NCBI RefSeq assembly: GCF_001518815.1
Contig: NZ_CP013987.1
Location: forward strand, 3,494,501-3,558,500
Reading direction: 5' to 3'
Length of the DNA stretch: 64,000 nt
Origin: Pseudomonas oryzihabitans
GTDB taxonomy: Bacteria; Pseudomonadota; Gammaproteobacteria; Pseudomonadales; Pseudomonadaceae
Shown here: piece after piece, positions 1-64,000 of the stretch
How positions within the stretch are numbered: the first letter of the stretch is position 1
Layout: the number at the start of each line of letters is the position of its first letter
The notes under the pieces: generated by a model
What the model was told of the DNA's origin: nothing
Seen by the model: the letters and a program-made list of their open reading frames with translations, nothing else
The model's database searches: none
Made by a program: the position numbers and the translations under genes

Positions 1-447
1 AAACCCGCGCGTCTGGCAGACGTCTGCGCTCAGCCCATCCTGCTGTCGCGTCCGCTGGCGGAGATCAAGAACATCAGCCTGGAGTATGCGGTCGACCCGG
101 ATCTCCAGGTACTGGTGGAGGCCGAGCGCATCTTCCAGGTACTGATGAACCTGCTGGGCAATGCCATCAAGTTCACCGCACCGGGTGGCCTGGTGCAGCT
201 CAGCATGCAGCGCATCGGCACCCTGGCCGAGATCAGCGTGACCGACAATGGCCGCGGCATGAATCAGGCTCAGCAGGCGCGGGTCTTCGAGCGGTTCTGG
301 CACGTTCAGGAAGACAATCCCACCGGCCACGGCCTGGGCCTGTACATCGCCAAGGGCATCGTCGAGGCCCATGGGGGCGAACTGAGCGTCGTCAGTGCTC
401 TGGGCGAGGGCAGCACCTTCAAGTTCACCCTGCCCGTCGCGCCCTAG
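1..447 (+). CDS. Sensor histidine kinase, C-terminal part (5' end outside window)
   Basis: The reading frame is open from base 1 to the TAG at 445-447, giving the last 148 residues of a kinase whose start lies outside the window. The visible part is a HATPase_c ATP-binding domain: N-box [10 protein letters not shown]1 box DNGRGM, and G2 box [18 protein letters not shown]. It would bind ATP and phosphorylate a histidine in the missing upstream part. The protein ends soon after the ATPase fold (LPVAP), so no receiver domain follows. Its sensor domain and partner regulator cannot be judged. An inverted repeat downstream may end the transcript. Confidence 0.9.
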
Positions 448-472
448 CGAGGCAGGACACAGAAAGGGAAAG

Positions 473-508
473 CCCCGGTGGCCGACAGCGACGTTGAAAC
501 CACCGGGG
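473..508. terminator. Inverted repeat after the kinase gene
   Basis: CCCCGGTGG (473-481) and CCACCGGGG (500-508) form a perfect 9-bp stem with an 18-nt loop. No T-run follows, so it is at best a weak or Rho-assisted terminator. Confidence 0.35.
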
Positions 509-647
509 GAGCCAAGGCTCGCTGTAATGGACGTCAGCGAAACGCCGTGAATTCCCACCTTTCGTCGGCATCGAAGGTCATTTTCTTCAATACGGCAAGT
601 GGTCACGCTCGCTAGCGTCAGGTGTCCTCAATCGACGAGACCTCAAG

Positions 648-1235
648 ATGACCCTGATCCTCTCCATGGCCGCCTTTGCCCTGGTCGCCTCTCTCTCGCC
701 CGGCCCGGTCAACCTGGTCGGCTTCAATACCGGCCTTACCCATGGTTGGCGTCCAGCCTTGTGGCACGTTGCGGGTGCCACCCTGGGCTTCGTGCTGTTG
801 CTGGTGGCGGTCGGCCTTGGCCTGCATGAGGTGCTGGAAACCTGGCCGATGCTGCTCTGGGTCTTGCGCGTGGCCGGCGCGCTCTTCCTGCTGTACCTGG
901 CCTGGAAGCTGGCGCGGGCCTCCGGCGACCTGGGCGTTGGACAGACGCGGCAGTGCCCGGGCTTTCGCGACGGCGTCCTGCTGCAGTGGCTCAATCCCAA
1001 GGCCTGGCTGGCTGCGGCCGCCGGCGTGGCACTGTTCGTTGGCGAGGATCGCGGACGCCTGGCGCTGTTCGCCGGCCTCTATCTGGTGATCTGCTTCGCT
1101 TCGCTCGCCTGCTGGGCGGTGGCGGGCGAATGGCTGCGAGGGCGATCCCTGACGGCCGCGCGGCTGCGGCTGCTGAATCACGTCCTTGCGGCGCTGCTGG
1201 TGCTATGCGCCGCCTCCCTGCTGTGGGAGGGTTGA
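648..1235 (+). CDS. LysE/RhtB-family amino-acid exporter
   Basis: A 195-residue inner-membrane protein of normal LysE/RhtB length. The N-terminal segment (ALVASLSPGPVNLVGFNTGL) carries the family's S-P-GP signature, followed by about five more hydrophobic segments. A mid-protein LQWLNPKAWL matches the conserved NPK motif. The family exports amino acids or related small metabolites by proton antiport; the substrate cannot be read here. Its 3' end overlaps the end of the convergent AraC regulator by 33 bases. That pairing suggests, but does not prove, that the regulator controls it. Confidence 0.88.
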   Translation: MTLILSMAAFALVASLSPGPVNLVGFNTGLTHGWRPALWHVAGATLGFVLLLVAVGLGLHEVLETWPMLLWVLRVAGALFLLYLAWKLARASGDLGVGQTRQCPGFRDGVLLQWLNPKAWLAAAAGVALFVGEDRGRLALFAGLYLVICFASLACWAVAGEWLRGRSLTAARLRLLNHVLAALLVLCAASLLWEG

Positions 1236-2051
1236 AGCGGCGCGGTACTGACCAGGGGTGGCCGCCACCAGGCGCTTGAAGGTGCGCTGCAGGTGGGCCT
1301 GGTCGGCGAAACCAGTGGCCAGGGCGACCTCGGCCAGCTCCTCGCCCTGGCGTAGCCGTTGTCGCGCCAGGCGGATGCGGCGATCGATCAGATAGGCATG
1401 GGGGGTCAGGCCAAAGCGCCGGCGGAAGCTGCGAATCAGCTGGGTGGGCGAGAGATCCGCGACCTGGCTCAGCTGGTCCAGGCTGACGCCCTCACCGCAG
1501 TGGGCATCGAGAAACTCGGCGGCGCGGCGCAAGCGGCGATCCTCACGCTCCCGCGCGGCGGCGATGGGCGTGCGCCCCAGTCGGGCCAGCACGGATTCGA
1601 AATACAGCAGTGCCTGGCTCTGGCGCTGCAGGGCAAGGCTATCGGGATCGACCAGGCAGGCATGCAGTGCTTCCAATCCGGCGTACAGCCGGTCGTCCTG
1701 GGACAGCTGCACGGCCAGCGGCTGGAAGTCCTCGGCGCCCGGGCGCTGTAGCTCGGCCAGCCAGCCAGCGTCCACATGCAGCATGCGATAGCGCCAGGCG
1801 TCCTCGCCCTGGGGATTGCAGGCATGGACGTCGCCGGGATTCATCAGCACCAGGGTACCCGCCCCTACCAGTTCGCGGGTCGGTCCATTGTGATAGCGGC
1901 TGCGCCCACCCAGCACGGTGCCGATGGAAAAGGTCTCGTGGGAATGGGGGGCATAGCAGAGTGCGCGACCGTCCTGGATGGAACGGGCTTCGAGAAAGGG
2001 CAGCGCAGGATCACGCCAGAAGTGGGGTACGGCGGTGCCGGTAGCGGTCAT
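1203..2051 (-). CDS. AraC-family transcriptional regulator
   Basis: 282 residues. The first ~160 residues look like an AraC-type cupin sensor domain (LCYAPHSHETFSIGTVLGG, then LMNPGDVHACNP). The last ~100 hold the double helix-turn-helix, with SLDQLSQVADLSPTQLIRSF and a second part ending FADQAHLQRTFKRLVAATPGQYR, typical of AraC C-termini. It probably senses a small molecule and regulates the convergent exporter or the next genes. The 3' end overlaps the exporter gene. Confidence 0.9.
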   Translation of the reverse strand: MTATGTAVPHFWRDPALPFLEARSIQDGRALCYAPHSHETFSIGTVLGGRSRYHNGPTRELVGAGTLVLMNPGDVHACNPQGEDAWRYRMLHVDAGWLAELQRPGAEDFQPLAVQLSQDDRLYAGLEALHACLVDPDSLALQRQSQALLYFESVLARLGRTPIAAAREREDRRLRRAAEFLDAHCGEGVSLDQLSQVADLSPTQLIRSFRRRFGLTPHAYLIDRRIRLARQRLRQGEELAEVALATGFADQAHLQRTFKRLVAATPGQYRAASTLPQQGGGA

Positions 2052-2120
2052 GCGGCGGGAATTCCGGGACGACGGACCGGATCAGTCTAGACGTCGTCCC
2101 GGAAGGGGGAAAGCCAGGCG

Positions 2121-3002
2121 TCAGCGCGTGGCGGCGTCCTCGGCCTCTTCCAGCAGGACATCGGCCGTGATGACGTAGTCGGCGTCGGGATGCAGCTCGG
2201 CACCCAGCGCCAGTTGCTGCGCCGCGGCGGCCAGCGTCGGCGCGCCCTGGAAGGTGGCATTGAGTTCGGCCAGCAGGAGGCCCATGTCCTTGTGCATCAG
2301 GGCGGCGGGGAATTGCGGCGCGAAGTCGCCCTCGCGCAGGGCCGCCAGCTTGCGCTGGTGGTGGGGCGAGAGCACTGCCAGATCACCGAACACCTCGAAC
2401 AGCACCTCGGCATCGAGACCGGCGCGGGTGGCATAGGCCAGGGCTTCGGCCAGGGCGGCGAGACCCGCGCCCATCAGGCCGTTGATGGCCAGCTTGATGG
2501 CCGCGCCCTGCCCGGTCGGACCGACGTGATGCACGGTCTTGCCCAGGGTTTCGAGGATCGGCCGAGCACGCTCCACGGCCTCGGGTTCGCCGCCGGCCAG
2601 GACCACCAGTTGCGCCTGTTCCGCCTCGGGCGTGCTGCCGGACACCGGCGCCTCGACCACGGCGATGCCACGGGCACGACCAGCGGCTTCCAGGCGCAGC
2701 GACAGCGCAGGCGAATTGGTGCTGGTGTTGATCAGCAGGCGACCGCTTTCCAGACGGGCGAGGACGCCGTCGGCGCCGAGCAGGACCTGTTCGAGAATGG
2801 CGTCGTTGGGCAGAGAGACGATCACCACTTCCGCCTGGGGCAGCAGCGTCGCCAGCGGCTCCATGGGCGTGCCGTGGCGCTCGCCGTCCTGCTGGTGCTC
2901 GGCGTAGGCGCGGACCGGATAGCCGGCCTCGCGCAGGTTGGCGCCCATGCGCTGAGCCATGGCGCCAAAGCCGATGAAACCGATCGAGGGATGCGCGGAC
3001 AT
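2121..3002 (-). CDS. NAD(P)-dependent beta-hydroxyacid dehydrogenase family oxidoreductase
   Basis: 293 residues, the usual length for the 3-hydroxyisobutyrate/tartronate semialdehyde reductase family. The N-terminus has the dinucleotide fold IGFIGFGAMAQRMGANL (GxGxxA type). The substrate signature reads VEAPVSGSTPEAEQAQLVVLAGG, and the catalytic lysine region reads GQGAAIKLAINGLMGAGLAALAEAL. The C-terminal half is the all-helical dimerisation domain. The soluble enzyme should oxidise a 3-hydroxyacid or reduce the matching semialdehyde; the substrate is unknown. Start ATG at 3002 follows a GGAG. It stands alone between the regulator and the redox cluster. Confidence 0.87.
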   Translation of the reverse strand: MSAHPSIGFIGFGAMAQRMGANLREAGYPVRAYAEHQQDGERHGTPMEPLATLLPQAEVVIVSLPNDAILEQVLLGADGVLARLESGRLLINTSTNSPALSLRLEAAGRARGIAVVEAPVSGSTPEAEQAQLVVLAGGEPEAVERARPILETLGKTVHHVGPTGQGAAIKLAINGLMGAGLAALAEALAYATRAGLDAEVLFEVFGDLAVLSPHHQRKLAALREGDFAPQFPAALMHKDMGLLLAELNATFQGAPTLAAAAQQLALGAELHPDADYVITADVLLEEAEDAATR

Positions 3003-3115
3003 GAGGGGGAGCTCCCGGTAGAGGATGGTGGTATCTCGACTCTACCTCCGGGCCGGGGTTCCGCTCCTGGAGACCAGTCTGCACCGTCGCTGGACGAGGG
3101 ACTCTTCAGACCAGG

Positions 3116-3871
3116 CTAGATCCCGCTGAACCAGTTGTAGCCCTGGTCCTCCCAGTACCCGCCAGGATAGTCGTTGGTCACGAACAGCGCCTGGATGTGC
3201 TTGGGATTCTTGAAGCCGAGCTTGGTGGGCACTCGCAGGCGCAGCGGATAGCCGTAGTCCGGCGGCAGCGCTACCTGGCCGAAGTCCAGCGCCAGCAGGG
3301 TCTGGGGGTGCAGCGCCGAAGCCATGTCGATGCTGGAGTAGTAGCGGTCGGCACACTTGAAGCCGACGTACTTGGCCGTGGTGTCGGCGCCGATGCGTTC
3401 GAGGAAGGTACGCAGGGGCACCCCACCCCACTGGCCGATGGCGCTCCAGCCCTCGATGCAGATGAAGCGGGTGATGTCGGCGCGCTGCGGCAGGCGGCGC
3501 AGGTCTTCGAGGGTCCAGGCCTGCTTGTTGGCGACCAGGCCGGAGACCTCCAGGCGGTAATCGCTCAGGTCGACTTCCGGGACATTGTATTCGGGGTAGA
3601 AGGCGTTGAAGGGAAAGGGATCGGTGATCTGGCTGGCGGCATAGGTCGGCGCCAGGCGCTCGCGACCGAACAGCCAGGCCTGCACCCGGTCGTTGAAGCG
3701 CGACATGGACCAGAGCACCTTGTCGACGCTGTCGCCGTCCTGCAGGTTGCAGCCGCTGAGCATGGCCAGGGCACCCACCGTCAGGCCCTGCTTGAGCAGC
3801 AGGCGTCGTTGCAGATTCTCCACCTGCCGCTGTTGCGCCGGTTCCAGGCGCAGGCGTTCACGCCGACTCAT
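3116..3871 (-). CDS. Molybdopterin-dependent oxidoreductase, sulfite oxidase/MsrP-like fold
   Basis: 251 residues with the sulfite oxidase fold. The key cysteine lies in RFICIEGWSAIGQWGG, the likely Mo ligand, followed by the conserved stretch with CADRYYSSIDM and GYPLRLRVPTKLGFKNPKHI. The N-terminus has a weakly Tat-like basic, hydrophobic stretch (RRLLLKQGLTVGALAMLSGC) and an LSGC that could be a lipobox, so export or anchoring is likely. Start ATG is preceded by AGGAGG and overlaps the upstream cytochrome b gene by 14 bases, so the two are translationally coupled and probably form an enzyme-haem pair like MsrP-MsrQ. The substrate is not known. Confidence 0.85.
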   Translation of the reverse strand: MSRRERLRLEPAQQRQVENLQRRLLLKQGLTVGALAMLSGCNLQDGDSVDKVLWSMSRFNDRVQAWLFGRERLAPTYAASQITDPFPFNAFYPEYNVPEVDLSDYRLEVSGLVANKQAWTLEDLRRLPQRADITRFICIEGWSAIGQWGGVPLRTFLERIGADTTAKYVGFKCADRYYSSIDMASALHPQTLLALDFGQVALPPDYGYPLRLRVPTKLGFKNPKHIQALFVTNDYPGGYWEDQGYNWFSGI

Positions 3872-4484
3872 CGTTAACCTCCTCGTGCGCCCGACCGGTG
3901 ATCATCGGCGGCAGGGTGCGGGGGACCAGGATGACCAGGGCCAGGTGTACGACGACGAAGGCGCCGATGCCGGCCATGGCGAAGAAATGCACGTAGCGGG
4001 CGGTGTCGAAGCCGCCGAGCAGGGCCGCCAGCCCCTGCAATTGCACCGGTTTCCAGATCGCCAGGCCGGAGAGCACCACCAGCACCCCGAGGGCCAGCAC
4101 GCCCCAGTAGAGGAGACGCTGCACGGCGTTGTAGGTGCCGAGGTGATGCCCCAGACGCAGGCGCACGGCCGCTGCGAAATCACGGCCGATGGCGCGCGGT
4201 GACAGCGGCAGGAAATCCCGCCGGAAGTGGCCGCTGAACAGGCCATAGAGCAGATAGATCAGGCCGTTCGCCAGCAGTAGCCAGAAGACCGCCAGGTGCC
4301 AGGCGATGGCGCCGCCCAGCCAACCGCCGAGGGTCGCCCAGGCGGGAAAGGTGAAGGGGAACAGCGGCGAGGCGTTGTAGATCGCCCAGCCGCTCATGAA
4401 CATGCAGGGCATCGCCAGGGCGTTGAGCCAATGGGTGAGGCGCACCGGCCAGCGGTGCACCAGACGCCGTCGCGAGGTGGTCAT
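3858..4484 (-). CDS. Cytochrome b561-type membrane haem protein
   Basis: 208 residues with four hydrophobic segments and histidines placed for haem b. The first segment starts HRWPVRLTHWLNALAMPCMFMSGWAIY; later ones include WHLAVFWLLLANGLIYLLYGL and a final one with HFFAMAGIGAFVVVHLALVIL. It resembles the cytochrome b subunits of formate dehydrogenase or thiosulfate reductase rather than MsrQ itself. It probably passes electrons between quinol and the coupled periplasmic molybdoenzyme encoded immediately downstream. Confidence 0.85.
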   Translation of the reverse strand: MTTSRRRLVHRWPVRLTHWLNALAMPCMFMSGWAIYNASPLFPFTFPAWATLGGWLGGAIAWHLAVFWLLLANGLIYLLYGLFSGHFRRDFLPLSPRAIGRDFAAAVRLRLGHHLGTYNAVQRLLYWGVLALGVLVVLSGLAIWKPVQLQGLAALLGGFDTARYVHFFAMAGIGAFVVVHLALVILVPRTLPPMITGRAHEEVNDESA

Positions 4485-4550
4485 GGCATTTCCCTCTTCA
4501 CCGCGAGATGGAGGCGGTCGCCATCCTAATCAGGCGACCGCGGGGGGGTC

Positions 4551-5162
4551 TTACATGGGCGGGGTGAAACCGTCCTTACCGACAGCCACGCCCTTGGCGT
4601 GCTTGCCATCTTCGGCGGGGAACAGCACCACCTTGGCGCCAGGCTTGAGCAGGCTGCGGTCGCCCTTCTCGACATAGGCGATGGGCACGTCTTCCGGTAC
4701 CACCAGCTGCTTTTCACCGCCCTTGTACTGCACGGTCAGGGTACGGCCGTTGGCCTTCTTGAGTTCGCCCACGGTGCCGTTGGTCATGGTGCCGGTGCTG
4801 CCGTCGGCGTTTTCCCAGCCGTAGTGGCCTTCACCGGAGCCGCGCAGGCTGGCCTCGAACACGGTCACCTCCAGCGCCTTGAGGGTGCCATCGGGCTGGG
4901 GGGTGGCGGCGGAGCCGATGAAGCTGTTGGCTTCGATGCGATCCAGGTTGGCCTTGGACACGGCGCGGTAGCTGGTCTTGTCGTCCAGCATCAGGGTCTG
5001 GTGGGCGCCATTGCGGGTGGTGAAGGCCAGGGTGTCGCCTTGGACGCTGTCCACGGTGCCACGCATGGGCTTGACGGTGGGCATGGGCGCGGCCTGGGCC
5101 AGCAGGGCACTGCTGGCGAGCAGCAGGGCAAGGGAACCACGGAGCAGGGTCTGGGTACGCAT
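4551..5162 (-). CDS. Exported protein of unknown function (DUF5666-like repeats)
   Basis: 203 residues from the ATG at 5162, which sits 4 bases after a clear AGGAGG; an in-frame upstream start lacks such support. A signal peptide (MRTQTLLRGSLALLLASSALLAQA) is evident. The mature part has small beta-rich units (GTVDSVQGDTLAFTTRNG and VGELKKANGRTLTVQYKGGE) that recall DUF5666/OB-like repeats. It is probably periplasmic. It lies upstream of the cytochrome-molybdoenzyme pair on the same strand and is divergent from a two-component system, with a CusR-like box between, so stress or metal control is plausible. Function unknown. Confidence 0.7.
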   Translation of the reverse strand: MRTQTLLRGSLALLLASSALLAQAAPMPTVKPMRGTVDSVQGDTLAFTTRNGAHQTLMLDDKTSYRAVSKANLDRIEANSFIGSAATPQPDGTLKALEVTVFEASLRGSGEGHYGWENADGSTGTMTNGTVGELKKANGRTLTVQYKGGEKQLVVPEDVPIAYVEKGDRSLLKPGAKVVLFPAEDGKHAKGVAVGKDGFTPPM

Positions 5163-5233
5163 GAAACCTCCTGGGATAGGGAATCGCCCCGCCACAGTGC
5201 GACGCGTGGGGGGTCAGCAAGATGACCGGCGAA

Positions 5234-5247
5234 TGACAAAAATGTCA
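5234..5247. promoter_or_regulatory. CusR/HprR-like inverted repeat in divergent promoter
   Basis: TGACA-AAAA-TGTCA lies between the exported-protein gene and the response regulator, 36 bases upstream of the regulator's ATG. It matches the core of boxes bound by CusR/HprR-type regulators (TGACAAnnTTGTCA type). Binding by the adjacent regulator is inferred. Confidence 0.55.
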
Positions 5248-5282
5248 CCCAGCGAAGCGACCGGAGGCCCTACCATTACGCC

Positions 5283-5954
5283 ATGCACATTCTCCTCATC
5301 GAAGACGACCAGAAGACCGGCGAGTACCTGAAGAAGGGCCTTGGTGAATCCGGCTACGCGGTCGACTGGACCCAGCACGGCGCCGATGGCCTGCACCTGG
5401 CGCTGGACGGCCGCTACGACCTGGTCATCCTCGACGTCATGCTGCCCGGCATTGACGGTTGGCAGATCATGGAAGTCCTGCGCAAGAAGCACGACGTGCC
5501 GGTGCTTTTCCTTACCGCCCGCGACGGCCTGCAGGATCGCATCCGCGGCCTGGAGCTGGGCGCCGACGACTACCTGGTCAAGCCTTTCTCCTTCGTCGAG
5601 CTACTGCTGCGCATCCGCACCCTGCTGCGCCGCGGCGTGGTGCGCGAGCCCGAGCACTTCCACCTGGCCGATCTGCAGCTGGATCTGCTGCGGCGGCGGG
5701 TGACCCGTGGCGACGATCTCATCGTCCTGACCAACAAGGAGTTCGCCCTGCTGCATTTGCTGCTGCGGCGCGAGGGCGAGGTGTTGTCGCGCACCCTGAT
5801 CGCCGCCGAGGTCTGGGACATGAACTTCGACAGCGACACCAACGTGGTGGACGTAGCCATCAAGCGGTTGCGCGCCAAGGTCGACAACCCCTACCCGGTC
5901 AAGCTGATCCATACCGTGCGCGGCATCGGCTACGTCTGCGAGGTACGGCCTTGA
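5283..5954 (+). CDS. OmpR-family response regulator, heavy-metal/redox type (CusR/CopR/HprR-like)
   Basis: 223 residues. The receiver domain has acidic residues E7-D8-D9, phospho-acceptor D51 in [10 protein letters not shown], and K100 in ADDYLVKPF. The C-terminal winged helix includes [25 protein letters not shown] and [37 protein letters not shown], the pattern of the CusR/CopR/IrlR branch. Its stop overlaps the TTG start of the kinase gene (TTGA), so both are made together. It probably binds the inverted repeat upstream and controls itself and the divergent redox genes. Confidence 0.92.
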
Positions 5955-7333
5955 GCGCGCGGTCACCCTCGCTGATCCTGCGCGCCACCCTGGGCTTCGC
6001 CCTGGTGGCGTTGCTCGCCGTGGGCGGCGCGGGCGCCTTTCTCTACCACAGCCTGGAACGTACCGTGCTGGAGCGCGCCGACTACGCCCTGCTCGGTCGC
6101 CTGGCGCACTTTCGCAGCCTGCTCAGTGCCGACCTGTCCCTGGAGACCCTGGGCCGCAGTCCGCAGCTGTTCGCCAATATGCTGGGCAACGAGCAGGACG
6201 TCTTTCTCATCGGCACGCCGGGCGCCAAGCCGGTGATCGCCTCCAACCCGCTGCAGATCGCCCTTCCCGACCTGATCGTCATCCCCCAGACCCGGCGGCC
6301 GACCCGGGCCGACCTGCGCGAAGGGCGGCTGGCCGACGGTACTCGCTGGCGTGCGGCCCGGGTCGCGGTGAATACCCCCGAGGGACCGGTGGAACTGACC
6401 GCCGCCCATGTGCTGCGCAACGAGGACACCACCCTGGCCGATTTCCGTCTGGGGCTGCTCGGCGCCGTGACCCTGGCCTTCCTGGCTACCGCCGGGCTCG
6501 GCTATCTGCTGCTGCGCCGGGGCCTGGCCCCCTTGCGGCGCATCGCCCGCCATGCCGGTGGCATCACTCCAACCCGGTTGGCCGCCCCCCTGGAACTGGC
6601 CGATGCTCCACGCGAGCTGCAACCGCTGGTGGAAAACTACAACGCCATGCTGGCGCGGCTGGCCGACGGCTATGGTCGGCTGGTGCAGTTTTCCGCTGAC
6701 CTCGCCCACGAGATCCGCACCCCGATCAATGCCCTCATGGGCCATACCGAGGTCGCCCTGCGCCAGGTGCGTGGCACCGAGGAATACCAGACGCTGCTGG
6801 CCTCCAACCTGGAGGAGCTGGAGCGCATCTCGCGGCTGGTGGAAAGCATCCTCTTCCTCGCCCGCGCCGATGACGCCCAGGCGGTACTGACGCCGCAACC
6901 GCTGCAGCTGGCCGAGGAGCTGACGCGCATCGCCGATTATTTCGAAGGCCCGGCCGACGAGCGCAGCCTGCGCCTCGTCGTGGCAGGCGGCGGTGAGGTG
7001 ATCGCCGATCCGCTCATGCTCCGCCGCGCCCTGAGCAACCTGGTGGCCAATGCCATCCGCTACGCCGAGCCAGATGGCGAGATCCAGCTGCAGGCGGACG
7101 GCGGGCGCATCCGCGTCAGCAATGCGGGGCCTGCCCTGGCGCCGGAACACCTGCAACGGTTGTTCGATCGCTTCTACCGCGCCGACCCGTCCCGCCATCA
7201 GCCCCATGATTCCAATGGCCTGGGCCTGGCCATCGTCGCCGCGATCATGCGTCTGCATGGTGGGCGCGCCGAGGTCGAGCAGGATGCGCGGGGTATTCAT
7301 TTCAGGCTGGTCTTCCCGACCCCGGTCGCCTGA
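5951..7333 (+). CDS. Heavy-metal/redox-type sensor histidine kinase
   Basis: 460 residues if the TTG at 5951, overlapping the regulator's TGA, is the start; the frame is open far upstream but only within the regulator gene. Two membrane segments (about residues 6-30 and 165-187) frame a periplasmic sensor of ~135 residues. A HAMP linker follows, then the phospho-acceptor H-box [16 protein letters not shown]-box [10 protein letters not shown] and G boxes ([17 protein letters not shown]). The layout fits CusS/CopS-type kinases. It should phosphorylate the regulator encoded just upstream in response to a periplasmic metal or oxidant signal. Confidence 0.9.
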
Positions 7334-7473
7334 ACCGCGACCTGCCGCTCAAACCACGCAACCGCCCGTCACCAAAGGACTTTTTCCGCTTGCCCAGCAC
7401 GGCTATGGGCTGCATCGACCCGCCCACTACTGTACATTCATCTACCTTAGGCAATAAGCAAGGGTGGTAGGCG

Positions 7474-10400
7474 ATGAGCGTGGATGTCGAACTGGTGCTG
7501 GCCGGCAAGATCGGCTTCGCGGCGCACCAGAACGCGGTGCCCGTGCTGCGTGAATTGCGCCTCACCCACAGCGGCCCCGAACCCCTGGCCGACCTCAGCC
7601 TCACGGTGACTGCCGAGCCGGCTTTCGTGGTGCCGCGTACCTGGCACCTGGAGCGCCTCGATCCCCAGGGCACCCTCTATCTCGATGATCGTGACCTCGA
7701 ATTCGACGCCGCCCTGCTCGGCAGCCTCCAGGAAAGCCTGGTCGCCCAGCTGACCTTCACGGTGCGCCAAGGTGACGAGATCCTGCAGACGCGGCGCTAT
7801 CCGGTCGAGCTGCTGGCCCGTAACCAGTGGGGCGGCGTGGACAGCATGCCGGAACTGGCGGCGGCCTTCGTCATGCCCAACGATCCGGCGGTGGATCGCC
7901 TGCTGGGCGCTGCCGCCGAGGTCCTGCGTCGCGCCGGCAAGTCCACGGCGCTGGATGGTTACGAGGGGGAGTCGCGCCGCCGGGTCTGGGAGCTCAGTTC
8001 GGCGCTCTGGTCGGCCCTGTGCGGCTTGCAGCTGACCTACGCAGTGCCGCCGGCCAGCTTCGAGCGCCAGGGCCAGAAGATCCGCACGCCCGGCGCCATC
8101 CTCGACGGTGGCCTGGCCACCTGCCTGGATCTCGCGCTGCTCGCCTGCGCGGCCCTGGAACAGGCCGGTCTCAACCCGCTGCTGGTGATCACCCACGGCC
8201 ATGCCTTCGCCGGGGTCTGGCTGCAACCCCAGGAATTCGCCCAGCTGCTCACCGACGATGCCGAGCCGGTACGCAAGCGGGTAGCGCTCAAGGACCTACT
8301 GGTATTCGAGACCACCCAGGCCACCGCCTCCCCGCCGCCGTCCTTCAGCCAGGCAGTGCAACTGGCCGAGCGCCAGCTGGACGACGACAGTTTCGTGCTG
8401 GCCCTGGACATCCGCCGCGCCCGCCTGCAACGCATCCGCCCACTGGCGGTGCCCGGACAGCTCGCCACTCCCCTGGACGGCTTGCTGCTGCCGGGTGAAG
8501 CCCTGGAAGAGGCCCCACCGCTGCCAGCCTTCGACGTGGACGTCGAGGCCGCGCCCACCACCCCGGTCGGTCGCCTGGCGCTCTGGCAGCGCAAGCTGCT
8601 CGACCTCACCACCCGCAACCGCCTGCTGCACGTGCCGGAAAACGCCCGCAGCGTGCCCCTGCTCTGCCCCGAACCGGCGGCGCTGGAAGATCGCCTGGCC
8701 GAGGGCCGGGCGCTGCGCCTGGTGCCGTTGCCGGACCTGGCGGTAAGCGGTCGCGACGCGGTGCTGCACGAGGCGCGTGAACACGAGAATCTGCAAGACG
8801 AGTACGCCCGTGGTGCCCTGGCCCGCGGCGAGGTGGTCGCCCCCCTGGATGCGACCAAGCTGGACGCGGCCCTGGTAGAGCTCTATCGGCGCGCCCGCAG
8901 TGACCTCGACGAGGGCGGTGCCAATACCCTCTACCTGGCGCTGGGTTTCCTGCGCTGGAAAAAGGCCGCCGACGATCCCAAGCATTACCGTGCCCCGCTG
9001 ATCCTGCTGCCGGTGCGCCTGGAACGGCAGAGCGCCGCCAGCGGCATCACCTTGCACCTGTTCGAGGACGAGCCGCGCTTCAACCTCACCCTGCTGGAAC
9101 TGCTGCGCCACGATTTCGACCTGGATATTCCCGGACTCGATGGCCCTCTGCCCGGGGATGGCAACGGTATCGACGTGGACGGGATCTGGACCAAGGTCCG
9201 CCGCGCGGTGCGCGACCTGCCCGGCTTCGAGGTGAGCAGCGAGCTGCTGCTCGGTCAGTTCTCCTTCGCCAAGTACCTGATGTGGAAGGACCTCACCGAG
9301 CGCAGCGACCAGCTGATGGAAAGCCCGCTGGTGCGGCACCTTTTGGAGCGCACCAGCGAATCCGGCGCCTACCTCAGCGGCGGCAGCTTTCCTCGCGAGC
9401 GCGAGCTGGATCGCCAAGTGACCCCGGCCGAACTTTTCACCCCGTTGCCGGCGGATTCTTCGCAACTGGCGGCGGTACTGGCCTCGGCCAGCGGCCAGGA
9501 TTTCGTCCTCGACGGCCCGCCCGGTACCGGCAAGTCCCAGACCATCGCCAACATGATCGCCCACAACCTGGCGCTCGGCCGGCGGGTCTTGTTCGTCGCC
9601 GAGAAGCGCGCGGCCCTCGACGTGGTGTATCGCCGCCTGGAGGCCCAGGGGCTCGGCGAATTCTGTCTGGAGCTGCATTCGAGCAAGGCCTCCAAGGCCG
9701 AGGTGCTCAAGCAGCTGGAGCGCGCCTGGGACACCCGCGACGGCCTCGATGAAGAGGAATGGCTGGTCGAGGCCGCCGAGGTGGAGCGCCTGCGGGATCG
9801 TCTCAACGCCGTGGTGGAGCGCCTGCACCGCCGCTGGCCCAATGGCCTGACCCTGCAGCAGAGCATTGGCCGCGTCCTGCGCGACGCCGCCCCCGATACC
9901 CCACGCCTGGCGTGGTCCCAGGCCGATGCCCACGACGCCGAGGCCCTGGCCGAACTACGCACCGCGGTACGCCGCCTGACCCTGCATGCTGAGACCGGGC
10001 GCAGCCTGGCGGCGGATTTCGCCCTCTTGCCGGCGCATCCCTGGTCCAACGCCTGGCAGGACGCCCTGGTCACCGCTGCCGAACGCCTGCGCGACACCCA
10101 ACACGACCTCCAGCAGGCGCGGCAACGCCTGCGTGACGTCCTCGGCCTGCCGCTGGCCGACCAAGTGGCGCCCCGCCGCCTGCTGGACTTCGCTGAACTG
10201 CTGCAAAGCGCCGCCGGCCAGGACCTGGCCTTCGCCTTCGGCCCTGGCGCCGCCGAGCGCCAGCGTCACCTGGGACGCGCCCTGGAATTGCTGGCGGACT
10301 ACCAGGCACTGGAGCGCGAGCTGTCGGTACCCTATGCCGCCGAAGCCTGTCGCCGCGTCGCCCTGACCCAGCTGGAAACCGCCTGGGATGCCGCCGGCCG

Positions 10401-12606
10401 CCGCTTCTGGATCTTCGCCAGCCGCGCCCAGCGGCAGGTCACCCAGGACCTCGCCCGCCAGGGCGAAACCCAGGGTCAACCCGATGTAGCTGCCGACCTG
10501 CCGCGCCTGCGCCGCCAGCGTACCCTGCTCACTGAGCTGGACGACCTGGCGCCTACCCTTGGCAGCATCAGCGGCTGGCAGGGCGTCACCAGCGACCTCG
10601 ACGCCCTGCTCGCCCGTCGCGCCCTGGCCGAGCGGCTCGGCACCGCGCTGCCAACCCTGGCGGAAACGCCCGAGCAGTTGCTGGCCCTGCGCCAGGCGGC
10701 AGCGCGCCGGTTGCAGCATCCCGAGGATCAGCCGGAGGACACCACCCTGGCCCCAGCCAGCAGTGCCTTCGCCGAGGCCCTGGATGCGGCCGAAGCCGCT
10801 CGCCAGGCATTCGCCGCGCAGGCGGGACTGGCCGGTGATACCGCCGCCGCCGAGCTGGTGCGCACCGCCGCCGCGCTGCTGCGTCAGCCGGGTCGGCTCA
10901 AGGCCTGGTGCGATTGGCAACGCGTTCGCGAGGAAGCCGAGGCGCTGGGCCTGACGGCGCTGATCGCCCGTGCCACGACCGCCGCGGCCGACGACCTCCC
11001 GGCCCTGTTCGAGACCGCTTATGCCCGCTGGTTCGCCGCCACCGCCCTGGACGCCGAGCCGCTGCTGCGCGATTTCGTCCCGGCCGAACACGAGAGCGAC
11101 ATCCTGGCCTATCGCCGGTTGGACGACCGGCTGCAGAATCTGGCCGTGCGCCATATCCGCGCCCTGCTCTGCCATGGGCTGCCGCCGAAGAACGACGCGG
11201 CGCGCCAGGGCGGCGGCTTCGCCGTGCTCAAGCACGAACTGCAGAAGCAGCGCCGGCACAAGCCGCTGCGCCAGCTGGCCCTGGAAATGGGCGACGCCCT
11301 GGCGCGGCTGGCGCCCTGCATGCTCATGAGCCCGCTGTCCATCGCCCAGTACCTGCCTCCGGATGGCGGCCTGTTCGACCTGGTGATCTTCGACGAAGCC
11401 TCGCAGATCGCTCCCTGGGACGCCGTGGGCGCCATCGCCCGGGGCGTGCAGGTGGTGATCGCCGGCGACCCCCGGCAGATGCCACCAACGCGCTTCTTCG
11501 ACCGCGCCGCCGGCGAGGACGACACCGCCGAGGACCTGGAAAGCATCCTCGACGAATGCCTGGGCGCCGGCATCTATAGCCACAGTCTCAACTGGCACTA
11601 CCGCAGTCGCCACGAGAGCCTGATCGCCTTTTCCAACCATCACTACTACGACGGCAAGCTCATCACCTTTCCCGCGCCGGAGATCCGTCCGAGCGCGGTG
11701 GAATGGCGACGGGTCGACGGCGTCTACGCCAAGGGCAAGGGCCGCCACAATGCCATCGAGGCCCAGGCCATGGTCGCCGAAGCGGTCAAGCGCCTGCTCG
11801 ATCCGGCCTTCGCCGGCCTCAGCCTGGGCATCATCACCCTCAACAGCGAACAGCAGCGGCTGGTCACCGACCTGCTCGACCGCGCGCGCCAGCAGCACCC
11901 GGAGATCGAGGCGCACTTCGCCGAAGACCTGGCCGAGCCGGTGGTGGTCAAGAACCTGGAAACGGTCCAGGGCGACGAGCGCGATCTGATCATGCTCGGC
12001 ATCGGTTTCGGTCCCACCGAGCCGGGCGCCAATACGATGTCGATGAACTTCGGTCCGCTGAACAAGGACGGCGGCTGGCGTCGCCTCAACGTGGCCGTGA
12101 CCCGGGCGCGACGGGAGATGCTGGTGTTCTCCTCCTTCGATCCGGGGCTGATCGACCTCAACCGCACCAACGCCCGCGCGGTACGGGATCTCAAGCTGTT
12201 CCTGGAATTCGCGCAGCGGGGGCCCCAGGCCCTGGCGGCTGCGGTCAAGGGTTCCCTGGGCGGGCACGACTCGCCCTTCGAAGAAGCCGTGGCCCAGGCG
12301 CTGGAAGCCAAGGGCTGGCAGGTGGTGCCACAGATCGGCGTCTCGCGCTTCCGTATCGACCTGGGCATCGTCCATCCCGACCGGCCGGGCGACTATCTCG
12401 TCGGCATCGAATGCGACGGCGCCACCTATCACAGTGCCGCCACCGCCCGCGACCGCGACAAGACCCGCAGCGCCATCCTCGAAGGCCTGGGCTGGACGCT
12501 GTTGCGCGTCTGGTCCACCGAATGGTGGATCGACCGCGCCGGTGCCACCGAGCGCCTGCATGGCGAGATCGAGCGGCTGCTGGAGGAGTCGCGGGCGAAG
12601 GCTTGA
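7474..12606 (+). CDS. Giant helicase-nuclease protein (DUF4011/SF1 helicase with Vsr-like endonuclease)
   Basis: 1710 residues. About residues 1-280 form a beta-rich part followed by a possible papain/transglutaminase-like domain: C217 in DGGLATCLDLALL, H243 in THGHAFAGVWL and E279 in LLVFETT. Residues ~360-640 resemble DUF4011 (WQRKLLDLTTRNRLLHV). The helicase core has Walker A GPPGTGKSQ at 681-688, a long helical insertion, DEASQIAPWDA at 1307 and later RecA-2 motifs (TVQGDERDLIMLGIGFGP, LNVAVTRARREMLV). The last ~110 residues match a Vsr/MTES_1575-like nuclease with D1629 and E1646-C-D1648. It acts on DNA or RNA in the cytoplasm; a defence role is inferred. It stands alone, with repeats starting 7 bases after its stop. 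Confidence 0.85.
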   Translation: MSVDVELVLAGKIGFAAHQNAVPVLRELRLTHSGPEPLADLSLTVTAEPAFVVPRTWHLERLDPQGTLYLDDRDLEFDAALLGSLQESLVAQLTFTVRQGDEILQTRRYPVELLARNQWGGVDSMPELAAAFVMPNDPAVDRLLGAAAEVLRRAGKSTALDGYEGESRRRVWELSSALWSALCGLQLTYAVPPASFERQGQKIRTPGAILDGGLATCLDLALLACAALEQAGLNPLLVITHGHAFAGVWLQPQEFAQLLTDDAEPVRKRVALKDLLVFETTQATASPPPSFSQAVQLAERQLDDDSFVLALDIRRARLQRIRPLAVPGQLATPLDGLLLPGEALEEAPPLPAFDVDVEAAPTTPVGRLALWQRKLLDLTTRNRLLHVPENARSVPLLCPEPAALEDRLAEGRALRLVPLPDLAVSGRDAVLHEAREHENLQDEYARGALARGEVVAPLDATKLDAALVELYRRARSDLDEGGANTLYLALGFLRWKKAADDPKHYRAPLILLPVRLERQSAASGITLHLFEDEPRFNLTLLELLRHDFDLDIPGLDGPLPGDGNGIDVDGIWTKVRRAVRDLPGFEVSSELLLGQFSFAKYLMWKDLTERSDQLMESPLVRHLLERTSESGAYLSGGSFPRERELDRQVTPAELFTPLPADSSQLAAVLASASGQDFVLDGPPGTGKSQTIANMIAHNLALGRRVLFVAEKRAALDVVYRRLEAQGLGEFCLELHSSKASKAEVLKQLERAWDTRDGLDEEEWLVEAAEVERLRDRLNAVVERLHRRWPNGLTLQQSIGRVLRDAAPDTPRLAWSQADAHDAEALAELRTAVRRLTLHAETGRSLAADFALLPAHPWSNAWQDALVTAAERLRDTQHDLQQARQRLRDVLGLPLADQVAPRRLLDFAELLQSAAGQDLAFAFGPGAAERQRHLGRALELLADYQALERELSVPYAAEACRRVALTQLETAWDAAGRRFWIFASRAQRQVTQDLARQGETQGQPDVAADLPRLRRQRTLLTELDDLAPTLGSISGWQGVTSDLDALLARRALAERLGTALPTLAETPEQLLALRQAAARRLQHPEDQPEDTTLAPASSAFAEALDAAEAARQAFAAQAGLAGDTAAAELVRTAAALLRQPGRLKAWCDWQRVREEAEALGLTALIARATTAAADDLPALFETAYARWFAATALDAEPLLRDFVPAEHESDILAYRRLDDRLQNLAVRHIRALLCHGLPPKNDAARQGGGFAVLKHELQKQRRHKPLRQLALEMGDALARLAPCMLMSPLSIAQYLPPDGGLFDLVIFDEASQIAPWDAVGAIARGVQVVIAGDPRQMPPTRFFDRAAGEDDTAEDLESILDECLGAGIYSHSLNWHYRSRHESLIAFSNHHYYDGKLITFPAPEIRPSAVEWRRVDGVYAKGKGRHNAIEAQAMVAEAVKRLLDPAFAGLSLGIITLNSEQQRLVTDLLDRARQQHPEIEAHFAEDLAEPVVVKNLETVQGDERDLIMLGIGFGPTEPGANTMSMNFGPLNKDGGWRRLNVAVTRARREMLVFSSFDPGLIDLNRTNARAVRDLKLFLEFAQRGPQALAAAVKGSLGGHDSPFEEAVAQALEAKGWQVVPQIGVSRFRIDLGIVHPDRPGDYLVGIECDGATYHSAATARDRDKTRSAILEGLGWTLLRVWSTEWWIDRAGATERLHGEIERLLEESRAKA

Positions 12607-12782
12607 GGGGCTGTTGGGCTTCGCTGCGCTCAGCGCCAACCTACGGCGGTTTACCTCATGCCGTAGGTTGGGCTGAGGCAGCTCCATCGCCGAAGCCCAA
12701 CAATCCGGGCATGACCTTGGCACCGTTGGGCTTCGCTGCGCTCAGCGCCAACCTACGAGACACCTGCTCACACCGAGTCACC

Positions 12783-12803
12783 CCCTCTCCCTCTGGGAGA
12801 GGG
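12783..12803. repeat. GC-rich hairpin repeat (CCCTCTCCC type)
   Basis: CCCTCTCCC and GGGAGAGGG form a perfect 9-bp stem with loop TCT. The same family recurs at 12952-12974 and 42886-42906. It could act as a transcription stop, but no T-run follows. Confidence 0.65.
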
Positions 12804-12951
12804 CCAGGGTGAGGGCTGCCGATGGCCAAAGGTGGCAATTGGTTGAGGTTGTGGGAGTGTTGAGCTTAGCTGGGTTGAGATGGCTCCATGGCCGAAGTCC
12901 AATGTTCCGCGCTATACCCTGGCGCCGTTGATGGGGGCGACCCTCACCCCA

Positions 12952-12974
12952 CCCCTCTCCCCGAGGGAGAGGGG
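12952..12974. repeat. GC-rich hairpin repeat (CCCTCTCCC type)
   Basis: CCCCTCTCCC and GGGAGAGGGG form a perfect 10-bp stem with a 3-nt loop, preceded by CCCTCACCCCA as in the copy at 42.88 kb. Confidence 0.65.
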
Positions 12975-13023
12975 GCGGATGGCGGCTTGTCCCCTGGTAT
13001 CGCGCTGCCAGGGCGTCCGTAGC

Positions 13024-13049
13024 GTGGAAAACCGCACCGCGTTTTCCAC
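13024..13049. repeat. GTGGAAAAC palindromic repeat
   Basis: GTGGAAAAC and GTTTTCCAC flank a short GC-rich centre. Related copies lie at 42986-43013, 47034-47056, 48186-48211 and 49338-49363, all between genes. Confidence 0.7.
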
Positions 13050-13349
13050 TGTTCCCCCCTGCACCTGGACGCGAACAAGGCGCCGCCGTTATCCACCCCA
13101 GGCGGCATCCCTGCTGCGTAGGTTGGCCTGAGGCAGCTCCATCGCCGAAGTCCAACAAACCGAGCTCGACCTCGGCACCGTTGGGCTTCGCTGCGCTCAG
13201 CGCCAACCTACGGCGGTTTGCCTGGTGCCGTAGGTTGGGCTGAGGCAGCTCCATCGCCGAAGCCCAACAAGCCGAGCGTGACCTCGGCACCGTTGGGCTT
13301 CGCTGCGCTCAACGCCAACCTACGGCGGTTTGCCCACCACTCAGCGGTA

Positions 13350-14705
13350 TCAGAGAATATTCAGCGGATACTCGGTGATCAGCCGCGTCTCGGCCACGGT
13401 GCCGCCGGTGCTCTGACTGCCGGAATGCCAGGCCTGGCGCAGGCGGAAGCTCAGGTCCTTGGCCGGGCCGTCCTGCAGGACGTACTTGGCCTCCAGATCC
13501 GTCTCGTGCTCCTTGTCGCCATCGCCATAGAGCCCGGCATAGGCCGAGTCCGCCGCCATCCGGGTGCCGTCGATGCCACTGCCGCGGGTATGCCGCACCA
13601 TCAGGTTCAGCCCCGGTACGCCGTAGCTCTCCATGTCCAGGTCGTAGCGTACCTGCCAGCTGCGCTCGCCCGGACCATTGAAGTCGGAGAACTGCATCGA
13701 GTTGCCGAGCAGGATGGAATCACCGAAGGAACCCGGCAGCGGCGCCCCGAAGACTGCGTAGTCGAAGGGTTGGTCACCGTGGATGCGCTGGTGGATCAGG
13801 GTGAAGGTATGGGCGCCGGTCTGGAAGGCGGCAGCCAGCGAGCCGGCGGTGTTGGCGATGCTGCCGGCCTTGGCGCTGCCAGCGTCCAGGGTGCGATAGA
13901 GGTTGGCGTCGAGGGTCAGACTCCGCCCGGCGGCCAGCGGCAGTACATAGTTGAGGTTGCCGTAGTACTGGTCCCAGACGTCCTCGAAGTGCCCGGCGTA
14001 GAGCGAGGCGCTGAAATGATCGCTGAACTTGTAGACGCCCCCGGCATAGCTGGCCGAGGCTGCCTCGACCCCCGCGTAACCGGCGAAGATGCCGCCGTCC
14101 GAGCCGGTGGTGCGCGGCGCCGTGGCGGCGGTGAAGTGGCCGCCTTCCAGCACCAGGTGATCGACCTCCTGGCTCACCAGGCTCCAACCGCGTGCGGTCT
14201 GGGGAAACAGCCAGTTGCCACCCGCCGCCAGTACCGGCGCCGTGGGTTGCTGGTCGCCGTACTTGAGCACGGTGTTGGAAACGCGCAGCTTGACCGCCGC
14301 GCCGCCCTTGCTGAATTCGCTGCGCTGGCTGCCGTCGCCGTCCACCGGCATGTTCGGGGTGTTGGCATGGCCGTCGCCGCCATCCAGCTTGAGGCCCAGG
14401 TAGCCATAGGCGTCCACCCCGACCCCCACGGTGCCCTGGGTGAAGCCCGAGGTGTAGTTGAGCAGGAACGCCTGGGTCCAGCTGCGCGGGTCGCGGCTGT
14501 TGCGGGCCTCGGCGCCATGGCCGTCACCCTCGTTCTGGCGCAGGTAGTAGTAGTTGCGCAAGAGCAGGGTCAGGTCACCGTCTTCGACGAAGCCCTTGGC
14601 ATCGGACTGCTGACTGGCCAGGGCGGCACCGGTGAGGAGCAGACCGGGCACGCCGAGCAGCCAGACGCTCTGACGGGCAAAGGGGGAAAACAGCGATAGC
14701 GTCAT
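13350..14705 (-). CDS. OprD-family outer-membrane porin
   Basis: 451 residues from ATG 14705; an in-frame GTG at 14720 would add five residues, and neither has a convincing ribosome site. A signal peptide (SVWLLGVPGLLLTGAALASQ) is followed by the mature start with FVEDGDLTLLLRNYYYLR, typical of OprD porins. The family markers DPRSWTQAFLLNYTSGFTQGTVGVGVDA and LGLKLDGG are present, and the C-terminus is beta-strand-like. OprD porins form 18-stranded barrels for uptake of small carboxylates, amino acids or peptides; the substrate here is unknown. The gene is single, with intergenic repeats just beyond its 3' end. Confidence 0.93.
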   Translation of the reverse strand: MTLSLFSPFARQSVWLLGVPGLLLTGAALASQQSDAKGFVEDGDLTLLLRNYYYLRQNEGDGHGAEARNSRDPRSWTQAFLLNYTSGFTQGTVGVGVDAYGYLGLKLDGGDGHANTPNMPVDGDGSQRSEFSKGGAAVKLRVSNTVLKYGDQQPTAPVLAAGGNWLFPQTARGWSLVSQEVDHLVLEGGHFTAATAPRTTGSDGGIFAGYAGVEAASASYAGGVYKFSDHFSASLYAGHFEDVWDQYYGNLNYVLPLAAGRSLTLDANLYRTLDAGSAKAGSIANTAGSLAAAFQTGAHTFTLIHQRIHGDQPFDYAVFGAPLPGSFGDSILLGNSMQFSDFNGPGERSWQVRYDLDMESYGVPGLNLMVRHTRGSGIDGTRMAADSAYAGLYGDGDKEHETDLEAKYVLQDGPAKDLSFRLRQAWHSGSQSTGGTVAETRLITEYPLNIL

Positions 14706-14861
14706 GGGCGGTTCACTCACAAGATCTTAAAGGGGAATCGTTAGGTCGCGAACGAGTTTGCCAGCTAGCGCCTGTGCATACCACTTCGCTGACCGCCGTC
14801 ATCGTCCGGTAACCTGACCGTGCTGCGCTGGTGGTTCGCCCCTCGCCGCCCGTGGTTTCCC

Positions 14862-15797
14862 ATGTCCAGCCAGTCCCCTGCCGTCGATCTCGCCTATCGT
14901 CCTCGTCTCGCCGATCTGCGTCCCTTGCTGCCGGAGCCCCTGCCCGGCCTGCGTGCCGAACCCCGCATCACGCCCGCCGTCAGCCTGACGGATCGCATGG
15001 GCTACCAGGCCGATTTTCTCGGCGGCTTCCTGGTCCCCTGGCCGCACCCGGGCGCGGCCCTGGCCAGCGATGTCTATCCCCTGCCCGCCTCCGCTGACCG
15101 TCTGGACTACACCCACTTTTCCGTGACCCTCTCGCGCAGCCGGCGAATGGCGCTCTGGGTCGGCGTCAATATCGATGGCGGTCAGCAGGTGGAGGTCAAG
15201 CGCGGCCGCGATGCCTGGGCCTATGACGGTCGGGTGCCGCTGGAGGCCCAGCTCGGCGAGGCGCTCTATGCCGACAACCTGCTCGACCGGGGTCATCTGG
15301 TGCGCCGCCAGGATCCCAACTGGGGCCCTGCGGCCATCCAGGCCAACCAAGACACCTTCCACTTCACCAACTGCGCCCCGCAGATGGCCGCCTTCAACCA
15401 ACAGACCTGGCTGGAGCTGGAAGACTATCTGCTCGACAACACCCAGCGCTGGCAGGCACGCATCACCATCTTCAGCGGCCCGGTGCTGCGCCCGGACGAC
15501 CGGGTTTATCGCGACGCCCGGATTCCCGAGGCCTTCTGGAAGGTGGTGGCCTATCTCGGTGACGACGGCAAGCCCTCCGCCAGTGCCTACCTCATCGACC
15601 AGCGCCGGGAGCTGGACGCGCTATCCATCGCCTTTGGCCGCCTGCGCACCTACCAGTGCAGCGTCTTGCGCATCGAGCAGCTGACCGGCATCGACTTCGG
15701 TCCCCTGGCCGACCATGACGGCTTTTCCAACGAAGAGCGCGCCACCGGCAGGCCCGTCGAACGGGCCATCCAGGGCCCGGCCGACATCCGGCTCTAG
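14862..15797 (+). CDS. DNA/RNA non-specific endonuclease (NUC1 family)
   Basis: 311 residues from ATG 14862. The NUC1 active-site motif DRGHLVRRQDPNWG is present (histidine as general base), followed by FHFTNCAPQMAAFNQQTWLELEDYLL, including the Mg-binding asparagine region. FSGPVL and FWKVVAYL match later family blocks. These enzymes cut single- and double-stranded DNA and RNA with Mg2+. No signal peptide is visible, unlike secreted Serratia-type nucleases, so it is either cytoplasmic or exported by another route. It is tail-to-tail with the MFS gene, their stop codons sharing CTAG. No immunity-like gene is seen beside it. Confidence 0.88.
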   Translation: MSSQSPAVDLAYRPRLADLRPLLPEPLPGLRAEPRITPAVSLTDRMGYQADFLGGFLVPWPHPGAALASDVYPLPASADRLDYTHFSVTLSRSRRMALWVGVNIDGGQQVEVKRGRDAWAYDGRVPLEAQLGEALYADNLLDRGHLVRRQDPNWGPAAIQANQDTFHFTNCAPQMAAFNQQTWLELEDYLLDNTQRWQARITIFSGPVLRPDDRVYRDARIPEAFWKVVAYLGDDGKPSASAYLIDQRRELDALSIAFGRLRTYQCSVLRIEQLTGIDFGPLADHDGFSNEERATGRPVERAIQGPADIRL

Positions 15798-16975
15798 CCT
15801 GGCTGGACGCAGGCGCGCGACAGGCTGTTGCGCACCCCCAGCAACGCCAGCAGGATCAGCCCCGCCAGGTAGAGCTGAGCGGACCCGCTGAGGCCCAGCC
15901 AGGGCACCAGGGTGCTGACCGCCAGGGCCGGCAGGCAGAAGGCCAGGTAGCTCAAGACATAGAAGGCCGCCAGCAGGCCGGCTCGCTGGGCCGGCTCGGC
16001 CAGGGGCAGCAGACTGCGGGTGGCGCCGAGAAAGCCGCTGCCGAAGCCCGCTCCAGTTACCAGGGTACCCAGGGCGAAGAGCCCCAGCTGACCGCTGGCC
16101 ACCGCCAGCCAGAGCAGCGCCGGACCGGCCACCAGGGTGCCCGCGCCCAGGCGCAGCAGCCGCGCGGCGGGCCAGTGGCGCAGGCCATGCAGGCTGGCGG
16201 CGCCGGTCAGGGTCAGGCCGGCCACCACTACCCCGCCCACCAGGATCGAGGAGGTGCCGGTGGCCGTCTTGATCAGCCCCGGCATCAGCGAGAGATAGAA
16301 ACCGCCCACCGCCCAGACCGCCAACTCCAGCGGCAAGATCCGCCACAGCATGGCACGCGCCTGGGGCGGTATCGCCAGCTGAGGCCGGAGCGCGGCGAGC
16401 AGCCCGGGCCGGCGCGCCAGGGGATCGGGCAGGCGCAACAGCAACAGGCCCTGCACCAGGAAGAGCGCCAGGAACAGCCGATAGACCAGCTGCAGCGGAG
16501 CGGGCGCGAACTCCACCAGCAGGCCGCACCCCAGGGCGCCGCCGGCCATGCCCAGCAGGGGCGCCAGGCTGTTCAGCCAGGGGCCGCGTCCGGCATCCAT
16601 GTCGAGCAATGCCGCGCCCAGGGCGCTGGTGGCGATACTGGTCGCCAGCCCCTGCAGGGCGCGGGCGAGCACCAGATCCGCCAGGCCCTGTACCTGATGG
16701 AACAGCAGCATGGCGCCCATCTCCAGTACCAGCGCCGCTAGGATCACCGGGCGTCGACCCAGGTGATCGGACAGCCGCCCACCCACCAGCAAGGCGGCGA
16801 GCAGGGTGAAGGCATAGACGGCGAATACCCAGGTCAGCCAGAAGGTGGAGAAGCCCCAGGCCTGCTGGTAGCTGGCATAGAGCGGCGTTGGCGCACTGGA
16901 AGCCGCCAGGAAGGTAAAGAGCACCCCGCCCAGCAGGATCAGGCGGGCGGTGGAAGAGCCATTCGCGGAGACCAT
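15794..16975 (-). CDS. Major facilitator superfamily drug/metabolite efflux transporter
   Basis: 393 residues with about 12 hydrophobic segments. The loop 2-3 motif GGRLSDHLGRRPVI is the MFS motif A, and ARALQGLATSIATSALGAALLD resembles motif B/C regions of multidrug efflux members. It is an inner-membrane proton-driven transporter with unknown substrate. It is divergent from a TetR regulator, and an AGGGA ribosome site 5 bases before its ATG lies inside the large dyad operator between them, so repression by that TetR protein is very likely. Confidence 0.9.
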   Translation of the reverse strand: MVSANGSSTARLILLGGVLFTFLAASSAPTPLYASYQQAWGFSTFWLTWVFAVYAFTLLAALLVGGRLSDHLGRRPVILAALVLEMGAMLLFHQVQGLADLVLARALQGLATSIATSALGAALLDMDAGRGPWLNSLAPLLGMAGGALGCGLLVEFAPAPLQLVYRLFLALFLVQGLLLLRLPDPLARRPGLLAALRPQLAIPPQARAMLWRILPLELAVWAVGGFYLSLMPGLIKTATGTSSILVGGVVVAGLTLTGAASLHGLRHWPAARLLRLGAGTLVAGPALLWLAVASGQLGLFALGTLVTGAGFGSGFLGATRSLLPLAEPAQRAGLLAAFYVLSYLAFCLPALAVSTLVPWLGLSGSAQLYLAGLILLALLGVRNSLSRACVQPG

Positions 16976-16980
16976 GCCTA

Positions 16981-17054
16981 TCCCTTAACGCTAATTAATT
17001 GCTTTAAAGCCTGAGCCCTTTGCGTACCAAAAGCAATGCGTTTGCGTTAAGGGA
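16981..17054. promoter_or_regulatory. 74-bp dyad operator between MFS and TetR genes
   Basis: Two nested perfect inverted repeats share one centre. TCCCTTAACGC (16981-16991) pairs with GCGTTAAGGGA (17044-17054), and ATTGCTTT (16998-17005) pairs with AAAGCAAT (17030-17037). The spacing between outer and inner arms is 6 bases on each side, so two mirror-image protein sites face each other. This fits a TetR-type autoregulator controlling both divergent promoters. Confidence 0.7.
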
Positions 17055-17070
17055 CGGGTATCCTGTCGCC

Positions 17071-17628
17071 ATGACCACCAAGCAAGCTCGTCCCGGCGGC
17101 CGCAGTGCCCGCGTCCAGCAAGCCATTCACGAGGCCGTCCTGGCGCTGTTGCGAGAGCAGCCACGAGACGCCCTGACGGTGCCCCTGATCGCCGCCCGCG
17201 CCGGCGTTACCCCTTCCACGCTCTATCGACGCTGGGGCAACCTGCCTAGCCTCTTGGCCGATGTCGACCTGCAGCGCCTGCGCCCCGACCAGCCGCCGGA
17301 GGACACCGGCAGCCTGAGAGGCGACCTCGAACGCTGGCTGGAACACTATGTGGACGACCTCGCCTCGACGCCTGGCCAGGCCATGCTCAGGGATGCCCTG
17401 GCCGCCACCGATCCGGGCTGCGCGGTGCGCTGCACCGAACCGACCCGGGAACGCCTGGAGCTGATACTCGAACGCGCCCGGTTACGCGGCGAGCCGGCGC
17501 CAGGTCTGGACGCCCTGCTCGACGGCCTGGTCGCCCCGCTGATCTATCGCACCCTGTTTGGTGCCGAGCGTCCGGCCATGCCGTTGTGCCTCGACCTGCT
17601 CGCCCGGGTGTTGCGGCCGGACCGGTAG
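17071..17628 (+). CDS. TetR/AcrR-family transcriptional repressor
   Basis: 185 residues from ATG 17071. The N-terminal helix-turn-helix reads VQQAIHEAVLALLREQPRDALTVPLIAARAGVTPSTLYRRWGNLPSLLADV, typical of TetR proteins. The C-terminal ~120 residues are the variable ligand-binding helical domain (TetR_C_11-like by feel). It probably represses itself and the divergent MFS gene by binding the dyad between them, released by a compound the pump exports. The ligand is unknown. A hairpin lies after its stop. Confidence 0.92.
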   Translation: MTTKQARPGGRSARVQQAIHEAVLALLREQPRDALTVPLIAARAGVTPSTLYRRWGNLPSLLADVDLQRLRPDQPPEDTGSLRGDLERWLEHYVDDLASTPGQAMLRDALAATDPGCAVRCTEPTRERLELILERARLRGEPAPGLDALLDGLVAPLIYRTLFGAERPAMPLCLDLLARVLRPDR

Positions 17629-17653
17629 CGAAAACCGCCCACCCGGAAACGAC

Positions 17654-17683
17654 GATGCCCGAACCTTTTCAGGTCCGGGCATC
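17654..17683. terminator. Hairpin between convergent TetR and membrane-protein genes
   Basis: GATGCCCGAACCT and AGGTCCGGGCATC form a 13-bp stem with one mismatch and loop TTTC. It lies between two convergent genes and could stop transcription both ways, though a T-run is lacking. Confidence 0.45.
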
Positions 17684-17726
17684 TCGTCCAACGGCAGGAC
17701 CCGAAGGGGTCCGCTAGCGGTCGCGT

Positions 17727-18734
17727 TTAGCCAGCGACTACCTTGTTGACGGGCTGGGTACGACGACCCAGGGCACCACCGATGGCCGCGACGATACCGC
17801 CCACCACCAGGCTGATCAGCAGCACCCAGCTGGCCTGGGAAACCTTGCGTGCGGCCACGTCAGCGGCTTCGCGAGCCTTCTGCTCGGCCTCGGCCTTGAG
17901 CTCCTGATACTTGGCATAGGCCTGCTGATAGGTCTGCTGAGCCTTGTCGACGATGGCATTGGCCTCGGCGTCGCTCTTGCCGGTACGGGCCTTGATCAGG
18001 TTGACCAGGGCCTGGCGATCGGCGGCGTTCCAGGCCTGGTCGCCACGCTGCTGCAGACGATCCAGCAAGGCATTGAGCTGGTCATCGGTCTGCTGCGGGT
18101 TGTTGGCGCTGTTCTGGGCAGTGTTCTTGGCATCCTGCTTGGCACCCTGGGCCTGCTGCTGGAGATTCTGCGGCTGCAGGGCGGGCTTGCCGGTCTGACG
18201 CAGCGCGGTTTCCAGCTCGTTCTGCAGATCACCCAGGTCGAGTTGGATACCCTGCTGACGCAGTTGATCCTGAACCTGGTTGGTCAGGGCCGGGGCCGCC
18301 TGGGACAGGCCGCTGCCAATCATCGACAGGCCACTGCCCGCCACGTTGACGCCGGTGCGCACCACGGCACTCACGGCGCTGGACACCAGATAGACGCTGA
18401 CCAGGGTCACGGTGGCCCAGACCAGGATGCCGTGCAGCGCGCCTTCGCGTTGCGCCAGGCGACCGGCGATCCAGGCGCCGATGAAGACCGAGACCACGGC
18501 GCTGACACCGACCCAGATGCCGGTGCCCTTGCCCAGGCCATCCAGCGGATTGGCTTCCTGTTGCGGATCGATGGAGGCGGTGCCGATGGCCGTGCCCAAC
18601 AGGCTGAGCAGCAAGGAGACGGTCAGGGCGATGACCACGCCCGCGATGATCGAGCTCCAGGAAATGCGCTTGAGCAGGGGGGCGGTGGCCCGGGTGGCCG
18701 GGTAGGCAGGTGTCTGGTGGGCGTCGTAGGACAT
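17727..18734 (-). CDS. Membrane protein with central coiled coil, unknown function
   Basis: 335 residues from ATG 18734, with GGAG about 9 bases upstream. There are three hydrophobic segments near the N-terminus (SWSSIIAGVVIALTVSLLLS; GIWVGVSAVVSVFIGAWIAG; ILVWATVTLVSVYLVSS) and one at the C-terminus (SWVLLISLVVGGIVAAIGGALG). The glycine-rich first and last segments recall small stress-linked membrane proteins sometimes named PhnA-like. The middle ~180 residues are soluble, rich in Q, A, K and N, and predicted helical or coiled coil (AYAKYQELKAEAEQKAREAA). No enzyme motif is seen and the role is unknown. It is single, facing the TetR gene. Confidence 0.75.
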   Translation of the reverse strand: MSYDAHQTPAYPATRATAPLLKRISWSSIIAGVVIALTVSLLLSLLGTAIGTASIDPQQEANPLDGLGKGTGIWVGVSAVVSVFIGAWIAGRLAQREGALHGILVWATVTLVSVYLVSSAVSAVVRTGVNVAGSGLSMIGSGLSQAAPALTNQVQDQLRQQGIQLDLGDLQNELETALRQTGKPALQPQNLQQQAQGAKQDAKNTAQNSANNPQQTDDQLNALLDRLQQRGDQAWNAADRQALVNLIKARTGKSDAEANAIVDKAQQTYQQAYAKYQELKAEAEQKAREAADVAARKVSQASWVLLISLVVGGIVAAIGGALGRRTQPVNKVVAG

Positions 18735-18859
18735 GGCAGGTGCTCCGGAAGGATCATGGGAAGAAGTTATTGTGGTAACGGATGGATACCCTCGCGCTTT
18801 CACAAGTTCCCAAACCAGCATTCCAGAGCCACCAAAGGTCGTCTGACCTCAGATGTCTG

Positions 18860-20206
18860 CTAGCCCATCAGGATATCGGCCAGCAGCTTCACGTTGAGCA
18901 CCACGATCAGCCCCGCCACCGCCCAGGCCAGCACCGCCGTGAAGCGCTTGATCACGAAGGAGCCCATCAGCTGGCGATCCGAGACGAAGCGCACCAGCGG
19001 GATCACCGCGAAGGGCAGCTGCATGGACAGCACCACCTGGCTCAGCACCAGCAGCTTGGCCGTGCCGCTCTCGCCATAGAGACCGGTCACCACCACCACC
19101 GGGATGACGGCGATACCGCGGGTGATCAGACGCCGCGCCCAGTCGGGGATGCGCAGCGAAAGAAAGCCTTCCATGACGATCTGGCCAGCCAGGGTCGCGG
19201 TTACGGTGGAGTTGATGCCCGACGCCAGCAGGGCGACCGCGAACAGCAGCGAGGCGATCCCCACGCCCAGCATCGGCGACAGCAGGTGATAGGCGTCCTG
19301 GATCTCGGCCACGTCGGTACGACCGGCACTGTGGAACACGGCCGCGGCGGTGATGAGGATGGCCGCGTTGACGAACAGCGCCAGCATCAGCGCCAGGGTG
19401 CTGTCTGCCACCGCCCAGCGCAGCCCCATGCGCCGCCCCTCCTCGGTTCGCGGATAGGCGCGGGTCTGGACGATGGACGAATGCAGATAGAGGTTATGGG
19501 GCATCACCGTGGCACCGATGATGCCAATGGCCAGGTACAGCGCGGCCGGGTTGGTGACGATCTCCGCCTTGGGCAGAAAGCCGTCGAACACCGCGGCCAG
19601 GGACGGCTGGGCCAGCACCATCTGCACGCCGAAGCAGACGAAGATCAACGTCAGCAGCGCGATGACGAAGGCTTCGAGCCAGCGAAAGCCGCGGTTCATC
19701 AACAACAGGATGAGAAAGACGTCGAGCGCCGTGAGGATCGCGCCCCACATCAGGGGAATGCCGAACAGCAGATTGAGGGCGATGGCCGTGCCTATCACCT
19801 CGGCCAGGTCGCAGGCGATGATCGCGATCTCGCAGGCGAGCCACAGCAGCAGGCTGACCGGACGCGAATAGCGGGCGCGGCAGGCCTGGGCTAGATCCAG
19901 CCCGGTGGCGATGCCCAGGCGCGCGGCCAGGGCCTGCAACAGGATGGCCATCAGATTGGACAGCAGGATCACCGATAGCAGCAGGTAGCCGAATTGCGAG
20001 CCACCCGCGAGGTCCGTGGCCCAGTTGCCCGGGTCCATGTAGCCCACCGAGACCATGTAGCCCGGGCCGACGAAGGCCAGCAGCCGGCGAAACCAGCTGC
20101 CGCCTTCGGGCACCGGAATACTGGCATTCATCCGCCCCAGGCTGGGCCGGGCGGACGACGAAGGCTCCTGCCAGGCAGGTTCGACGTAGCTGGCGGATTC
20201 TTTCAT
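18860..20206 (-). CDS. mntH: Mn2+/Fe2+ NRAMP transporter MntH
   Basis: 448 residues from ATG 20206; a TTG at 20224 in frame is an alternative start. About 11 hydrophobic segments. The two NRAMP signatures are clear: [12 protein letters not shown] in the first segment and [10 protein letters not shown] in the sixth, which together form the metal site. It imports Mn2+ (or Fe2+) with protons across the inner membrane. It is divergent from mntR, and a perfect 16-bp palindrome 41 bases before its ATG is the likely MntR operator, giving repression when manganese is plentiful. Confidence 0.93.
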
Positions 20207-20246
20207 GGCTGACTCGTTCGGCAAGGTAGGACTACCCTTTGGAGAA

Positions 20247-20262
20247 TTTAGCCTAGGCTAAA
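20247..20262. promoter_or_regulatory. Probable MntR operator palindrome
   Basis: TTTAGCCTAGGCTAAA is a perfect 16-bp palindrome in the mntH-mntR divergent region, close to mntH. DtxR/MntR-family regulators bind such palindromes; binding here is inferred. Confidence 0.65.
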
Positions 20263-20423
20263 ATTCACACATCCAGCAATAAAAAATCTCTATCTCATCC
20301 GTCGATAACGCCCACTGGCGAAGGAATCTTTGGTATTCGCCGGCAACTCGGTCAAAATGGCGCCCGAGCGCTTCCCTCCGAAGCGCCTTGGCTCTTGCGG
20401 AGAAGGTCATTCAGGTGGGCAAC

Positions 20424-20873
20424 ATGACAAAGGACGACGAACTGCTGAATCGGTTGGTCGATCCATCCATTCATATGGAAGGTTTTCAACAGGTCCGCGA
20501 GGCGCATCGTCAGGAGCTGATCGAAGACTATGTCGAGCTCATTTCCGATCTCATCCGGGACGGAGGTGAAGCGCGCCAGGTGGACATCGCCGCGCGCATC
20601 GGCGTCGCCCAGCCCACCGTGGCCAAGATGCTCAAGCGCCTGGCCGCCGCCGGCTTGATCGTGCAGCGCCCCTATCGCGGGGTCTTCCTGACGCCCGAGG
20701 GCGAAGCCCTGGCCGAAGCCAGCCGCGCGCGCCACCATGTGGTCGAGACCTTCCTGCTGACCCTTGGGGTAGACGCCGACACTGCCCGCCGCGATGCCGA
20801 GGGCATGGAGCACCACGTCAGCGAAGCCACCCTGGAAGTCTTCCGGCGCTTCATCGCCAGCCGCCAAGGCTGA
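20424..20873 (+). CDS. mntR: Manganese-responsive regulator MntR (DtxR family)
   Basis: 149 residues from ATG 20424, with AGGTGG 6 bases upstream; a TTG at 20388 is a weaker start. The sequence closely follows E. coli MntR as I recall it: [26 protein letters not shown], the helix-turn-helix [23 protein letters not shown], and [12 protein letters not shown] with metal-binding His/Glu residues. With Mn2+ it binds DNA and represses mntH. It is divergent from mntH and shares the palindromic operator region. Confidence 0.93.
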
Positions 20874-20973
20874 GGCTACGGCTTTAGTCGAAAGTCGCGG
20901 CCTTCCCCTTCAGAAAATCCAGGCACCGTCGAAGTAGTAGAAGTCATACTTTCACTTCTGTCGGTGTCCTGCC

Positions 20974-22287
20974 ATGTTCAATCGCCATCTGAAGACCGAG
21001 CTCGCCCAACTACGGGCCGAGGTCGCCGAACTGCGTCAACTGCACGCCGGCTTCGAAAGCCAGGCACTCAGTCTTACTGTCGATGACCGTGGCAACATCG
21101 AGCGCGTCAACGAGCGCTTCTGCCGCGAGATGGGTTACCGCCCCGAGAATGTGGTCGGTCGTCCGCTGGACGCCTTCATTCCCGAATACGTCAAACAATT
21201 GCCCTGCTACCGCGACCTCAAGAGCGCCCTCAGTCAAGGCACCCAGACCAGTGGCATGTATCGCCTGCTGCGCTCCAATGGCCAGGAGGCCTGGCTCTAT
21301 TCGACCTGGCAGCCGCTGCGCGACACCCAGGGCCGGATCCACAAGACCATCTGCTTCGCCAACGATCGTACCGAGCAGGTTGAGACCTCCACCGAGCACT
21401 CCGGCCTGATCAACGCCCTGCTGCGCTCCACCGCCGTCATCGAATTCAACCTGGCCGGCGAGGTGCTCACCGCCAACGACCGCTTCCTGCAGGGCATGGG
21501 CTATTCGCTCAAGCAGATCCAGGGCAAGCACCACCGGTTGTTCTGTACCAGCGAGGAAGCCAACTCCGCCGATTACCAGGCGTTCTGGGCGCGACTGAAC
21601 CGCGGCGAATTCATCGCCAGCCGCTTCAAGCGGATCGACAGCCACGGCCGCACGGTCTGGCTGGAAGCCTCCTACAACCCGGTGCTCAACACCCGTGGCC
21701 AGCTGTACAAGGTGGTGAAATTCGCCACCGTCATCACCGAGCAGGTGGAGCAGGAACAGGCGGTGGCCGAAGCGGCCAAGGTGGCCTTCGACATCTCCCA
21801 GCAGACCGACGAGAGCGCCCGTCAGGGAGCCGAGGTGGTGCAGGACACCGTCTCGGTGATGCGCAAGATCGCCGAGGAACTGCAGGTGGCCTCCAATGGC
21901 ATCGAGGCCCTGGGCGAGCAGTCGCTGGTCATCAGCACCATCGTCAAGACCATCAGCGGCATCGCCGAGCAGACCAACCTGCTGGCCCTCAACGCGGCCA
22001 TCGAGGCCGCCCGCGCCGGTGAACAAGGCCGTGGCTTCGCCGTGGTGGCCGACGAGGTCCGCCAACTGGCCGGTCGCACCAGCAAGGCCACCGAGGAGAT
22101 CGTCGGGGTGGTGCAGCAGAACCAGCAGCTGGCGCAGACCGCCGTGGCCAACATGGCCGCCAGCAAGCATCAGGCGGAACAGGGCCTGCAGCTGGCCAAC
22201 GCCGCTGGCACCCGCATCACCGAGATCCAGGACGGTGCCCAGCGCGTGGTGGGTGCGGTGGGTCAGTTCGCCCGTCGACTGAACTGA
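20974..22287 (+). CDS. Soluble PAS-PAS methyl-accepting chemotaxis protein (BdlA-like)
   Basis: 437 residues without membrane segments. Two PAS domains (about residues 20-130 and 140-255) each end in a PAC-like stretch ([43 protein letters not shown]). A coiled-coil linker leads to the MCP signalling hairpin [20 protein letters not shown]...[15 protein letters not shown]. The size and layout equal P. aeruginosa BdlA, a cytoplasmic receptor for biofilm dispersion tied to c-di-GMP. The ligand or cofactor is unknown; other PAS-PAS-MCP proteins share this plan, so BdlA function is tentative. Confidence 0.85.
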
Positions 22288-22307
22288 GCCCTGCCCTGGC
22301 TCCCGCC

Positions 22308-23468
22308 TCAGGCCGGAGCCGGACGCCGTCGCCCCAGCAGCCCCACGGCGGCCAGGGTCACCCCCAGGCTGACCAGCAGGCACAGCCCGAGCAGGCCACG
22401 GTCACCCCAGCTCTCCCGCGCCAGGGCATAGCACCAGGGTGCGGCCGCCGAGAGCAGGAAGCTCGGCGCCAGCAGCTTGCCGGTCAGGCGCGCATAGAGC
22501 GCCCGGTCGAACAGCTCCAGCGGCAGGCTGGCGCGCAGTACCGCCACCAGGCCATTGAGCGCGCCATAGAGAAAGACGAAGCCAGCGGTCAATAGAAGAT
22601 GACCGTCGCTCGCCAGGGCCAGGGCGAAACTCAGCGGCAGCCCCAGACCCAGGAGCAGATTGAGCTGGCGCGCCGACAGCCGCTGTCCGGAGGCCAGTTC
22701 CGCCAGCCGTGCGCAAACCTGGCCGATGCCCCAGAGCGCGGCCACGCCGACCGGTACGCCCCGCTCGGCCAGCAGCGCCGGCAGATGGGCCGAGAGCCCC
22801 GCCGAAAGAAAGCCGATCAACGCCATCCCGGTGGCGAACAGCACCCCAGCCAGGCGTGGCGAACCACCCGCCACCGCGGGCGGCAACTCGGCACTGGGCA
22901 AACGTCCGCGGACATTGGGCAGCGGCACGAGCAACAGCAGGCCAGCCAGGGCGATGCCGGCATAGACCACCAGGCCCAGGCGCCAGCCCAGCACCTGCAG
23001 CAGCCAGTGGCCCAGGGGCCAGAACACCGCCGAGGCCAGGCCGCCCAGCAGGGTGATGCGCACCATCACCGCCCGCGAGCGCTCGCCCGCCAGCCGGGCC
23101 AGGGTGGCGAAGGCGGCGTCGTACAATGACAGCCGCATACCCACGCCCAGGGTCACCCAGGCCAGGTAGAACAGTGGCGCCGATTGAGCGGCCGCAAGGC
23201 CGAGGCAACCCAGGGCATCGAGCACCAGGCCGAGCTGCAGGGTGCGGCAGCCACCCAGGCGTTCGATCACCGCGCCACTGAAGGGCGACACCAGTCCCAT
23301 GGTCAGCATCGCCAGCGAAAAGCCGCCATAGACCCAGCGCGCGTCCCAGCCGAGCCCCGCCGCCATGGCCGGACCATAGACTCCGGGGAGATAAAAGGCC
23401 AGGCCCCAGGCCAACAGCTGCATCAGCCCCAGCTGCCAGATGGCGCGGTCGCTCGGCATCGGCGTCAT
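22308..23468 (-). CDS. MFS transporter
   Basis: 386 residues; ATG 23468 overlaps the TGA of the upstream acetyltransferase gene (ATGA), so the two are coupled. About 12 hydrophobic segments are visible, starting WQLGLMQLLAWGLAFYLPGVYGPAMA and with a loop SGAVIERLGGCRTL in the place of MFS motif A. It is an inner-membrane secondary transporter of unknown substrate. Pairing with a phosphinothricin-type N-acetyltransferase suggests a shared role in detoxifying or exporting an amine compound, but this is inference. Confidence 0.88.
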   Translation of the reverse strand: MTPMPSDRAIWQLGLMQLLAWGLAFYLPGVYGPAMAAGLGWDARWVYGGFSLAMLTMGLVSPFSGAVIERLGGCRTLQLGLVLDALGCLGLAAAQSAPLFYLAWVTLGVGMRLSLYDAAFATLARLAGERSRAVMVRITLLGGLASAVFWPLGHWLLQVLGWRLGLVVYAGIALAGLLLLVPLPNVRGRLPSAELPPAVAGGSPRLAGVLFATGMALIGFLSAGLSAHLPALLAERGVPVGVAALWGIGQVCARLAELASGQRLSARQLNLLLGLGLPLSFALALASDGHLLLTAGFVFLYGALNGLVAVLRASLPLELFDRALYARLTGKLLAPSFLLSAAAPWCYALARESWGDRGLLGLCLLVSLGVTLAAVGLLGRRRPAPA

Positions 23469-24001
23469 CAACGCGTACCCGGGGTGCGATCGCCTTCGCC
23501 CAGACTGAGCTGCATCAGGACCGTGTCCACCCAGCGGCCGTGCTTGAAGCCCACCGCCTCGAAGGTACCGACCATGCGAAAGCCCTGGCGCTGGTGCAGG
23601 GCGATGGAGCCCTGGTTGGCACTGTCGCCGATCACCGCCACCAGCTGGCGAAAGCCCGCCGCCGTGCAGGCCGCGACCACCTCTTCCAGCAACCGCCGAC
23701 CGATGCCCTGGCCGCCGAAACCTTCACGCACGTACACCGAGTCTTCCGCGGTATGGCGATAGGCCGGTCTTGGACGGTAGAGCACGGCGTAGGCATAGCC
23801 CACCACTTCGCCATCCCGTTCGGCGACCCGGTAGGGCAGACCAGCCTGGCGCACGGCGGCGAGCCGACGTTCCAGCTCCAGGACATCCGGCGGCTCCAGC
23901 TCGAAGCTGGCGCAGCTATGCAGCACATGCTGGGCATAGATGGCCTGGATGGCAGGTAGATCGGCGAGGGTGGCGTCGCGCAGCTGCAGATCGGTGTTCA
24001 C
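23468..24001 (-). CDS. GNAT N-acetyltransferase, phosphinothricin/methionine sulfoximine type
   Basis: 177 residues, starting at a GTG. The pattern LRDATLADLPAIQAIYAQHVL and YRVAERDGEVVGYAYAVLYRPRPAYRHTAEDSVYV is typical of phosphinothricin acetyltransferase-like GNAT enzymes, with the acetyl-CoA loop GFGGQGIGRRLLEEV and NQGSIALHQRQGFRMVGTFEAVGFKHGRWVDTV near the end. It should acetylate the amino group of a glutamate-like toxin such as methionine sulfoximine. It is coupled to the MFS gene by overlapping stop and start. Confidence 0.9.
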   Translation of the reverse strand: MNTDLQLRDATLADLPAIQAIYAQHVLHSCASFELEPPDVLELERRLAAVRQAGLPYRVAERDGEVVGYAYAVLYRPRPAYRHTAEDSVYVREGFGGQGIGRRLLEEVVAACTAAGFRQLVAVIGDSANQGSIALHQRQGFRMVGTFEAVGFKHGRWVDTVLMQLSLGEGDRTPGTR

Positions 24002-24208
24002 GGAGGCTGTCCATCCAGGGAGTCGAGGGAGCGATCATGCCGGGAGGACCAGCCAAAGACAAAGCTGTGCTCGACTAACCCTGGCCCTAGCAAAACCTCG
24101 GCATGCGCGGGCTCGATGTCATCCAGTTGCACCAGGTGGTGAGCGCGCTGCGCCACCTGCCCCGCTGACCGGCGGCACCGACTCACATTTAGCGCCACCT
24201 GTTCAATC

Positions 24209-24234
24209 ATTCAACGATCCTTGTATTATTGAAT
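24209..24234 (+). promoter_or_regulatory. arsR promoter/operator
   Basis: ATTCAA (24209-24214) and TTGAAT (24229-24234) form an inverted repeat like known ArsR sites. A TATTAT -10-like box sits at 24224-24229, only 7 bases before the arsR ATG at 24236, so transcription would start at or beside the start codon. The rest of 24002-24208 holds no gene I can support. Confidence 0.55.
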
Positions 24235-24235
24235 C

Positions 24236-24559
24236 ATGAATGAAGATCTCGCTGTATCCGCCCTTGCCGCCCTTGCCCACGCCCAGCGCCTGCGGGTCTT
24301 TCGAGCGCTAGTGGTCGCGGGGGCCGAAGGGCTCACTCCCAGCCTGCTGGCCGACCAACTCGACGTGGCGCGCAGCAATCTCTCCTTCCATCTCAAGGAG
24401 CTGGCCAATGCCGGCCTGGTCACGGTGGAACAGCAGGGCCGCAACCTCATCTATCGCGCCGCCTATGGCCAGATGAACGCCCTGCTCGGCTATCTCACCG
24501 AGCACTGTTGCGCCGGTGTCGACTGCGCGGTCACCGACACCGCCCGCTGCCTCTGCTGA
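24236..24559 (+). CDS. arsR: ArsR-family arsenic-responsive repressor
   Basis: 107 residues. The start matches the family (AVSALAALAHAQRLRVFRALVVAG), and the winged helix TPSLLADQLDVARSNLSFHLKELANAGLVTVEQQGRNLIYRA is intact. The C-terminus has a cysteine cluster (HCCAGVDC...CLC), which probably binds As(III) or Sb(III), a C-terminal-site ArsR rather than the E. coli CVC type. It should repress the following acr3-arsC-chrA genes until arsenite binds. The -10-like box lies so near the ATG that a leaderless mRNA is likely. Confidence 0.92.
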   Translation: MNEDLAVSALAALAHAQRLRVFRALVVAGAEGLTPSLLADQLDVARSNLSFHLKELANAGLVTVEQQGRNLIYRAAYGQMNALLGYLTEHCCAGVDCAVTDTARCLC

Positions 24560-24615
24560 CCCGTCCGGGCAAAGCTCCTACCCCTGACCCTTCACCGACC
24601 TCCACCAGGCCCGCC

Positions 24616-25701
24616 ATGAACAGTCCACCCTCCTGCCCGCCGACAGCCCCCCGCATGAACACCTTCGAGCGCTACCTCAGCCTGTGGGTCGCGCTGTGCA
24701 TCCTGGCTGGCATCGCCCTGGGCCAGGTGGCGCCCGGTCTCTTCCGCTTCATCGGCCGGATCGAGGTGGCTCAGGTCAATCTGCCGGTCGGCCTGCTGAT
24801 CTGGGTGATGATCGTGCCGATGCTGCTCAAGGTGGATTTCAGCGCCCTGGGCCAGGTACGTCATCACTGGCGCGGGATCGGCGTCACCCTGTTCGTCAAC
24901 TGGGCGATCAAGCCCTTCTCCATGGCCCTGCTCGCCTGGCTGTTCATTCGCCAGCTCTTCGCCCCCTGGCTGCCGACCGAGCAGCTGGACAGCTACATCG
25001 CCGGCCTGATCCTGCTGGCGGCGGCGCCCTGCACCGCCATGGTCTTCGTCTGGAGTCGGCTCACCCAGGGTGATCCGCTGTTCACCCTGTCCCAGGTCGC
25101 GCTGAACGACACCCTCATGGTGTTCGCCTTCGCCCCCATCGTCGGCCTGTTGCTGGGGCTGTCGTCGATCGCGGTGCCCTGGGCCACCCTGCTGATTTCG
25201 GTGGTCCTCTACATCGTGCTGCCGGTGATCCTTGCCCAGCTCTGGCGGCGCGCGCTGCTGCGCCAGGGCCAGGCGGCCTTCGACCGCGCCCTGGCTCGCC
25301 TGGGGCCGCTCTCGATCGCGGCGCTGCTGGCCACCCTGGTGCTGCTGTTCGCCTTCCAGGGGGAAGCCATCCTGGCGCAGCCGCTGGTGATCGCCCTGCT
25401 GGCTGTGCCCATCCTGATCCAGGTGCTGTTCAATTCGGCGCTGGCCTACTGGCTGAATCGCCTGGTGGGCGAGAGCCACAGCGTCGCCTGTCCGTCGGCG
25501 CTGATCGGCGCCAGCAACTTCTTCGAACTGGCCGTGGCCGCCGCCATCAGCCTGTTCGGCTTCCACTCGGGAGCCGCCCTGGCTACCGTGGTGGGCGTCC
25601 TCATCGAGGTACCGCTGATGCTGCTGGTCGTGCGCCTGGTGAACGGTTCACGCGGCTGGTACGAACGCGGCGCCCTCTCCTCCCGTCGAGACCTCCCATG
25701 A
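24616..25701 (+). CDS. acr3: ACR3-family arsenite efflux permease
   Basis: 361 residues from ATG 24616; a second ATG at 24655 is also possible. Ten hydrophobic segments are expected. The ACR3 hallmark cysteine lies in LAAAPCTAMVFVWSRLTQGDP, and the SVACPSALIGASNFFELAVAAAISLFG segment is family-specific. It exports arsenite across the inner membrane. It follows arsR and overlaps arsC (ATGA), so the genes form one operon. Often labelled arsB, but it belongs to ACR3, not to the ArsB antiporter family. Confidence 0.93.
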   Translation: MNSPPSCPPTAPRMNTFERYLSLWVALCILAGIALGQVAPGLFRFIGRIEVAQVNLPVGLLIWVMIVPMLLKVDFSALGQVRHHWRGIGVTLFVNWAIKPFSMALLAWLFIRQLFAPWLPTEQLDSYIAGLILLAAAPCTAMVFVWSRLTQGDPLFTLSQVALNDTLMVFAFAPIVGLLLGLSSIAVPWATLLISVVLYIVLPVILAQLWRRALLRQGQAAFDRALARLGPLSIAALLATLVLLFAFQGEAILAQPLVIALLAVPILIQVLFNSALAYWLNRLVGESHSVACPSALIGASNFFELAVAAAISLFGFHSGAALATVVGVLIEVPLMLLVVRLVNGSRGWYERGALSSRRDLP

Positions 25702-26123
25702 GCAGCGACATCACCATCTATCACAACCCCGCCTGCGGCACGTCGCGCAACGTGCTGAGCCTGATTCGCAACAGCGGCGTCGAGCCGACGGTCATCCACT
25801 ACCTGGAGACACCGCCCGATAGGGCGCAGCTGGAACGGCTGATCGCGGACCTGCGCATGCCCGTGCGCGACCTCCTGCGCCAGAAAGGCACGCCCTATGC
25901 CGAGCTGGGGCTGGACGATCCGCAACTGGACGACGCGGCGCTGATCGCCGCCATGCTGCACCATCCCATCCTGATCAACAGACCCATCGTCGTGACGCCC
26001 CTGGGCACCCGGCTCTGCCGGCCCTCGGAGCAGGTGCTGGAGATCCTGCCCGAGCCGCAGCGCGGGCCCTTCGTCAAGGAAGACGGCGAGGTGGTGGTAC
26101 CGCCTGCGGCGCCGCGCGGCTGA
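25698..26123 (+). CDS. arsC: Arsenate reductase ArsC, glutaredoxin-dependent
   Basis: 141 residues, the same length as plasmid R773 ArsC. The catalytic cysteine lies in YHNPACGTSRNVLSLIRNSG. Downstream, LRMPVRDLLRQKGTPYAELGLDD and HPILINRPIVVTPLGTRLCRPSE contain the arginines that bind arsenate. It reduces arsenate to arsenite with glutathione and glutaredoxin, feeding the ACR3 pump. It overlaps acr3 by 4 bases and is followed 11 bases later by chrA. Confidence 0.95.
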   Translation: MSSDITIYHNPACGTSRNVLSLIRNSGVEPTVIHYLETPPDRAQLERLIADLRMPVRDLLRQKGTPYAELGLDDPQLDDAALIAAMLHHPILINRPIVVTPLGTRLCRPSEQVLEILPEPQRGPFVKEDGEVVVPPAAPRG

Positions 26124-26134
26124 TCGGGGCCGCC

Positions 26135-27310
26135 ATGCGCGACATTGCCCGCGATAAGGACAGCGCCTGGCAGGTCTTCCTGATCTTTCTGCGCCTGGGC
26201 TGCACCAGCTTTGGCGGCCCCATCGCCCACCTGGGCTATTTCCGCCAGGCCTTCGTCGTTCGCCGGCGCTGGCTGGACGAGCCCGCCTACGCCGAACTGG
26301 TCGCCCTTTGCCAGCTCTTGCCCGGCCCCACCAGCAGCCAGGTCGGCATGGCCCTGGGTCTGGGCCGCGCCAGGGGCTGGGGCCTGCTGGCGGCCTGGCT
26401 AGGCTTCACCCTGCCCTCCGCGCTATTGCTGATCCTCTTCGCCCTCGGTCTCGCCCGCTATCCAGAGCTGGCCGACTCGGCGGCGGTGCATGGCCTCAAG
26501 GTTTTCGCCGTGGCGGTAGTGGCCCAGGCGGTCTGGAGCATGGGCCGCACGCTGTGCCCGGATACCCGGCGCCGCGTCGTCGCCCTGATCGTTGCCGGTC
26601 TCACCCTCTGGCTGCCTGGCTCAACCGGTCAGCTACTGGGGCTGGGGCTTGCCGCCCTGGTCGGTCGCCTGGCACTGGCGCCGACTGCCACGCCGCCGGC
26701 CCTGGTCCTACAAATGGGACCCTCCCGGCGCCTGGGTGTCGTCGCCCTGCTGCTGTTCCTGCTGCCGCTTCTGCTGTTGCCCGCCTGGGGTAGCCTAGGC
26801 GAGGGCGTCTACCGCGCCGGCGCCCTGGTGTTCGGCGGCGGCCATGTCGTGCTACCGCTGCTGCAGGCGGTGGTGGTCCCCACTGGCCTGGTCAGCGATG
26901 GCCAGGTGCTGGCCGGCTATGGCCTCGCCCAGGCCGTGCCCGGACCGCTGTTTACCTTTGCCGCCTACCTTGGCGCCCTGGTGCCCTCGGCGCTCCCCGC
27001 CTGGTTCAACGGCCTGCTCTGGACCCTGCTGATCTTTCTGCCCGGCACCCTCCTCCTGCTTGCCGCCCTGCCCTTCTGGCAGAGCCTGCGCCAGCACCTC
27101 GGCTGGCAACGCGCATTAACCGGGCTCAATGCCGGCGTGGTCGGCCTGCTGCTGGCGGCGCTCTACGATCCGGTCTGGACGGGTGCCATCCACGACCTGC
27201 TGGACGTCGCCCTGGCCGCGCTGGCCCTGGCGCTGCTCTTGCGTACCCGCTGGTCCCCGGTACTGATCGCGCTGTTGGTCGTCCTATTCGTCAGTCTATT
27301 GAACTTTTAG
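26135..27310 (+). CDS. chrA: Chromate transporter ChrA
   Basis: 391 residues, a long-chain (bidomain) CHR protein. The first CHR half has FLRLGCTSFGGPIAHLGYFRQAFV and LCQLLPGPTSSQVGMALG. The second has LVFGGGHVVLPLLQAVVV and GYGLAQAVPGPLFTFAAYLGA. It exports chromate from the cytoplasm. It lies 11 bases after arsC on the same strand, so it is probably read as the last gene of the arsenic operon. Confidence 0.93.
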   Translation: MRDIARDKDSAWQVFLIFLRLGCTSFGGPIAHLGYFRQAFVVRRRWLDEPAYAELVALCQLLPGPTSSQVGMALGLGRARGWGLLAAWLGFTLPSALLLILFALGLARYPELADSAAVHGLKVFAVAVVAQAVWSMGRTLCPDTRRRVVALIVAGLTLWLPGSTGQLLGLGLAALVGRLALAPTATPPALVLQMGPSRRLGVVALLLFLLPLLLLPAWGSLGEGVYRAGALVFGGGHVVLPLLQAVVVPTGLVSDGQVLAGYGLAQAVPGPLFTFAAYLGALVPSALPAWFNGLLWTLLIFLPGTLLLLAALPFWQSLRQHLGWQRALTGLNAGVVGLLLAALYDPVWTGAIHDLLDVALAALALALLLRTRWSPVLIALLVVLFVSLLNF

Positions 27311-27487
27311 CGCACTACCGTTTGGCGGCGTGCCACTAGTGGCCCGATGAAATTGCGGTGTGGTTCGCTGTAGCTCCGTGAAAAGCTAGGCACTGTCGGC
27401 GTGACGTTCAGCTGTCAGAAACGTCTTGCCTTGCGCGAGAACGTGTCCAGCGAGCGCTCGGCCTGACATGCATTAAGGATGACCGCC

Positions 27488-28738
27488 ATGACCTACAAGA
27501 ATCCCCTGGACACCGCCGCTCCTCTCTTCACCTCTGCCTTCGCCAAGGCGCCCCTGGCCGCCGCGCCTGCCAAGCCGGCCGGCACCGCTGATGGCGTCAC
27601 CTACTACGCCTTCCACAGCCAGCCGCGTCTCACGCTCGACATCAATGCCGCCCCCGAGCAGGTAGGCTTCGCCAAGACCTTCGATGCCAAGGGCCCGCAC
27701 TATGCGGCCGGCTCGACCCTGAGCGAACTGACCCTGACCGGTCATTGGGAAGACCAGGTCACCCGCCTCGACGGCCATACCCGCGGCGCCACCGCCAGCG
27801 ATAGCACCCTGGATTCAAGCATCGCCAAGCTGACCGTCAGCCTCACCGACGTGCCGACCAATCAGTTCAATGAAAGCGATCTGATCACCCTGGACAACTT
27901 CGATGGCCTGCAGACCTTCGACGGCTCTACCTCCACTGCCGGCCTATCGATTGACTTCCTGCATGGCTACACCGAAGGCCATGACTACGCCTATGCCAGC
28001 CAGAGCGCCTTCCTGAAGAGCGTGATCACCGGCAGCGGCAAGGACTCGGTGAGTGTCAGCACCATCGCCGCCGCGGAACTGGACAGCGTCGCCTCCCTCG
28101 CACACTCGCGGGTCAAGGCCATCACCGTCGATACCGGCGCCGGTGGCGATCAGATCGGCGCTCACATCCAGCAGGCCGACGTCATCATCAACGCCGGCGC
28201 TGGCAACGATTACGTCGACCTGCTGTTCACCAAAGGCGTAGCCGCCCACAACGCCAACCTGAACGGCAGCTACGGCCACGGGGCCACCATTACCCTGGGC
28301 GAAGGGCCCGATTACCTGAGCCTCGAACCCAGTCTGGTCAACTTCGATGGCAGTAGCAGCGCCGCCGCCAACCGTTCCCTGGCCGCCAACCATGTGACGG
28401 TCACGGACTACAACGCGAACGATGACCACATCATCTTCGGCTTCGCGGTGTACGACGAGAAAGCCGTGGTCACCATCCAAGACGCCGCCCTGGCGCAAGC
28501 GACCAGCCTGTTCGCCGCGCTCAACACCGTGACCCAGTCCACCACCGGCCTGGTCAATGCCGCCGTCTTCCACTACGGCCAGGACACCTATGTCTTCCGT
28601 GACGCAGGCTACGAAGGCCAGGTCGACAACTTGGACTCGCTGATCCAACTGGTAGGCGTTCATAACCTTGATGACGTCGCCAGCACCGTCTCCGCTCGTG
28701 AGCGCTATGAGCCGGGCGGTAGCCTCGGCTGGGGTTGA
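27488..28738 (+). CDS. RTX/beta-roll-like protein, unknown function, possibly type I secreted
   Basis: 416 residues from ATG 27488, which has AAGGA 8 bases upstream. No signal peptide. Residues ~215-290 carry glycine-aspartate repeats of the calcium beta-roll style (DTGAGGDQIGA, NAGAGNDYVDLLF, GEGPDYLSL). The C-terminal part (ITVTDYNANDDHIIFG-like block, then YVFRDAGYEGQVDNLDSLIQLVGVHNLDDVAS) looks like the end of type I secreted RTX proteins or bluetail surface proteins. No ABC/HlyD/TolC export genes lie next to it. The gene is single, 177 bases after chrA. Function unknown. Confidence 0.65.
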   Translation: MTYKNPLDTAAPLFTSAFAKAPLAAAPAKPAGTADGVTYYAFHSQPRLTLDINAAPEQVGFAKTFDAKGPHYAAGSTLSELTLTGHWEDQVTRLDGHTRGATASDSTLDSSIAKLTVSLTDVPTNQFNESDLITLDNFDGLQTFDGSTSTAGLSIDFLHGYTEGHDYAYASQSAFLKSVITGSGKDSVSVSTIAAAELDSVASLAHSRVKAITVDTGAGGDQIGAHIQQADVIINAGAGNDYVDLLFTKGVAAHNANLNGSYGHGATITLGEGPDYLSLEPSLVNFDGSSSAAANRSLAANHVTVTDYNANDDHIIFGFAVYDEKAVVTIQDAALAQATSLFAALNTVTQSTTGLVNAAVFHYGQDTYVFRDAGYEGQVDNLDSLIQLVGVHNLDDVASTVSARERYEPGGSLGWG

Positions 28739-28883
28739 TCTACCTGAACGCCATGGCCGCCCCAACCGGGCGGCTCCCCTGCTGCTTCTGTGAGGTATTC
28801 GTGGCTTGCCGAAGAAGTCGGGCACTCACAGCGCGGACCCAGGGTCTGTCTAGCGATACCCTTTCGAACACGAGGAACGCGCG

Positions 28884-29561
28884 ATGAAGATCCTGATGGT
28901 CCTGACCTCCCACGACCAGCTCGGCGACACCGGCAAGAAAACCGGCTTCTGGCTGGAAGAATTCGCCGCCCCCTACTACGTCTTCAAGGACGCCGGCGCC
29001 CAGATCGCCCTGGCCTCCCCGGCTGGCGGCCAACCCCCGCTGGACCCCAAGAGCGACGCCCCCGACGCTCAGACCGAGTCCACCGAGCGCTTCAAGAACG
29101 ACCCCGAAGCGCAGCAGGCTTTGGCCAATACGGTCAAGCTGGCTGAAGTGCAGGCCGACGATTACGACGGCCTCTTCTACCCCGGCGGCCATGGCCCGCT
29201 CTGGGACCTCGCCGAATCCCGCGACTCCATCGCCCTGCTCGAAGCCTTCGCCCAGTCCAACAAACCCTTCGGCCTGGTCTGCCACGCCCCGGGTGTACTG
29301 CGCCACGTCAAGGCCGGCGACGGCACCCCGCTGGTCAAGGGCCGCACCGTAACTGGCTTCACCAACAGCGAAGAAGCCGGCGTGCAACTCACCGACGTGG
29401 TGCCCTTCCTGGTGGAAGACGAACTCAAGAAGCTCGGCGCCCGCTACGAGAAAGGCGCAGACTGGGGCGAGTTCGTGGTGGAAGACGGCAACCTGGTCAC
29501 CGGCCAGAATCCGGCCAGTTCGGAAGCAGCGGCGGATGCCTTGTTGACCAAGCTGGGCTGA
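28884..29561 (+). CDS. DJ-1/PfpI family protein (Hsp31-like glyoxalase/amidotransferase fold)
   Basis: 225 residues of the type 1 glutamine amidotransferase-like DJ-1/PfpI fold. The nucleophile elbow reads FGLVCHAPGVLRHV (catalytic Cys then His), preceded by GLFYPGGHGPLWDLAES with the conserved glutamate or aspartate region nearby. The layout TSHDQLGDTGKKTGFWLEEFAAPYY and VTGFTNSEEAGVQLTDVVPFLVED is that of Hsp31/YhbO-like stress proteins that act on methylglyoxal adducts. It is a soluble single gene with a strong terminator right after it. Confidence 0.9.
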   Translation: MKILMVLTSHDQLGDTGKKTGFWLEEFAAPYYVFKDAGAQIALASPAGGQPPLDPKSDAPDAQTESTERFKNDPEAQQALANTVKLAEVQADDYDGLFYPGGHGPLWDLAESRDSIALLEAFAQSNKPFGLVCHAPGVLRHVKAGDGTPLVKGRTVTGFTNSEEAGVQLTDVVPFLVEDELKKLGARYEKGADWGEFVVEDGNLVTGQNPASSEAAADALLTKLG

Positions 29562-29572
29562 GCGTCCCGGAC

Positions 29573-29606
29573 ATGAAAAAGCCCGCCTAATGGCGGGCTT
29601 TTTCAT
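29573..29606. terminator. Strong bidirectional terminator
   Basis: ATGAAAAAGCCCGCC (29573-29587) and GGCGGGCTTTTTCAT (29592-29606) form a perfect 15-bp stem with a 4-nt loop. A-run and T-run flanks make it work on either strand. It ends the DJ-1-like gene. Confidence 0.92.
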
Positions 29607-29977
29607 GGTGGCCTATCACCACCTATTTAGCGGCGCGCATGCCAGAGACCTGACCGCAAGGCTGCGGATCAGCATCGTCCAGCCCCTACCGACACCTTGG
29701 ACGCTCTGGTTCGCGAGCCTGTAACCTCAGGTCTCGCACCTTTCACCGATAGCGCTTGCCGGCGGTTGATCGTCAAGGCTGTTCGAGAGCGCTCGCTTAC
29801 CCCTATTACGATTGACTAATCGAATGAGATCAAAGTGCCATTGGTCGTAAAGGGTGTGGAAATCCAAGGGGCGGCCGACACCCTCTCATAAGCGAAGCGT
29901 TTAGCCCTGCTTCGCCCAGACTGGAAAGGACATTCCGTGCGGCTATCTAACTGGTCGTATTTTCAGAGCATTGCCTG
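29607..29977. other. Gene-free stretch before the GGDEF-EAL gene
   Basis: I see no credible gene or RNA in these 371 bases. It must contain the promoter of the next gene, but no box stands out. Confidence 0.4.
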
Positions 29978-31924
29978 ATGAAGAAAACCCTACTTGGCAT
30001 GCGAGCCTTGATGTCCGTGCCCAAGGACAATCCTGGCCTGGTCAAGGCGCAATACCTTGCGCTGTCTCGCCAGCTGCCGATGATGTACTTCATCCTGCTG
30101 ATCAACACCCTGATGCTGGCGGGCACCCACTATGCCGTCGCACCACGCTGGCTGGTGGTGTATTGCCCGTTGCTCATGACGCTGTTCGGCGTGATCCGGG
30201 CGACGGAATGGATCCGCACGCGCAATCAACCGCGCAGCCCAGCGCAGATGCTGACGGCGTTGAAACGTACCAATGGGCTCGCGCCTGTCGTGGCCCTGGC
30301 GTTCACCGCCTGGCCACTGGCGCTGTTTCCCTATGGCGACAGTTACACCCAGGCGCATGTCGCCTTCTATATGGCGATCACCGTCATCGGCTGCATCTTC
30401 TGCATGATGCACCTGCTGCCCGCTGCCCTCGCCACCACCGCCGTGGTCAACACGGCCTTCGTGGTGTTCTTCGCGTCCACCGGCATCATCACCTTCGTAG
30501 CCACGGCGATCGACGTCCTGCTGGTGTCCATCGCCATGCTGATCATTCTCAGGGCGCAGTACGCCGACTTCACCCGCCTGGTGAACATACAGGCGCAAAC
30601 AGCCAAGCTCAGCGAGGAAAACCTCAAGCTCGCCAACCAGGACAGCCTGACCGGCCTGGCCAATCGGCGGCAGTTCTTTGCCCGCCTCGATACCCTGCTG
30701 GCCGACGCGCGCGCGCAGGGGACCCGCCTGGCCGTGGGCCTGATCGACCTGGACGGCTTCAAGCCGGTCAACGACATCTATGGCCATAGCGTGGGCGACC
30801 GGCTGCTCTATCAGGTCGGCCAGCGCCTCAGCGGACTGCTCGATGAGGACGTCCACCTGGCTCGCCTGGGCGGCGACGAATTCAGCCTGATCATCACCCG
30901 GGTCTTGAACGACGAGCAGCTGCGGACCTTTGGCGAAAAGGTCTGTGCCAGCCTGCGCGAGCCCTTCCTGCTGGTGGTCATGCCCATCCAGATCAGTGGC
31001 TCGCTGGGCATCGCAACCTTTCCCGACCAGGCCTTTACCGCCACGGACGTCTATGAACACGCCGACTACGCCCTGTACCAGAGCAAGCGCCACCGCCCCG
31101 GCACGGCCTGCCTGTTCAGCACCGCCCATCGCCAGCAACTCAATCGCGAAGGCCTGACCGAACAGGCCCTGCGCCGAGCCGATCTGGAACGCGAGTTCTA
31201 CATGGTCTTCCAGCCCATCGTGGACATCCACAGCAAGCAGACCGTGGCCTTCGAGGCCCTGGCCCGCTGGGAAAGTCCGGAGCTGGGCAACGTGCCGCCC
31301 GGTGACTTCATCCCGACCGCCGAGCGCGTCGGCATGGTCAATCGCCTCACCCTGCCCTTGCTAGGCAAGGCACTGAAGGCGGCCGCGCAATGGCCTGCCG
31401 GTATCCGCCTGGCCTTCAATCTCTCCGCCCACGACTGTGGCTCGGAGGACGCCGCTCAGCAGATCGTCGAGCTGATCAAGCGCAGCGGTTTCGACCCGGC
31501 CTGTCTCGACCTGGAAATCACTGAAACCGCCGCCATCCAGGACCTGCCCCAGACCCAGCGCGCCATCAGCCGCTTTCGCGAACTGGGCTGCGGCATCTCC
31601 CTCGACGACTTTGGCACCGGCTACTCCAGCCTGAGCCAGATCCACGCGCTGTCGCTGACCAAACTCAAGGTGGACCGCACCTTCGTCACCGACCTCCACC
31701 TAGACCCGGCCAGCTTCAAGATCGTCAAATCCCTGATCGCCCTGTGCCAGGACATGCAGCTGGAATGCATCGTAGAAGGGGTGGAGACCGCTGCAGAACT
31801 GGGTGCGCTGAAGAATCTTGGATGTACGCGGGCGCAGGGTTATCTGTTCGCCAAGCCGATGCGGGCGAGTGAGATTAGGGGTTGGTTGGAGGGGGAGCAT
31901 TTGGCTGAGGTGCTGGAGGTTTGA
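29978..31924 (+). CDS. Membrane GGDEF-EAL protein (c-di-GMP turnover)
   Basis: 648 residues. The first ~200 hold about six hydrophobic segments, a membrane sensor without a domain I can name. A GGDEF domain follows (DSLTGLANRRQFFARL, LARLGGDEFSLII near residue 298), so the active site motif is intact. The EAL domain starts FYMVFQPIVDIHSKQTVAFEALARW (EAL at ~426-428) and keeps later metal-binding motifs (NLSAHDC, LDDFGTGYSSL, KVDRTFV). It could both make and break c-di-GMP. It is a single gene on the left border of the foreign-looking region. Confidence 0.93.
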   Translation: MKKTLLGMRALMSVPKDNPGLVKAQYLALSRQLPMMYFILLINTLMLAGTHYAVAPRWLVVYCPLLMTLFGVIRATEWIRTRNQPRSPAQMLTALKRTNGLAPVVALAFTAWPLALFPYGDSYTQAHVAFYMAITVIGCIFCMMHLLPAALATTAVVNTAFVVFFASTGIITFVATAIDVLLVSIAMLIILRAQYADFTRLVNIQAQTAKLSEENLKLANQDSLTGLANRRQFFARLDTLLADARAQGTRLAVGLIDLDGFKPVNDIYGHSVGDRLLYQVGQRLSGLLDEDVHLARLGGDEFSLIITRVLNDEQLRTFGEKVCASLREPFLLVVMPIQISGSLGIATFPDQAFTATDVYEHADYALYQSKRHRPGTACLFSTAHRQQLNREGLTEQALRRADLEREFYMVFQPIVDIHSKQTVAFEALARWESPELGNVPPGDFIPTAERVGMVNRLTLPLLGKALKAAAQWPAGIRLAFNLSAHDCGSEDAAQQIVELIKRSGFDPACLDLEITETAAIQDLPQTQRAISRFRELGCGISLDDFGTGYSSLSQIHALSLTKLKVDRTFVTDLHLDPASFKIVKSLIALCQDMQLECIVEGVETAAELGALKNLGCTRAQGYLFAKPMRASEIRGWLEGEHLAEVLEV

Positions 31925-32119
31925 TTTGTCGAGAGGGCGAGGTGCGATAGGCGCTTATGCTCTAGCAGCAACTCGAGTTCGATCTTGTCGCCTACGACTA
32001 CCCCCCTTACCAGCAGGCTTGCGAAGGGCCTCCCAGTACTCCATCGAGGGCCTCTCAAAGAATGCGAGGCAACTCGATGAATACGAGGCCCATAGAACAC
32101 TACCAGAGGGCATTTGAAC

Positions 32120-33073
32120 GTGCTAAACCTAGATAAAACACGACAAGAAATACATGAAACCATTGACTCAAAAAACGAGCTAGCTCTAGCAAAGGTGCGT
32201 GGACAGCTGAGCTGGTTATCGCACACAGATAAAAACTATAAAAACTCAGAAAAGACCTGGATCCTCAAAGCTCAGGAGGGAACACTTGAAAAGTTTCGAG
32301 ACATATATAGAATATCAAGGCTAGAAAGCGACATAGAATTAGTGTCGCTTGCACGCAATTTATTTGAAAACATAATATGGCTAAAGCTTTTCAATAAAGA
32401 TCACGGCTACGGCTTAGTGTTCTACTATCAGCTACTTAATGAACAAATAAAGAGCCAAGAGCAAGTCATCAAAAAAGCTCAAGGCGAGATCGAGCTATTC
32501 GAAGAGCTGGCAGAAGAAGACAAACCCGACCTTGAAACATACGAAAATTTAATGAGCAAGGGTGATATCTCTGAAGCAGGTATAGATACTGTGGAAAAGT
32601 TCCTCTCCGATCAAAGAGCCGCAGTGGACTCTAAAGCCAGAAATTCTTTTTCAATATATGCCGAAGCTGCAAAACAAAATGGCTATTCTTATCAAGCTCA
32701 TCTAATAAAAACCAAAGTCATCCCACATCACCAGGAACGAATATCCGTATTGCAAAACCACCTTGAGGATCTAAAAAAATCACACACTGAAGCCGACCTC
32801 TCAAAGCTAAAGGAGCTTGGACTAAACATACGATGGAATTGGCACGATAAGGCAAAAAATGTTGGGATGTCTGATCATTACTATTTTCTCTACGCTTTCA
32901 CAAGTCGATCCTTACATTGCACAGCGATGAACGTCATAACTCCAAAAGCTCTAGACGATAGCGAGAGAAATCTTTTGCTGGACTACATCTTTATCACCAG
33001 CAAAAATTGCTACAACGAGATAGAGTCAATTAGTTACCACGGAAAGGTCAACTTAGTTCACGTAGATATATAA
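32120..33073 (+). CDS. AT-rich gene, unknown function (DUF5677/HEPN-like guess)
   Basis: 317 residues from GTG 32120, which has GAGGG 9 bases upstream; a TTG at 32114 is an alternative. The gene is visibly AT-rich (A/T-ending codons, AAA/ATA/TTA common) in a GC-rich chromosome, a clear sign of transfer. The protein is mostly helical and has no signal peptide. Two blocks, SLARNLFENIIWLKLF (~residues 75-92) and YYFLYAFTSRSLHCTAMN (~260-278), recall the R-x3-E and Y-x-x-x-S-x-x-x-H pattern of DUF5677 proteins. A canonical HEPN Rx4-6H motif is not present. It lies 398 bases before the STAND-nuclease gene on the same strand. A defence role is only inferred. Confidence 0.65.
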   Translation: MLNLDKTRQEIHETIDSKNELALAKVRGQLSWLSHTDKNYKNSEKTWILKAQEGTLEKFRDIYRISRLESDIELVSLARNLFENIIWLKLFNKDHGYGLVFYYQLLNEQIKSQEQVIKKAQGEIELFEELAEEDKPDLETYENLMSKGDISEAGIDTVEKFLSDQRAAVDSKARNSFSIYAEAAKQNGYSYQAHLIKTKVIPHHQERISVLQNHLEDLKKSHTEADLSKLKELGLNIRWNWHDKAKNVGMSDHYYFLYAFTSRSLHCTAMNVITPKALDDSERNLLLDYIFITSKNCYNEIESISYHGKVNLVHVDI

Positions 33074-33470
33074 CAGCCACAGCTAAGCGCCTTGCCTCGC
33101 TTTGTCTATTGCAGTGCTGTCCACATGCAGAGTACAAGAAGTGTTATCCGAGTGCTGAAATGGATCTCTTCTTCCTTTCACAACTTCTGTGCCGATAGCT
33201 CACCGCATACCCGATTCTAGCCTATGAAAAATTAACGAGACAGTATTCCCGCCCCGCATTAAAAATACAACTAAATCCAACTTTATATCTCACTATCCAT
33301 TCCGTGGCTACCGGCGTGGAGCACTAGGTCGGCAAGCCAGTCGCCGGAATAATGCGTGGCGACGGATCAACTGGCAGTTCGGTCGCGTCCGTGGCGGACC
33401 AACTATCGCTTGACTGCTCTTTATTCTCCCGCATGCTCTCCAATATTTGATGAAAGGGGTTTCGGGGACG
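33074..33470. other. Gene-free stretch between the two island genes
   Basis: These 397 bases turn from AT-rich (to about 33300) to GC-rich, so a junction between two acquired pieces may lie near 33300. No gene is supported. A short open frame on the plus strand just before 33415 (ending RVRGGPTIA) could be a decayed remnant, but it matches nothing I recognise. Confidence 0.4.
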
Positions 33471-36400
33471 ATGTTCGAAATTACTGGCGCACAAGTCGCG
33501 AACCTCAATGACGCCGATCTGCGGACATTAGTCGCGCGTCTTGCCTTGGCAGAGTTGCGGGCGCAGGGTTGCCCCAGTTCGTCGGTAACGGCTGGTGGCA
33601 ATCAGGATGCGGCCGATGGCGGCCTTGATGTCCGGGTCGAGTGCCCGTCCGCACTGGTGATGCCGGATTTCGTACCGCGCCAGCACGTAGGGTTTCAGGT
33701 GAAAAAGCCCGACATGCCGGCGAGCGCAATCCGCGATGAGATGCGTCCTGGCGGCGTACTACGGCCGGTCATCGCCGAACTCGCCGCTCGCTCGGGTGCC
33801 TACATCATCGTCAGCGCGCAAGGGTCAGTCGCAGACAAGCCCCTGAGCGATCGTCGCGATGCGATCCGAGCGCAGCTCGAAGATCTGCCTGAGGCCGAGC
33901 AGTTGCATAGCGACTTCTATGATCGCGACCGGCTAGCGACATGGGTCAATCACTATCCCGGAATTGCCGCTTGGGTCCGCACGCGGCTCGGCATCGGTAT
34001 GTCTGGCTGGAGCAGCATCGGCGATTGGTGCGGCGTCGGCGTGAGCGAAGAGACGCCCTATCTCTTCAACGACAAGGCTTGCCTAACCGATGAACGAACG
34101 AGCGATCGCGAGCAACTCACCATTGGTGAGGGTATCGCTCGGCTTCGCGTTTCTCTGACCAACGCTCGCCAATGTATCCGGTTGATTGGCTTGTCCGGTC
34201 TCGGAAAGACTCGTCTCGTGCAGGCACTGTTCGAGGATGGTGTCGGCGAGGCAGCGCTCGACCCGGGGCTTGCCGTTTATACCGACTATTCGGTCGAGAC
34301 TGACCCAACCGCCCGGGACATGGCGCGCCAGCTAGTTATCGCACGGCAACGTGCGATCCTGATCGTCGATAACTGCAATCCGGCGACGCACAGCGAACTT
34401 GCCCGCATCTGTTCGGGAGCGGGGAGCCAGGTCAGCCTCCTCACGGTCGAATATGATGTTCGCGACGATGAGCCCGAGCGTACCGAGGTCTTTCGCCTGC
34501 AATCAGCATCGCCCGAAATGGTGGAACTGTGGCTGGAAAAGACCTTCCCTAATGTGACGCAGGTGGACCGGCGCACGATATCGGAGTTCAGCGACGGTAA
34601 TTTCCGTGTGGCGCGCGCGCTCGCCGAAACCCTCGGGAAAGGCGAGACCCTGGGAAAGCTCAAGAGCCGTGACCTCTTCGAGCGGATTTTTCACCAGCGC
34701 AACGAGCCCGACCGGGATCTCCTTTCCGCCGCCGAAGACCTTGCGCTGCTCTATTCGATCGATGGCGAAGACACATCGGAAAGCAGCGAACTTGCGCGGG
34801 TTGCTGCTATTCGCTGCGCTTCCATGGCGACGATATATGCGGCGCTGAACACGCTTCGTCAGCGCGGGATCGCGCAGCTGCGCGGACGGTGGCGCGCGAT
34901 CCTGCCGCACGCGATCGCCAACCCGCTCGCCGGGTTCGCCCTCGAACGCATGCCCCCGGCCGATTTTGATCGCTTCTGCGCGTCGCTCACGGCGCGCATG
35001 CAGAAGTCCCTTTCGCGCCGCCTCGGCTATCTGCACGACAGCGCCGAGGCACGGGCCGCGGTCGAGCGCTGGCTCGGTGCCGACGGTCTTCTTGGCGATC
35101 TCACGGCGTTGGGCGAAGACGGCCTCCAGATCATCACGAATATCGCTCCGGTCGCGCCCGATGCCGTGCTCGCAAGGATCGAGCGAGACGTGGCGGGGCC
35201 GCGCGGCGCCGAGATACTCAATCCGCAGTCGAGCGACCGATGGCAGTGGATACGGTTGATCAAGCTCCTCGCTTACGATTCACCGCTATTCGACCGCGCT
35301 GCGACATTGCTTGCCCGGTTCCTTTCCGCCGAACCGCCCAATCAGAACAACAACTCGGCATCGGACATGTTGGCCGAGCTGTTTCACCTGTACCTGTCGG
35401 GCACCAAGGCATTGCCAGATCAGCGGCGATCGCTTGTGCGCCGGCTCGCGCAATCCGGTGATCCGGCTTTGGTGCGCTGCGCCGGCGTCGCCCTCAATGC
35501 GCTGCTGAAGGCCCACCATTTCAGTTCAACCAGCAATTTCGACTTCGGCGCCCGGTCACGCGACTATGGCTGGCACCCGCCAAAGCGTGGCGACATCTGG
35601 GCCTGGTACAACGGCGCGGTCGACTTGGCGGTCGAGCTTTCGCCAATCATCGAAAACGCCCGGGACCACCTTGCCCATAGCGTAAGGGAGCTGTGGCATT
35701 TCGGCGCCTGTCACGATGCGCTCGAACGGGCAGCGACCAACTTCTCTTCCGAGCGGCCCTGGATCGAGGGGTGGATCGGCTTCCGCACAGCGCTGCGTTT
35801 CGAGGGCGACGCTATGCCTGATGAGGTGCGCGCGCGTCTCACCGCGCTCATCAACCGCCTGAAACCCACCGATCTTCTCCATCAGGCCCGTGCGGTGGTA
35901 CTGGGGCGCAGCAATTTCGGTTGGGATGTCGCTGACGGTGATGCCGACGACGGCGATATCATGAAGCCGTATGAGCGCGCCTCCCAGCTCGCGAAGGAGA
36001 TCGGAACCGCGCTCGCGCACGACCCGGAGACGCGCGCTACCTTCATCGCCGAACTGCTCGTCGAACAACATCCGCAGCGCGCCTACGAGTGCGGCATCGG
36101 CCTGTCGGATGGCGCCGCCGATCTTGATGCGATTTGGCGGGAACTGCTGGGCCTCTTTTCTGCCGCCGATGTGGACAGCCGGAATGCGACGGTGCTGGGC
36201 GGGTTCATCCATGGAGCAAACGCCAGGGATTCGGCCTTCGCCGACGCCGCGCTGGAAGATGTGATCGAGAATCCCGATCTCGCCGCGAGCTTGCCCTATC
36301 TTCAGGCGCGTGTCGCTATCGATACCCAGGGCATTGCGCGGCTTCGGCGTGCGATTGAACGTGGCGTCCTGTCGGCGCGGATTTTTCACAGCATCGCTAA

Positions 36401-37247
36401 TGGCAGCGTTGGCGAGTCTCCACCCGACGCGCTTGGGCCGCTGCTCACTGACATCGCCAGTCTCGCCGACGGCGTGGAGATCGCGCTCGATATCCTGCAC
36501 ATGCACTTCTACTGCGATCAGGAGGAGGGCCGACAACGCGCTCCATCCTTGATTGCCGTTGGCCGTGAGCTGCTGCTGCGCGCCGACTTCGGGAAGAAGC
36601 AGTCGTTTCGCGATTTTGGGCTGCATACCGTCATTCGGGTCTGCTGCGCCGGACCTGATGGTGCGGCGACGCTGCGCGAGATCTGCGCGCGGGTCCGGGT
36701 CGGGCTGGAGACCGTCTATCTCTCGTCCTACGATCTTGGTTATGTCTTGAAGGCGCTCTTCGAAACGCATCCCCTGATCGCTCTCGACGAATTCCTGCTT
36801 CCTGAGCTCCGGCCGAGGAATCAGGGACTGTTTGAGGGGGACTTTGGGTCTGGCACACCGGTGGAAGATGTCGGCGCCGAAACCCTTATTCAGTGGGCGA
36901 ATATCGATCCCGATCGGCGCTATCCCATGCTTGGCAAAAGCATCCCCATGTTCAAGCGGCAGCACGGCGAAGAGGAGAATGGTGTCTCAACGCTTTTTCT
37001 GGAAATATTGGGCTATGCGCCAGACAAGCGGACGTTCCTCGATGATATGTGGTCGCGACTGCATCCGCGCAGCTGGAGCGGCTCGCTCGCCGATATCCTG
37101 GTTCAGCGTCGCGAGGCTATCACCACGCTGGGTGACAATGTTGGGGGCGAGGTTCAGCAATTAATCTCCGACATGCTGCCCAAACTCGAACGCTGGATCG
37201 AAAATGAGAGCAAGCGCGATCGGAAAGGCGAGGAGAGTTTCGAATAG
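33471..37247 (+). CDS. STAND-type ATPase with N-terminal PD-(D/E)XK-like nuclease domain, putative defence protein
   Basis: 1258 residues from ATG 33471; an ATG at 33450 in frame is an alternative start. Residues 1-~170 look like a restriction-type nuclease: ITGAQVANLNDADLRTLV, then GGNQDAADGGLDV (D53) and GFQVKK (Q76-V-K78), the D...QxK core of Mrr/Cap4-like domains. An ATPase follows with Walker A GLSGLGKT at 240-247 and Walker B ILIVDN at D300, then a winged-helix-like region. The remaining ~750 residues are helical repeat-like, as in STAND sensors such as Avs. Likely model: target recognition triggers ATP-dependent assembly and DNA cutting. Codon use differs from the flanking genes. No known Avs type is claimed. 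Confidence 0.75.
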   Translation: MFEITGAQVANLNDADLRTLVARLALAELRAQGCPSSSVTAGGNQDAADGGLDVRVECPSALVMPDFVPRQHVGFQVKKPDMPASAIRDEMRPGGVLRPVIAELAARSGAYIIVSAQGSVADKPLSDRRDAIRAQLEDLPEAEQLHSDFYDRDRLATWVNHYPGIAAWVRTRLGIGMSGWSSIGDWCGVGVSEETPYLFNDKACLTDERTSDREQLTIGEGIARLRVSLTNARQCIRLIGLSGLGKTRLVQALFEDGVGEAALDPGLAVYTDYSVETDPTARDMARQLVIARQRAILIVDNCNPATHSELARICSGAGSQVSLLTVEYDVRDDEPERTEVFRLQSASPEMVELWLEKTFPNVTQVDRRTISEFSDGNFRVARALAETLGKGETLGKLKSRDLFERIFHQRNEPDRDLLSAAEDLALLYSIDGEDTSESSELARVAAIRCASMATIYAALNTLRQRGIAQLRGRWRAILPHAIANPLAGFALERMPPADFDRFCASLTARMQKSLSRRLGYLHDSAEARAAVERWLGADGLLGDLTALGEDGLQIITNIAPVAPDAVLARIERDVAGPRGAEILNPQSSDRWQWIRLIKLLAYDSPLFDRAATLLARFLSAEPPNQNNNSASDMLAELFHLYLSGTKALPDQRRSLVRRLAQSGDPALVRCAGVALNALLKAHHFSSTSNFDFGARSRDYGWHPPKRGDIWAWYNGAVDLAVELSPIIENARDHLAHSVRELWHFGACHDALERAATNFSSERPWIEGWIGFRTALRFEGDAMPDEVRARLTALINRLKPTDLLHQARAVVLGRSNFGWDVADGDADDGDIMKPYERASQLAKEIGTALAHDPETRATFIAELLVEQHPQRAYECGIGLSDGAADLDAIWRELLGLFSAADVDSRNATVLGGFIHGANARDSAFADAALEDVIENPDLAASLPYLQARVAIDTQGIARLRRAIERGVLSARIFHSIANGSVGESPPDALGPLLTDIASLADGVEIALDILHMHFYCDQEEGRQRAPSLIAVGRELLLRADFGKKQSFRDFGLHTVIRVCCAGPDGAATLREICARVRVGLETVYLSSYDLGYVLKALFETHPLIALDEFLLPELRPRNQGLFEGDFGSGTPVEDVGAETLIQWANIDPDRRYPMLGKSIPMFKRQHGEEENGVSTLFLEILGYAPDKRTFLDDMWSRLHPRSWSGSLADILVQRREAITTLGDNVGGEVQQLISDMLPKLERWIENESKRDRKGEESFE

Positions 37248-37364
37248 TCACTGATCCATGCATCCCCAGCGGGGCTCTGACGCCGATCATCGCCTTCAGG
37301 TCGACGACTAATCGATTGGATTATTGAACCCCCCCCTAACCATAAACCGGATTTGCCATCACTC

Positions 37365-37403
37365 AAAACCAAAAGCCCGCAGTTACGCGGGCTTTTGGTT
37401 TTT
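37365..37403. terminator. Strong bidirectional terminator between island and guaA
   Basis: AAAACCAAAAGCCCGC (37365-37380) and GCGGGCTTTTGGTTTT (37387-37402) form a perfect 16-bp stem with loop AGTTAC and T-rich flanks on both strands. It ends guaA from the right and the STAND gene from the left. Confidence 0.93.
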
Positions 37404-37438
37404 CCTACTAGACGTACCGGTCTATGCCGGACGCGGGA

Positions 37439-39016
37439 TCACTCCCACTCAATCGTCGCCGGCGGCTTGCTCGAGACGTCGTAGGTGACGCGGGAGATGC
37501 CGTCGATTTCGTTGATGATGCGGTTGGAGACCTTTTCCAGCAGCTCGTAGGGCAGATGGGCCCAGCGGGCGGTCATGAAGTCGATGGTTTCCACCGCGCG
37601 CAGGGCGACGACCCAGGCGTAGCGGCGGCCGTCGCCGACCACGCCGACGGATTTGACCGGCTGGAAGACGACGAAGGCCTGGCTGACCTTGTGGTACCAG
37701 TCGGCCTTGCGCAGCTCGGCGATGAAGATGTCGTCGGCGCGGCGCAGCAGGTCGGCGTATTCCTTCTTCACTTCGCCGAGGATGCGCACGCCCAGGCCCG
37801 GGCCCGGGAAGGGATGGCGGTAGACCATGTCGTAGGGCAGACCCAGCTCCAGGCCGATCTTGCGCACCTCGTCCTTGAACAGTTCGCGCAGCGGCTCGAC
37901 CAGCTTGAGGTTCATCTCCTCGGGCAGGCCGCCGACGTTGTGGTGGGACTTGATGACATGGGCCTTGCCGGTCTTGGCGCCGGCCGACTCGATGACGTCG
38001 GGATAGATGGTGCCCTGGGCCAGGAACTTGATGTTGTCGAGCTTGCTGGCTTCGGCGTCGAAGACGTCGATGAAGGTGCGGCCGATGATCTTGCGCTTCT
38101 TCTCCGGGTCGGCTTCGCCCTCCAGGTTGGTCAGGAAGCGCTGCTCGGAGTTGGAGCGGATCACCTTGACGCCCATGTTCTCGGCGAACATGGCCATCAC
38201 CTGGTCACCCTCGTGCAGGCGCAGGAGGCCGTTGTCGACGAAGACGCAGGTCAACTGGTCGCCGATGGCCTTGTGCAGCAGGGCCGCGACCACGGAGGAG
38301 TCGACGCCGCCGGAGAGGCCCAGCAGCACGTTGGCGCTGCCGACCTGGGCGCGCACCTGGGCGATGGCGTCCTCGACGATGTTGGCCGGGGTCCAGAGGG
38401 CTTCGCAGCCGCAGATGTCCTTCAGGAAGCGCGAGAGGATGCGCCCGCCCTGCTTGGTGTGGGTCACCTCGGGGTGGAACTGCACGCCGTACCAGCCACG
38501 CTCGTCGTCACCCATGGCGGCGATGGCGCAGCTGGGGGTGCTGGCGACGACGTGGAAGCCTTCCGGCAGCTTGCCGACCTTGTCGCCATGGCTCATCCAG
38601 ACGTCCAGGCCGAGCACGCCGTCGTCGTCGAGGTGGTCCTGGATGCCTTCGAGCAGGCGGCTCTTGCCGACCACGTCGACCTTGGCATAGCCGAATTCAC
38701 GGATGTTGGAGCCTTCGACCTTGCCGCCGAGTTGCTCGGCCATGGTCTGCATGCCGTAGCAGATGCCGAACAGCGGTACGCCCAGGTCGAACACCGCCTT
38801 GGGTGCGCGCGGGCTGCCGGCCTCATGGACCGACTCGGGCCCGCCGGCCAGGATGATGCCGCGCGGAGCGAAGGCACGGATATCGGCGTCGTCCATGTCG
38901 AAGGGGTGCAGCTCGCAATAGACGCCCAGTTCGCGCACGCGGCGGGCGATGAGCTGGGTGTACTGGGAGCCGAAGTCGAGGATGAGGATGCGGTGGGCGT
39001 GGATGTCTTGGGACAT
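37439..39016 (-). CDS. guaA: GMP synthase (glutamine-hydrolysing) GuaA
   Basis: 525 residues, the normal length. The N-terminal glutamine amidotransferase has the Cys in [16 protein letters not shown] and the HPEVTHT motif. The PP-loop ATP pyrophosphatase domain has [21 protein letters not shown], and the C-terminal dimerisation domain ends [17 protein letters not shown], the family's conserved tail. It converts XMP to GMP with glutamine and ATP in the cytoplasm. It follows guaB (87 bases between) with a perfect 32-bp palindrome in the gap. Its 3' end borders the island. Confidence 0.98.
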
Positions 39017-39045
39017 GGCCAGGTCTCGATAGCACTAGGTTCAGA

Positions 39046-39077
39046 CGATTCGGGGCTGTCTAGACAGCCCCGAATCG
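39046..39077. repeat. Perfect 32-bp palindrome between guaB and guaA
   Basis: CGATTCGGGGCTGTCT (39046-39061) is followed directly by its exact reverse complement (39062-39077). In RNA it would form a long hairpin with a tiny loop ahead of guaA. No T-run follows on the guaA strand, so it looks like an RNA-stability or partial-termination element rather than a full terminator. Confidence 0.8.
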
Positions 39078-39103
39078 CAACGATAAGAACAACAGATTAG
39101 GAA

Positions 39104-40641
<1,538 letters not shown>

Positions 40642-40679
40642 CGCGCCTGACACCAACGGTCGGAGGATTCGATTTACTT

Positions 40680-40698
40680 GAGAATGACTATCACTTTA
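40680..40698. promoter_or_regulatory. Fur-like box at the siderophore receptor gene
   Basis: The 19 bases starting GAGAATGACTATCAC match most positions of the Fur consensus (GATAATGATAATCATTATC) by eye. It overlaps the first possible start codons of the receptor gene. Confidence 0.55.
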
Positions 40699-42864
40699 GA
40701 ATCGCCGCCACTTTTCCCGACCGCCCCGAGAACGCCCTTGAACACGCCGCCCAGAGCCCTTCGCCGTTTCGCTCCCTTCGCTTTCAGTACCCTGGCCCTG
40801 GCGACCAGTTCGGATCTGCTGGCGGCGGCTGACACTGCCCTCGCCCCCATGGACATCTCCGCCACGGCCAGCGAGGCCGACCAGGGCTATCGCGCGACCC
40901 GCGCCTCGACCGCGAGCAAGAGCGACGTGCCAATCAAGGAAGAGGCGCAGTCGGTGCAGGTGGTGACGCCCGAGACCCTCGGCGACTTCGAGGTGCGCAG
41001 CCTGGATGACGCCATGAAGTTCATCAGTGGCGTGACCCAGAGCAATACCCTGGCAGGCACCAAGGACAGCTTCGTCAAGCGCGGCTTCGGTACCAATGCC
41101 GATGGCTCCATCCTGAGAGACGGGGTACGTTCCAGCCTGTCGCACAACTTCGACGCCACCGCCGAGCGGGTCGAGGTGCTCAAGGGGCCGGCTTCTCTGC
41201 TCTATGGCGCCCTCGAACCCGGTGGCCTGATCAACGTGGTCAGCAAGCAGCCGCAATACCAGCAGCGCACCCGGCTCAGTGGTTCGGCCTACAGCGAGGG
41301 TGGCGGCAACCTGGGCCTGGATACCACCGGACCGATTGGCGACACCGGCCTGGCCTATCGCCTGATCGCCGAACGCCAGAGCGAGGACTATTGGCGCAAC
41401 TATGGTGTCAGCCAGCACAGCCTGGTGGCGCCGTCGCTGTCCTGGACCGGCGAGCGTGCCAGCCTGACCCTGGCCTATTCCTACAATGACTACTCCGGCC
41501 CGGTGGATCGCGGCACGGTATTCGTCAACGGGCATCCGGCCAACGTCGACTACAACAAGCGGCTGGATGAGAAATGGGCCAAGGGCGATGGCATCACCGA
41601 GACCGCCAGTGCGCGCTTCGAGTACCAACTCAGCGACGACTGGAAGACCCGGCTGATCTACGCCTGGAACAACGACAGGTACAGCCTGAACTTCGCCCAG
41701 CCCATCTCCCTGGCCGCCAATGGCAACCTGCTGCGCGCCGGCAACGGCGCCGACTACGACTACGAGACCCAGTACACCAGTTGGGACTTCATCGGCAGCC
41801 AGGAGCTGTTCGGCCAGCGCCACGACCTGCTGGTCGGCATCGATCACGAAGAAAGCAGCCAGTACCGCGGCAAGACCTATCGCAACAACACGGCGTCCCG
41901 CCGCAACATCAATATCTTCGCGCCGGTGTACGGCAACCTGGCGGCGCCCAGCCTGCTCAGCGCCGCCCAGAGCGATCAGGACAGCGACCTGGACTCGACC
42001 TCCCTGTACTTCAAGGACAACTGGCACCTGAACGACCGCTGGATCCTGGTGCTGGGCGGGCGCTATCAGCAATTCGACCAGTACGCGGCCCAGGGCCTGG
42101 GCAACGCCCATGTGGTCAACCTGGACAAGCGCGATCATGCCGTCGTGCCGCTGGCCGGCCTGGTGTTCAAGGCGACCGATGAGCTGTCGCTGTATGGCAA
42201 TTACAGTCGCTCCTTCGTCCCCAACACCACGGTCGACGACCGCGGCACCACCTTCGAGCCCGAAGAGGGCCGCAGCGTCGAGGTGGGCGCCAAGTACGAC
42301 CTGACGCCGGGCCTGAACCTCAACGTCGCGCTCTACGACATCGAGAAGAAGAATGTGGTGACCACCCGCACCGTGGGAGGCCTGAGTATCAGCGAGGCCG
42401 CCGGCAAAGTGGGTTCGCGCGGGGTGGAAGTGGATCTCACCGGTCGCCTGGCCGAGCGCTGGGACATGATCGCCACCTATGCCTACGATCACACCGAGGT
42501 GCTCGACGATCCCAGCAACGAGGGCAATCGCCTGCCCCAGGCGCCCAAGCACAGCGGCAGCCTCTACCTGACCCACCACCTGCAGGTGCCGTCCAACCTG
42601 GGTGGCTGGCACCTCGGTGGCGGTGCCCGCTACGTCGGCGAACGGGCCGGCGATGCGGCCAACAGCTTCTACCTGAGCAGCTACACCGTGGCCGACGCCT
42701 TCCTGCGCTGGGACCTGCCGGTGACCGGCTACCAGGCGCGGCTGCAGCTGAACGTCGACAACCTGTTCGACAAAGAGTACTACCCGTCGAGCGCCAACAG
42801 CCCGCTGCAGGTGGCGGTGGGTGAGCCGCGAACAGCGCGGTTGAGTGCCACGGTGAGTTTCTGA
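40684..42864 (+). CDS. TonB-dependent siderophore receptor
   Basis: 726 residues from ATG 40684. The Fur-like box overlaps this start, and a signal peptide (RALRRFAPFAFSTLALATSSDLLAAA) begins ~20 residues later, so a TTG at 40738 (after GAG) may be the true start. The plug domain has VPIKEEAQSVQVVTPETL and VEVLKGPASLLYGALEPGGLINVVSKQP; the 22-strand barrel ends with TARLSATVSF, with the usual C-terminal Phe. It imports a ferric siderophore through the outer membrane with TonB energy. The ABC transporter genes follow ~380 bases downstream. The siderophore is not known. Confidence 0.92.
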   Translation: MTITLESPPLFPTAPRTPLNTPPRALRRFAPFAFSTLALATSSDLLAAADTALAPMDISATASEADQGYRATRASTASKSDVPIKEEAQSVQVVTPETLGDFEVRSLDDAMKFISGVTQSNTLAGTKDSFVKRGFGTNADGSILRDGVRSSLSHNFDATAERVEVLKGPASLLYGALEPGGLINVVSKQPQYQQRTRLSGSAYSEGGGNLGLDTTGPIGDTGLAYRLIAERQSEDYWRNYGVSQHSLVAPSLSWTGERASLTLAYSYNDYSGPVDRGTVFVNGHPANVDYNKRLDEKWAKGDGITETASARFEYQLSDDWKTRLIYAWNNDRYSLNFAQPISLAANGNLLRAGNGADYDYETQYTSWDFIGSQELFGQRHDLLVGIDHEESSQYRGKTYRNNTASRRNINIFAPVYGNLAAPSLLSAAQSDQDSDLDSTSLYFKDNWHLNDRWILVLGGRYQQFDQYAAQGLGNAHVVNLDKRDHAVVPLAGLVFKATDELSLYGNYSRSFVPNTTVDDRGTTFEPEEGRSVEVGAKYDLTPGLNLNVALYDIEKKNVVTTRTVGGLSISEAAGKVGSRGVEVDLTGRLAERWDMIATYAYDHTEVLDDPSNEGNRLPQAPKHSGSLYLTHHLQVPSNLGGWHLGGGARYVGERAGDAANSFYLSSYTVADAFLRWDLPVTGYQARLQLNVDNLFDKEYYPSSANSPLQVAVGEPRTARLSATVSF

Positions 42865-42883
42865 TCGGCCGTTCCCTCACCCC

Positions 42884-43113
42884 AGCCCTCTCCCAGGGGG
42901 AGAGGGCGACAAAGCGTAAAGCAGGAGCACTGCCCCTAGGGTGGCTGAGGGCGCAGCCCCAGCCACTGATCGCCACGTGCAATCCCGTGGAAAACGCTTC
43001 GCGGTTTTCCACGCTACGAACAAGGATGCATCGCCTGTAGGAGCGGCCCATGGCCGCGATCCGCTAGAAGCCTACCGTCACCCCAACCCTCTTCCATGTA
43101 GGAAGGGGCGGAG
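42884..43113. repeat. Mixed intergenic repeats downstream of the receptor
   Basis: Four elements: a CCCTCTCCC/GGGAGAGGG hairpin (42886-42906), a GTGGAAAACGC palindrome (42986-43013), a GTAGGAGCGGCCCATGGCCGCGAT-like element split around 43036-43060, and a CCCTCTTCC/GGAAGGGG hairpin near 43088-43107. No gene is seen between 42865 and 43243. Confidence 0.65.
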
Positions 43114-43243
43114 GGTGGCCGGTCGGAGCGGCCTGGCTTCCGTAGCGAGTGCCAGCCCCGAGGTGATGCTCTATCCTAGCCGCCCCGTCACGGGGCCTCG
43201 GCCCGCCTGGCGGGCCTCTTTCGGTCTTCAGCCAGTCCCCGTC

Positions 43244-44188
43244 ATGCTCGATCGTCGCGCCTTTCTCCAGCTTGCCACCGGTACCGCCCTGCTCGCCGGC
43301 CTGCCCGGTCGGGTGTTCGCGCGTGCGGCGGTCACCGATGGCGAGTTTCCACGACAGGTAGAGCATGTGGTGGGTAGCACCACCCTCCTCCGCGCACCCC
43401 AGCGGGTGGCGGTGATTTCCACCGGCCAGCTGGACGCCGCCCTGAGCCTGGGCATGATCCCGGCCGGCACCACCCGGGTGGACAATCGCGAATTGGCACC
43501 CAGCTATCTGCGCACCGCCTTTGCCAGCCGCGCACCGGAGCTGGAGGCTATGGTCGACCTGGGCAGTCGCCAGGCGCCGGACCTGGAAGCCCTGGCGCGA
43601 CTGGCGCCGGATCTGATCGTGCTCAACCGCACAGTGCTCAAGGCCGGCGGCCTGGAGCTGTTCTCGCGGATCGCCCCCACGGTGGTAGCGCGCGGCACCG
43701 GTAGCAACTGGCGGTCGGACTTCCTCTTGTTGGCCGATGCCCTGGGGCGGCGCCAGCAGGCCGAGCGCCTATTGGCTGATCTGGATCGGGATCTGGCCGG
43801 CCTGACGCAGCGCCTGGGGACTCAGCCGCCCTCCGCCTCCCTGCTGTTTTCCAGTGGCGCCCGGCTGCGCCTGATGGGGGCGGATTCCTTCGCCGGTGGG
43901 CTGCTGCAGGCCATGGGCGTGACGCGCCCGGCGGCCCAGCGCTTCAAGGGCACCTCGCGGGATGTCAGCGCCGAGTTGCTGGATCTGGCCGACGCCGACT
44001 GGTTGTTCTACGCCGAGCAGGGCACCGCCCTGGCCAGCCTGGCGCGGCAGCCGCTGTGGCCGCGGCTGACGGCAGTGAGCCGATCCCGAGCCATCCGCGT
44101 GGACACCGATGCCTTTTACCTCAACGCCGGTCCCCTCGCCGCACGCCAGGTGGTAACGACGGTCGCCACCGCCCTGGGGGTGGCATGA
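43244..44188 (+). CDS. Iron-siderophore ABC transporter, periplasmic binding protein
   Basis: 314 residues from ATG 43244; the frame is open upstream but the signal peptide fixes this start. DRRAFLQLATGTALLAG is a likely Tat signal. The mature protein has the class III binding fold with PQRVAVISTGQLDAALSLGMIPAG and LDLGSRQAPDLEALARLAPDLIVLNRT-like blocks, as in FhuD-like proteins. It carries a ferric siderophore from the outer-membrane receptor to the permeases. Its stop overlaps the ATG of the next gene (ATGA), so the four transporter genes are translated together. Confidence 0.9.
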   Translation: MLDRRAFLQLATGTALLAGLPGRVFARAAVTDGEFPRQVEHVVGSTTLLRAPQRVAVISTGQLDAALSLGMIPAGTTRVDNRELAPSYLRTAFASRAPELEAMVDLGSRQAPDLEALARLAPDLIVLNRTVLKAGGLELFSRIAPTVVARGTGSNWRSDFLLLADALGRRQQAERLLADLDRDLAGLTQRLGTQPPSASLLFSSGARLRLMGADSFAGGLLQAMGVTRPAAQRFKGTSRDVSAELLDLADADWLFYAEQGTALASLARQPLWPRLTAVSRSRAIRVDTDAFYLNAGPLAARQVVTTVATALGVA

Positions 44189-45225
44189 CCCAGCCGGCCC
44201 GCGTCACGCCCGTTATCCAGGGAGCCTCCTCTGCCCGAGGCGCCCTGGTGCTGCTCCTGCTGCTGATCACCCTGGCGCTGGCGATGGTGGCGAGCCTGGG
44301 CATAGGCGCCCGGCCGCTGTCGGCGGCGCACCTCCTGCACCTGCTCTTCGCGCCCGATGGTTCCACCGATGCCGTGGTGCTCTGGGAACTGCGGCTGCCG
44401 CGCACTCTGCTCGGGCTGCTGGTGGGCGCCGCCCTAGGCCTGGCCGGTACCCTGATGCAGGCGCTGACCCGCAATCCCCTGGCCGATCCCGGGCTGTTGG
44501 GCATCAACGCCGGGGCGGCCTTTGCGGTGGTGGCCGGGCTGTCGCTGGTGGGGCTGGACGATGCCCCGACGCGCCTGGCCTGTGCCCTGCTGGGGGCGGC
44601 CCTGGCCGCCGGCCTGGTCTATCTGCTCGGCGGCAGCGCGCCGGCTCGTGGCCAGCCGCTGCGGCTGATCCTCGCCGGCATCGCCCTGAGCGCCAGTCTA
44701 AACGCCTGCACCGGCATCATCACGCTGTTCGACAGCGCGGTATTCGACAGCTATCGCTTCTGGGCGGTAGGCGCCCTGAGCGGCCAGACACCAGGCGGCG
44801 CCCTCACTATCCTGCCCTTGCTGCTGATCGGCCTGCTGCTGGGCCTGCCCCTGGGCGGCCGCCTCAATGCCCTGGCCCTGGGCGACGACCTGGGTCGCGC
44901 CCTCGGCGCCCGCCCCGGGCAACTGCGCCTGCTGGCCTTCGTCGCCATCGTGCTGCTGTGCGGTGCGGCCACCGCGGTGGCCGGCCCCATCGGCTTCCTG
45001 GGGCTGGTGGTGCCCCACGCCCTGCGCCTGCTGGTGGGCGCCGACTGGCGCTGGATCCTGGCGCTGGCGCCCCTGGCCGGTGCCAATCTGCTGTTGCTGG
45101 CCGATACCCTGGGCCGCCGTGTGGCCCTGCCGGGCGAACTGGAGGCCGGAATCGTCTGTGCCCTGCTCGGCACCCCAGTGTTGCTCGCCTTGATCATCCG
45201 CTCCGCCCGCCGGGTGCGCCCTTGA
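44185..45225 (+). CDS. Siderophore ABC transporter permease (FecCD family), first
   Basis: 346 residues from ATG 44185, overlapping the upstream stop. FecCD-type blocks are clear: LWELRLPRTLLGLLVGAALGLAGTLMQALTRNPLADPGLLGINAGAAFAVV and VAGPIGFLGLVVPHALRLLVG. About ten hydrophobic segments. With the second permease it forms the inner-membrane channel for a ferric siderophore. Its TGA overlaps the TTG of the next gene. Confidence 0.92.
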   Translation: MTQPARVTPVIQGASSARGALVLLLLLITLALAMVASLGIGARPLSAAHLLHLLFAPDGSTDAVVLWELRLPRTLLGLLVGAALGLAGTLMQALTRNPLADPGLLGINAGAAFAVVAGLSLVGLDDAPTRLACALLGAALAAGLVYLLGGSAPARGQPLRLILAGIALSASLNACTGIITLFDSAVFDSYRFWAVGALSGQTPGGALTILPLLLIGLLLGLPLGGRLNALALGDDLGRALGARPGQLRLLAFVAIVLLCGAATAVAGPIGFLGLVVPHALRLLVGADWRWILALAPLAGANLLLLADTLGRRVALPGELEAGIVCALLGTPVLLALIIRSARRVRP

Positions 45226-46235
45226 GTCGCCATCGTTTCGCCCCTCGCCGCTCGGCACGCTTCAAGGCCTGCCTGTTGCTGCTCATGCTGGCAGCCATTG
45301 GTATCTGCACCCTGACCCTCAGCGGCGGCGCCTTCGCCCCGACGCCGCACCGGGTGGTCGCCACCCTCATGGGCCAGGGTGATGCCCTGGCCCGCCTGAT
45401 CTTGCTGGACTTGCGCCTGCCACGGCTGCTGGCAGCCTTTGGTGTCGGTGCGGCCCTGGGCGCGAGTGGCGCCATCTTCCAGCGCCTGGCGCGCAATCCG
45501 CTGGCGAGTCCGGACCTGGTGGGCTTTACCGTCGGCTCGGCCAGCGGCGCCCTCATCACCCTGCTCTGGCTGCAACTGGGCGGCGCGGCCCTGATGCTGG
45601 GCGCCCTCACCGGCGGTCTCTTGGCGGCGGTGCTGGTGGCCGGGCTCGCCGGTCTGGCCGGCATCCGTGGCGAACGGATGATCCTGCTCGGTATAGCCGT
45701 CAGCGCCCTGCTCGCCTCCCTCAACGAATACCTGCTGACCCGCGCCGAGCTGGATGAAGCCCAGGAAGCCCGGCTCTGGCTGTTCGGCAGCCTGGACATG
45801 ATGACCTGGAGCCGCACCCTGACCCTGCTCGCCGGCTGCCTGTTGCTGCTGCCGCTGGCCGCCTGGCTGGCGCGCCGGCTGCGCCTGCTGGAGCTGGGCG
45901 ACGACTTGGCCCGAGCCCTGGGCCTGGCCGTGCTGCCCAGCCAGAATCTGCTGCTGGCCGTCGCGGTGGCCCTGGCGGCCCTGGCCATCGCCACCGCCGG
46001 TCCCATCGGCTTCGTCGCCCTGGCGGCGCCCCAGCTGGCCCGGCGCCTGATCCGCAGCGCCGATCTGGGCATCCTCACCCCTGCCCTGCTCGGCGCCTGC
46101 CTCACGGCGCTCGCCGATCTGCTGGCCCAGCGGCTGCTGGCACCCTTCCAGATTCCGGTCGGGCTGCTCACCGGCGCCCTGGGCGGCCTCTATCTGATCT
46201 TTCTGCTGAGCCGCGAATGGCGGCGGACCTCATGA
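45222..46235 (+). CDS. Siderophore ABC transporter permease (FecCD family), second
   Basis: 337 residues if started at TTG 45222, which overlaps the previous TGA (TTGA). The motifs LILLDLRLPRLLAAFGVGAALGASGAIFQRLARNPLASPDLVGFTVG and ATAGPIGFVALAAPQLARRLIRS match FecCD permeases. It should pair with the preceding permease and share the ATPase. The TTGA overlap is the same kind as at the response regulator-kinase junction at 5951. Confidence 0.9.
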   Translation: MSRHRFAPRRSARFKACLLLLMLAAIGICTLTLSGGAFAPTPHRVVATLMGQGDALARLILLDLRLPRLLAAFGVGAALGASGAIFQRLARNPLASPDLVGFTVGSASGALITLLWLQLGGAALMLGALTGGLLAAVLVAGLAGLAGIRGERMILLGIAVSALLASLNEYLLTRAELDEAQEARLWLFGSLDMMTWSRTLTLLAGCLLLLPLAAWLARRLRLLELGDDLARALGLAVLPSQNLLLAVAVALAALAIATAGPIGFVALAAPQLARRLIRSADLGILTPALLGACLTALADLLAQRLLAPFQIPVGLLTGALGGLYLIFLLSREWRRTS

Positions 46236-47023
46236 GCCAAGACGCTTCTCCCAGCCGCCTCGCCGCCCACCGTCTGACCGTGGGCTATGGCGGCCAGCCG
46301 ATCTGCGCCGATCTCGACGTGCGGCTGCCCGATGGCCGTTTCACCGTCATCATCGGCCCCAACGGCTGCGGCAAGTCGACCCTGCTGCGCAGCCTGGCGC
46401 GACTGATCCGCCCCAGCGCCGGCGAGGTGCGCCTGGACGGCCGGCTGATCCAGGACCTGCCCACCCGCGAGGTGGCGCGGCGCATCGGCCTGCTGCCGCA
46501 GAGCGCCGTGGCCCCGGACGACATCCTGGTCAGCGACCTGGTGGCCCGCGGGCGCCATCCCCATCGGCAGGCCTTCGCCGGCTGGACGGATGCCGACGAG
46601 GCGGCGGTGCAGCGCGCCCTGGAAGCCACCAATACCCTGGAACTGGCAGAGCGCGCGGTGGACAGCCTTTCCGGCGGCCAGCGCCAACGGGTATGGATCG
46701 CCCTGGCCTTGGCCCAGGAGACACCGCTGCTGCTGCTCGACGAGCCCACGACCTTCCTGGACATCGCCCACCAGGTGGAGCTGATGGAGTTGCTCTGCCG
46801 CCTCAATCGCGCGGGTGGCCGCACCCTGGTGGCGGTGCTGCACGACCTCAACCAGGCCTGTCGCTACGCCGACCATATCATCGCCCTGCGCGCCGGGCGG
46901 ATTCTCGCCGAGGGCCCGCCGGCGCAGATCGTCACCCCCGAGCTGATCGAGGCGCTGTACGGCCTCAAATGCGCGGTGATCGAGAATCCCCTGGCGGGTA
47001 CGCCGCTGGTGATTCCTTATTAA
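46232..47023 (+). CDS. Siderophore ABC transporter ATP-binding protein
   Basis: 263 residues from ATG 46232, overlapping the previous TGA. Walker A GPNGCGKST, Q-loop LLPQSAVAPDD, ABC signature LSGGQRQRVWIALALAQ, Walker B LLLLDEPTTFLD and the switch histidine in AVLHDLNQACRYADH are all present. It is closest to FecE/FhuC-type ATPases and powers ferric siderophore uptake by the two permeases. A GGAAAAC-type palindrome follows after 10 bases. Confidence 0.94.
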   Translation: MSQDASPSRLAAHRLTVGYGGQPICADLDVRLPDGRFTVIIGPNGCGKSTLLRSLARLIRPSAGEVRLDGRLIQDLPTREVARRIGLLPQSAVAPDDILVSDLVARGRHPHRQAFAGWTDADEAAVQRALEATNTLELAERAVDSLSGGQRQRVWIALALAQETPLLLLDEPTTFLDIAHQVELMELLCRLNRAGGRTLVAVLHDLNQACRYADHIIALRAGRILAEGPPAQIVTPELIEALYGLKCAVIENPLAGTPLVIPY

Positions 47024-47033
47024 AAACAGGTCC

Positions 47034-47056
47034 CGGAAAACGCTGCGCGGTTTTCC
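47034..47056. repeat. GGAAAACGC palindromic repeat
   Basis: CGGAAAACGC and GCGGTTTTCC flank a short centre just after the ABC transporter operon; same family as at 13024 and 48186. Confidence 0.6.
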
Positions 47057-47153
47057 AGGCTACCGGTAGCCTTGTCCACCGTCGCGCCACCCATCTTGTC
47101 GGACGACCTTGCAGGTGCTCCACTGGCGGTCCAGAACAAAAACGGAGCCCGCC

Positions 47154-48125
47154 ATGCATATCGTCATCCCCGACGACTACCAGCACGTCGTCGAAACCCT
47201 GGACTGCTACCCCCTGCTCCAGCGCGCCGGGCATCAGGTGACGCTCTACCACGACGCCGAGCGTGATCCCAAGGTGCTGGTGGAGCGCTTCCGCGATGCC
47301 GATGCCCTGGTGCTGACCCGCGAGCGCACCCGCGTCGACGCCGAGCTGCTGGCGCACCTGCCGCGGCTCAAGCTGATCAGCCAGACCGGCAAGGCCACCG
47401 CTCATCTCGACGTGGCCGCCTGCACTCGCCAGGGCGTGGCGGTATGCGAAGGCAGCGGCTCGCCGGTCTCCACCGCCGAGCTGACCTGGACCCTGATCCT
47501 CATGGCTCGCCGCAAGCTCAAGCCGGCCATCGACGCCCTCTATGCCGGGCGTTGGCAGGTCAACCTGGGCGAGCGGCTGGATGGGCAGATCCTCGGCATC
47601 TGGGGCTACGGCAGGATCGGCCAGCGCCTGGCGCGCTACGGCCAGGCCTTCGGCATGCCGGTGCTGGTCTGGGGCAGCGAGGCCTCGCGTGCCCGCGCCG
47701 AAGCCGACGGCCATCGCGCAGCGACCAGCCAGGAGTCTTTCTTCGCCGAGGCCGATGTCATCAGCCTGCACCTGCGATATAGCGAGCGCAGCCGGGGCTG
47801 CGTGCGCGCCGAGGACCTGGCACGGATGAAGAAGACTGCCTTGCTGGTCAACACCGCCCGCGCCGGCCTGATCGAACCCGGCGCCCTGCTCACGGCGTTG
47901 GAACTGGGGCATCCCGGCCAGGCGGCGCTGGATGTGTTCGAGCAGGAACCCGTGGCGCCGGACGATCCCCTGCTCGCCCATCCCCAGGTGCTCTGCACGC
48001 CGCACCTGGGGTACGTGGAAAAGCACAGCTACGAACTCTATTTCGGCGAGGCCTTCGCCAACCTAGTGGGCTTCTTCGCCGGCGAACCGACCGGCCTGGC
48101 GAATCCGGAGGTGTTGGGGCGGTAA
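47154..48125 (+). CDS. D-2-hydroxyacid dehydrogenase family protein
   Basis: 323 residues from ATG 47154, with GGAG 7 bases upstream. The NAD-binding fold has LDGQILGIWGYGRIGQRLARYGQAFGMPVLVWG, and the catalytic Arg/Glu/His appear in LVNTARAGLIEPGALL, ALDVFEQEP and CTPHLGYVEKHSYE. It likely reduces a 2-ketoacid to a D-2-hydroxyacid, or the reverse; the substrate is unknown. The gene stands alone, flanked by repeat elements, and shows no regulator nearby. Confidence 0.9.
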   Translation: MHIVIPDDYQHVVETLDCYPLLQRAGHQVTLYHDAERDPKVLVERFRDADALVLTRERTRVDAELLAHLPRLKLISQTGKATAHLDVAACTRQGVAVCEGSGSPVSTAELTWTLILMARRKLKPAIDALYAGRWQVNLGERLDGQILGIWGYGRIGQRLARYGQAFGMPVLVWGSEASRARAEADGHRAATSQESFFAEADVISLHLRYSERSRGCVRAEDLARMKKTALLVNTARAGLIEPGALLTALELGHPGQAALDVFEQEPVAPDDPLLAHPQVLCTPHLGYVEKHSYELYFGEAFANLVGFFAGEPTGLANPEVLGR

Positions 48126-48137
48126 GGCCGGATGCGC

Positions 48138-48211
48138 GTGGATAAGGCTGCGCCGTTATCCACCCTACGCTCGAATCTTCGTAGGGTGGAAAACCGCGCG
48201 GCGTTTTCCAC
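48138..48211. repeat. Two palindromic repeats, GTGGATAA and GTGGAAAAC types
   Basis: GTGGATAA...TTATCCAC (48138-48163) and GTGGAAAACCGC...GCGTTTTCCAC (48186-48211) lie in tandem after the dehydrogenase gene. Both share the pattern of a stem with an AT-rich base and GC-rich tip. Confidence 0.65.
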
Positions 48212-48232
48212 GGCTCTGGCTTTACCGCACCT

Positions 48233-48382
48233 GTTGGGCTTCGACGATGCAGCCGTCTCAGCCCAACCTACGAATCGGGTGCCTTTCAGCGTAGGTTGGC
48301 GTTGAGCGCAGCGAAGCCCAACAGTCCACGGCGCGGTCTGGCGTTGGGCTTCGACGATGGAGCCGTCTCAGCCCAACCTACG
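48233..48382. repeat. Three GTTGGGCTTC...CCAACCTACG repeats
   Basis: Copies at 48233-48272 (+), 48290-48322 (-) and 48343-48382 (+). The third overlaps the end of the downstream hydrolase gene, whose TAG stop is taken from the CCTACG end of the repeat. Confidence 0.8.
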
Positions 48383-49265
48383 GAAGCCGCTCCCTTACCG
48401 CGGCGGCGAAGGCAGTGGACGCTTCCTGGGGGATGTTGTGGCCGCAGCCGGGTAGCACCTCGTAGCGCAAAGGCCCATGGAAATGCCGGGCTACAACGGT
48501 TTCGCCCTGTACCTTCGTCACGCCGTCGTCCGCACCGGCCAATACCGTGGTGGGCACGTCGATGGGTGGCTGCGTGGCGAGCCGGCGCTCGGTCTCGGCA
48601 TAGGCCGGATCATCCGGCGCGAGGCCGTAGCGGTGGCGATAGGAGTGGATCACGGTGTCGACGAAATCGGGATTGTCGAAGGCCGCGGCGGTAAGCGCGT
48701 AGGTGGCATCACTGAAGTGCCAGCTGGGCGACCACAGTGACCAGAGCAATCGACAGAAGTCGCGGCGATGGGCCGCCAGGCCTGCGCGGCCCCGCTCACC
48801 GTGGAAGTAGTACTGGTACCAATAACGCAATTCCGCCTCCGGGGCGCCAGGCTGCGTAGCGGCGGTGGGGATGTCCTGGATCGGATAGCCGTCCCCCAGC
48901 ACCAGCCCCGCGACCCGCTCCGGCCAGAGCGCGGCCACGATACCGGCGGCGCGACCGCCCCAGTCATAGCCAGCCAGGGTCGCCCGCTCGAGCCCCAGGG
49001 CATCGAGCAGCGCCAGGACGTCGTGGGCCAGGGCGGCCTGCTGGCCGGAGCGCGGGGTGTCGGCGCTTAGATAGCGCGTTGCGCCATAGCCACGTAGGTA
49101 GGGCACATAGACCCGGCAGTCCTCGGCGGCCAGTTCGTCGGCCACCTCATCGTAGGCATGGATGTCGTAGGGAAAGCCGTGCAGCAGCAGGACCGGCGGG
49201 CCATTTTCCGGTCCTTGGACCTGATAGGTCACGTCCAATACGCCTGCCTGGATGGAGGTGAGCAT
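48378..49265 (-). CDS. Alpha/beta hydrolase, epoxide hydrolase/haloalkane dehalogenase type
   Basis: 295 residues from ATG 49265, with GGAG 7 bases upstream; a longer frame upstream has no support. The oxyanion region reads LLLHGFPYDIHAYD. The nucleophile is an aspartate (LAGYDWGGRAAGIVAAL), as in epoxide hydrolases and dehalogenases, not a serine. An acid likely lies in VLAGADDGVTKV, and the histidine in LPGCGHNIPQE. The cap-domain region with YWYQYYFHGERG fits this group. It is cytoplasmic and single. Its stop codon lies inside a repeat element. Confidence 0.88.
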   Translation of the reverse strand: MLTSIQAGVLDVTYQVQGPENGPPVLLLHGFPYDIHAYDEVADELAAEDCRVYVPYLRGYGATRYLSADTPRSGQQAALAHDVLALLDALGLERATLAGYDWGGRAAGIVAALWPERVAGLVLGDGYPIQDIPTAATQPGAPEAELRYWYQYYFHGERGRAGLAAHRRDFCRLLWSLWSPSWHFSDATYALTAAAFDNPDFVDTVIHSYRHRYGLAPDDPAYAETERRLATQPPIDVPTTVLAGADDGVTKVQGETVVARHFHGPLRYEVLPGCGHNIPQEASTAFAAAVRERLP

Positions 49266-49337
49266 GGGAGTTCTCCGCAAAGGGGCTCTAGAGCGGAGAC
49301 TCAGGTGGGCTTGGGAGTTCCCGACGTCGAGGCGTCG

Positions 49338-49363
49338 CGTGGAAAACGCCAGGCGGTTTTCCA
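49338..49363. repeat. CGTGGAAAACGC palindromic repeat
   Basis: CGTGGAAAACGC and GCGGTTTTCCA form a stem upstream of the hydrolase gene. Same family as at 13024, 42986, 47034 and 48186. Confidence 0.65.
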
Positions 49364-49382
49364 TCCTATGGCGTCCAAGAGC

Positions 49383-49462
49383 ATCGCGGCCATGGGCCGC
49401 TCCTACGGGAGTATCCGTTTCCCGTAGGAGCGGTCGCTACGGCGCACCGGCATGGCCGCGAT
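49383..49462. repeat. Inverted pair of GTAGGAGCGG elements
   Basis: CCGCTCCTACGGG (49397-49409) and CCCGTAGGAGCGG (49421-49433) form a perfect 13-bp inverted repeat with an 11-nt loop, each followed by a GGCCGCGAT-like end. A single copy lies near 43036. Confidence 0.75.
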
Positions 49463-49491
49463 TAGCAAAGCGCAAAAACTGATAGCAGTGA

Positions 49492-49580
49492 CGTAGGTTG
49501 GCGCTGAGCGCAGCGAAGCCCAACGCGGGGTGTCCGCCTCGTTGGGCTTCGACAATGAAGCTGTCTCAACCCAACCTACG
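49492..49580. repeat. Two GTTGGGCTTC...CCAACCTACG repeats
   Basis: Copies at 49492-49524 (-) and 49541-49580 (+), converging. The stretch 49266-49605 between the hydrolase and TSUP genes holds only these repeat elements. Confidence 0.8.
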
Positions 49581-49605
49581 GGTCTTCCGCGCCAGGATGA
49601 CCTGG

Positions 49606-50376
49606 CTACCCCGCCAGATACCGTCCGATCAGGGTCACGCCAGAGACCAGCACCAGCCAGGTCACCAACCGGGTGAAGCGTTCGTGGGACAGGCGCCGTT
49701 GCAGGTGGCGACCGATCCAGCCGCCGAGCACCATGGCCGGTAGCAGGCAGACGGCGAGCAGCAGCAGGCTGCCGTCGCTGTAGGCGCCGGCGATCAGCAG
49801 CAGGACGATGCGGATGGAGGCGCTGCAGCCGATGAGGAAGCTCTGGGTGCCGCGGATAGCGTTCTTGTCTTCCAGGCGGCCGTTGAGATAGAGCGCATAG
49901 AGAAACCCGCCACTGCCGAACAGGGCGCCGCAGAGGCCTCCGACGCCACCTGCGGGGATCGACCAGGCCGGCGCCAGCTGGCGAAAACCCTTGGGCGTGA
50001 GCAGGCTGTAGGTGGAATAGGCGACCACGAAGAGCCCCAGCCAGAGCATCAGCAGCCGGGCATCGGTGCGCATCAGCAGGTAGGTGCCCAGGGCGGCGCC
50101 GAGCAGCAGCATGGGCAGCAATCGCCTGAGTTCGCGCCCGGCAATGGCGCGGCGATCCGGCAGCCAGTTATGAAAGGAGGCGAGGAAATCCAGCATCACC
50201 AGCAGCGGCACGATGCGCGACAGCGGCATCCAGCTGGTGAGCAAGGGACCTGCGACCAGGGCGCTGCCGAAACCGGCCACGCCGAAGATCAGATAGGCCA
50301 GGACCACGATGGCTTCGATGAACAGCCAATCGAGCGGACTGAAGGCGGGAATCAGGGCAGCGAGGGTTTCGAGCAT
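49606..50376 (-). CDS. TSUP/TauE-SafE family anion transporter
   Basis: 256 residues from ATG 50376 with AGGA 8 bases upstream; an ATG at 50385 is also possible. About eight hydrophobic segments. The family repeat is visible in FGVAGFGSALVAGPLL and, in the second half, GGVGGLCGALFGSGGFLYALYL. TSUP proteins move sulfite, sulfonates or other organic anions across the inner membrane; the substrate here is unknown. It is single, with repeat elements at its 3' side. Confidence 0.88.
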   Translation of the reverse strand: MLETLAALIPAFSPLDWLFIEAIVVLAYLIFGVAGFGSALVAGPLLTSWMPLSRIVPLLVMLDFLASFHNWLPDRRAIAGRELRRLLPMLLLGAALGTYLLMRTDARLLMLWLGLFVVAYSTYSLLTPKGFRQLAPAWSIPAGGVGGLCGALFGSGGFLYALYLNGRLEDKNAIRGTQSFLIGCSASIRIVLLLIAGAYSDGSLLLLAVCLLPAMVLGGWIGRHLQRRLSHERFTRLVTWLVLVSGVTLIGRYLAG

Positions 50377-50477
50377 GGGGCGCATCCTGCGACAGGAAAT
50401 CGCATTCTGCGCCCGCGGAACGGCTCGTGAAAACCGCCGGCTGCCCGCGTTCACGGGAACCGGCGATCCAGAGCGAC

Positions 50478-51542
50478 TCAGGGAATCAGGCGCTGGGCTC
50501 TGAGGCGGGTGAAAAGGTCGAGAAAGCTCGCCCGGGTGTCGCGATAGCCGAAGAAGCCCAGGTCACGGCTCTTGGTCATGTCGTTGAGGCATTCGATCTC
50601 GCGACCGAGGTCGGCGTCGCTGTGCCACCAGGAAGCGAGCTTGTCGACATCGGCTTCCACCAGGTCGTGTTCCTCGGCCAGCTTGCGCCACTGCGCCGGG
50701 GCCGTGTCCTTCATCCGCGCTTCCAGCGGCATGGGCTGCTCGGGATAGGGTGCCGGCTCCAGGTCGAAGAAGGCGGCGATCTCGCTCCACAGCCAGCGCC
50801 AGCGGAAGACATCGCCATTGACGGTGTTGAACGCCTGGTTGCGCGCCGCCGGTGCCAGGGCCGCCCACTCCAGCTGCTCGGCGAGCAGGCCGGCATCGGT
50901 GACGTCGGTCAGGCTGTCCCACTGGGTACGGGAGCCGGGAAAGACGAAGGGCTGGCCGGTGGCCTTGCACAGGGAGGCGTAGACCGCCAGGGTCAGGCCC
51001 ATGTTCATGGCGTTGGTGCCCTTGGCCTGGCCGATCATGCTGTGGGAGCGGTGCACGCTCCAGCCGAAGCCATGCTGCTCGGCGGCGGCGAAGAGGATGT
51101 CTTCCAGGGTGTAGTAGAAGTTGGCGCCGGGCTGGCGCGGTTCGCTTTCGCGGAAGGGCGTCTCGGCCTTGCCACTGCCGTATTCCTCGAAGGAACCCAG
51201 GTAGTGCTTGGTGCCGGTGACCAGCGCCAGGTGCTGCAGCGGCGCGCCGGCCAGGGCCTGGCAGAGGTTGTTCATCATGGCGCCATTGGCCTCGACGTTT
51301 TCCTTCTCGGTGTCACGGCGGGTCCAGGTGCAGAAGAACACGTGGCTGATCAGCAGGCCGGCCAGGGCCTGGCGGGTGGACTCGGCATCCAGCAGGTCGG
51401 CGGCGACCGGGATGACGCCCTCCTGGGCCACGGGTTTACGGGCCAGGCCATAGACCGTCCAGCCCGACGCCACCAGGGTGTGGGCCAGGTTGTAGCCGGA
51501 AATGCCGGTAACGCCAACGATAAGAGCAGTGCCCTTGCGCAT
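50478..51542 (-). CDS. SDR oxidoreductase, PRISE/progesterone 5-beta-reductase-like
   Basis: 354 residues. N-terminal NADP site ALIVGVTGISGYNLAHTLVASGW (GxxGxxG). The motifs LVTGTKHYLGSFEEYG and PRQPGANFYYTLEDILF are typical of the PRISE enzymes (progesterone 5-beta-reductase/iridoid synthase-like), which reduce activated double bonds of enones; the paired FYY tyrosine is the usual catalytic residue. The true substrate in bacteria is not known. It is divergent from a LysR gene, which probably controls it, across inverted GATTCCAG/CTGGAATC elements. Confidence 0.88.
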   Translation of the reverse strand: MRKGTALIVGVTGISGYNLAHTLVASGWTVYGLARKPVAQEGVIPVAADLLDAESTRQALAGLLISHVFFCTWTRRDTEKENVEANGAMMNNLCQALAGAPLQHLALVTGTKHYLGSFEEYGSGKAETPFRESEPRQPGANFYYTLEDILFAAAEQHGFGWSVHRSHSMIGQAKGTNAMNMGLTLAVYASLCKATGQPFVFPGSRTQWDSLTDVTDAGLLAEQLEWAALAPAARNQAFNTVNGDVFRWRWLWSEIAAFFDLEPAPYPEQPMPLEARMKDTAPAQWRKLAEEHDLVEADVDKLASWWHSDADLGREIECLNDMTKSRDLGFFGYRDTRASFLDLFTRLRAQRLIP

Positions 51543-51568
51543 GAAACCTCCAATAGGGTTGAGGGAGA

Positions 51569-51587
51569 GCCTGCGGCAGTCGCAGGC
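51569..51587. repeat. Hairpin in the leader of the PRISE-like gene
   Basis: GCCTGCG and CGCAGGC form a perfect 7-bp stem with loop GCAGT, 27 bases upstream of the gene start. Role unknown. Confidence 0.4.
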
Positions 51588-51620
51588 GCTGTAGATAAGG
51601 GAGTGCCTTGTCTCAGGGTT

Positions 51621-51690
51621 GATTCCAGCCTATTGGAGAATTAACGGCGTATCCTGGGTATAAATTCCTCTTTCACTGGAATCAGATTCC
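51621..51690. promoter_or_regulatory. Possible LysR binding region
   Basis: GATTCCAG (51621-51628) is mirrored by CTGGAATC (51676-51683), and GGAATC-A-GATTCC (51678-51690) is a second, tight inverted repeat sharing bases. It lies in the divergent gap between the PRISE-like gene and the LysR gene, as expected for LysR sites. Confidence 0.45.
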
Positions 51691-51707
51691 GCAATAAGGA
51701 ACTGCCC

Positions 51708-52640
51708 TTGTATTCTTCCGAACGCCTCAAGGGGCTCGACGTCTTTGTCACCGTGGCCGATCTCGGCAGCTTCACCGCCGCCGGCGAGCGCCTCAATCTC
51801 ACCGGCTCGGCCGTCGGCAAGAGCGTGGCGCGACTGGAAAGCCGGCTGGGCGTGCGGCTGTTCCAGCGCACCACCCGCCGCCTGAGCCTGACCGAGGCCG
51901 GCGCCAGTTTCTATCGCACCTGCACCGGGGTGCTGGCCGAGCTGGAACAGGCCGAGCTAGGGCTGACCGCCCAGGAGGGCGAGCCCCATGGCCGGGTGCG
52001 CATCGACCTGCCCGCTTCCTATGGCCGCCTGCACGTACTGCCGCTGATCCTGGAACTGCTGCACCGCTATCCCCTGCTGCAACCGGATCTGTCCTTCGCC
52101 GATCGCTTCGTCGATCCGGTGCACGAGGGCATCGACATCCTGGTGCGCATCGGCGGCTCCGATGCCTGGCCGGCCAGCCTGGGGCATCGCTTCCTCGGTA
52201 CCCAGCGCCAGGTCTTTTGCGCCGCTCCGGCCTATCTTGCCCAGCATGGCCGACCCCAGACCCCGACCGACCTGGTCGATCACCAGTGCATCGGCTTTCG
52301 CCAAGCCGACGGCCTGGTCAGCCCCTGGCAGCTGCGCGGCGAGCAGCCGGGCGATAGCGAACGCTGGGTGTTCCAGCCGCGGCTGGTAGTGGGCGATGGC
52401 GAAGGCGAGGTGCTGGCGGCGCTGGCTGGCCATGGCATCGCCCAGCTGCCGACCTGGCTGATCGCCGAGCACCTGGCCACTGGCGCCCTGGTCGATGTGC
52501 TGCCCGAGCATGCCGTCGACGGCTCGCCGATCAACCTGGTATGGCCGCGCAGTCGCGAGACCCTGCCCCGGGTCCGGCTGCTGCTCGACCATCTGGCCGC
52601 GCGCCTGTTGCCTACCGTGGCGCCGCGGATGTCCCGCTAG
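51708..52640 (+). CDS. LysR-family transcriptional regulator
   Basis: 310 residues starting at TTG 51708, with AAGGA 7 bases upstream, a convincing ribosome site for a rare start. The helix-turn-helix reads KGLDVFVTVADLGSFTAAGERLNLTGSAVGKSVARLESRLGVRLFQRTTRRLSLTEAG, followed by the two-lobed effector domain. It probably regulates the divergent PRISE-like reductase; the effector is unknown. Confidence 0.93.
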   Translation: MYSSERLKGLDVFVTVADLGSFTAAGERLNLTGSAVGKSVARLESRLGVRLFQRTTRRLSLTEAGASFYRTCTGVLAELEQAELGLTAQEGEPHGRVRIDLPASYGRLHVLPLILELLHRYPLLQPDLSFADRFVDPVHEGIDILVRIGGSDAWPASLGHRFLGTQRQVFCAAPAYLAQHGRPQTPTDLVDHQCIGFRQADGLVSPWQLRGEQPGDSERWVFQPRLVVGDGEGEVLAALAGHGIAQLPTWLIAEHLATGALVDVLPEHAVDGSPINLVWPRSRETLPRVRLLLDHLAARLLPTVAPRMSR

Positions 52641-52876
52641 GCACGACCGGTCGACGGCTGCGTCGTACCAGGCCGTGCGCCACGGGAACATCGTCCCAGA
52701 CACCCCGGTCGTAAAACGTCGTACCCCTGCCTGACCCGAGTTCCATCGATGGGCGGCATGACGATTATCGAGACGATCGATTGGCGCCGCCGTGCCTGGC
52801 TGCGCAGGATCGATGGTTTGCTAGCTGGCCAGGCCCGCCTGGCCGCCCCCGTTCCACCATCTAGATGAGGTATCTC
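52641..52876. other. Gap between LysR and alcohol dehydrogenase genes
   Basis: No gene or clear site seen apart from the ribosome site GAGG before the dehydrogenase start. Confidence 0.4.
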
Positions 52877-53944
52877 ATGAGCCAAGCCCAAGGCTACGCT
52901 GCCCAGTCCGCCGACCAGCCCCTGGCGCCCTACTCCTTCGAGCGCCGCGAGCCGGGTGCCCACGACGTGCAGATCGACATCCTCTTCTGCGGCGTCTGCC
53001 ATTCCGACCTGCACACCGCACGCAACGAGTGGAACAACACCCTCTTCCCGTCCGTGCCCGGCCACGAGATCGTCGGCACCGTTACCGCGGTCGGTGCCCA
53101 CGTGAAGAATTTCAAGGTCGGCGACAGCGTCGGCGTCGGCTGCATGGTCGACAGCTGCCAGCACTGCGCGCCCTGTGATGCCGGCGAAGAGTCCTATTGC
53201 GAGAACGGCTTCACCGGCACCTACAACGGCAACCTCTACGGTGGCAGCGAAAACACCCAGGGCGGCTACTCCGACCACATCGTGGTCAACGAGAAGTTCG
53301 TGCTCAAGGTGAGCCACACCGAGAACCTGGCCGCCGTGGCACCGCTGCTGTGCGCCGGCATCACCACCTACTCGCCGCTGGCCCACTGGAAGGTCGGCCC
53401 GGGCAAGAAGGTCGGCATCGTCGGTCTGGGTGGCCTGGGCCACATGGGCGTGAAGATCGCCCACGCCATGGGTGCCCATGTGGTGCTCTTCACCACCAGC
53501 GCCAACAAGAAGGACGACGCCCTGCGTCTGGGCGCCGACGAAGTGGTGGTCTCGAAGAACGAAGACGAGATGGCCGCTCATGCCAACAGCTTCGACTTCA
53601 TCCTCAACACCGTGGCCGCGCCGCACAACCTGGACGCCTTCCTCACCCTGCTCAAGTGGGACGGCACCATGACCCTGGTCGGCGTACCCGCCGAGCCGCA
53701 CCCGGCGCCCAGCGTGTTCAACCTGGTGATGAAGCGCCGCCAGCTGGCCGGCTCGCTCATCGGCGGCATCCGCGAGACCCAGGAGATGCTGGACTTCTGC
53801 GCCAAGCACGGCATCGTCTCGGACATCGAGCAGATCGCCATCCAGGACATCAACGAAGCCTATGAGCGCATGCTCAAGAGCGATGTGAAGTATCGCTTCG
53901 TGATCGACATGCAAAGCCTCAAGCAGGGCCAGACCGCGGCCTGA
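52877..53944 (+). CDS. Zinc-dependent NAD(P) alcohol dehydrogenase, cinnamyl alcohol/YahK type
   Basis: 355 residues from ATG 52877, with GAGG 6 bases upstream; an ATG at 52865 lacks that support. The catalytic zinc ligands lie in GVCHSDLHTA and PGHEIVG; the structural zinc has four cysteines in the stretch CQHCAPCDAGEESYC. The cofactor fold reads VGIVGLGGLGHMGVKIAHAMG. This set matches YahK/AdhP-like enzymes that reduce a broad range of aldehydes, mostly with NADPH. A strong hairpin follows the stop, so it is a single-gene unit. Confidence 0.92.
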   Translation: MSQAQGYAAQSADQPLAPYSFERREPGAHDVQIDILFCGVCHSDLHTARNEWNNTLFPSVPGHEIVGTVTAVGAHVKNFKVGDSVGVGCMVDSCQHCAPCDAGEESYCENGFTGTYNGNLYGGSENTQGGYSDHIVVNEKFVLKVSHTENLAAVAPLLCAGITTYSPLAHWKVGPGKKVGIVGLGGLGHMGVKIAHAMGAHVVLFTTSANKKDDALRLGADEVVVSKNEDEMAAHANSFDFILNTVAAPHNLDAFLTLLKWDGTMTLVGVPAEPHPAPSVFNLVMKRRQLAGSLIGGIRETQEMLDFCAKHGIVSDIEQIAIQDINEAYERMLKSDVKYRFVIDMQSLKQGQTAA

Positions 53945-53963
53945 TCCCGCGCTCCGTTCCGCC

Positions 53964-53994
53964 GACAACGCCCGCGCCCGTCGCGGGCGTTGTC
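53964..53994. terminator. Terminator after alcohol dehydrogenase gene
   Basis: GACAACGCCCGCG (53964-53976) and CGCGGGCGTTGTC (53982-53994) form a perfect 13-bp stem with a 5-nt loop, followed by ATTTCC. The T-run is short. Confidence 0.8.
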
Positions 53995-54062
53995 ATTTCC
54001 GGTAACGCATTTTTGGCGCGTCCTGCGGTCCTAGCGATGACGACAATAACGAGGCGGCCGCC

Positions 54063-54923
54063 ATGCAGTGGGACAAGGGACAACGTAGCGACAATGTAGA
54101 ACAGGCCAGCGGTGGACGCGGCATGAAGATCGGCGGCGGCCTGGGCCTGGGCGGCGTGGCCCTGGTGGTGGTGTTCGGCCTGCTCAGCGGCCAGAGCCCG
54201 ACGCAGATCCTGGGCAACCTGATCAGCCTCAGCGGCCAGAGCGCGCCGAGCCAGCAGCAGACCACCGCCCCGGCGGACAATCGCCAGGTGGATTTCGTCC
54301 GCGTGGTGCTGGGCGAGACCGAAAATACCTGGACGCGCATCTTCCAGGCCCATGGCGAGCAGTACCAGCCGCCCAAGCTGGTGCTGTTCAACGGCCAGGT
54401 GCAATCCGGTTGCGGTGGCGCCACGGCGGCCAGCGGCCCCTTCTATTGCCCGGCGGACAGCAAGGTCTACCTGGACCTCACCTTCTTCCAGGAACTGCAG
54501 CAGCGCTTCGGCGCCGATGGCGACTTCGCCCGTGCCTATGTCATCGCCCACGAGGTCGGGCACCACGTGCAGAACCTCACCGGCACCACCAGCAAGATGG
54601 AAGCGGCCCGTCGCCGTGGCATCCCCACCGAAGGTGCCACCGGGTTGTCGGTGCGGCTGGAACTGCAGGCCGACTGCTATGCCGGGGTCTGGGCCAACGA
54701 CGCCCAGAAACGCTTGAACTGGCTGGAGCCGGGTGACCTGGAAAAAGCCCTGAACGCCGCCAACGCCATTGGCGACGACCGCCTGCAACGCCAGTCCCAA
54801 GGTCGCGTGGTGCCGGACTCCTTTACCCATGGCAGCTCAGCGCAGCGGGTCAAGTGGTTCCGCGCGGGCTTCGACAGTGGCAAGGTGGAGAGCTGCGACA
54901 CCTTCGCCGCCAAAGCGCTCTGA
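54063..54923 (+). CDS. Putative zinc metallopeptidase, YpfJ family
   Basis: 286 residues. One N-terminal membrane segment (GGGLGLGGVALVVVFGLLSG) anchors it, with a periplasmic catalytic part carrying the zinc motif AHEVGHHVQNL (HExxH). Further family blocks are LFNGQVQSGCGGATAASGPFYCPADSKVYLDLTFF and ELQADCYAGVWAN. It should cut proteins in the cell envelope; no physiological target is known. It is followed after 18 bases by a secreted hydrolase gene and may be co-transcribed with it. Confidence 0.9.
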   Translation: MQWDKGQRSDNVEQASGGRGMKIGGGLGLGGVALVVVFGLLSGQSPTQILGNLISLSGQSAPSQQQTTAPADNRQVDFVRVVLGETENTWTRIFQAHGEQYQPPKLVLFNGQVQSGCGGATAASGPFYCPADSKVYLDLTFFQELQQRFGADGDFARAYVIAHEVGHHVQNLTGTTSKMEAARRRGIPTEGATGLSVRLELQADCYAGVWANDAQKRLNWLEPGDLEKALNAANAIGDDRLQRQSQGRVVPDSFTHGSSAQRVKWFRAGFDSGKVESCDTFAAKAL

Positions 54924-54941
54924 TCCCTCGGGAGATCCTCG

Positions 54942-55943
54942 ATGCATCGGCTGCTCGCGCTGTGCCTGGCGCTGGCCTGGGGCTCCGTCCTGGCGGCGCC
55001 TCACGAAGGCGTCGCCCGTATCGTCGACGACCGCCTGCCGATCGGTCAGGCGCAGGCCGCATTGCAGCTATCCACCGACTGGAATCAGCCGCACCCGGAA
55101 ATTCGCCGCGCCCTGGTGATCGTCCATGGCCGCCTGCGCAATGCCGCGACCTATTTCCGCTCCGGCGAGACGGCCACGGCGGCAGCGGGAGCAGGCGCGG
55201 ATACCCTGGTGATCGCCCCGCAGTTTCTCAACGAAACGGATATCCAGCGTCATCGATTGCCTGACGACCTGCTGCGCTGGCAAGGGAATGCCTGGATGGG
55301 CGGCGAGCCCGCCCTGGGCCCGCGACCCTTGAGCAGTTTCGCGGTGTTCGACGCCCTCCTCGCTCGCCTGGCGGACCGCCAGCACCTGCCCAATCTGCAG
55401 GAGGTGGTGATCGCCGGCCATTCCGGCGGTGGCCAGGTGGTGCAGCGCTACGCCGTCCTGGGCCAGGGTGGGCGCCAACTGGCCAGCAGCGGCATCCGCC
55501 TGAGATTCGTGGTGGCCAATCCGTCGTCCTATGCCTATTTCGATGGCCAGCGACCCGAGGCCCAGGGCCGGCTTGTGCCCTTCGCCAACGCGGCCGCCTG
55601 CGCGGACTTCGACACCTGGAAATATGGGATGCAGGGCTTGCCGACCTATGCCGAAGGGCGCTCTGCTGCGAGTCTGGAGCAGCACTATGTGGGCCTGGAC
55701 ATCACCTACCTGCTTGGCGCGCGTGATACCGACCCGCAGCATCCGGCGCTGGACAAAAGCTGCGCCGCCGAAGCGCAGGGCCCCTATCGTCTGGCACGCG
55801 GGCTGAATTACTACCGTTACCTGCAAGACCGTCATCCGGGGCTGCGCCAGCAACTGGTGGAGGTGCCCGGCGTCGGTCACAACGGCGATGCCATCTTCAC
55901 CTCCGCCGAAGGCCGCCGGGCGCTGTTCGGCGTTGGCGGCTAG
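54942..55943 (+). CDS. Secreted alpha/beta hydrolase
   Basis: 333 residues with a signal peptide of ~19 residues (MHRLLALCLALAWGSVLAA). The nucleophile elbow VVIAGHSGGGQVVQRYA gives the serine; a late histidine in VPGVGHNGDAIF is the probable base. LVIVHGRLRNAATYF is the oxyanion region. It is probably periplasmic or secreted and acts on an ester or similar bond; the substrate is unknown. Its TAG shares CTAG with the stop of the convergent hybrid kinase gene. Confidence 0.85.
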   Translation: MHRLLALCLALAWGSVLAAPHEGVARIVDDRLPIGQAQAALQLSTDWNQPHPEIRRALVIVHGRLRNAATYFRSGETATAAAGAGADTLVIAPQFLNETDIQRHRLPDDLLRWQGNAWMGGEPALGPRPLSSFAVFDALLARLADRQHLPNLQEVVIAGHSGGGQVVQRYAVLGQGGRQLASSGIRLRFVVANPSSYAYFDGQRPEAQGRLVPFANAAACADFDTWKYGMQGLPTYAEGRSAASLEQHYVGLDITYLLGARDTDPQHPALDKSCAAEAQGPYRLARGLNYYRYLQDRHPGLRQQLVEVPGVGHNGDAIFTSAEGRRALFGVGG

Positions 55944-58135
55944 CCCTCGAAACCCAGTCGCTCGGTAGTACTGAGGATGTTCTGCACTCTGGCGACGAAG
56001 GCATCCAGGGTGAAGGGCTTGGCCAATACGGCCATCCGCTCACCGATCAGGGGCACGGGAGGCTCGCTGCCCGCCGCATACCCCGTGATGAAGAGGACCG
56101 GCAGGTGCGGGCGCAGGGTACGGGCCGCGTTGGCCAGCAGCCGGCCGTTCAGCCCCGGCAACCCGACATCGGTGATCAGCAGGTCGAAGCCCTCGCCTTC
56201 GCGCAGCGCCTCCAGGGCCGCGTCGGCATCGACCGCATCGCGATAACGCCAACCCTGGTCGACGAACAGCTGCACCAGCAACTCGCGAATGACCGCATCG
56301 TCCTCCACCAGCAGCACCCGGACGCTGGGCAGCGTGCGGGCCGCCTTAGCGCTGGAGGCGGCCAGGGGCACGCGGATCGGCGGGGCCGGATGACGCGGCA
56401 GCAGCAGGCTCACCCGACAGCCCTGCCCCGGCGTACTGGTCACGTTCACCTGGCCACGGGACTGCCGCACGAAACCATAGATCATGGACAGCCCCAGCCC
56501 GGACCCCTGGCCCACGGGCTTGGTGGTGAAGAAGGGTTCGAACACCCGCTCCAGCACCTCCGGAGGCATGCCCACGCCGTCGTCAGCGACCTCGATCAGC
56601 AGGTAGTCACCCGCTGGCAGCGCCGGGTCGGCGTCGCGCTGCACCCAGTTGCGCGCGCTGATGGTCAGGGTGCCGCCCGCGGGCATGGCATCGCGGCTGT
56701 TGATGGCCAGGTTGAGCAGGGCATTTTCCAGCTGGTGGGGATCGGCCTCGACCGGCCAGAGCCCTGCGTCCAGCTCGAGCTGGCAGCGAATCTGCGGCCC
56801 CAGGCTGTGCAGCAGCAACTCCTGGAAGTCGCCGATCAGTTGGGCCACGTCGACCGCCTGGGGATTGAGCGTCTGCCGGCGGGAAAAGGCCAGCAGGCGA
56901 TGGGTGAGACTGGCGCCTCGCCCCACCGACTGGGTCGCGGTATCGAGCAGCCCGCCGACGCCAGCCAGGGCCTCCGCCGGCAACCGGCGGCGCAACAGAT
57001 CCAGGCTGGCCTGGATGCCGGCCAGGAGATTGTTGAAATCATGGGCGATGCCGCCAGTGAGCTGGCCCACGGCCTCCATCTTCTGCGCCTGGCGCAGCAG
57101 CTCCTCGGCCTGGGCGCGACTGTGCATCTCTTCGCGCAGCTGGCGATTGGTCTCTTCCAGCTCGGCGGTACGCGCCTGCACCTGGACCTCCAGGGTGGCG
57201 CGCTCGCGGCGCAGCGCTTCCTCGGCCTCGCGACGGTCGTCGATGTCCTCGCTGGTACCGTACCAGCGGATCACCCGCCCAGCCTCGTCGCGGCGCGGAT
57301 AGGCGCGGGTGCGCATCCAGCAATGGCTGCCATCCGCCAGCCGCACCCGATGCTCCTGATCGTAGGCCTGGCCGGCGCGGCACGCCGCGTCCCAGGCTCG
57401 CCGGGTCACCAGGCGGTCATCCGGATGCAGCAGCGACCAGAAACCCTCGGCCTGCAAGTCATCCTGGCCGGTCAGCTGCTGCCAGCGCGGCGAGAAGACC
57501 ATGAGTCGGCCGCTGGGGTCACAGGTCCAGGTGTATTGCGGATTGAGCTCCACCAGGTGCCGATAGTGGTCTTCGCTCTCGCGCAGCTGCAGATCCGCCT
57601 GATGACGCTCGATGGCCAGGGCCGCGGTCTCGGTAACCAGGCGAAAGGCGTCGCGCTCGGCGGCCAGAGGGCGCCGCGGCTCCAGGAAATAGTTGGCGAA
57701 GGTGCCCAGCAGCCGGCCATCCAGGGCCAGCAGCGGCATCGACCAACAGGCGCGCAGGCCGTAACGTAGTGCCAGGTCCCGAGCGCCGGCCCACAGCGGA
57801 TCGCGTGCAATGTCCTCGACATAGACGGCTTCGCGCCGGTAGGCGGCGGTGCCGCAGGAACCCGCCTGCGGACCTATTTCCAGCCGACCGAGATCGCGGC
57901 TGTAGGCGTCCGGCAGGCTCGGCGCGATCCCGTCCTGCAAGAAACGACCGTCATCGCTGAGCAGCAGGATGCAGGCATGCAGGCGCACCTGCGCCAGATG
58001 CTCCACCCGTTGCATCAAGGCATGCAGCACGTTGGCCAACGGCAGCCCGGTGGCAAGGCTTTCCAGCGTCTGGCGCTCGTACTGGCGCAGGTCACTGGCA
58101 GGCTGCTGATCGCTGGAAGATCGCTGAAGGCTCAT
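55940..58135 (-). CDS. Cytoplasmic hybrid sensor histidine kinase, GAF-PAS-HisKA-HATPase-REC
   Basis: 731 residues from ATG 58135; the frame is open ~70 codons further but no better start is seen. No membrane segment. GAF domain (~30-175; AACRACWSMPLLALDG region), PAS with PAC (~190-320; WTCDPSGRLMVFSPRW), coiled coil, HisKA with H365 in GGIAHDFNNLLAGIQASLDLL, HATPase with N-box NALLNLAINSRDAMPAGG and G2 GSGLGLSMIYGFVRQSRG, then a REC domain with D656 in LLITDVGLP. It should pass phosphate from H365 to D656 and on to an unknown target. No partner regulator lies beside it. Confidence 0.9.
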   Translation of the reverse strand: MSLQRSSSDQQPASDLRQYERQTLESLATGLPLANVLHALMQRVEHLAQVRLHACILLLSDDGRFLQDGIAPSLPDAYSRDLGRLEIGPQAGSCGTAAYRREAVYVEDIARDPLWAGARDLALRYGLRACWSMPLLALDGRLLGTFANYFLEPRRPLAAERDAFRLVTETAALAIERHQADLQLRESEDHYRHLVELNPQYTWTCDPSGRLMVFSPRWQQLTGQDDLQAEGFWSLLHPDDRLVTRRAWDAACRAGQAYDQEHRVRLADGSHCWMRTRAYPRRDEAGRVIRWYGTSEDIDDRREAEEALRRERATLEVQVQARTAELEETNRQLREEMHSRAQAEELLRQAQKMEAVGQLTGGIAHDFNNLLAGIQASLDLLRRRLPAEALAGVGGLLDTATQSVGRGASLTHRLLAFSRRQTLNPQAVDVAQLIGDFQELLLHSLGPQIRCQLELDAGLWPVEADPHQLENALLNLAINSRDAMPAGGTLTISARNWVQRDADPALPAGDYLLIEVADDGVGMPPEVLERVFEPFFTTKPVGQGSGLGLSMIYGFVRQSRGQVNVTSTPGQGCRVSLLLPRHPAPPIRVPLAASSAKAARTLPSVRVLLVEDDAVIRELLVQLFVDQGWRYRDAVDADAALEALREGEGFDLLITDVGLPGLNGRLLANAARTLRPHLPVLFITGYAAGSEPPVPLIGERMAVLAKPFTLDAFVARVQNILSTTERLGFEG

Positions 58136-58227
58136 ACGACTGGCCTGGCATGAATCCAAAGTCAGCATCTTAGCCATCCCCCAGGCAACCGACAGACTAT
58201 TTGCGCCTAGTGGACGTTTTAACAGCG

Positions 58228-58815
58228 TCAAAGCGCCGCCAGGATTTCCGTGCAGTCCTCGAAACGCTGGTCGCGCGATGCCGGCCAGGGATCGCCAGGC
58301 TGGTTGACCTGCAGCGTACGGCAGCCCGCCGCTCGCCCACATTCCAGGTCATAGCGGTGATCGCCGATCATCACCAGGCTGGTGGGCGCCACCTGCCAGC
58401 GCTCGGCGAGATGCAGCAGGCCACCCGGATGGGGCTTGGGCGGGGCCTCGTCGCGGCCGAGCACGGCGGCAGGCTCGAAGCAGTCTTCCAGGCCGATGGC
58501 CGCCAGGGTCAGCAACGCCAGGTCGCGCGCGTTGCGGGTCAGGATGCCCAGGTGGCACCCGCGTTCATGCAGCGCGCGCACCAGGTCCACGGCGCCCGGC
58601 GCCGGGCGCGCGGCGACGGCCAGTTCCCGTTCGTGCTCGAACAGCCAGGCGTGCTTGGCCTCGCGCTCGGTGGGCGGCAGGTCGGCCAGGTGATGCAGGA
58701 TGTCGGCCTGCTCGGGAATGCCCAGGTGGCGGCGAATGGCGGCGAAGTCGTGTACCGCCAGGGTCAGGGTGCCGTCCAGGTCGAACACCCAGTGGCTGAG
58801 GTGACGCAGCGTCAT
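58228..58815 (-). CDS. HAD-superfamily phosphatase, phosphoglycolate phosphatase-like
   Basis: 195 residues from ATG 58815 with AGGA 8 bases upstream. Motif I is WVFDLDGTLTLAVHDF, motif II LGILTRNARDLA, motif III/IV KPHPGGLLHLAERW and MIGDHRYDLECGRAAGC. A small helical cap lies after motif I. It is a soluble Mg-dependent phosphatase; the substrate could be a sugar or glycolate phosphate. It is divergent from the haloacid dehalogenase gene and lies upstream of the hybrid kinase on the same strand. Confidence 0.9.
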   Translation of the reverse strand: MTLRHLSHWVFDLDGTLTLAVHDFAAIRRHLGIPEQADILHHLADLPPTEREAKHAWLFEHERELAVAARPAPGAVDLVRALHERGCHLGILTRNARDLALLTLAAIGLEDCFEPAAVLGRDEAPPKPHPGGLLHLAERWQVAPTSLVMIGDHRYDLECGRAAGCRTLQVNQPGDPWPASRDQRFEDCTEILAAL

Positions 58816-58913
58816 GCGGAGATCCTTTGGCAGGGGTGACCTTCGGGCACTCGGGGGAACCCTGGTCACGGGTGTTCCGTCTGGTGGAGACAACCTTCTG
58901 CAGGAGTCTACCC

Positions 58914-59663
58914 ATGACGACGACCGTTCGGGCGCTACTTTTCGATGTCTTCGGCACCGTGGTGGACTGGCGCGGCAGCCTGGTCAACGGCCTGCAGGGG
59001 CTGTCCGCCAAGCATGGCGTCCAGGGCGACTGGGAGCGGCTGGCCGATGCCTGGCGCGCCGAAGCCTACGAGGCCATCCTGCCGCAGATCGAAGCACGCA
59101 GCCTGCCCTGGCTGCCCCTCGACGACGTTCATCGCCTGGCACTGGACGAACTGCTGCCACGCCACGGCCTGGTCGGCCTGACCGATGCCGAGGTGGCCTG
59201 GGTCAATCGCCTCTGGCATCGCCTCGATCCCTGGCCCGATGCCGTACCGGGCCTGCAGCGGCTGCGCCAGGGCTACCCCGTCTGCGCCCTGTCCAATGGC
59301 AACGTCAGCCTCCTGCTGGACATGGCGCGGCATGCCGGACTGCCCTGGGACATGCTGTTCGGCGCCGATCTGTTCCGGCGCTACAAGCCGGCCGCGGAGG
59401 TGTACCTGGGCGCCTGCGCCCTGCTCGATCTGCAACCCGAGCAGGTGATGCTCTGCGCCGCCCACAACGGCGATCTGCAGGCAGCCAAGGAGCTGGGCCT
59501 GGCCACCGCCTTCATCCAGCGCCCGCGTGAAAAGGGTTCGGCCAGCGGCGAGGTCTCGGCCGGCGGCTGGGATATCGACGCGAGCGATCTGCAGGACTTG
59601 GCCGACCAGCTGGGATTGCCAGCGACCGGCATGGTCCCCGACCAAGACAGCAGCCAGCGCTGA
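58914..59663 (+). CDS. Haloacid dehalogenase, type II
   Basis: 249 residues from ATG 58914 with CAGGAG 7 bases upstream. The nucleophile aspartate lies in LLFDVFGTVVDWRGSL, the serine motif in VCALSNGNVSLLLDMARH, the lysine in RRYKPAAEVYLGA and the acidic end in LCAAHNGDLQAAKELG. The set fits L-2-haloacid dehalogenases (HAD type II), which swap halogen for OH on short 2-haloacids. The natural substrate may differ. The acetyltransferase gene follows 67 bases later. Confidence 0.9.
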   Translation: MTTTVRALLFDVFGTVVDWRGSLVNGLQGLSAKHGVQGDWERLADAWRAEAYEAILPQIEARSLPWLPLDDVHRLALDELLPRHGLVGLTDAEVAWVNRLWHRLDPWPDAVPGLQRLRQGYPVCALSNGNVSLLLDMARHAGLPWDMLFGADLFRRYKPAAEVYLGACALLDLQPEQVMLCAAHNGDLQAAKELGLATAFIQRPREKGSASGEVSAGGWDIDASDLQDLADQLGLPATGMVPDQDSSQR

Positions 59664-59730
59664 ACCCAGCGATTGAGCGACGCCCGAACGCTTCTGTATC
59701 CTGCCGGATACTCTTCGCCAGGGCATCGCC

Positions 59731-60357
59731 ATGGGTTTTCTCGATAAGCTGCGCAAGAAACGTGAACGTCAGGCGCTGGCCGCCCTGCCCCGGCTGCACC
59801 AGCGCACGGCGCGTCTGCGCCGCGAGCTGCCCGATTACGAGATCGGCGCCGGCACCTATGGCGCGCCCAGGGTGTTCGATCTCAAGGAAGGCGCCACCCT
59901 GCGTCTGGGAAGCTATACCTCCATCGCCGAGGGGGTACGCATCCTGCTCGGCGGTCTGCACCGGCTGGACTGGGTGACCACCTACCCTTTCCCCGCCTTC
60001 GTCGATGGCCTGGCCCATATCACCGACTACGGCGGTACCCGCGGTGACGTGGTGATTGGCAGCGACTGCTGGATCTGTACCGATGCCCTCATCCTGTCCG
60101 GGGTCACCATCGGCCATGGCGCGGTGGTCGCCGCGGGCGCCGTGGTCACCCGCGACGTGCCGCCGTATGCCGTGGTGGGCGGCAATCCGGCGCGCTTCAT
60201 CAAGTGGCGCTTTCCCGAGGCTACCTGTCAAACCTTACTCGACATCGCCTGGTGGGACTGGCCGGAGGCGGACATCCTCGCCGCTGGCGAACGGCTGTGC
60301 AGCCCGGACATCGAGGGTTTCATCGCCTACGCCCAGGCGCGCCATCCGGCGCCCTGA
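59731..60357 (+). CDS. CatB-related O-acetyltransferase (hexapeptide repeat)
   Basis: 208 residues. The left-handed beta-helix is clear in [59 protein letters not shown], the typical end of CatB/Vat-type acetyltransferases. A basic N-terminus ([11 protein letters not shown]) precedes it. It transfers acetyl from acetyl-CoA to a hydroxyl, perhaps of an antibiotic, sugar or peptidoglycan-type substrate. No specific target can be read. Confidence 0.9.
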
Positions 60358-60426
60358 TCCCCCTGCCCGGAACTCGGGACGGCTCCAGAGGCTCACCTTC
60401 ATTAGTCACTCTTTTGAAGGTCATCC

Positions 60427-60699
60427 ATGGAAATGCTCGATCTGCTGCAATGGCCGGCCATGGCCATCACCCTGCTCGCCGCCTGGCTGGTGGCCTCCCA
60501 GCGCCAGGGCCGGCGCAACCTGGGCTTCTGGGTGTTTCTCCTGAGCAACGGCCTGTGGATCGCCTGGGGCCTGCAGGCCGAAGCCTATGCGCTGATCATG
60601 CTCCAGCTGGGCCTGGCGGCGATGAACCTGCGCGGCGTGCGACGCAACGCGCACGATGCCCAGGCCGCCACGCTACCGGAGGGCCCGAGCAGGGCATAA
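60427..60699 (+). CDS. Small inner-membrane protein, unknown function
   Basis: 90 residues with three hydrophobic segments (WPAMAITLLAAWLVASQ, LGFWVFLLSNGLWIAWGL, ALIMLQLGLAAMNLRG) and a polar tail. Such small proteins with an LSNGLWIAWG-type segment and a terminal NLRGVRRN are widespread in Pseudomonas but I cannot name a function; a SemiSWEET/PnuC-like origin is only a guess. It lies 31 bases upstream of trmO. Confidence 0.75.
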   Translation: MEMLDLLQWPAMAITLLAAWLVASQRQGRRNLGFWVFLLSNGLWIAWGLQAEAYALIMLQLGLAAMNLRGVRRNAHDAQAATLPEGPSRA

Positions 60700-60730
60700 T
60701 GGTCGACCCCGCATCAGACGGCCCAGTCCC

Positions 60731-61426
60731 ATGCAGCACAGCGTCACCCCCATCGGCCACGTCCGTTCCTGCTTCAAGGAGAAGTTCGCCATTCCCCGGC
60801 AGCCGGCCCTGGCGCCAGCCGCCCGCGGCGTGCTGGAACTGCTGCCGCCTTTCGACCGTCCCGAGGCGGTAGAGGGCCTGGAAGGCGTCAGCCACGTCTG
60901 GCTGCTGTTCCTCTTCCATCAGGCCCTGGAAAGCCAGCCGCGCCTGCGGGTGCGACCGCCGCGCCTGGGGGGCAATCGCTACCTGGGCGTCTTCGCTACC
61001 CGCGCCACCCACAGACCCAACGGCATCGGCCAGTCGGTAGTGCGCCTCGACGGCCTCGAACCAGGACGGCTGCTGCTCTCGGGCCTCGATCTGCTCGATG
61101 GCACCCCGGTGCTGGATATCAAGCCCTATGTGCCCTATGCCGACAGCCCTCCGGGCGCCCACAACGCCATCGCCGAGGCGCCACCGCCCGCACTGGCGGT
61201 CAGCTGGGCGGCGGCCGCGCGCGCCCAGGCCGAGGCCCATGGCCAGCGCCTGGGCGAACCCCTGGCCGAGCTGATCGAGCAGTGCCTGGCCCAGGATCCG
61301 CGACCGGCCTACCAGACGCCGACGCCCGAGCGGCGCTACGGAGTGCGGCTGTGGGATGTGGAGGTGCACTGGCACTATCCAACCGCGGCCTCCATCCAGG
61401 TGCTGGACGTCACCGCCACGGTCTGA
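60731..61426 (+). CDS. trmO: tRNA (N6-threonylcarbamoyladenosine-37)-N6-methyltransferase TrmO
   Basis: 231 residues from ATG 60731. The TsaA/YaeB fold signature VFATRATHRPNGIGQSVVRLDGLE is present, with HSVTPIGHVRSCFKEKFAIPRQP at the start and IKPYVPYADSPP later. TrmO uses S-adenosylmethionine to methylate t6A at position 37 of threonine tRNAs. The length and C-terminal part (PERRYGVRLWDVEVHW) fit the gammaproteobacterial enzyme. Confidence 0.93.
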   Translation: MQHSVTPIGHVRSCFKEKFAIPRQPALAPAARGVLELLPPFDRPEAVEGLEGVSHVWLLFLFHQALESQPRLRVRPPRLGGNRYLGVFATRATHRPNGIGQSVVRLDGLEPGRLLLSGLDLLDGTPVLDIKPYVPYADSPPGAHNAIAEAPPPALAVSWAAAARAQAEAHGQRLGEPLAELIEQCLAQDPRPAYQTPTPERRYGVRLWDVEVHWHYPTAASIQVLDVTATV

Positions 61427-61545
61427 CACGGCCCCGTTTGCATTCCGGCGCCCGCGCCCCCAACAATGACAGTGCCGGATCGCATGAAGCGGTCCGCATC
61501 CGGCTACGGTCGCCGTTCGGCCGTATCACCGATAGGGAAGCATCT

Positions 61546-62922
61546 ATGGCTCCAAGCAGACAGGTCATCAACGCTCAGGTCAGCCCCAAGGGCAGCCTGG
61601 AGACCCTTTCCCAGCGCGAGGTCCAGCAGCTCAGCGCCGCCGGCTCGGGCACGCTTTACCAGCTCTTTCGCCAGTGCGCCCTGGCCATCCTCAACACCGG
61701 CGCCCACAGCGACAACGCCAAGACCATCCTCGAGGCCTACCAGGATTTCGAGATCCGCATCCATCAGCAGGACCGCGGCGTCCGCTTGGAACTGGTCAAC
61801 GCCCCGGCCGATGCCTTCGTCGACGGCGAGATGATCGCCAGCACCCGCGAGATGCTGTTCAGCGCCCTGCGTGACATCGTCTACACCGAGAGCGAGCAGA
61901 GCAGTCTGCGCATCGACCTGGAGAGTTCCGAGGGCATCACCGACTACGTCTTCCACCTGCTGCGCAACGCCCGCACCCTGCGTGCCGGGGTCGAACCCAA
62001 GATGGTCGTCTGTTGGGGTGGTCACTCCATCAGCACCGAAGAATACAAGTACACCAAGAAGGTCGGTCACGAACTCGGCCTGCGCAGCCTGGACATCTGC
62101 ACCGGCTGCGGCCCGGGCGTGATGAAGGGGCCGATGAAGGGCGCCACCATCGCCCACGCCAAGCAGCGCATCCAAGGTGGTCGCTACCTGGGCCTTACCG
62201 AGCCGGGCATCATCGCCGCCGAGGCGCCCAACCCCATCGTCAACGAACTGGTGATCCTGCCGGACATCGAGAAACGCCTGGAGGCCTTCGTCCGCGCGGG
62301 CCATGGCATCATCATCTTCCCGGGCGGCGCCGGCACGGCGGAGGAGTTCCTCTACCTGCTGGGTATCCTCATGCACCCGGACAACAAGGACATCCCCTTC
62401 CCGGTGGTGCTCACCGGGCCGCAGAGCGCCGCGCCCTACCTGGAGCAGCTGCACGCCTTCATCGGCGCCACCCTGGGCGAAGCCGCCCAGCGCCACTACC
62501 AGATCGTGGTCAACGATCCGGTCGAGGTGGCCCGGCAGATGGCCCAGGGCCTCAAGGCGGTCAAGCAGTTCCGCCGCGAGCGTCACGATGCCTTCCACTT
62601 CAACTGGTTGCTGCGCATCGAGGAAGGCTTCCAGCGTCCTTTCGATCCCACTCACGAGAACATGGCGGCTCTGCAACTGACCCATGCCGTACCGCCCCAC
62701 GAACTGGCGGCCAACCTGCGGCGCGCCTTTTCCGGCATCGTCGCGGGCAACGTCAAGGCCAAGGGCATCCAGTTGATCGAGGAACGCGGGCCTTACGAGA
62801 TCCATGGCGATCCCGACATCATGCGCCCGCTGGACCGGCTGCTGCAGGCCTTCGTCGAGCAGCACCGCATGAAGCTACCGGGCGGCGCGGCCTACGAGCC
62901 CTGCTACCGCGTGGTCAGCTGA
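61546..62922 (+). CDS. ppnN: Nucleotide 5'-monophosphate nucleosidase PpnN (LOG family)
   Basis: 458 residues from ATG 61546, with GGGAAG 6 bases upstream. The LOG nucleotide-binding signature FPGGAGTAEEFLYLLGIL is present, preceded by CTGCGPGVMKGPMKGATIAH and KMVVCWGGHSIS. The extra N- and C-terminal domains match E. coli PpnN (YgdH), which cleaves purine nucleoside monophosphates and is controlled by (p)ppGpp. It thus links to purine balance, as does guaBA elsewhere in the window. Confidence 0.93.
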   Translation: MAPSRQVINAQVSPKGSLETLSQREVQQLSAAGSGTLYQLFRQCALAILNTGAHSDNAKTILEAYQDFEIRIHQQDRGVRLELVNAPADAFVDGEMIASTREMLFSALRDIVYTESEQSSLRIDLESSEGITDYVFHLLRNARTLRAGVEPKMVVCWGGHSISTEEYKYTKKVGHELGLRSLDICTGCGPGVMKGPMKGATIAHAKQRIQGGRYLGLTEPGIIAAEAPNPIVNELVILPDIEKRLEAFVRAGHGIIIFPGGAGTAEEFLYLLGILMHPDNKDIPFPVVLTGPQSAAPYLEQLHAFIGATLGEAAQRHYQIVVNDPVEVARQMAQGLKAVKQFRRERHDAFHFNWLLRIEEGFQRPFDPTHENMAALQLTHAVPPHELAANLRRAFSGIVAGNVKAKGIQLIEERGPYEIHGDPDIMRPLDRLLQAFVEQHRMKLPGGAAYEPCYRVVS

Positions 62923-62932
62923 ATCCTTTCAC

Positions 62933-62955
62933 GCCGGTCTTTTCGGCCGGTTTTT
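62933..62955 (+). terminator. Terminator after ppnN
   Basis: CCGGTC (62934-62939) and GGCCGG (62945-62950) pair with one G-U wobble around a 5-nt loop, followed by TTTTT. The stem is short but position and T-run fit. Confidence 0.6.
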
Positions 62956-63276
62956 CCCGCACTCGACCGTTCGTCATCACCCCGCTCGACGAACGGTCGC
63001 TTTGCCGGCCAAGTGCCATCACAAAGTCGCTAGCTAGCTATCTAGAGCGCTCCGCCTTGCTCGACCGGCGCGTTTCCAACGCCCCCTGCCTGCTTGGAAA
63101 AAAACCTCGCGCGCTAACTGCCTGGGTGTGCGTTAAAGCCCCTCTTCACCGCGCCGATAGGGCAAGGCAAGCTAAACCCAAAGCGGCGACTGCCGTGGTG
63201 AAGACTGCCCGGATCGACGAGCTCCGGTCGGGCAGCCTTCGTTCAGTCGCGCTGGATTTCCTGCCGAGGCAACGGA
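62956..63276. other. Gene-free stretch before the MHYT-domain gene
   Basis: These 321 bases hold no gene I can support. The ribosome site GAGG (63266-63269) of the next gene lies at its end. Confidence 0.4.
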
Positions 63277-64000
63277 ATGAACAACTGGTTGGGACTCGAC
63301 TTTCTCGTCGCCCCTCTCACCCAAGACCAGGTGCACCTGCACGGCCAGCATGACGCCTGGTTGGTGGCGCTCGCCTACCTGGTCGCGGTCAGCGCCTGCT
63401 ATGTCACCCTGGTGTTCGCCGAGCGCATCGGCCAGACCCGTACCATGGCCCGGCGACGTGCCTGGAGCCTGATGGGCGCCCTGAGTTTCGGCTTCGGCGT
63501 CTGGGGCATGCACTTCATCGCCATGCTGGCCTTCACCGTGCCTACCCGGGTGCATTACGACCTCTTCGTCACCCTGGCCTCGCTGCTGATCGTGGTGCTG
63601 GCCGGCCTCATGGCCATGCCCGCCCTCAGCCAGCCCGACCTTACCCTCGGCCAGCGGCTCAAGGCCGGTCTGGTGCTGAGCGTGGGCATCGTGCTCATGC
63701 ACTACACCGGCATGGCCGCCGCCCATACCGAAGCGGTGGTGCTCTATCGTCCGGCGCCCTTCCTGCTGTCGATCGCCATCGCCGTGGGCGCCAGCTTCGC
63801 CGCCCTGCAACTGATCCAGATCTTTCGTCGCCACTACACTGGCATCTACCGCTGGCTGCGCATGGCCACCGCCCTGGTGATGGGCCTGGCCATCGCCGCC
63901 ATGCACTTCACCGGCATGTGGTCCATGGTGCTGATCGCGCCCGCCCAGGCCGAGGGGCCGCTACAAGGGGCCAGCAATTCCTGGCAGCTCGGCGTGGGCA
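63277..64000 (+). CDS. MHYT-domain signalling protein, N-terminal part (3' end outside window)
   Basis: 241 residues from ATG 63277, preceded by GAGG at 7 bases; the frame stays open to the window end. Three MHYT-type motifs are present (MHFIAM, MHYTGM, MHFTGM) within about seven hydrophobic segments, the membrane sensor thought to bind copper or a diatomic gas. In Pseudomonas this sensor normally precedes GGDEF and EAL domains, which would lie beyond base 64000. The downstream domains are inferred, not seen. Confidence 0.88.
   Translation, partial: MNNWLGLDFLVAPLTQDQVHLHGQHDAWLVALAYLVAVSACYVTLVFAERIGQTRTMARRRAWSLMGALSFGFGVWGMHFIAMLAFTVPTRVHYDLFVTLASLLIVVLAGLMAMPALSQPDLTLGQRLKAGLVLSVGIVLMHYTGMAAAHTEAVVLYRPAPFLLSIAIAVGASFAALQLIQIFRRHYTGIYRWLRMATALVMGLAIAAMHFTGMWSMVLIAPAQAEGPLQGASNSWQLGVG

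What the first reader, a model, noticed from the sequence alone, without database searches (positions are those of the whole stretch)
33471..37247. STAND-like ATPase fused to a PD-(D/E)XK-type nuclease: possible new anti-phage sensor
Seen: D53...Q76-V-K78 nuclease core, Walker A at 240-247, Walker B at D300, then ~750 residues of helical repeat-like sequence, in codons unlike the neighbours. Known: Avs and related STAND proteins join an N-terminal effector, a NTPase and a C-terminal repeat sensor that recognises phage proteins. Inference: this is a nuclease-armed defence protein whose sensor part I cannot match to the Avs1-4 types I know.
Basis: partly seen in the sequence, partly recalled or inferred. 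Interest (0 to 1): 0.78.

Follow-up and report, generated by a model that had tools for sequence, protein, structure and literature searches.

The report
Stand-alone nuclease–STAND anti-phage protein
This gene encodes a bacterial immune-receptor-like protein (a likely DNA-cutting domain, a molecular switch and a long sensing arm) that belongs to the same family as one half of a known E. coli phage-defence system, but it seems to work without the second half and has recently spread between very different bacteria.

Summary
ORF 33471-37247 encodes 1258 aa with an N-terminal Mrr-like PD-(D/E)XK motif, a STAND P-loop NTPase and an all-helical C-terminal solenoid. AlphaFold/Foldseek place residues 1-640 with Avs3, NOD2, Apaf-1 and NRC2. 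The nuclease call rests on motif and predicted topology only. The protein is not unclassified: it matches PADLOC's PD-Lambda-4_A end to end (1218 bits), the large subunit of the E. coli defence system PD-λ-4. The difference lies in the partner. The E. coli-type locus has A plus a 303-aa B gene. B was not found in this genome or in 50 of 50 other genomes that carry a relative of A, and no neighbouring gene recurs in more than 4 of 68 loci. This is therefore a stand-alone, B-less form, about 30% identical to E. coli A, in a family seen in 11 phyla. Near-identical copies (89-95%) occur in alpha-, beta- and gammaproteobacteria, nine of ten with at least part of a relaxase (rlxS) tail upstream. Here the gene sits in a variable slot at the 3' end of guaA. 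Most likely it is a single-protein NLR-like sensor that releases a DNase on infection. The trigger is unknown and nothing was tested at the bench.

The parts
33471..37247 (+). Coding sequence of the nuclease-STAND-solenoid protein, PD-Lambda-4_A family, 1258 aa
   Evidence: ORF; PDLC03991, E=0, 1218 bits, residues 1-1257
33471..34016 (+). N-terminal effector, residues 1-182: predicted Mrr-like PD-(D/E)XK nuclease (acid 28, D49, D53, Q76, K78)
   Evidence: hhalign gave no support (its positive control, also failed)
34068..34760 (+). STAND P-loop NTPase, residues about 200-430: Walker A 240-247, Walker B D300-N301, invariant G376-N377
34788..34970 (+). Winged-helix-like segment, residues about 440-500
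   Evidence: predicted helices 440-448 and 452-464 and strands 469-471 and 475-477
34971..37244 (+). All-helical solenoid, residues about 501-1258, presumed sensor
   Evidence: lower conservation (0.40-0.59 per 50-residue block, last 8 residues 0.64, against 0.57-0.68 in residues 1-500)
33302..37288 (.). DNA block shared at 87-95% identity with 10 near copies in other genera (6 of the 10 reach 33302, 8 of the 10 end at exactly 37288)
   Evidence: the fragment L072 not counted
33302..33408 (+). Decayed 3' end of an rlxS-type relaxase gene, a trace of a conjugative element
   Evidence: reading in L018 and in the window; L018 stretch matches annotated rlxS; 9 of 10 near copies share at least part of it, L001 does not
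37349..37438 (.). guaA terminator and 3' edge, where similarity to 12 of 12 congeners stops

Best explanation
It is a stand-alone, B-less member of the PD-Lambda-4_A family and works as a single-protein NLR-like receptor. The C-terminal helical solenoid binds an infection signal, most likely a phage protein. Binding switches the STAND NTPase from its closed to its ATP-bound, oligomeric state. Oligomerisation brings the N-terminal Mrr-like nuclease domains together, and they cut DNA and stop the phage, probably at the cost of the cell. Shown here by computation: the three-part anatomy, invariant catalytic and Walker residues, purifying selection, patchy accessory distribution, some defence-gene neighbours, and no B found. 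Inferred: that the N domain cuts DNA, that the ligand is a phage protein, that activation goes through oligomers, and the outcome for the cell.
For: PADLOC PD-Lambda-4_A E=0 over residues 1-1257. PMC10952713 (table passage) lists PD-λ-4 and cites Vassallo et al. 2022 for it; [quoted passage not shown] Foldseek of the residue 1-640 model: Avs3 E 2.2e-8, STAND protein 6mfv 4.5e-8, NRC2, NOD2, Apaf-1 and CED-4, all probability 1.00. Solenoid model: best matches karyopherin-type proteins, E 6e-4. Catalytic motif invariant in 68 of 68 rows and of Mrr type. Mean dN/dS 0.149 over 45 pairs. B not found in the own genome or in 50 of 50 relatives' genomes; no neighbour family in more than 4 of 68 loci. 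Defence genes near copies: type I RM (L010), Tmn (L018), AbiP2 RT (L092).
Against: No bench test. TM-scores of the whole-model Foldseek matches are low (0.21 for Avs3; multi-domain chain, rmsd 21), and no lone PD-(D/E)XK structure is in the 50 rows shown. hhalign of the N domain against Mrr and Cap4 sets found nothing, though its positive control (Mrr against Cap4) also failed. The E. coli-type locus has a B gene, so A alone might not defend. Of 10 neighbours of near copies scanned one by one, 6 matched no PADLOC model and 1 only weakly. HMM searches cannot exclude an unrelated partner elsewhere in the genome.
Confidence: 0.66

Rival explanations
1. Incomplete PD-λ-4: the protein needs a B-type partner and is a non-functional or conditionally functional half-system here.
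For: The E. coli-type locus carries B 45 bp downstream of A; in E. coli near-identical A and B are found in 151 and 147 of 5426 genomes, though I did not check that they are the same genomes. PMC9519451 counts as homologues of a system those with all components (passage).
Against: B was not found in 50 of 50 genomes with relatives of A; Enterobacter L078, Vibrio L079 and E. coli L092 show A without B in the stretch held; purifying selection without B (dN/dS 0.149); 59 of the 72 genome-contig loci have a single full-length frame.
Confidence: 0.12
2. Same machine, different trigger: it senses nucleic acid or a DNA state (broken ends, plasmid or conjugative DNA entry) rather than a phage protein, and acts mainly against rival mobile elements.
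For: Carried beside relaxase tails and on plasmids, 21 of 41 matching records typed conjugative; no match among 50,697 phage records.
Against: The E. coli system of this family bears the name of the phage it was selected with. HEAT-like solenoids bind proteins or nucleic acids, so the fold does not decide.
Confidence: 0.17
3. The N domain is not an active DNase but an RNase or an inactive oligomerising domain.
For: QxK rather than (D/E)xK motif; no profile match to a known nuclease family.
Against: D49, D53, Q76 and K78 identical and residue 28 acidic in 68 of 68 rows; the same motif marks Mrr endonucleases in this scan; predicted alpha-beta-beta-beta-alpha-beta order.
Confidence: 0.15
4. A housekeeping or regulatory STAND protein (like MalT) unrelated to defence.
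For: STAND ATPases also serve as transcription regulators (MalT, PMC10427625, start of the abstract in the listing).
Against: Nuclease-like N domain instead of a DNA-binding regulator; patchy: 1 of 13 congeners (the own genome) and 15 of 298 family genomes; near copies in three classes.
Confidence: 0.03

Closest known systems
PD-λ-4 (PD-Lambda-4) of E. coli, protein A
   Same: Full-length homology, same length class (1258 and 1283 aa), same invariant nuclease and NTPase residues
   Different: About 30% identity; the E. coli, Enterobacter and Vibrio rows form a separate starred branch; no B gene found in the genome
Avs3 (AVAST type 3)
   Same: Best Foldseek match; nuclease effector, STAND NTPase and C-terminal sensor are described for Avs1-Avs4 in PMC12931631 (passages)
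   Different: No PADLOC Avs match; 1258 aa against the 2028-residue chain 8dgc_A; Mrr-like motif, which 0 of 10 Cap4_nuclease rows hold. That Avs3 carries a Cap4-like nuclease is recalled, not from a call
Mrr-type PD-(D/E)XK endonucleases (PF04471)
   Same: Shared signature DGG[IL]D ... QxK[KR] (18 of 19 Mrr rows, 66 of 68 family rows)
   Different: No Pfam or hhalign match; 23 against 16 residues from the D to the Q
Eukaryotic NLRs and apoptosome ATPases (NOD2, NRC2, Apaf-1, CED-4)
   Same: STAND NTPase fold
   Different: Different effector and sensor domains (recalled)

Membership tests
PD-Lambda-4_A protein family | Full-length match to the PADLOC model | tested here: met
   E=0, 1218 bits, 3-1282 of 1283
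PD-λ-4 two-gene system | Gene B (PDLC03992) next to A | tested here: not met
   no match in the own genome, E. coli control rings; none in the window
PD-λ-4 two-gene system | Protection against λ | not testable with these tools
   no bench test
STAND NTPases | P-loop NTPase with Walker A and B, followed by a winged helix | tested here: met
   (winged helix by predicted secondary structure only)
STAND NTPases | C-terminal superstructure-forming repeats | tested here: met
   helical solenoid, predicted; HEAT-type matches, weak E-values
STAND NTPases | Ligand-driven oligomerisation | not testable with these tools
   needs biochemistry or a solved structure
Avs (AVAST) types in PADLOC | Match to an Avs model | tested here: not met
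   only three PD-Lambda-4_A models matched at E up to 1
Avs (AVAST) | Recognition of terminase, portal or another phage protein | not testable with these tools
   ligand unknown
PD-(D/E)XK nucleases | Conserved acid, D ... (D/E/Q)xK residues | tested here: met
   68 of 68 rows
PD-(D/E)XK nucleases | Fold of that type | tested here: inconclusive
   predicted element order fits, but no lone nuclease in the 50 Foldseek rows shown and hhalign negative

The most novel reading that the evidence does not exclude
PD-λ-4_A is a separate class of bacterial NLR: a single protein pairing an Mrr-type nuclease with a HEAT-like, karyopherin-shaped sensor, ancestrally independent of B, recognising a conserved phage feature not used by the Avs proteins, and under transfer so intense that near-identical copies serve alpha-, beta- and gammaproteobacteria.
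Probability: 0.4. Interest if true: 0.62.

Novelty: new variant of a known kind. Interest (0 to 1): 0.42.

Why it matters
PD-λ-4 is an experimentally found defence system for which no mechanism turned up in my paper searches (open-access papers only). Reading its large subunit as a nuclease-armed NLR-like receptor, with no second gene found in any of the 50 relatives' genomes searched, turns it into a testable single-protein system. The cross-class spread of one near-identical version suggests it works in many cell backgrounds.

Tried and rejected
Phage records: no protein or DNA match; IMG/VR gave 2 loci. Sequence search of solved structures: the single protein found nothing; family profiles gave only marginal hits, among them the plant NLR Roq1 at E 0.03-0.07 and for the N domain two unrelated chains. 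Profile-profile test of the N domain against Mrr and Cap4: negative, and uninformative because the Mrr-Cap4 control was negative too. Pfam on 45 N domains: no nuclease family among the 19 listed. DUF5677 gene upstream as a partner: rejected, its only matches among the loci held were the window's own genome. A conserved neighbour: rejected, none in more than 4 of 68 loci. The PADLOC scan of 122 neighbours of near copies listed 163 families (25 shown), but these overlap on few proteins and type I RM dominates; the window's own 52 other ORFs gave 12 families. I use only individually identified neighbours as evidence, 3 of 10 matched clearly, 1 weakly (caspase, E 1e-9) and 6 not at all at E up to 1e-8. 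Incompleteness: B was sought in 50 of the 72 genome-contig loci only; 13 of those 72 loci are cut short, frameshifted or fragments and were left out of the alignments and tree. The second structure library (pdb_via) was not available.
Full report
What is there. ORF 33471-37247 (+) encodes 1258 residues. It lies between a GGDEF/EAL gene (ends 31924) and guaA (37439-39016, minus strand); these two names are my reading of the translations. An ATG at 33450 and a TTG at 33447 are in frame, but the ATG at 33471 lines up with the start of most relatives. GC3 is 0.715, against 0.83-0.93 for six other genes tested nearby; the separate DUF5677 gene at 32114-33073 has 0.41.

Family. PADLOC's PD-Lambda-4_A model PDLC03991 matches from end to end (E=0, 1218 bits); only PD-Lambda-4_A models matched at E up to 1. 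Pfam shows only sub-threshold matches, NCBIfam and PDB sequences nothing. E. coli FEX669 (L094) fits the A model over its whole length (2518 bits, 1283 aa) and carries, 45 bp downstream, a 303-aa gene that fits the B model (653 bits). I take this as the two-gene PD-λ-4 arrangement; the strain that was tested was not seen. The name PD-λ-4 is in a table of PMC10952713 (passage), which cites Vassallo et al. 2022 and gives it only a P-loop NTPase domain. The Vassallo paper itself (PMC9519451; outline and passages) does not hold the term in its main text (it is not among the 2 papers); [quoted passage not shown] Its figures are not held.

Anatomy. In an alignment of 68 family members residue 28 is acidic and D49, G51, D53, Q76, K78 and K79 are identical in all 68 rows, as are G240, G243, G245, K246, T247 and N301; D300 is D in 67 and E in 1. 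The predicted element order of residues 1-182 (helix 14-31, strands 39-41, 54-57 and 72-78, helices 84-91 and 99-106, strand 110-115, helix 122-134, strand 146-150) fits a PD-(D/E)XK core, with D53 at the start of one strand and QxK at the end of the next. The signature DGG[IL]D...QxK[KR] is the one seen in Mrr endonucleases: 66 of 68 family rows, 18 of 19 Mrr rows and 0 of 10 Cap4 rows hold it. Outside these two families it turned up once, in an antisense frame, in 1.6 million residues of six-frame translation. Profile comparison did not confirm the nuclease, but its positive control failed too, so that test had no power.

Structure. Residues 1-640: mean pLDDT 85.6, pTM 0.79. The best solved matches are Avs3 with phage terminase (E 2.2e-8), the STAND protein 6mfv (4.5e-8), NRC2, NOD2 and Apaf-1. 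TM-scores are low (0.21-0.30 for these five), so I rely on E-values and on the consistency of the list; other AAA+ proteins (RFC, RuvB, ORC) follow at weaker E-values. The viral library gave a phage protein labelled NLR-like first (E 1.1e-5) and, among the rows with names, mainly AAA+ proteins after it. Residues 470-1258: mean pLDDT 87.9, helical apart from a short hairpin. The best matches are transportin-3 and other karyopherins, only at E 6e-4. Conservation is 0.57-0.68 per 50-residue block in residues 1-500 and 0.40-0.59 after that, with 0.64 for the last 8 residues.

Stand-alone. B was not found in the own genome or in 50 of 50 genomes that hold a relative of A; I sent 50 of the 72 loci. 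The E. coli control rang in both searches. In 198 genomes of the family of the Siccibacter genome B was found in 11, several of these matches partial or weak. In E. coli near-identical A and B occur in 151 and 147 of 5426 genomes. Other A genes (Enterobacter L078, Vibrio L079, E. coli L092) have no B in the stretch held. Across 68 loci, 61 with more than 1.5 kb upstream and 64 with more than 1.5 kb downstream, no neighbouring protein family recurs in more than 4. The simplest reading is that B was added in one enterobacterial line.

Distribution and movement. The 72 genome-contig loci include 59 with a full-length frame. The 68-row tree has rows from 11 phyla, some known only from metagenome bins; phylum labels are far more clustered than in shuffles (0 of 200 as low), so much of the history is within phyla, and the place of the Vibrio row, which has a long branch, is unsure. 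The window's own branch mixes classes: copies 89-95% identical in protein sit in Stenotrophomonas, Xanthomonas, Dokdonella, Bordetella, Acidovorax, Siccibacter, Sphingobium and Novosphingobium, and on a conjugative Sphingobium plasmid. The host of the window is probably a member of the Pseudomonadaceae: contigs of two genomes in its family have the same lengths as the Pseudomonas contigs of L015 and L011. Mean dN/dS among ten intact near copies, the window included, is 0.149 (0.109 in residues 200-500, 0.199 in 851-1258), so the gene is kept under selection. One more near copy (L019) is frameshifted and one (L072) is in pieces.

How it came. Window DNA matches the near copies only within about 33302 to 37288. 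Pairs of other copies share more, in some pairs to about 550 bases before the start codon, and a little more on the right. The left part reads, in L018, as the C-terminal tail of an RlxS relaxase; in the window it is decayed, and 9 of the 10 near copies share at least part of it with the window (not the plasmid copy L001). The gene thus probably travelled next to a relaxase gene of a conjugative element. In 12 of 12 congeneric genomes similarity to the window stops between 37349 and 37438, at the guaA 3' border, and none shares the window's island in the flank held (about 1.5 kb for 11 of them, 0.24 kb for L149). A distant relative in Telluria (L044, 38% identity) also has guaA downstream within 4 kb. 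The guaA 3' end thus looks like a reused insertion site.

Setting. Individually identified neighbours of copies are a type I methylase and specificity gene (L010), Tmn (L018), a caspase-like protein (L006, weak), an AbiP2 reverse transcriptase (L092), an Abi/PD-T4-5-like protein (L078), and DUF2290 plus helicase (L094, by annotation). Helicase+DUF2290 is listed as a defence system in PMC10952713. Six of the ten neighbours matched nothing, and I have no formal background rate.

Mechanism. By analogy with Avs proteins, whose nuclease effectors cut phage and host DNA after recognising terminase or portal (PMC12931631, passages), the likeliest course is: sensor binding, ATP-driven assembly, nuclease activation. 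Each of these steps is inference. Membership: it is a PD-Lambda-4_A family protein and a STAND protein; it is not a PD-λ-4 two-gene system, because B was sought and not found; it works like an Avs but is not one by sequence.

Verdict. I found no paper that describes PD-λ-4 A as a STAND or NLR protein (searches; open-access papers only; PMC11811056 and PMC13268207, seen as passages, mention PD-Lambda systems only in passing).

Noticed in passing
window 7474-12603 (+): 1710-aa ORF matching PADLOC candidates PDC-S37 (E=0) and Hhe (2e-166), a second possible defence gene in the window.
   Followed up: no
window 32114-33073 (+): A+T-rich (GC 39.5%) DUF5677 gene directly upstream, foreign to the host by composition, with no homologue in the other loci then held.
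   Followed up: partly
L018 7803-7931; plasmid records: The RlxS relaxase tail is similar to sequence in 2389 plasmid records; in 4 of the 8 rows shown the match lies under a sul1/folP annotation.
   Followed up: no
L006, L018 and L019, upstream of the gene: A 380-aa protein that looks SIR2-like by eye sits upstream in these three Sphingomonadales copies, with a 352-aa possible nuclease (by eye) before it in L006 and L018; neither L006 protein matches PADLOC at E up to 1e-8.
   Followed up: no
L138-L141 and L143: Open frames of 1254-1380 aa in the same taxonomic family match the PD-Lambda-4_A model only weakly or in part, hinting at a wider superfamily.
   Followed up: no
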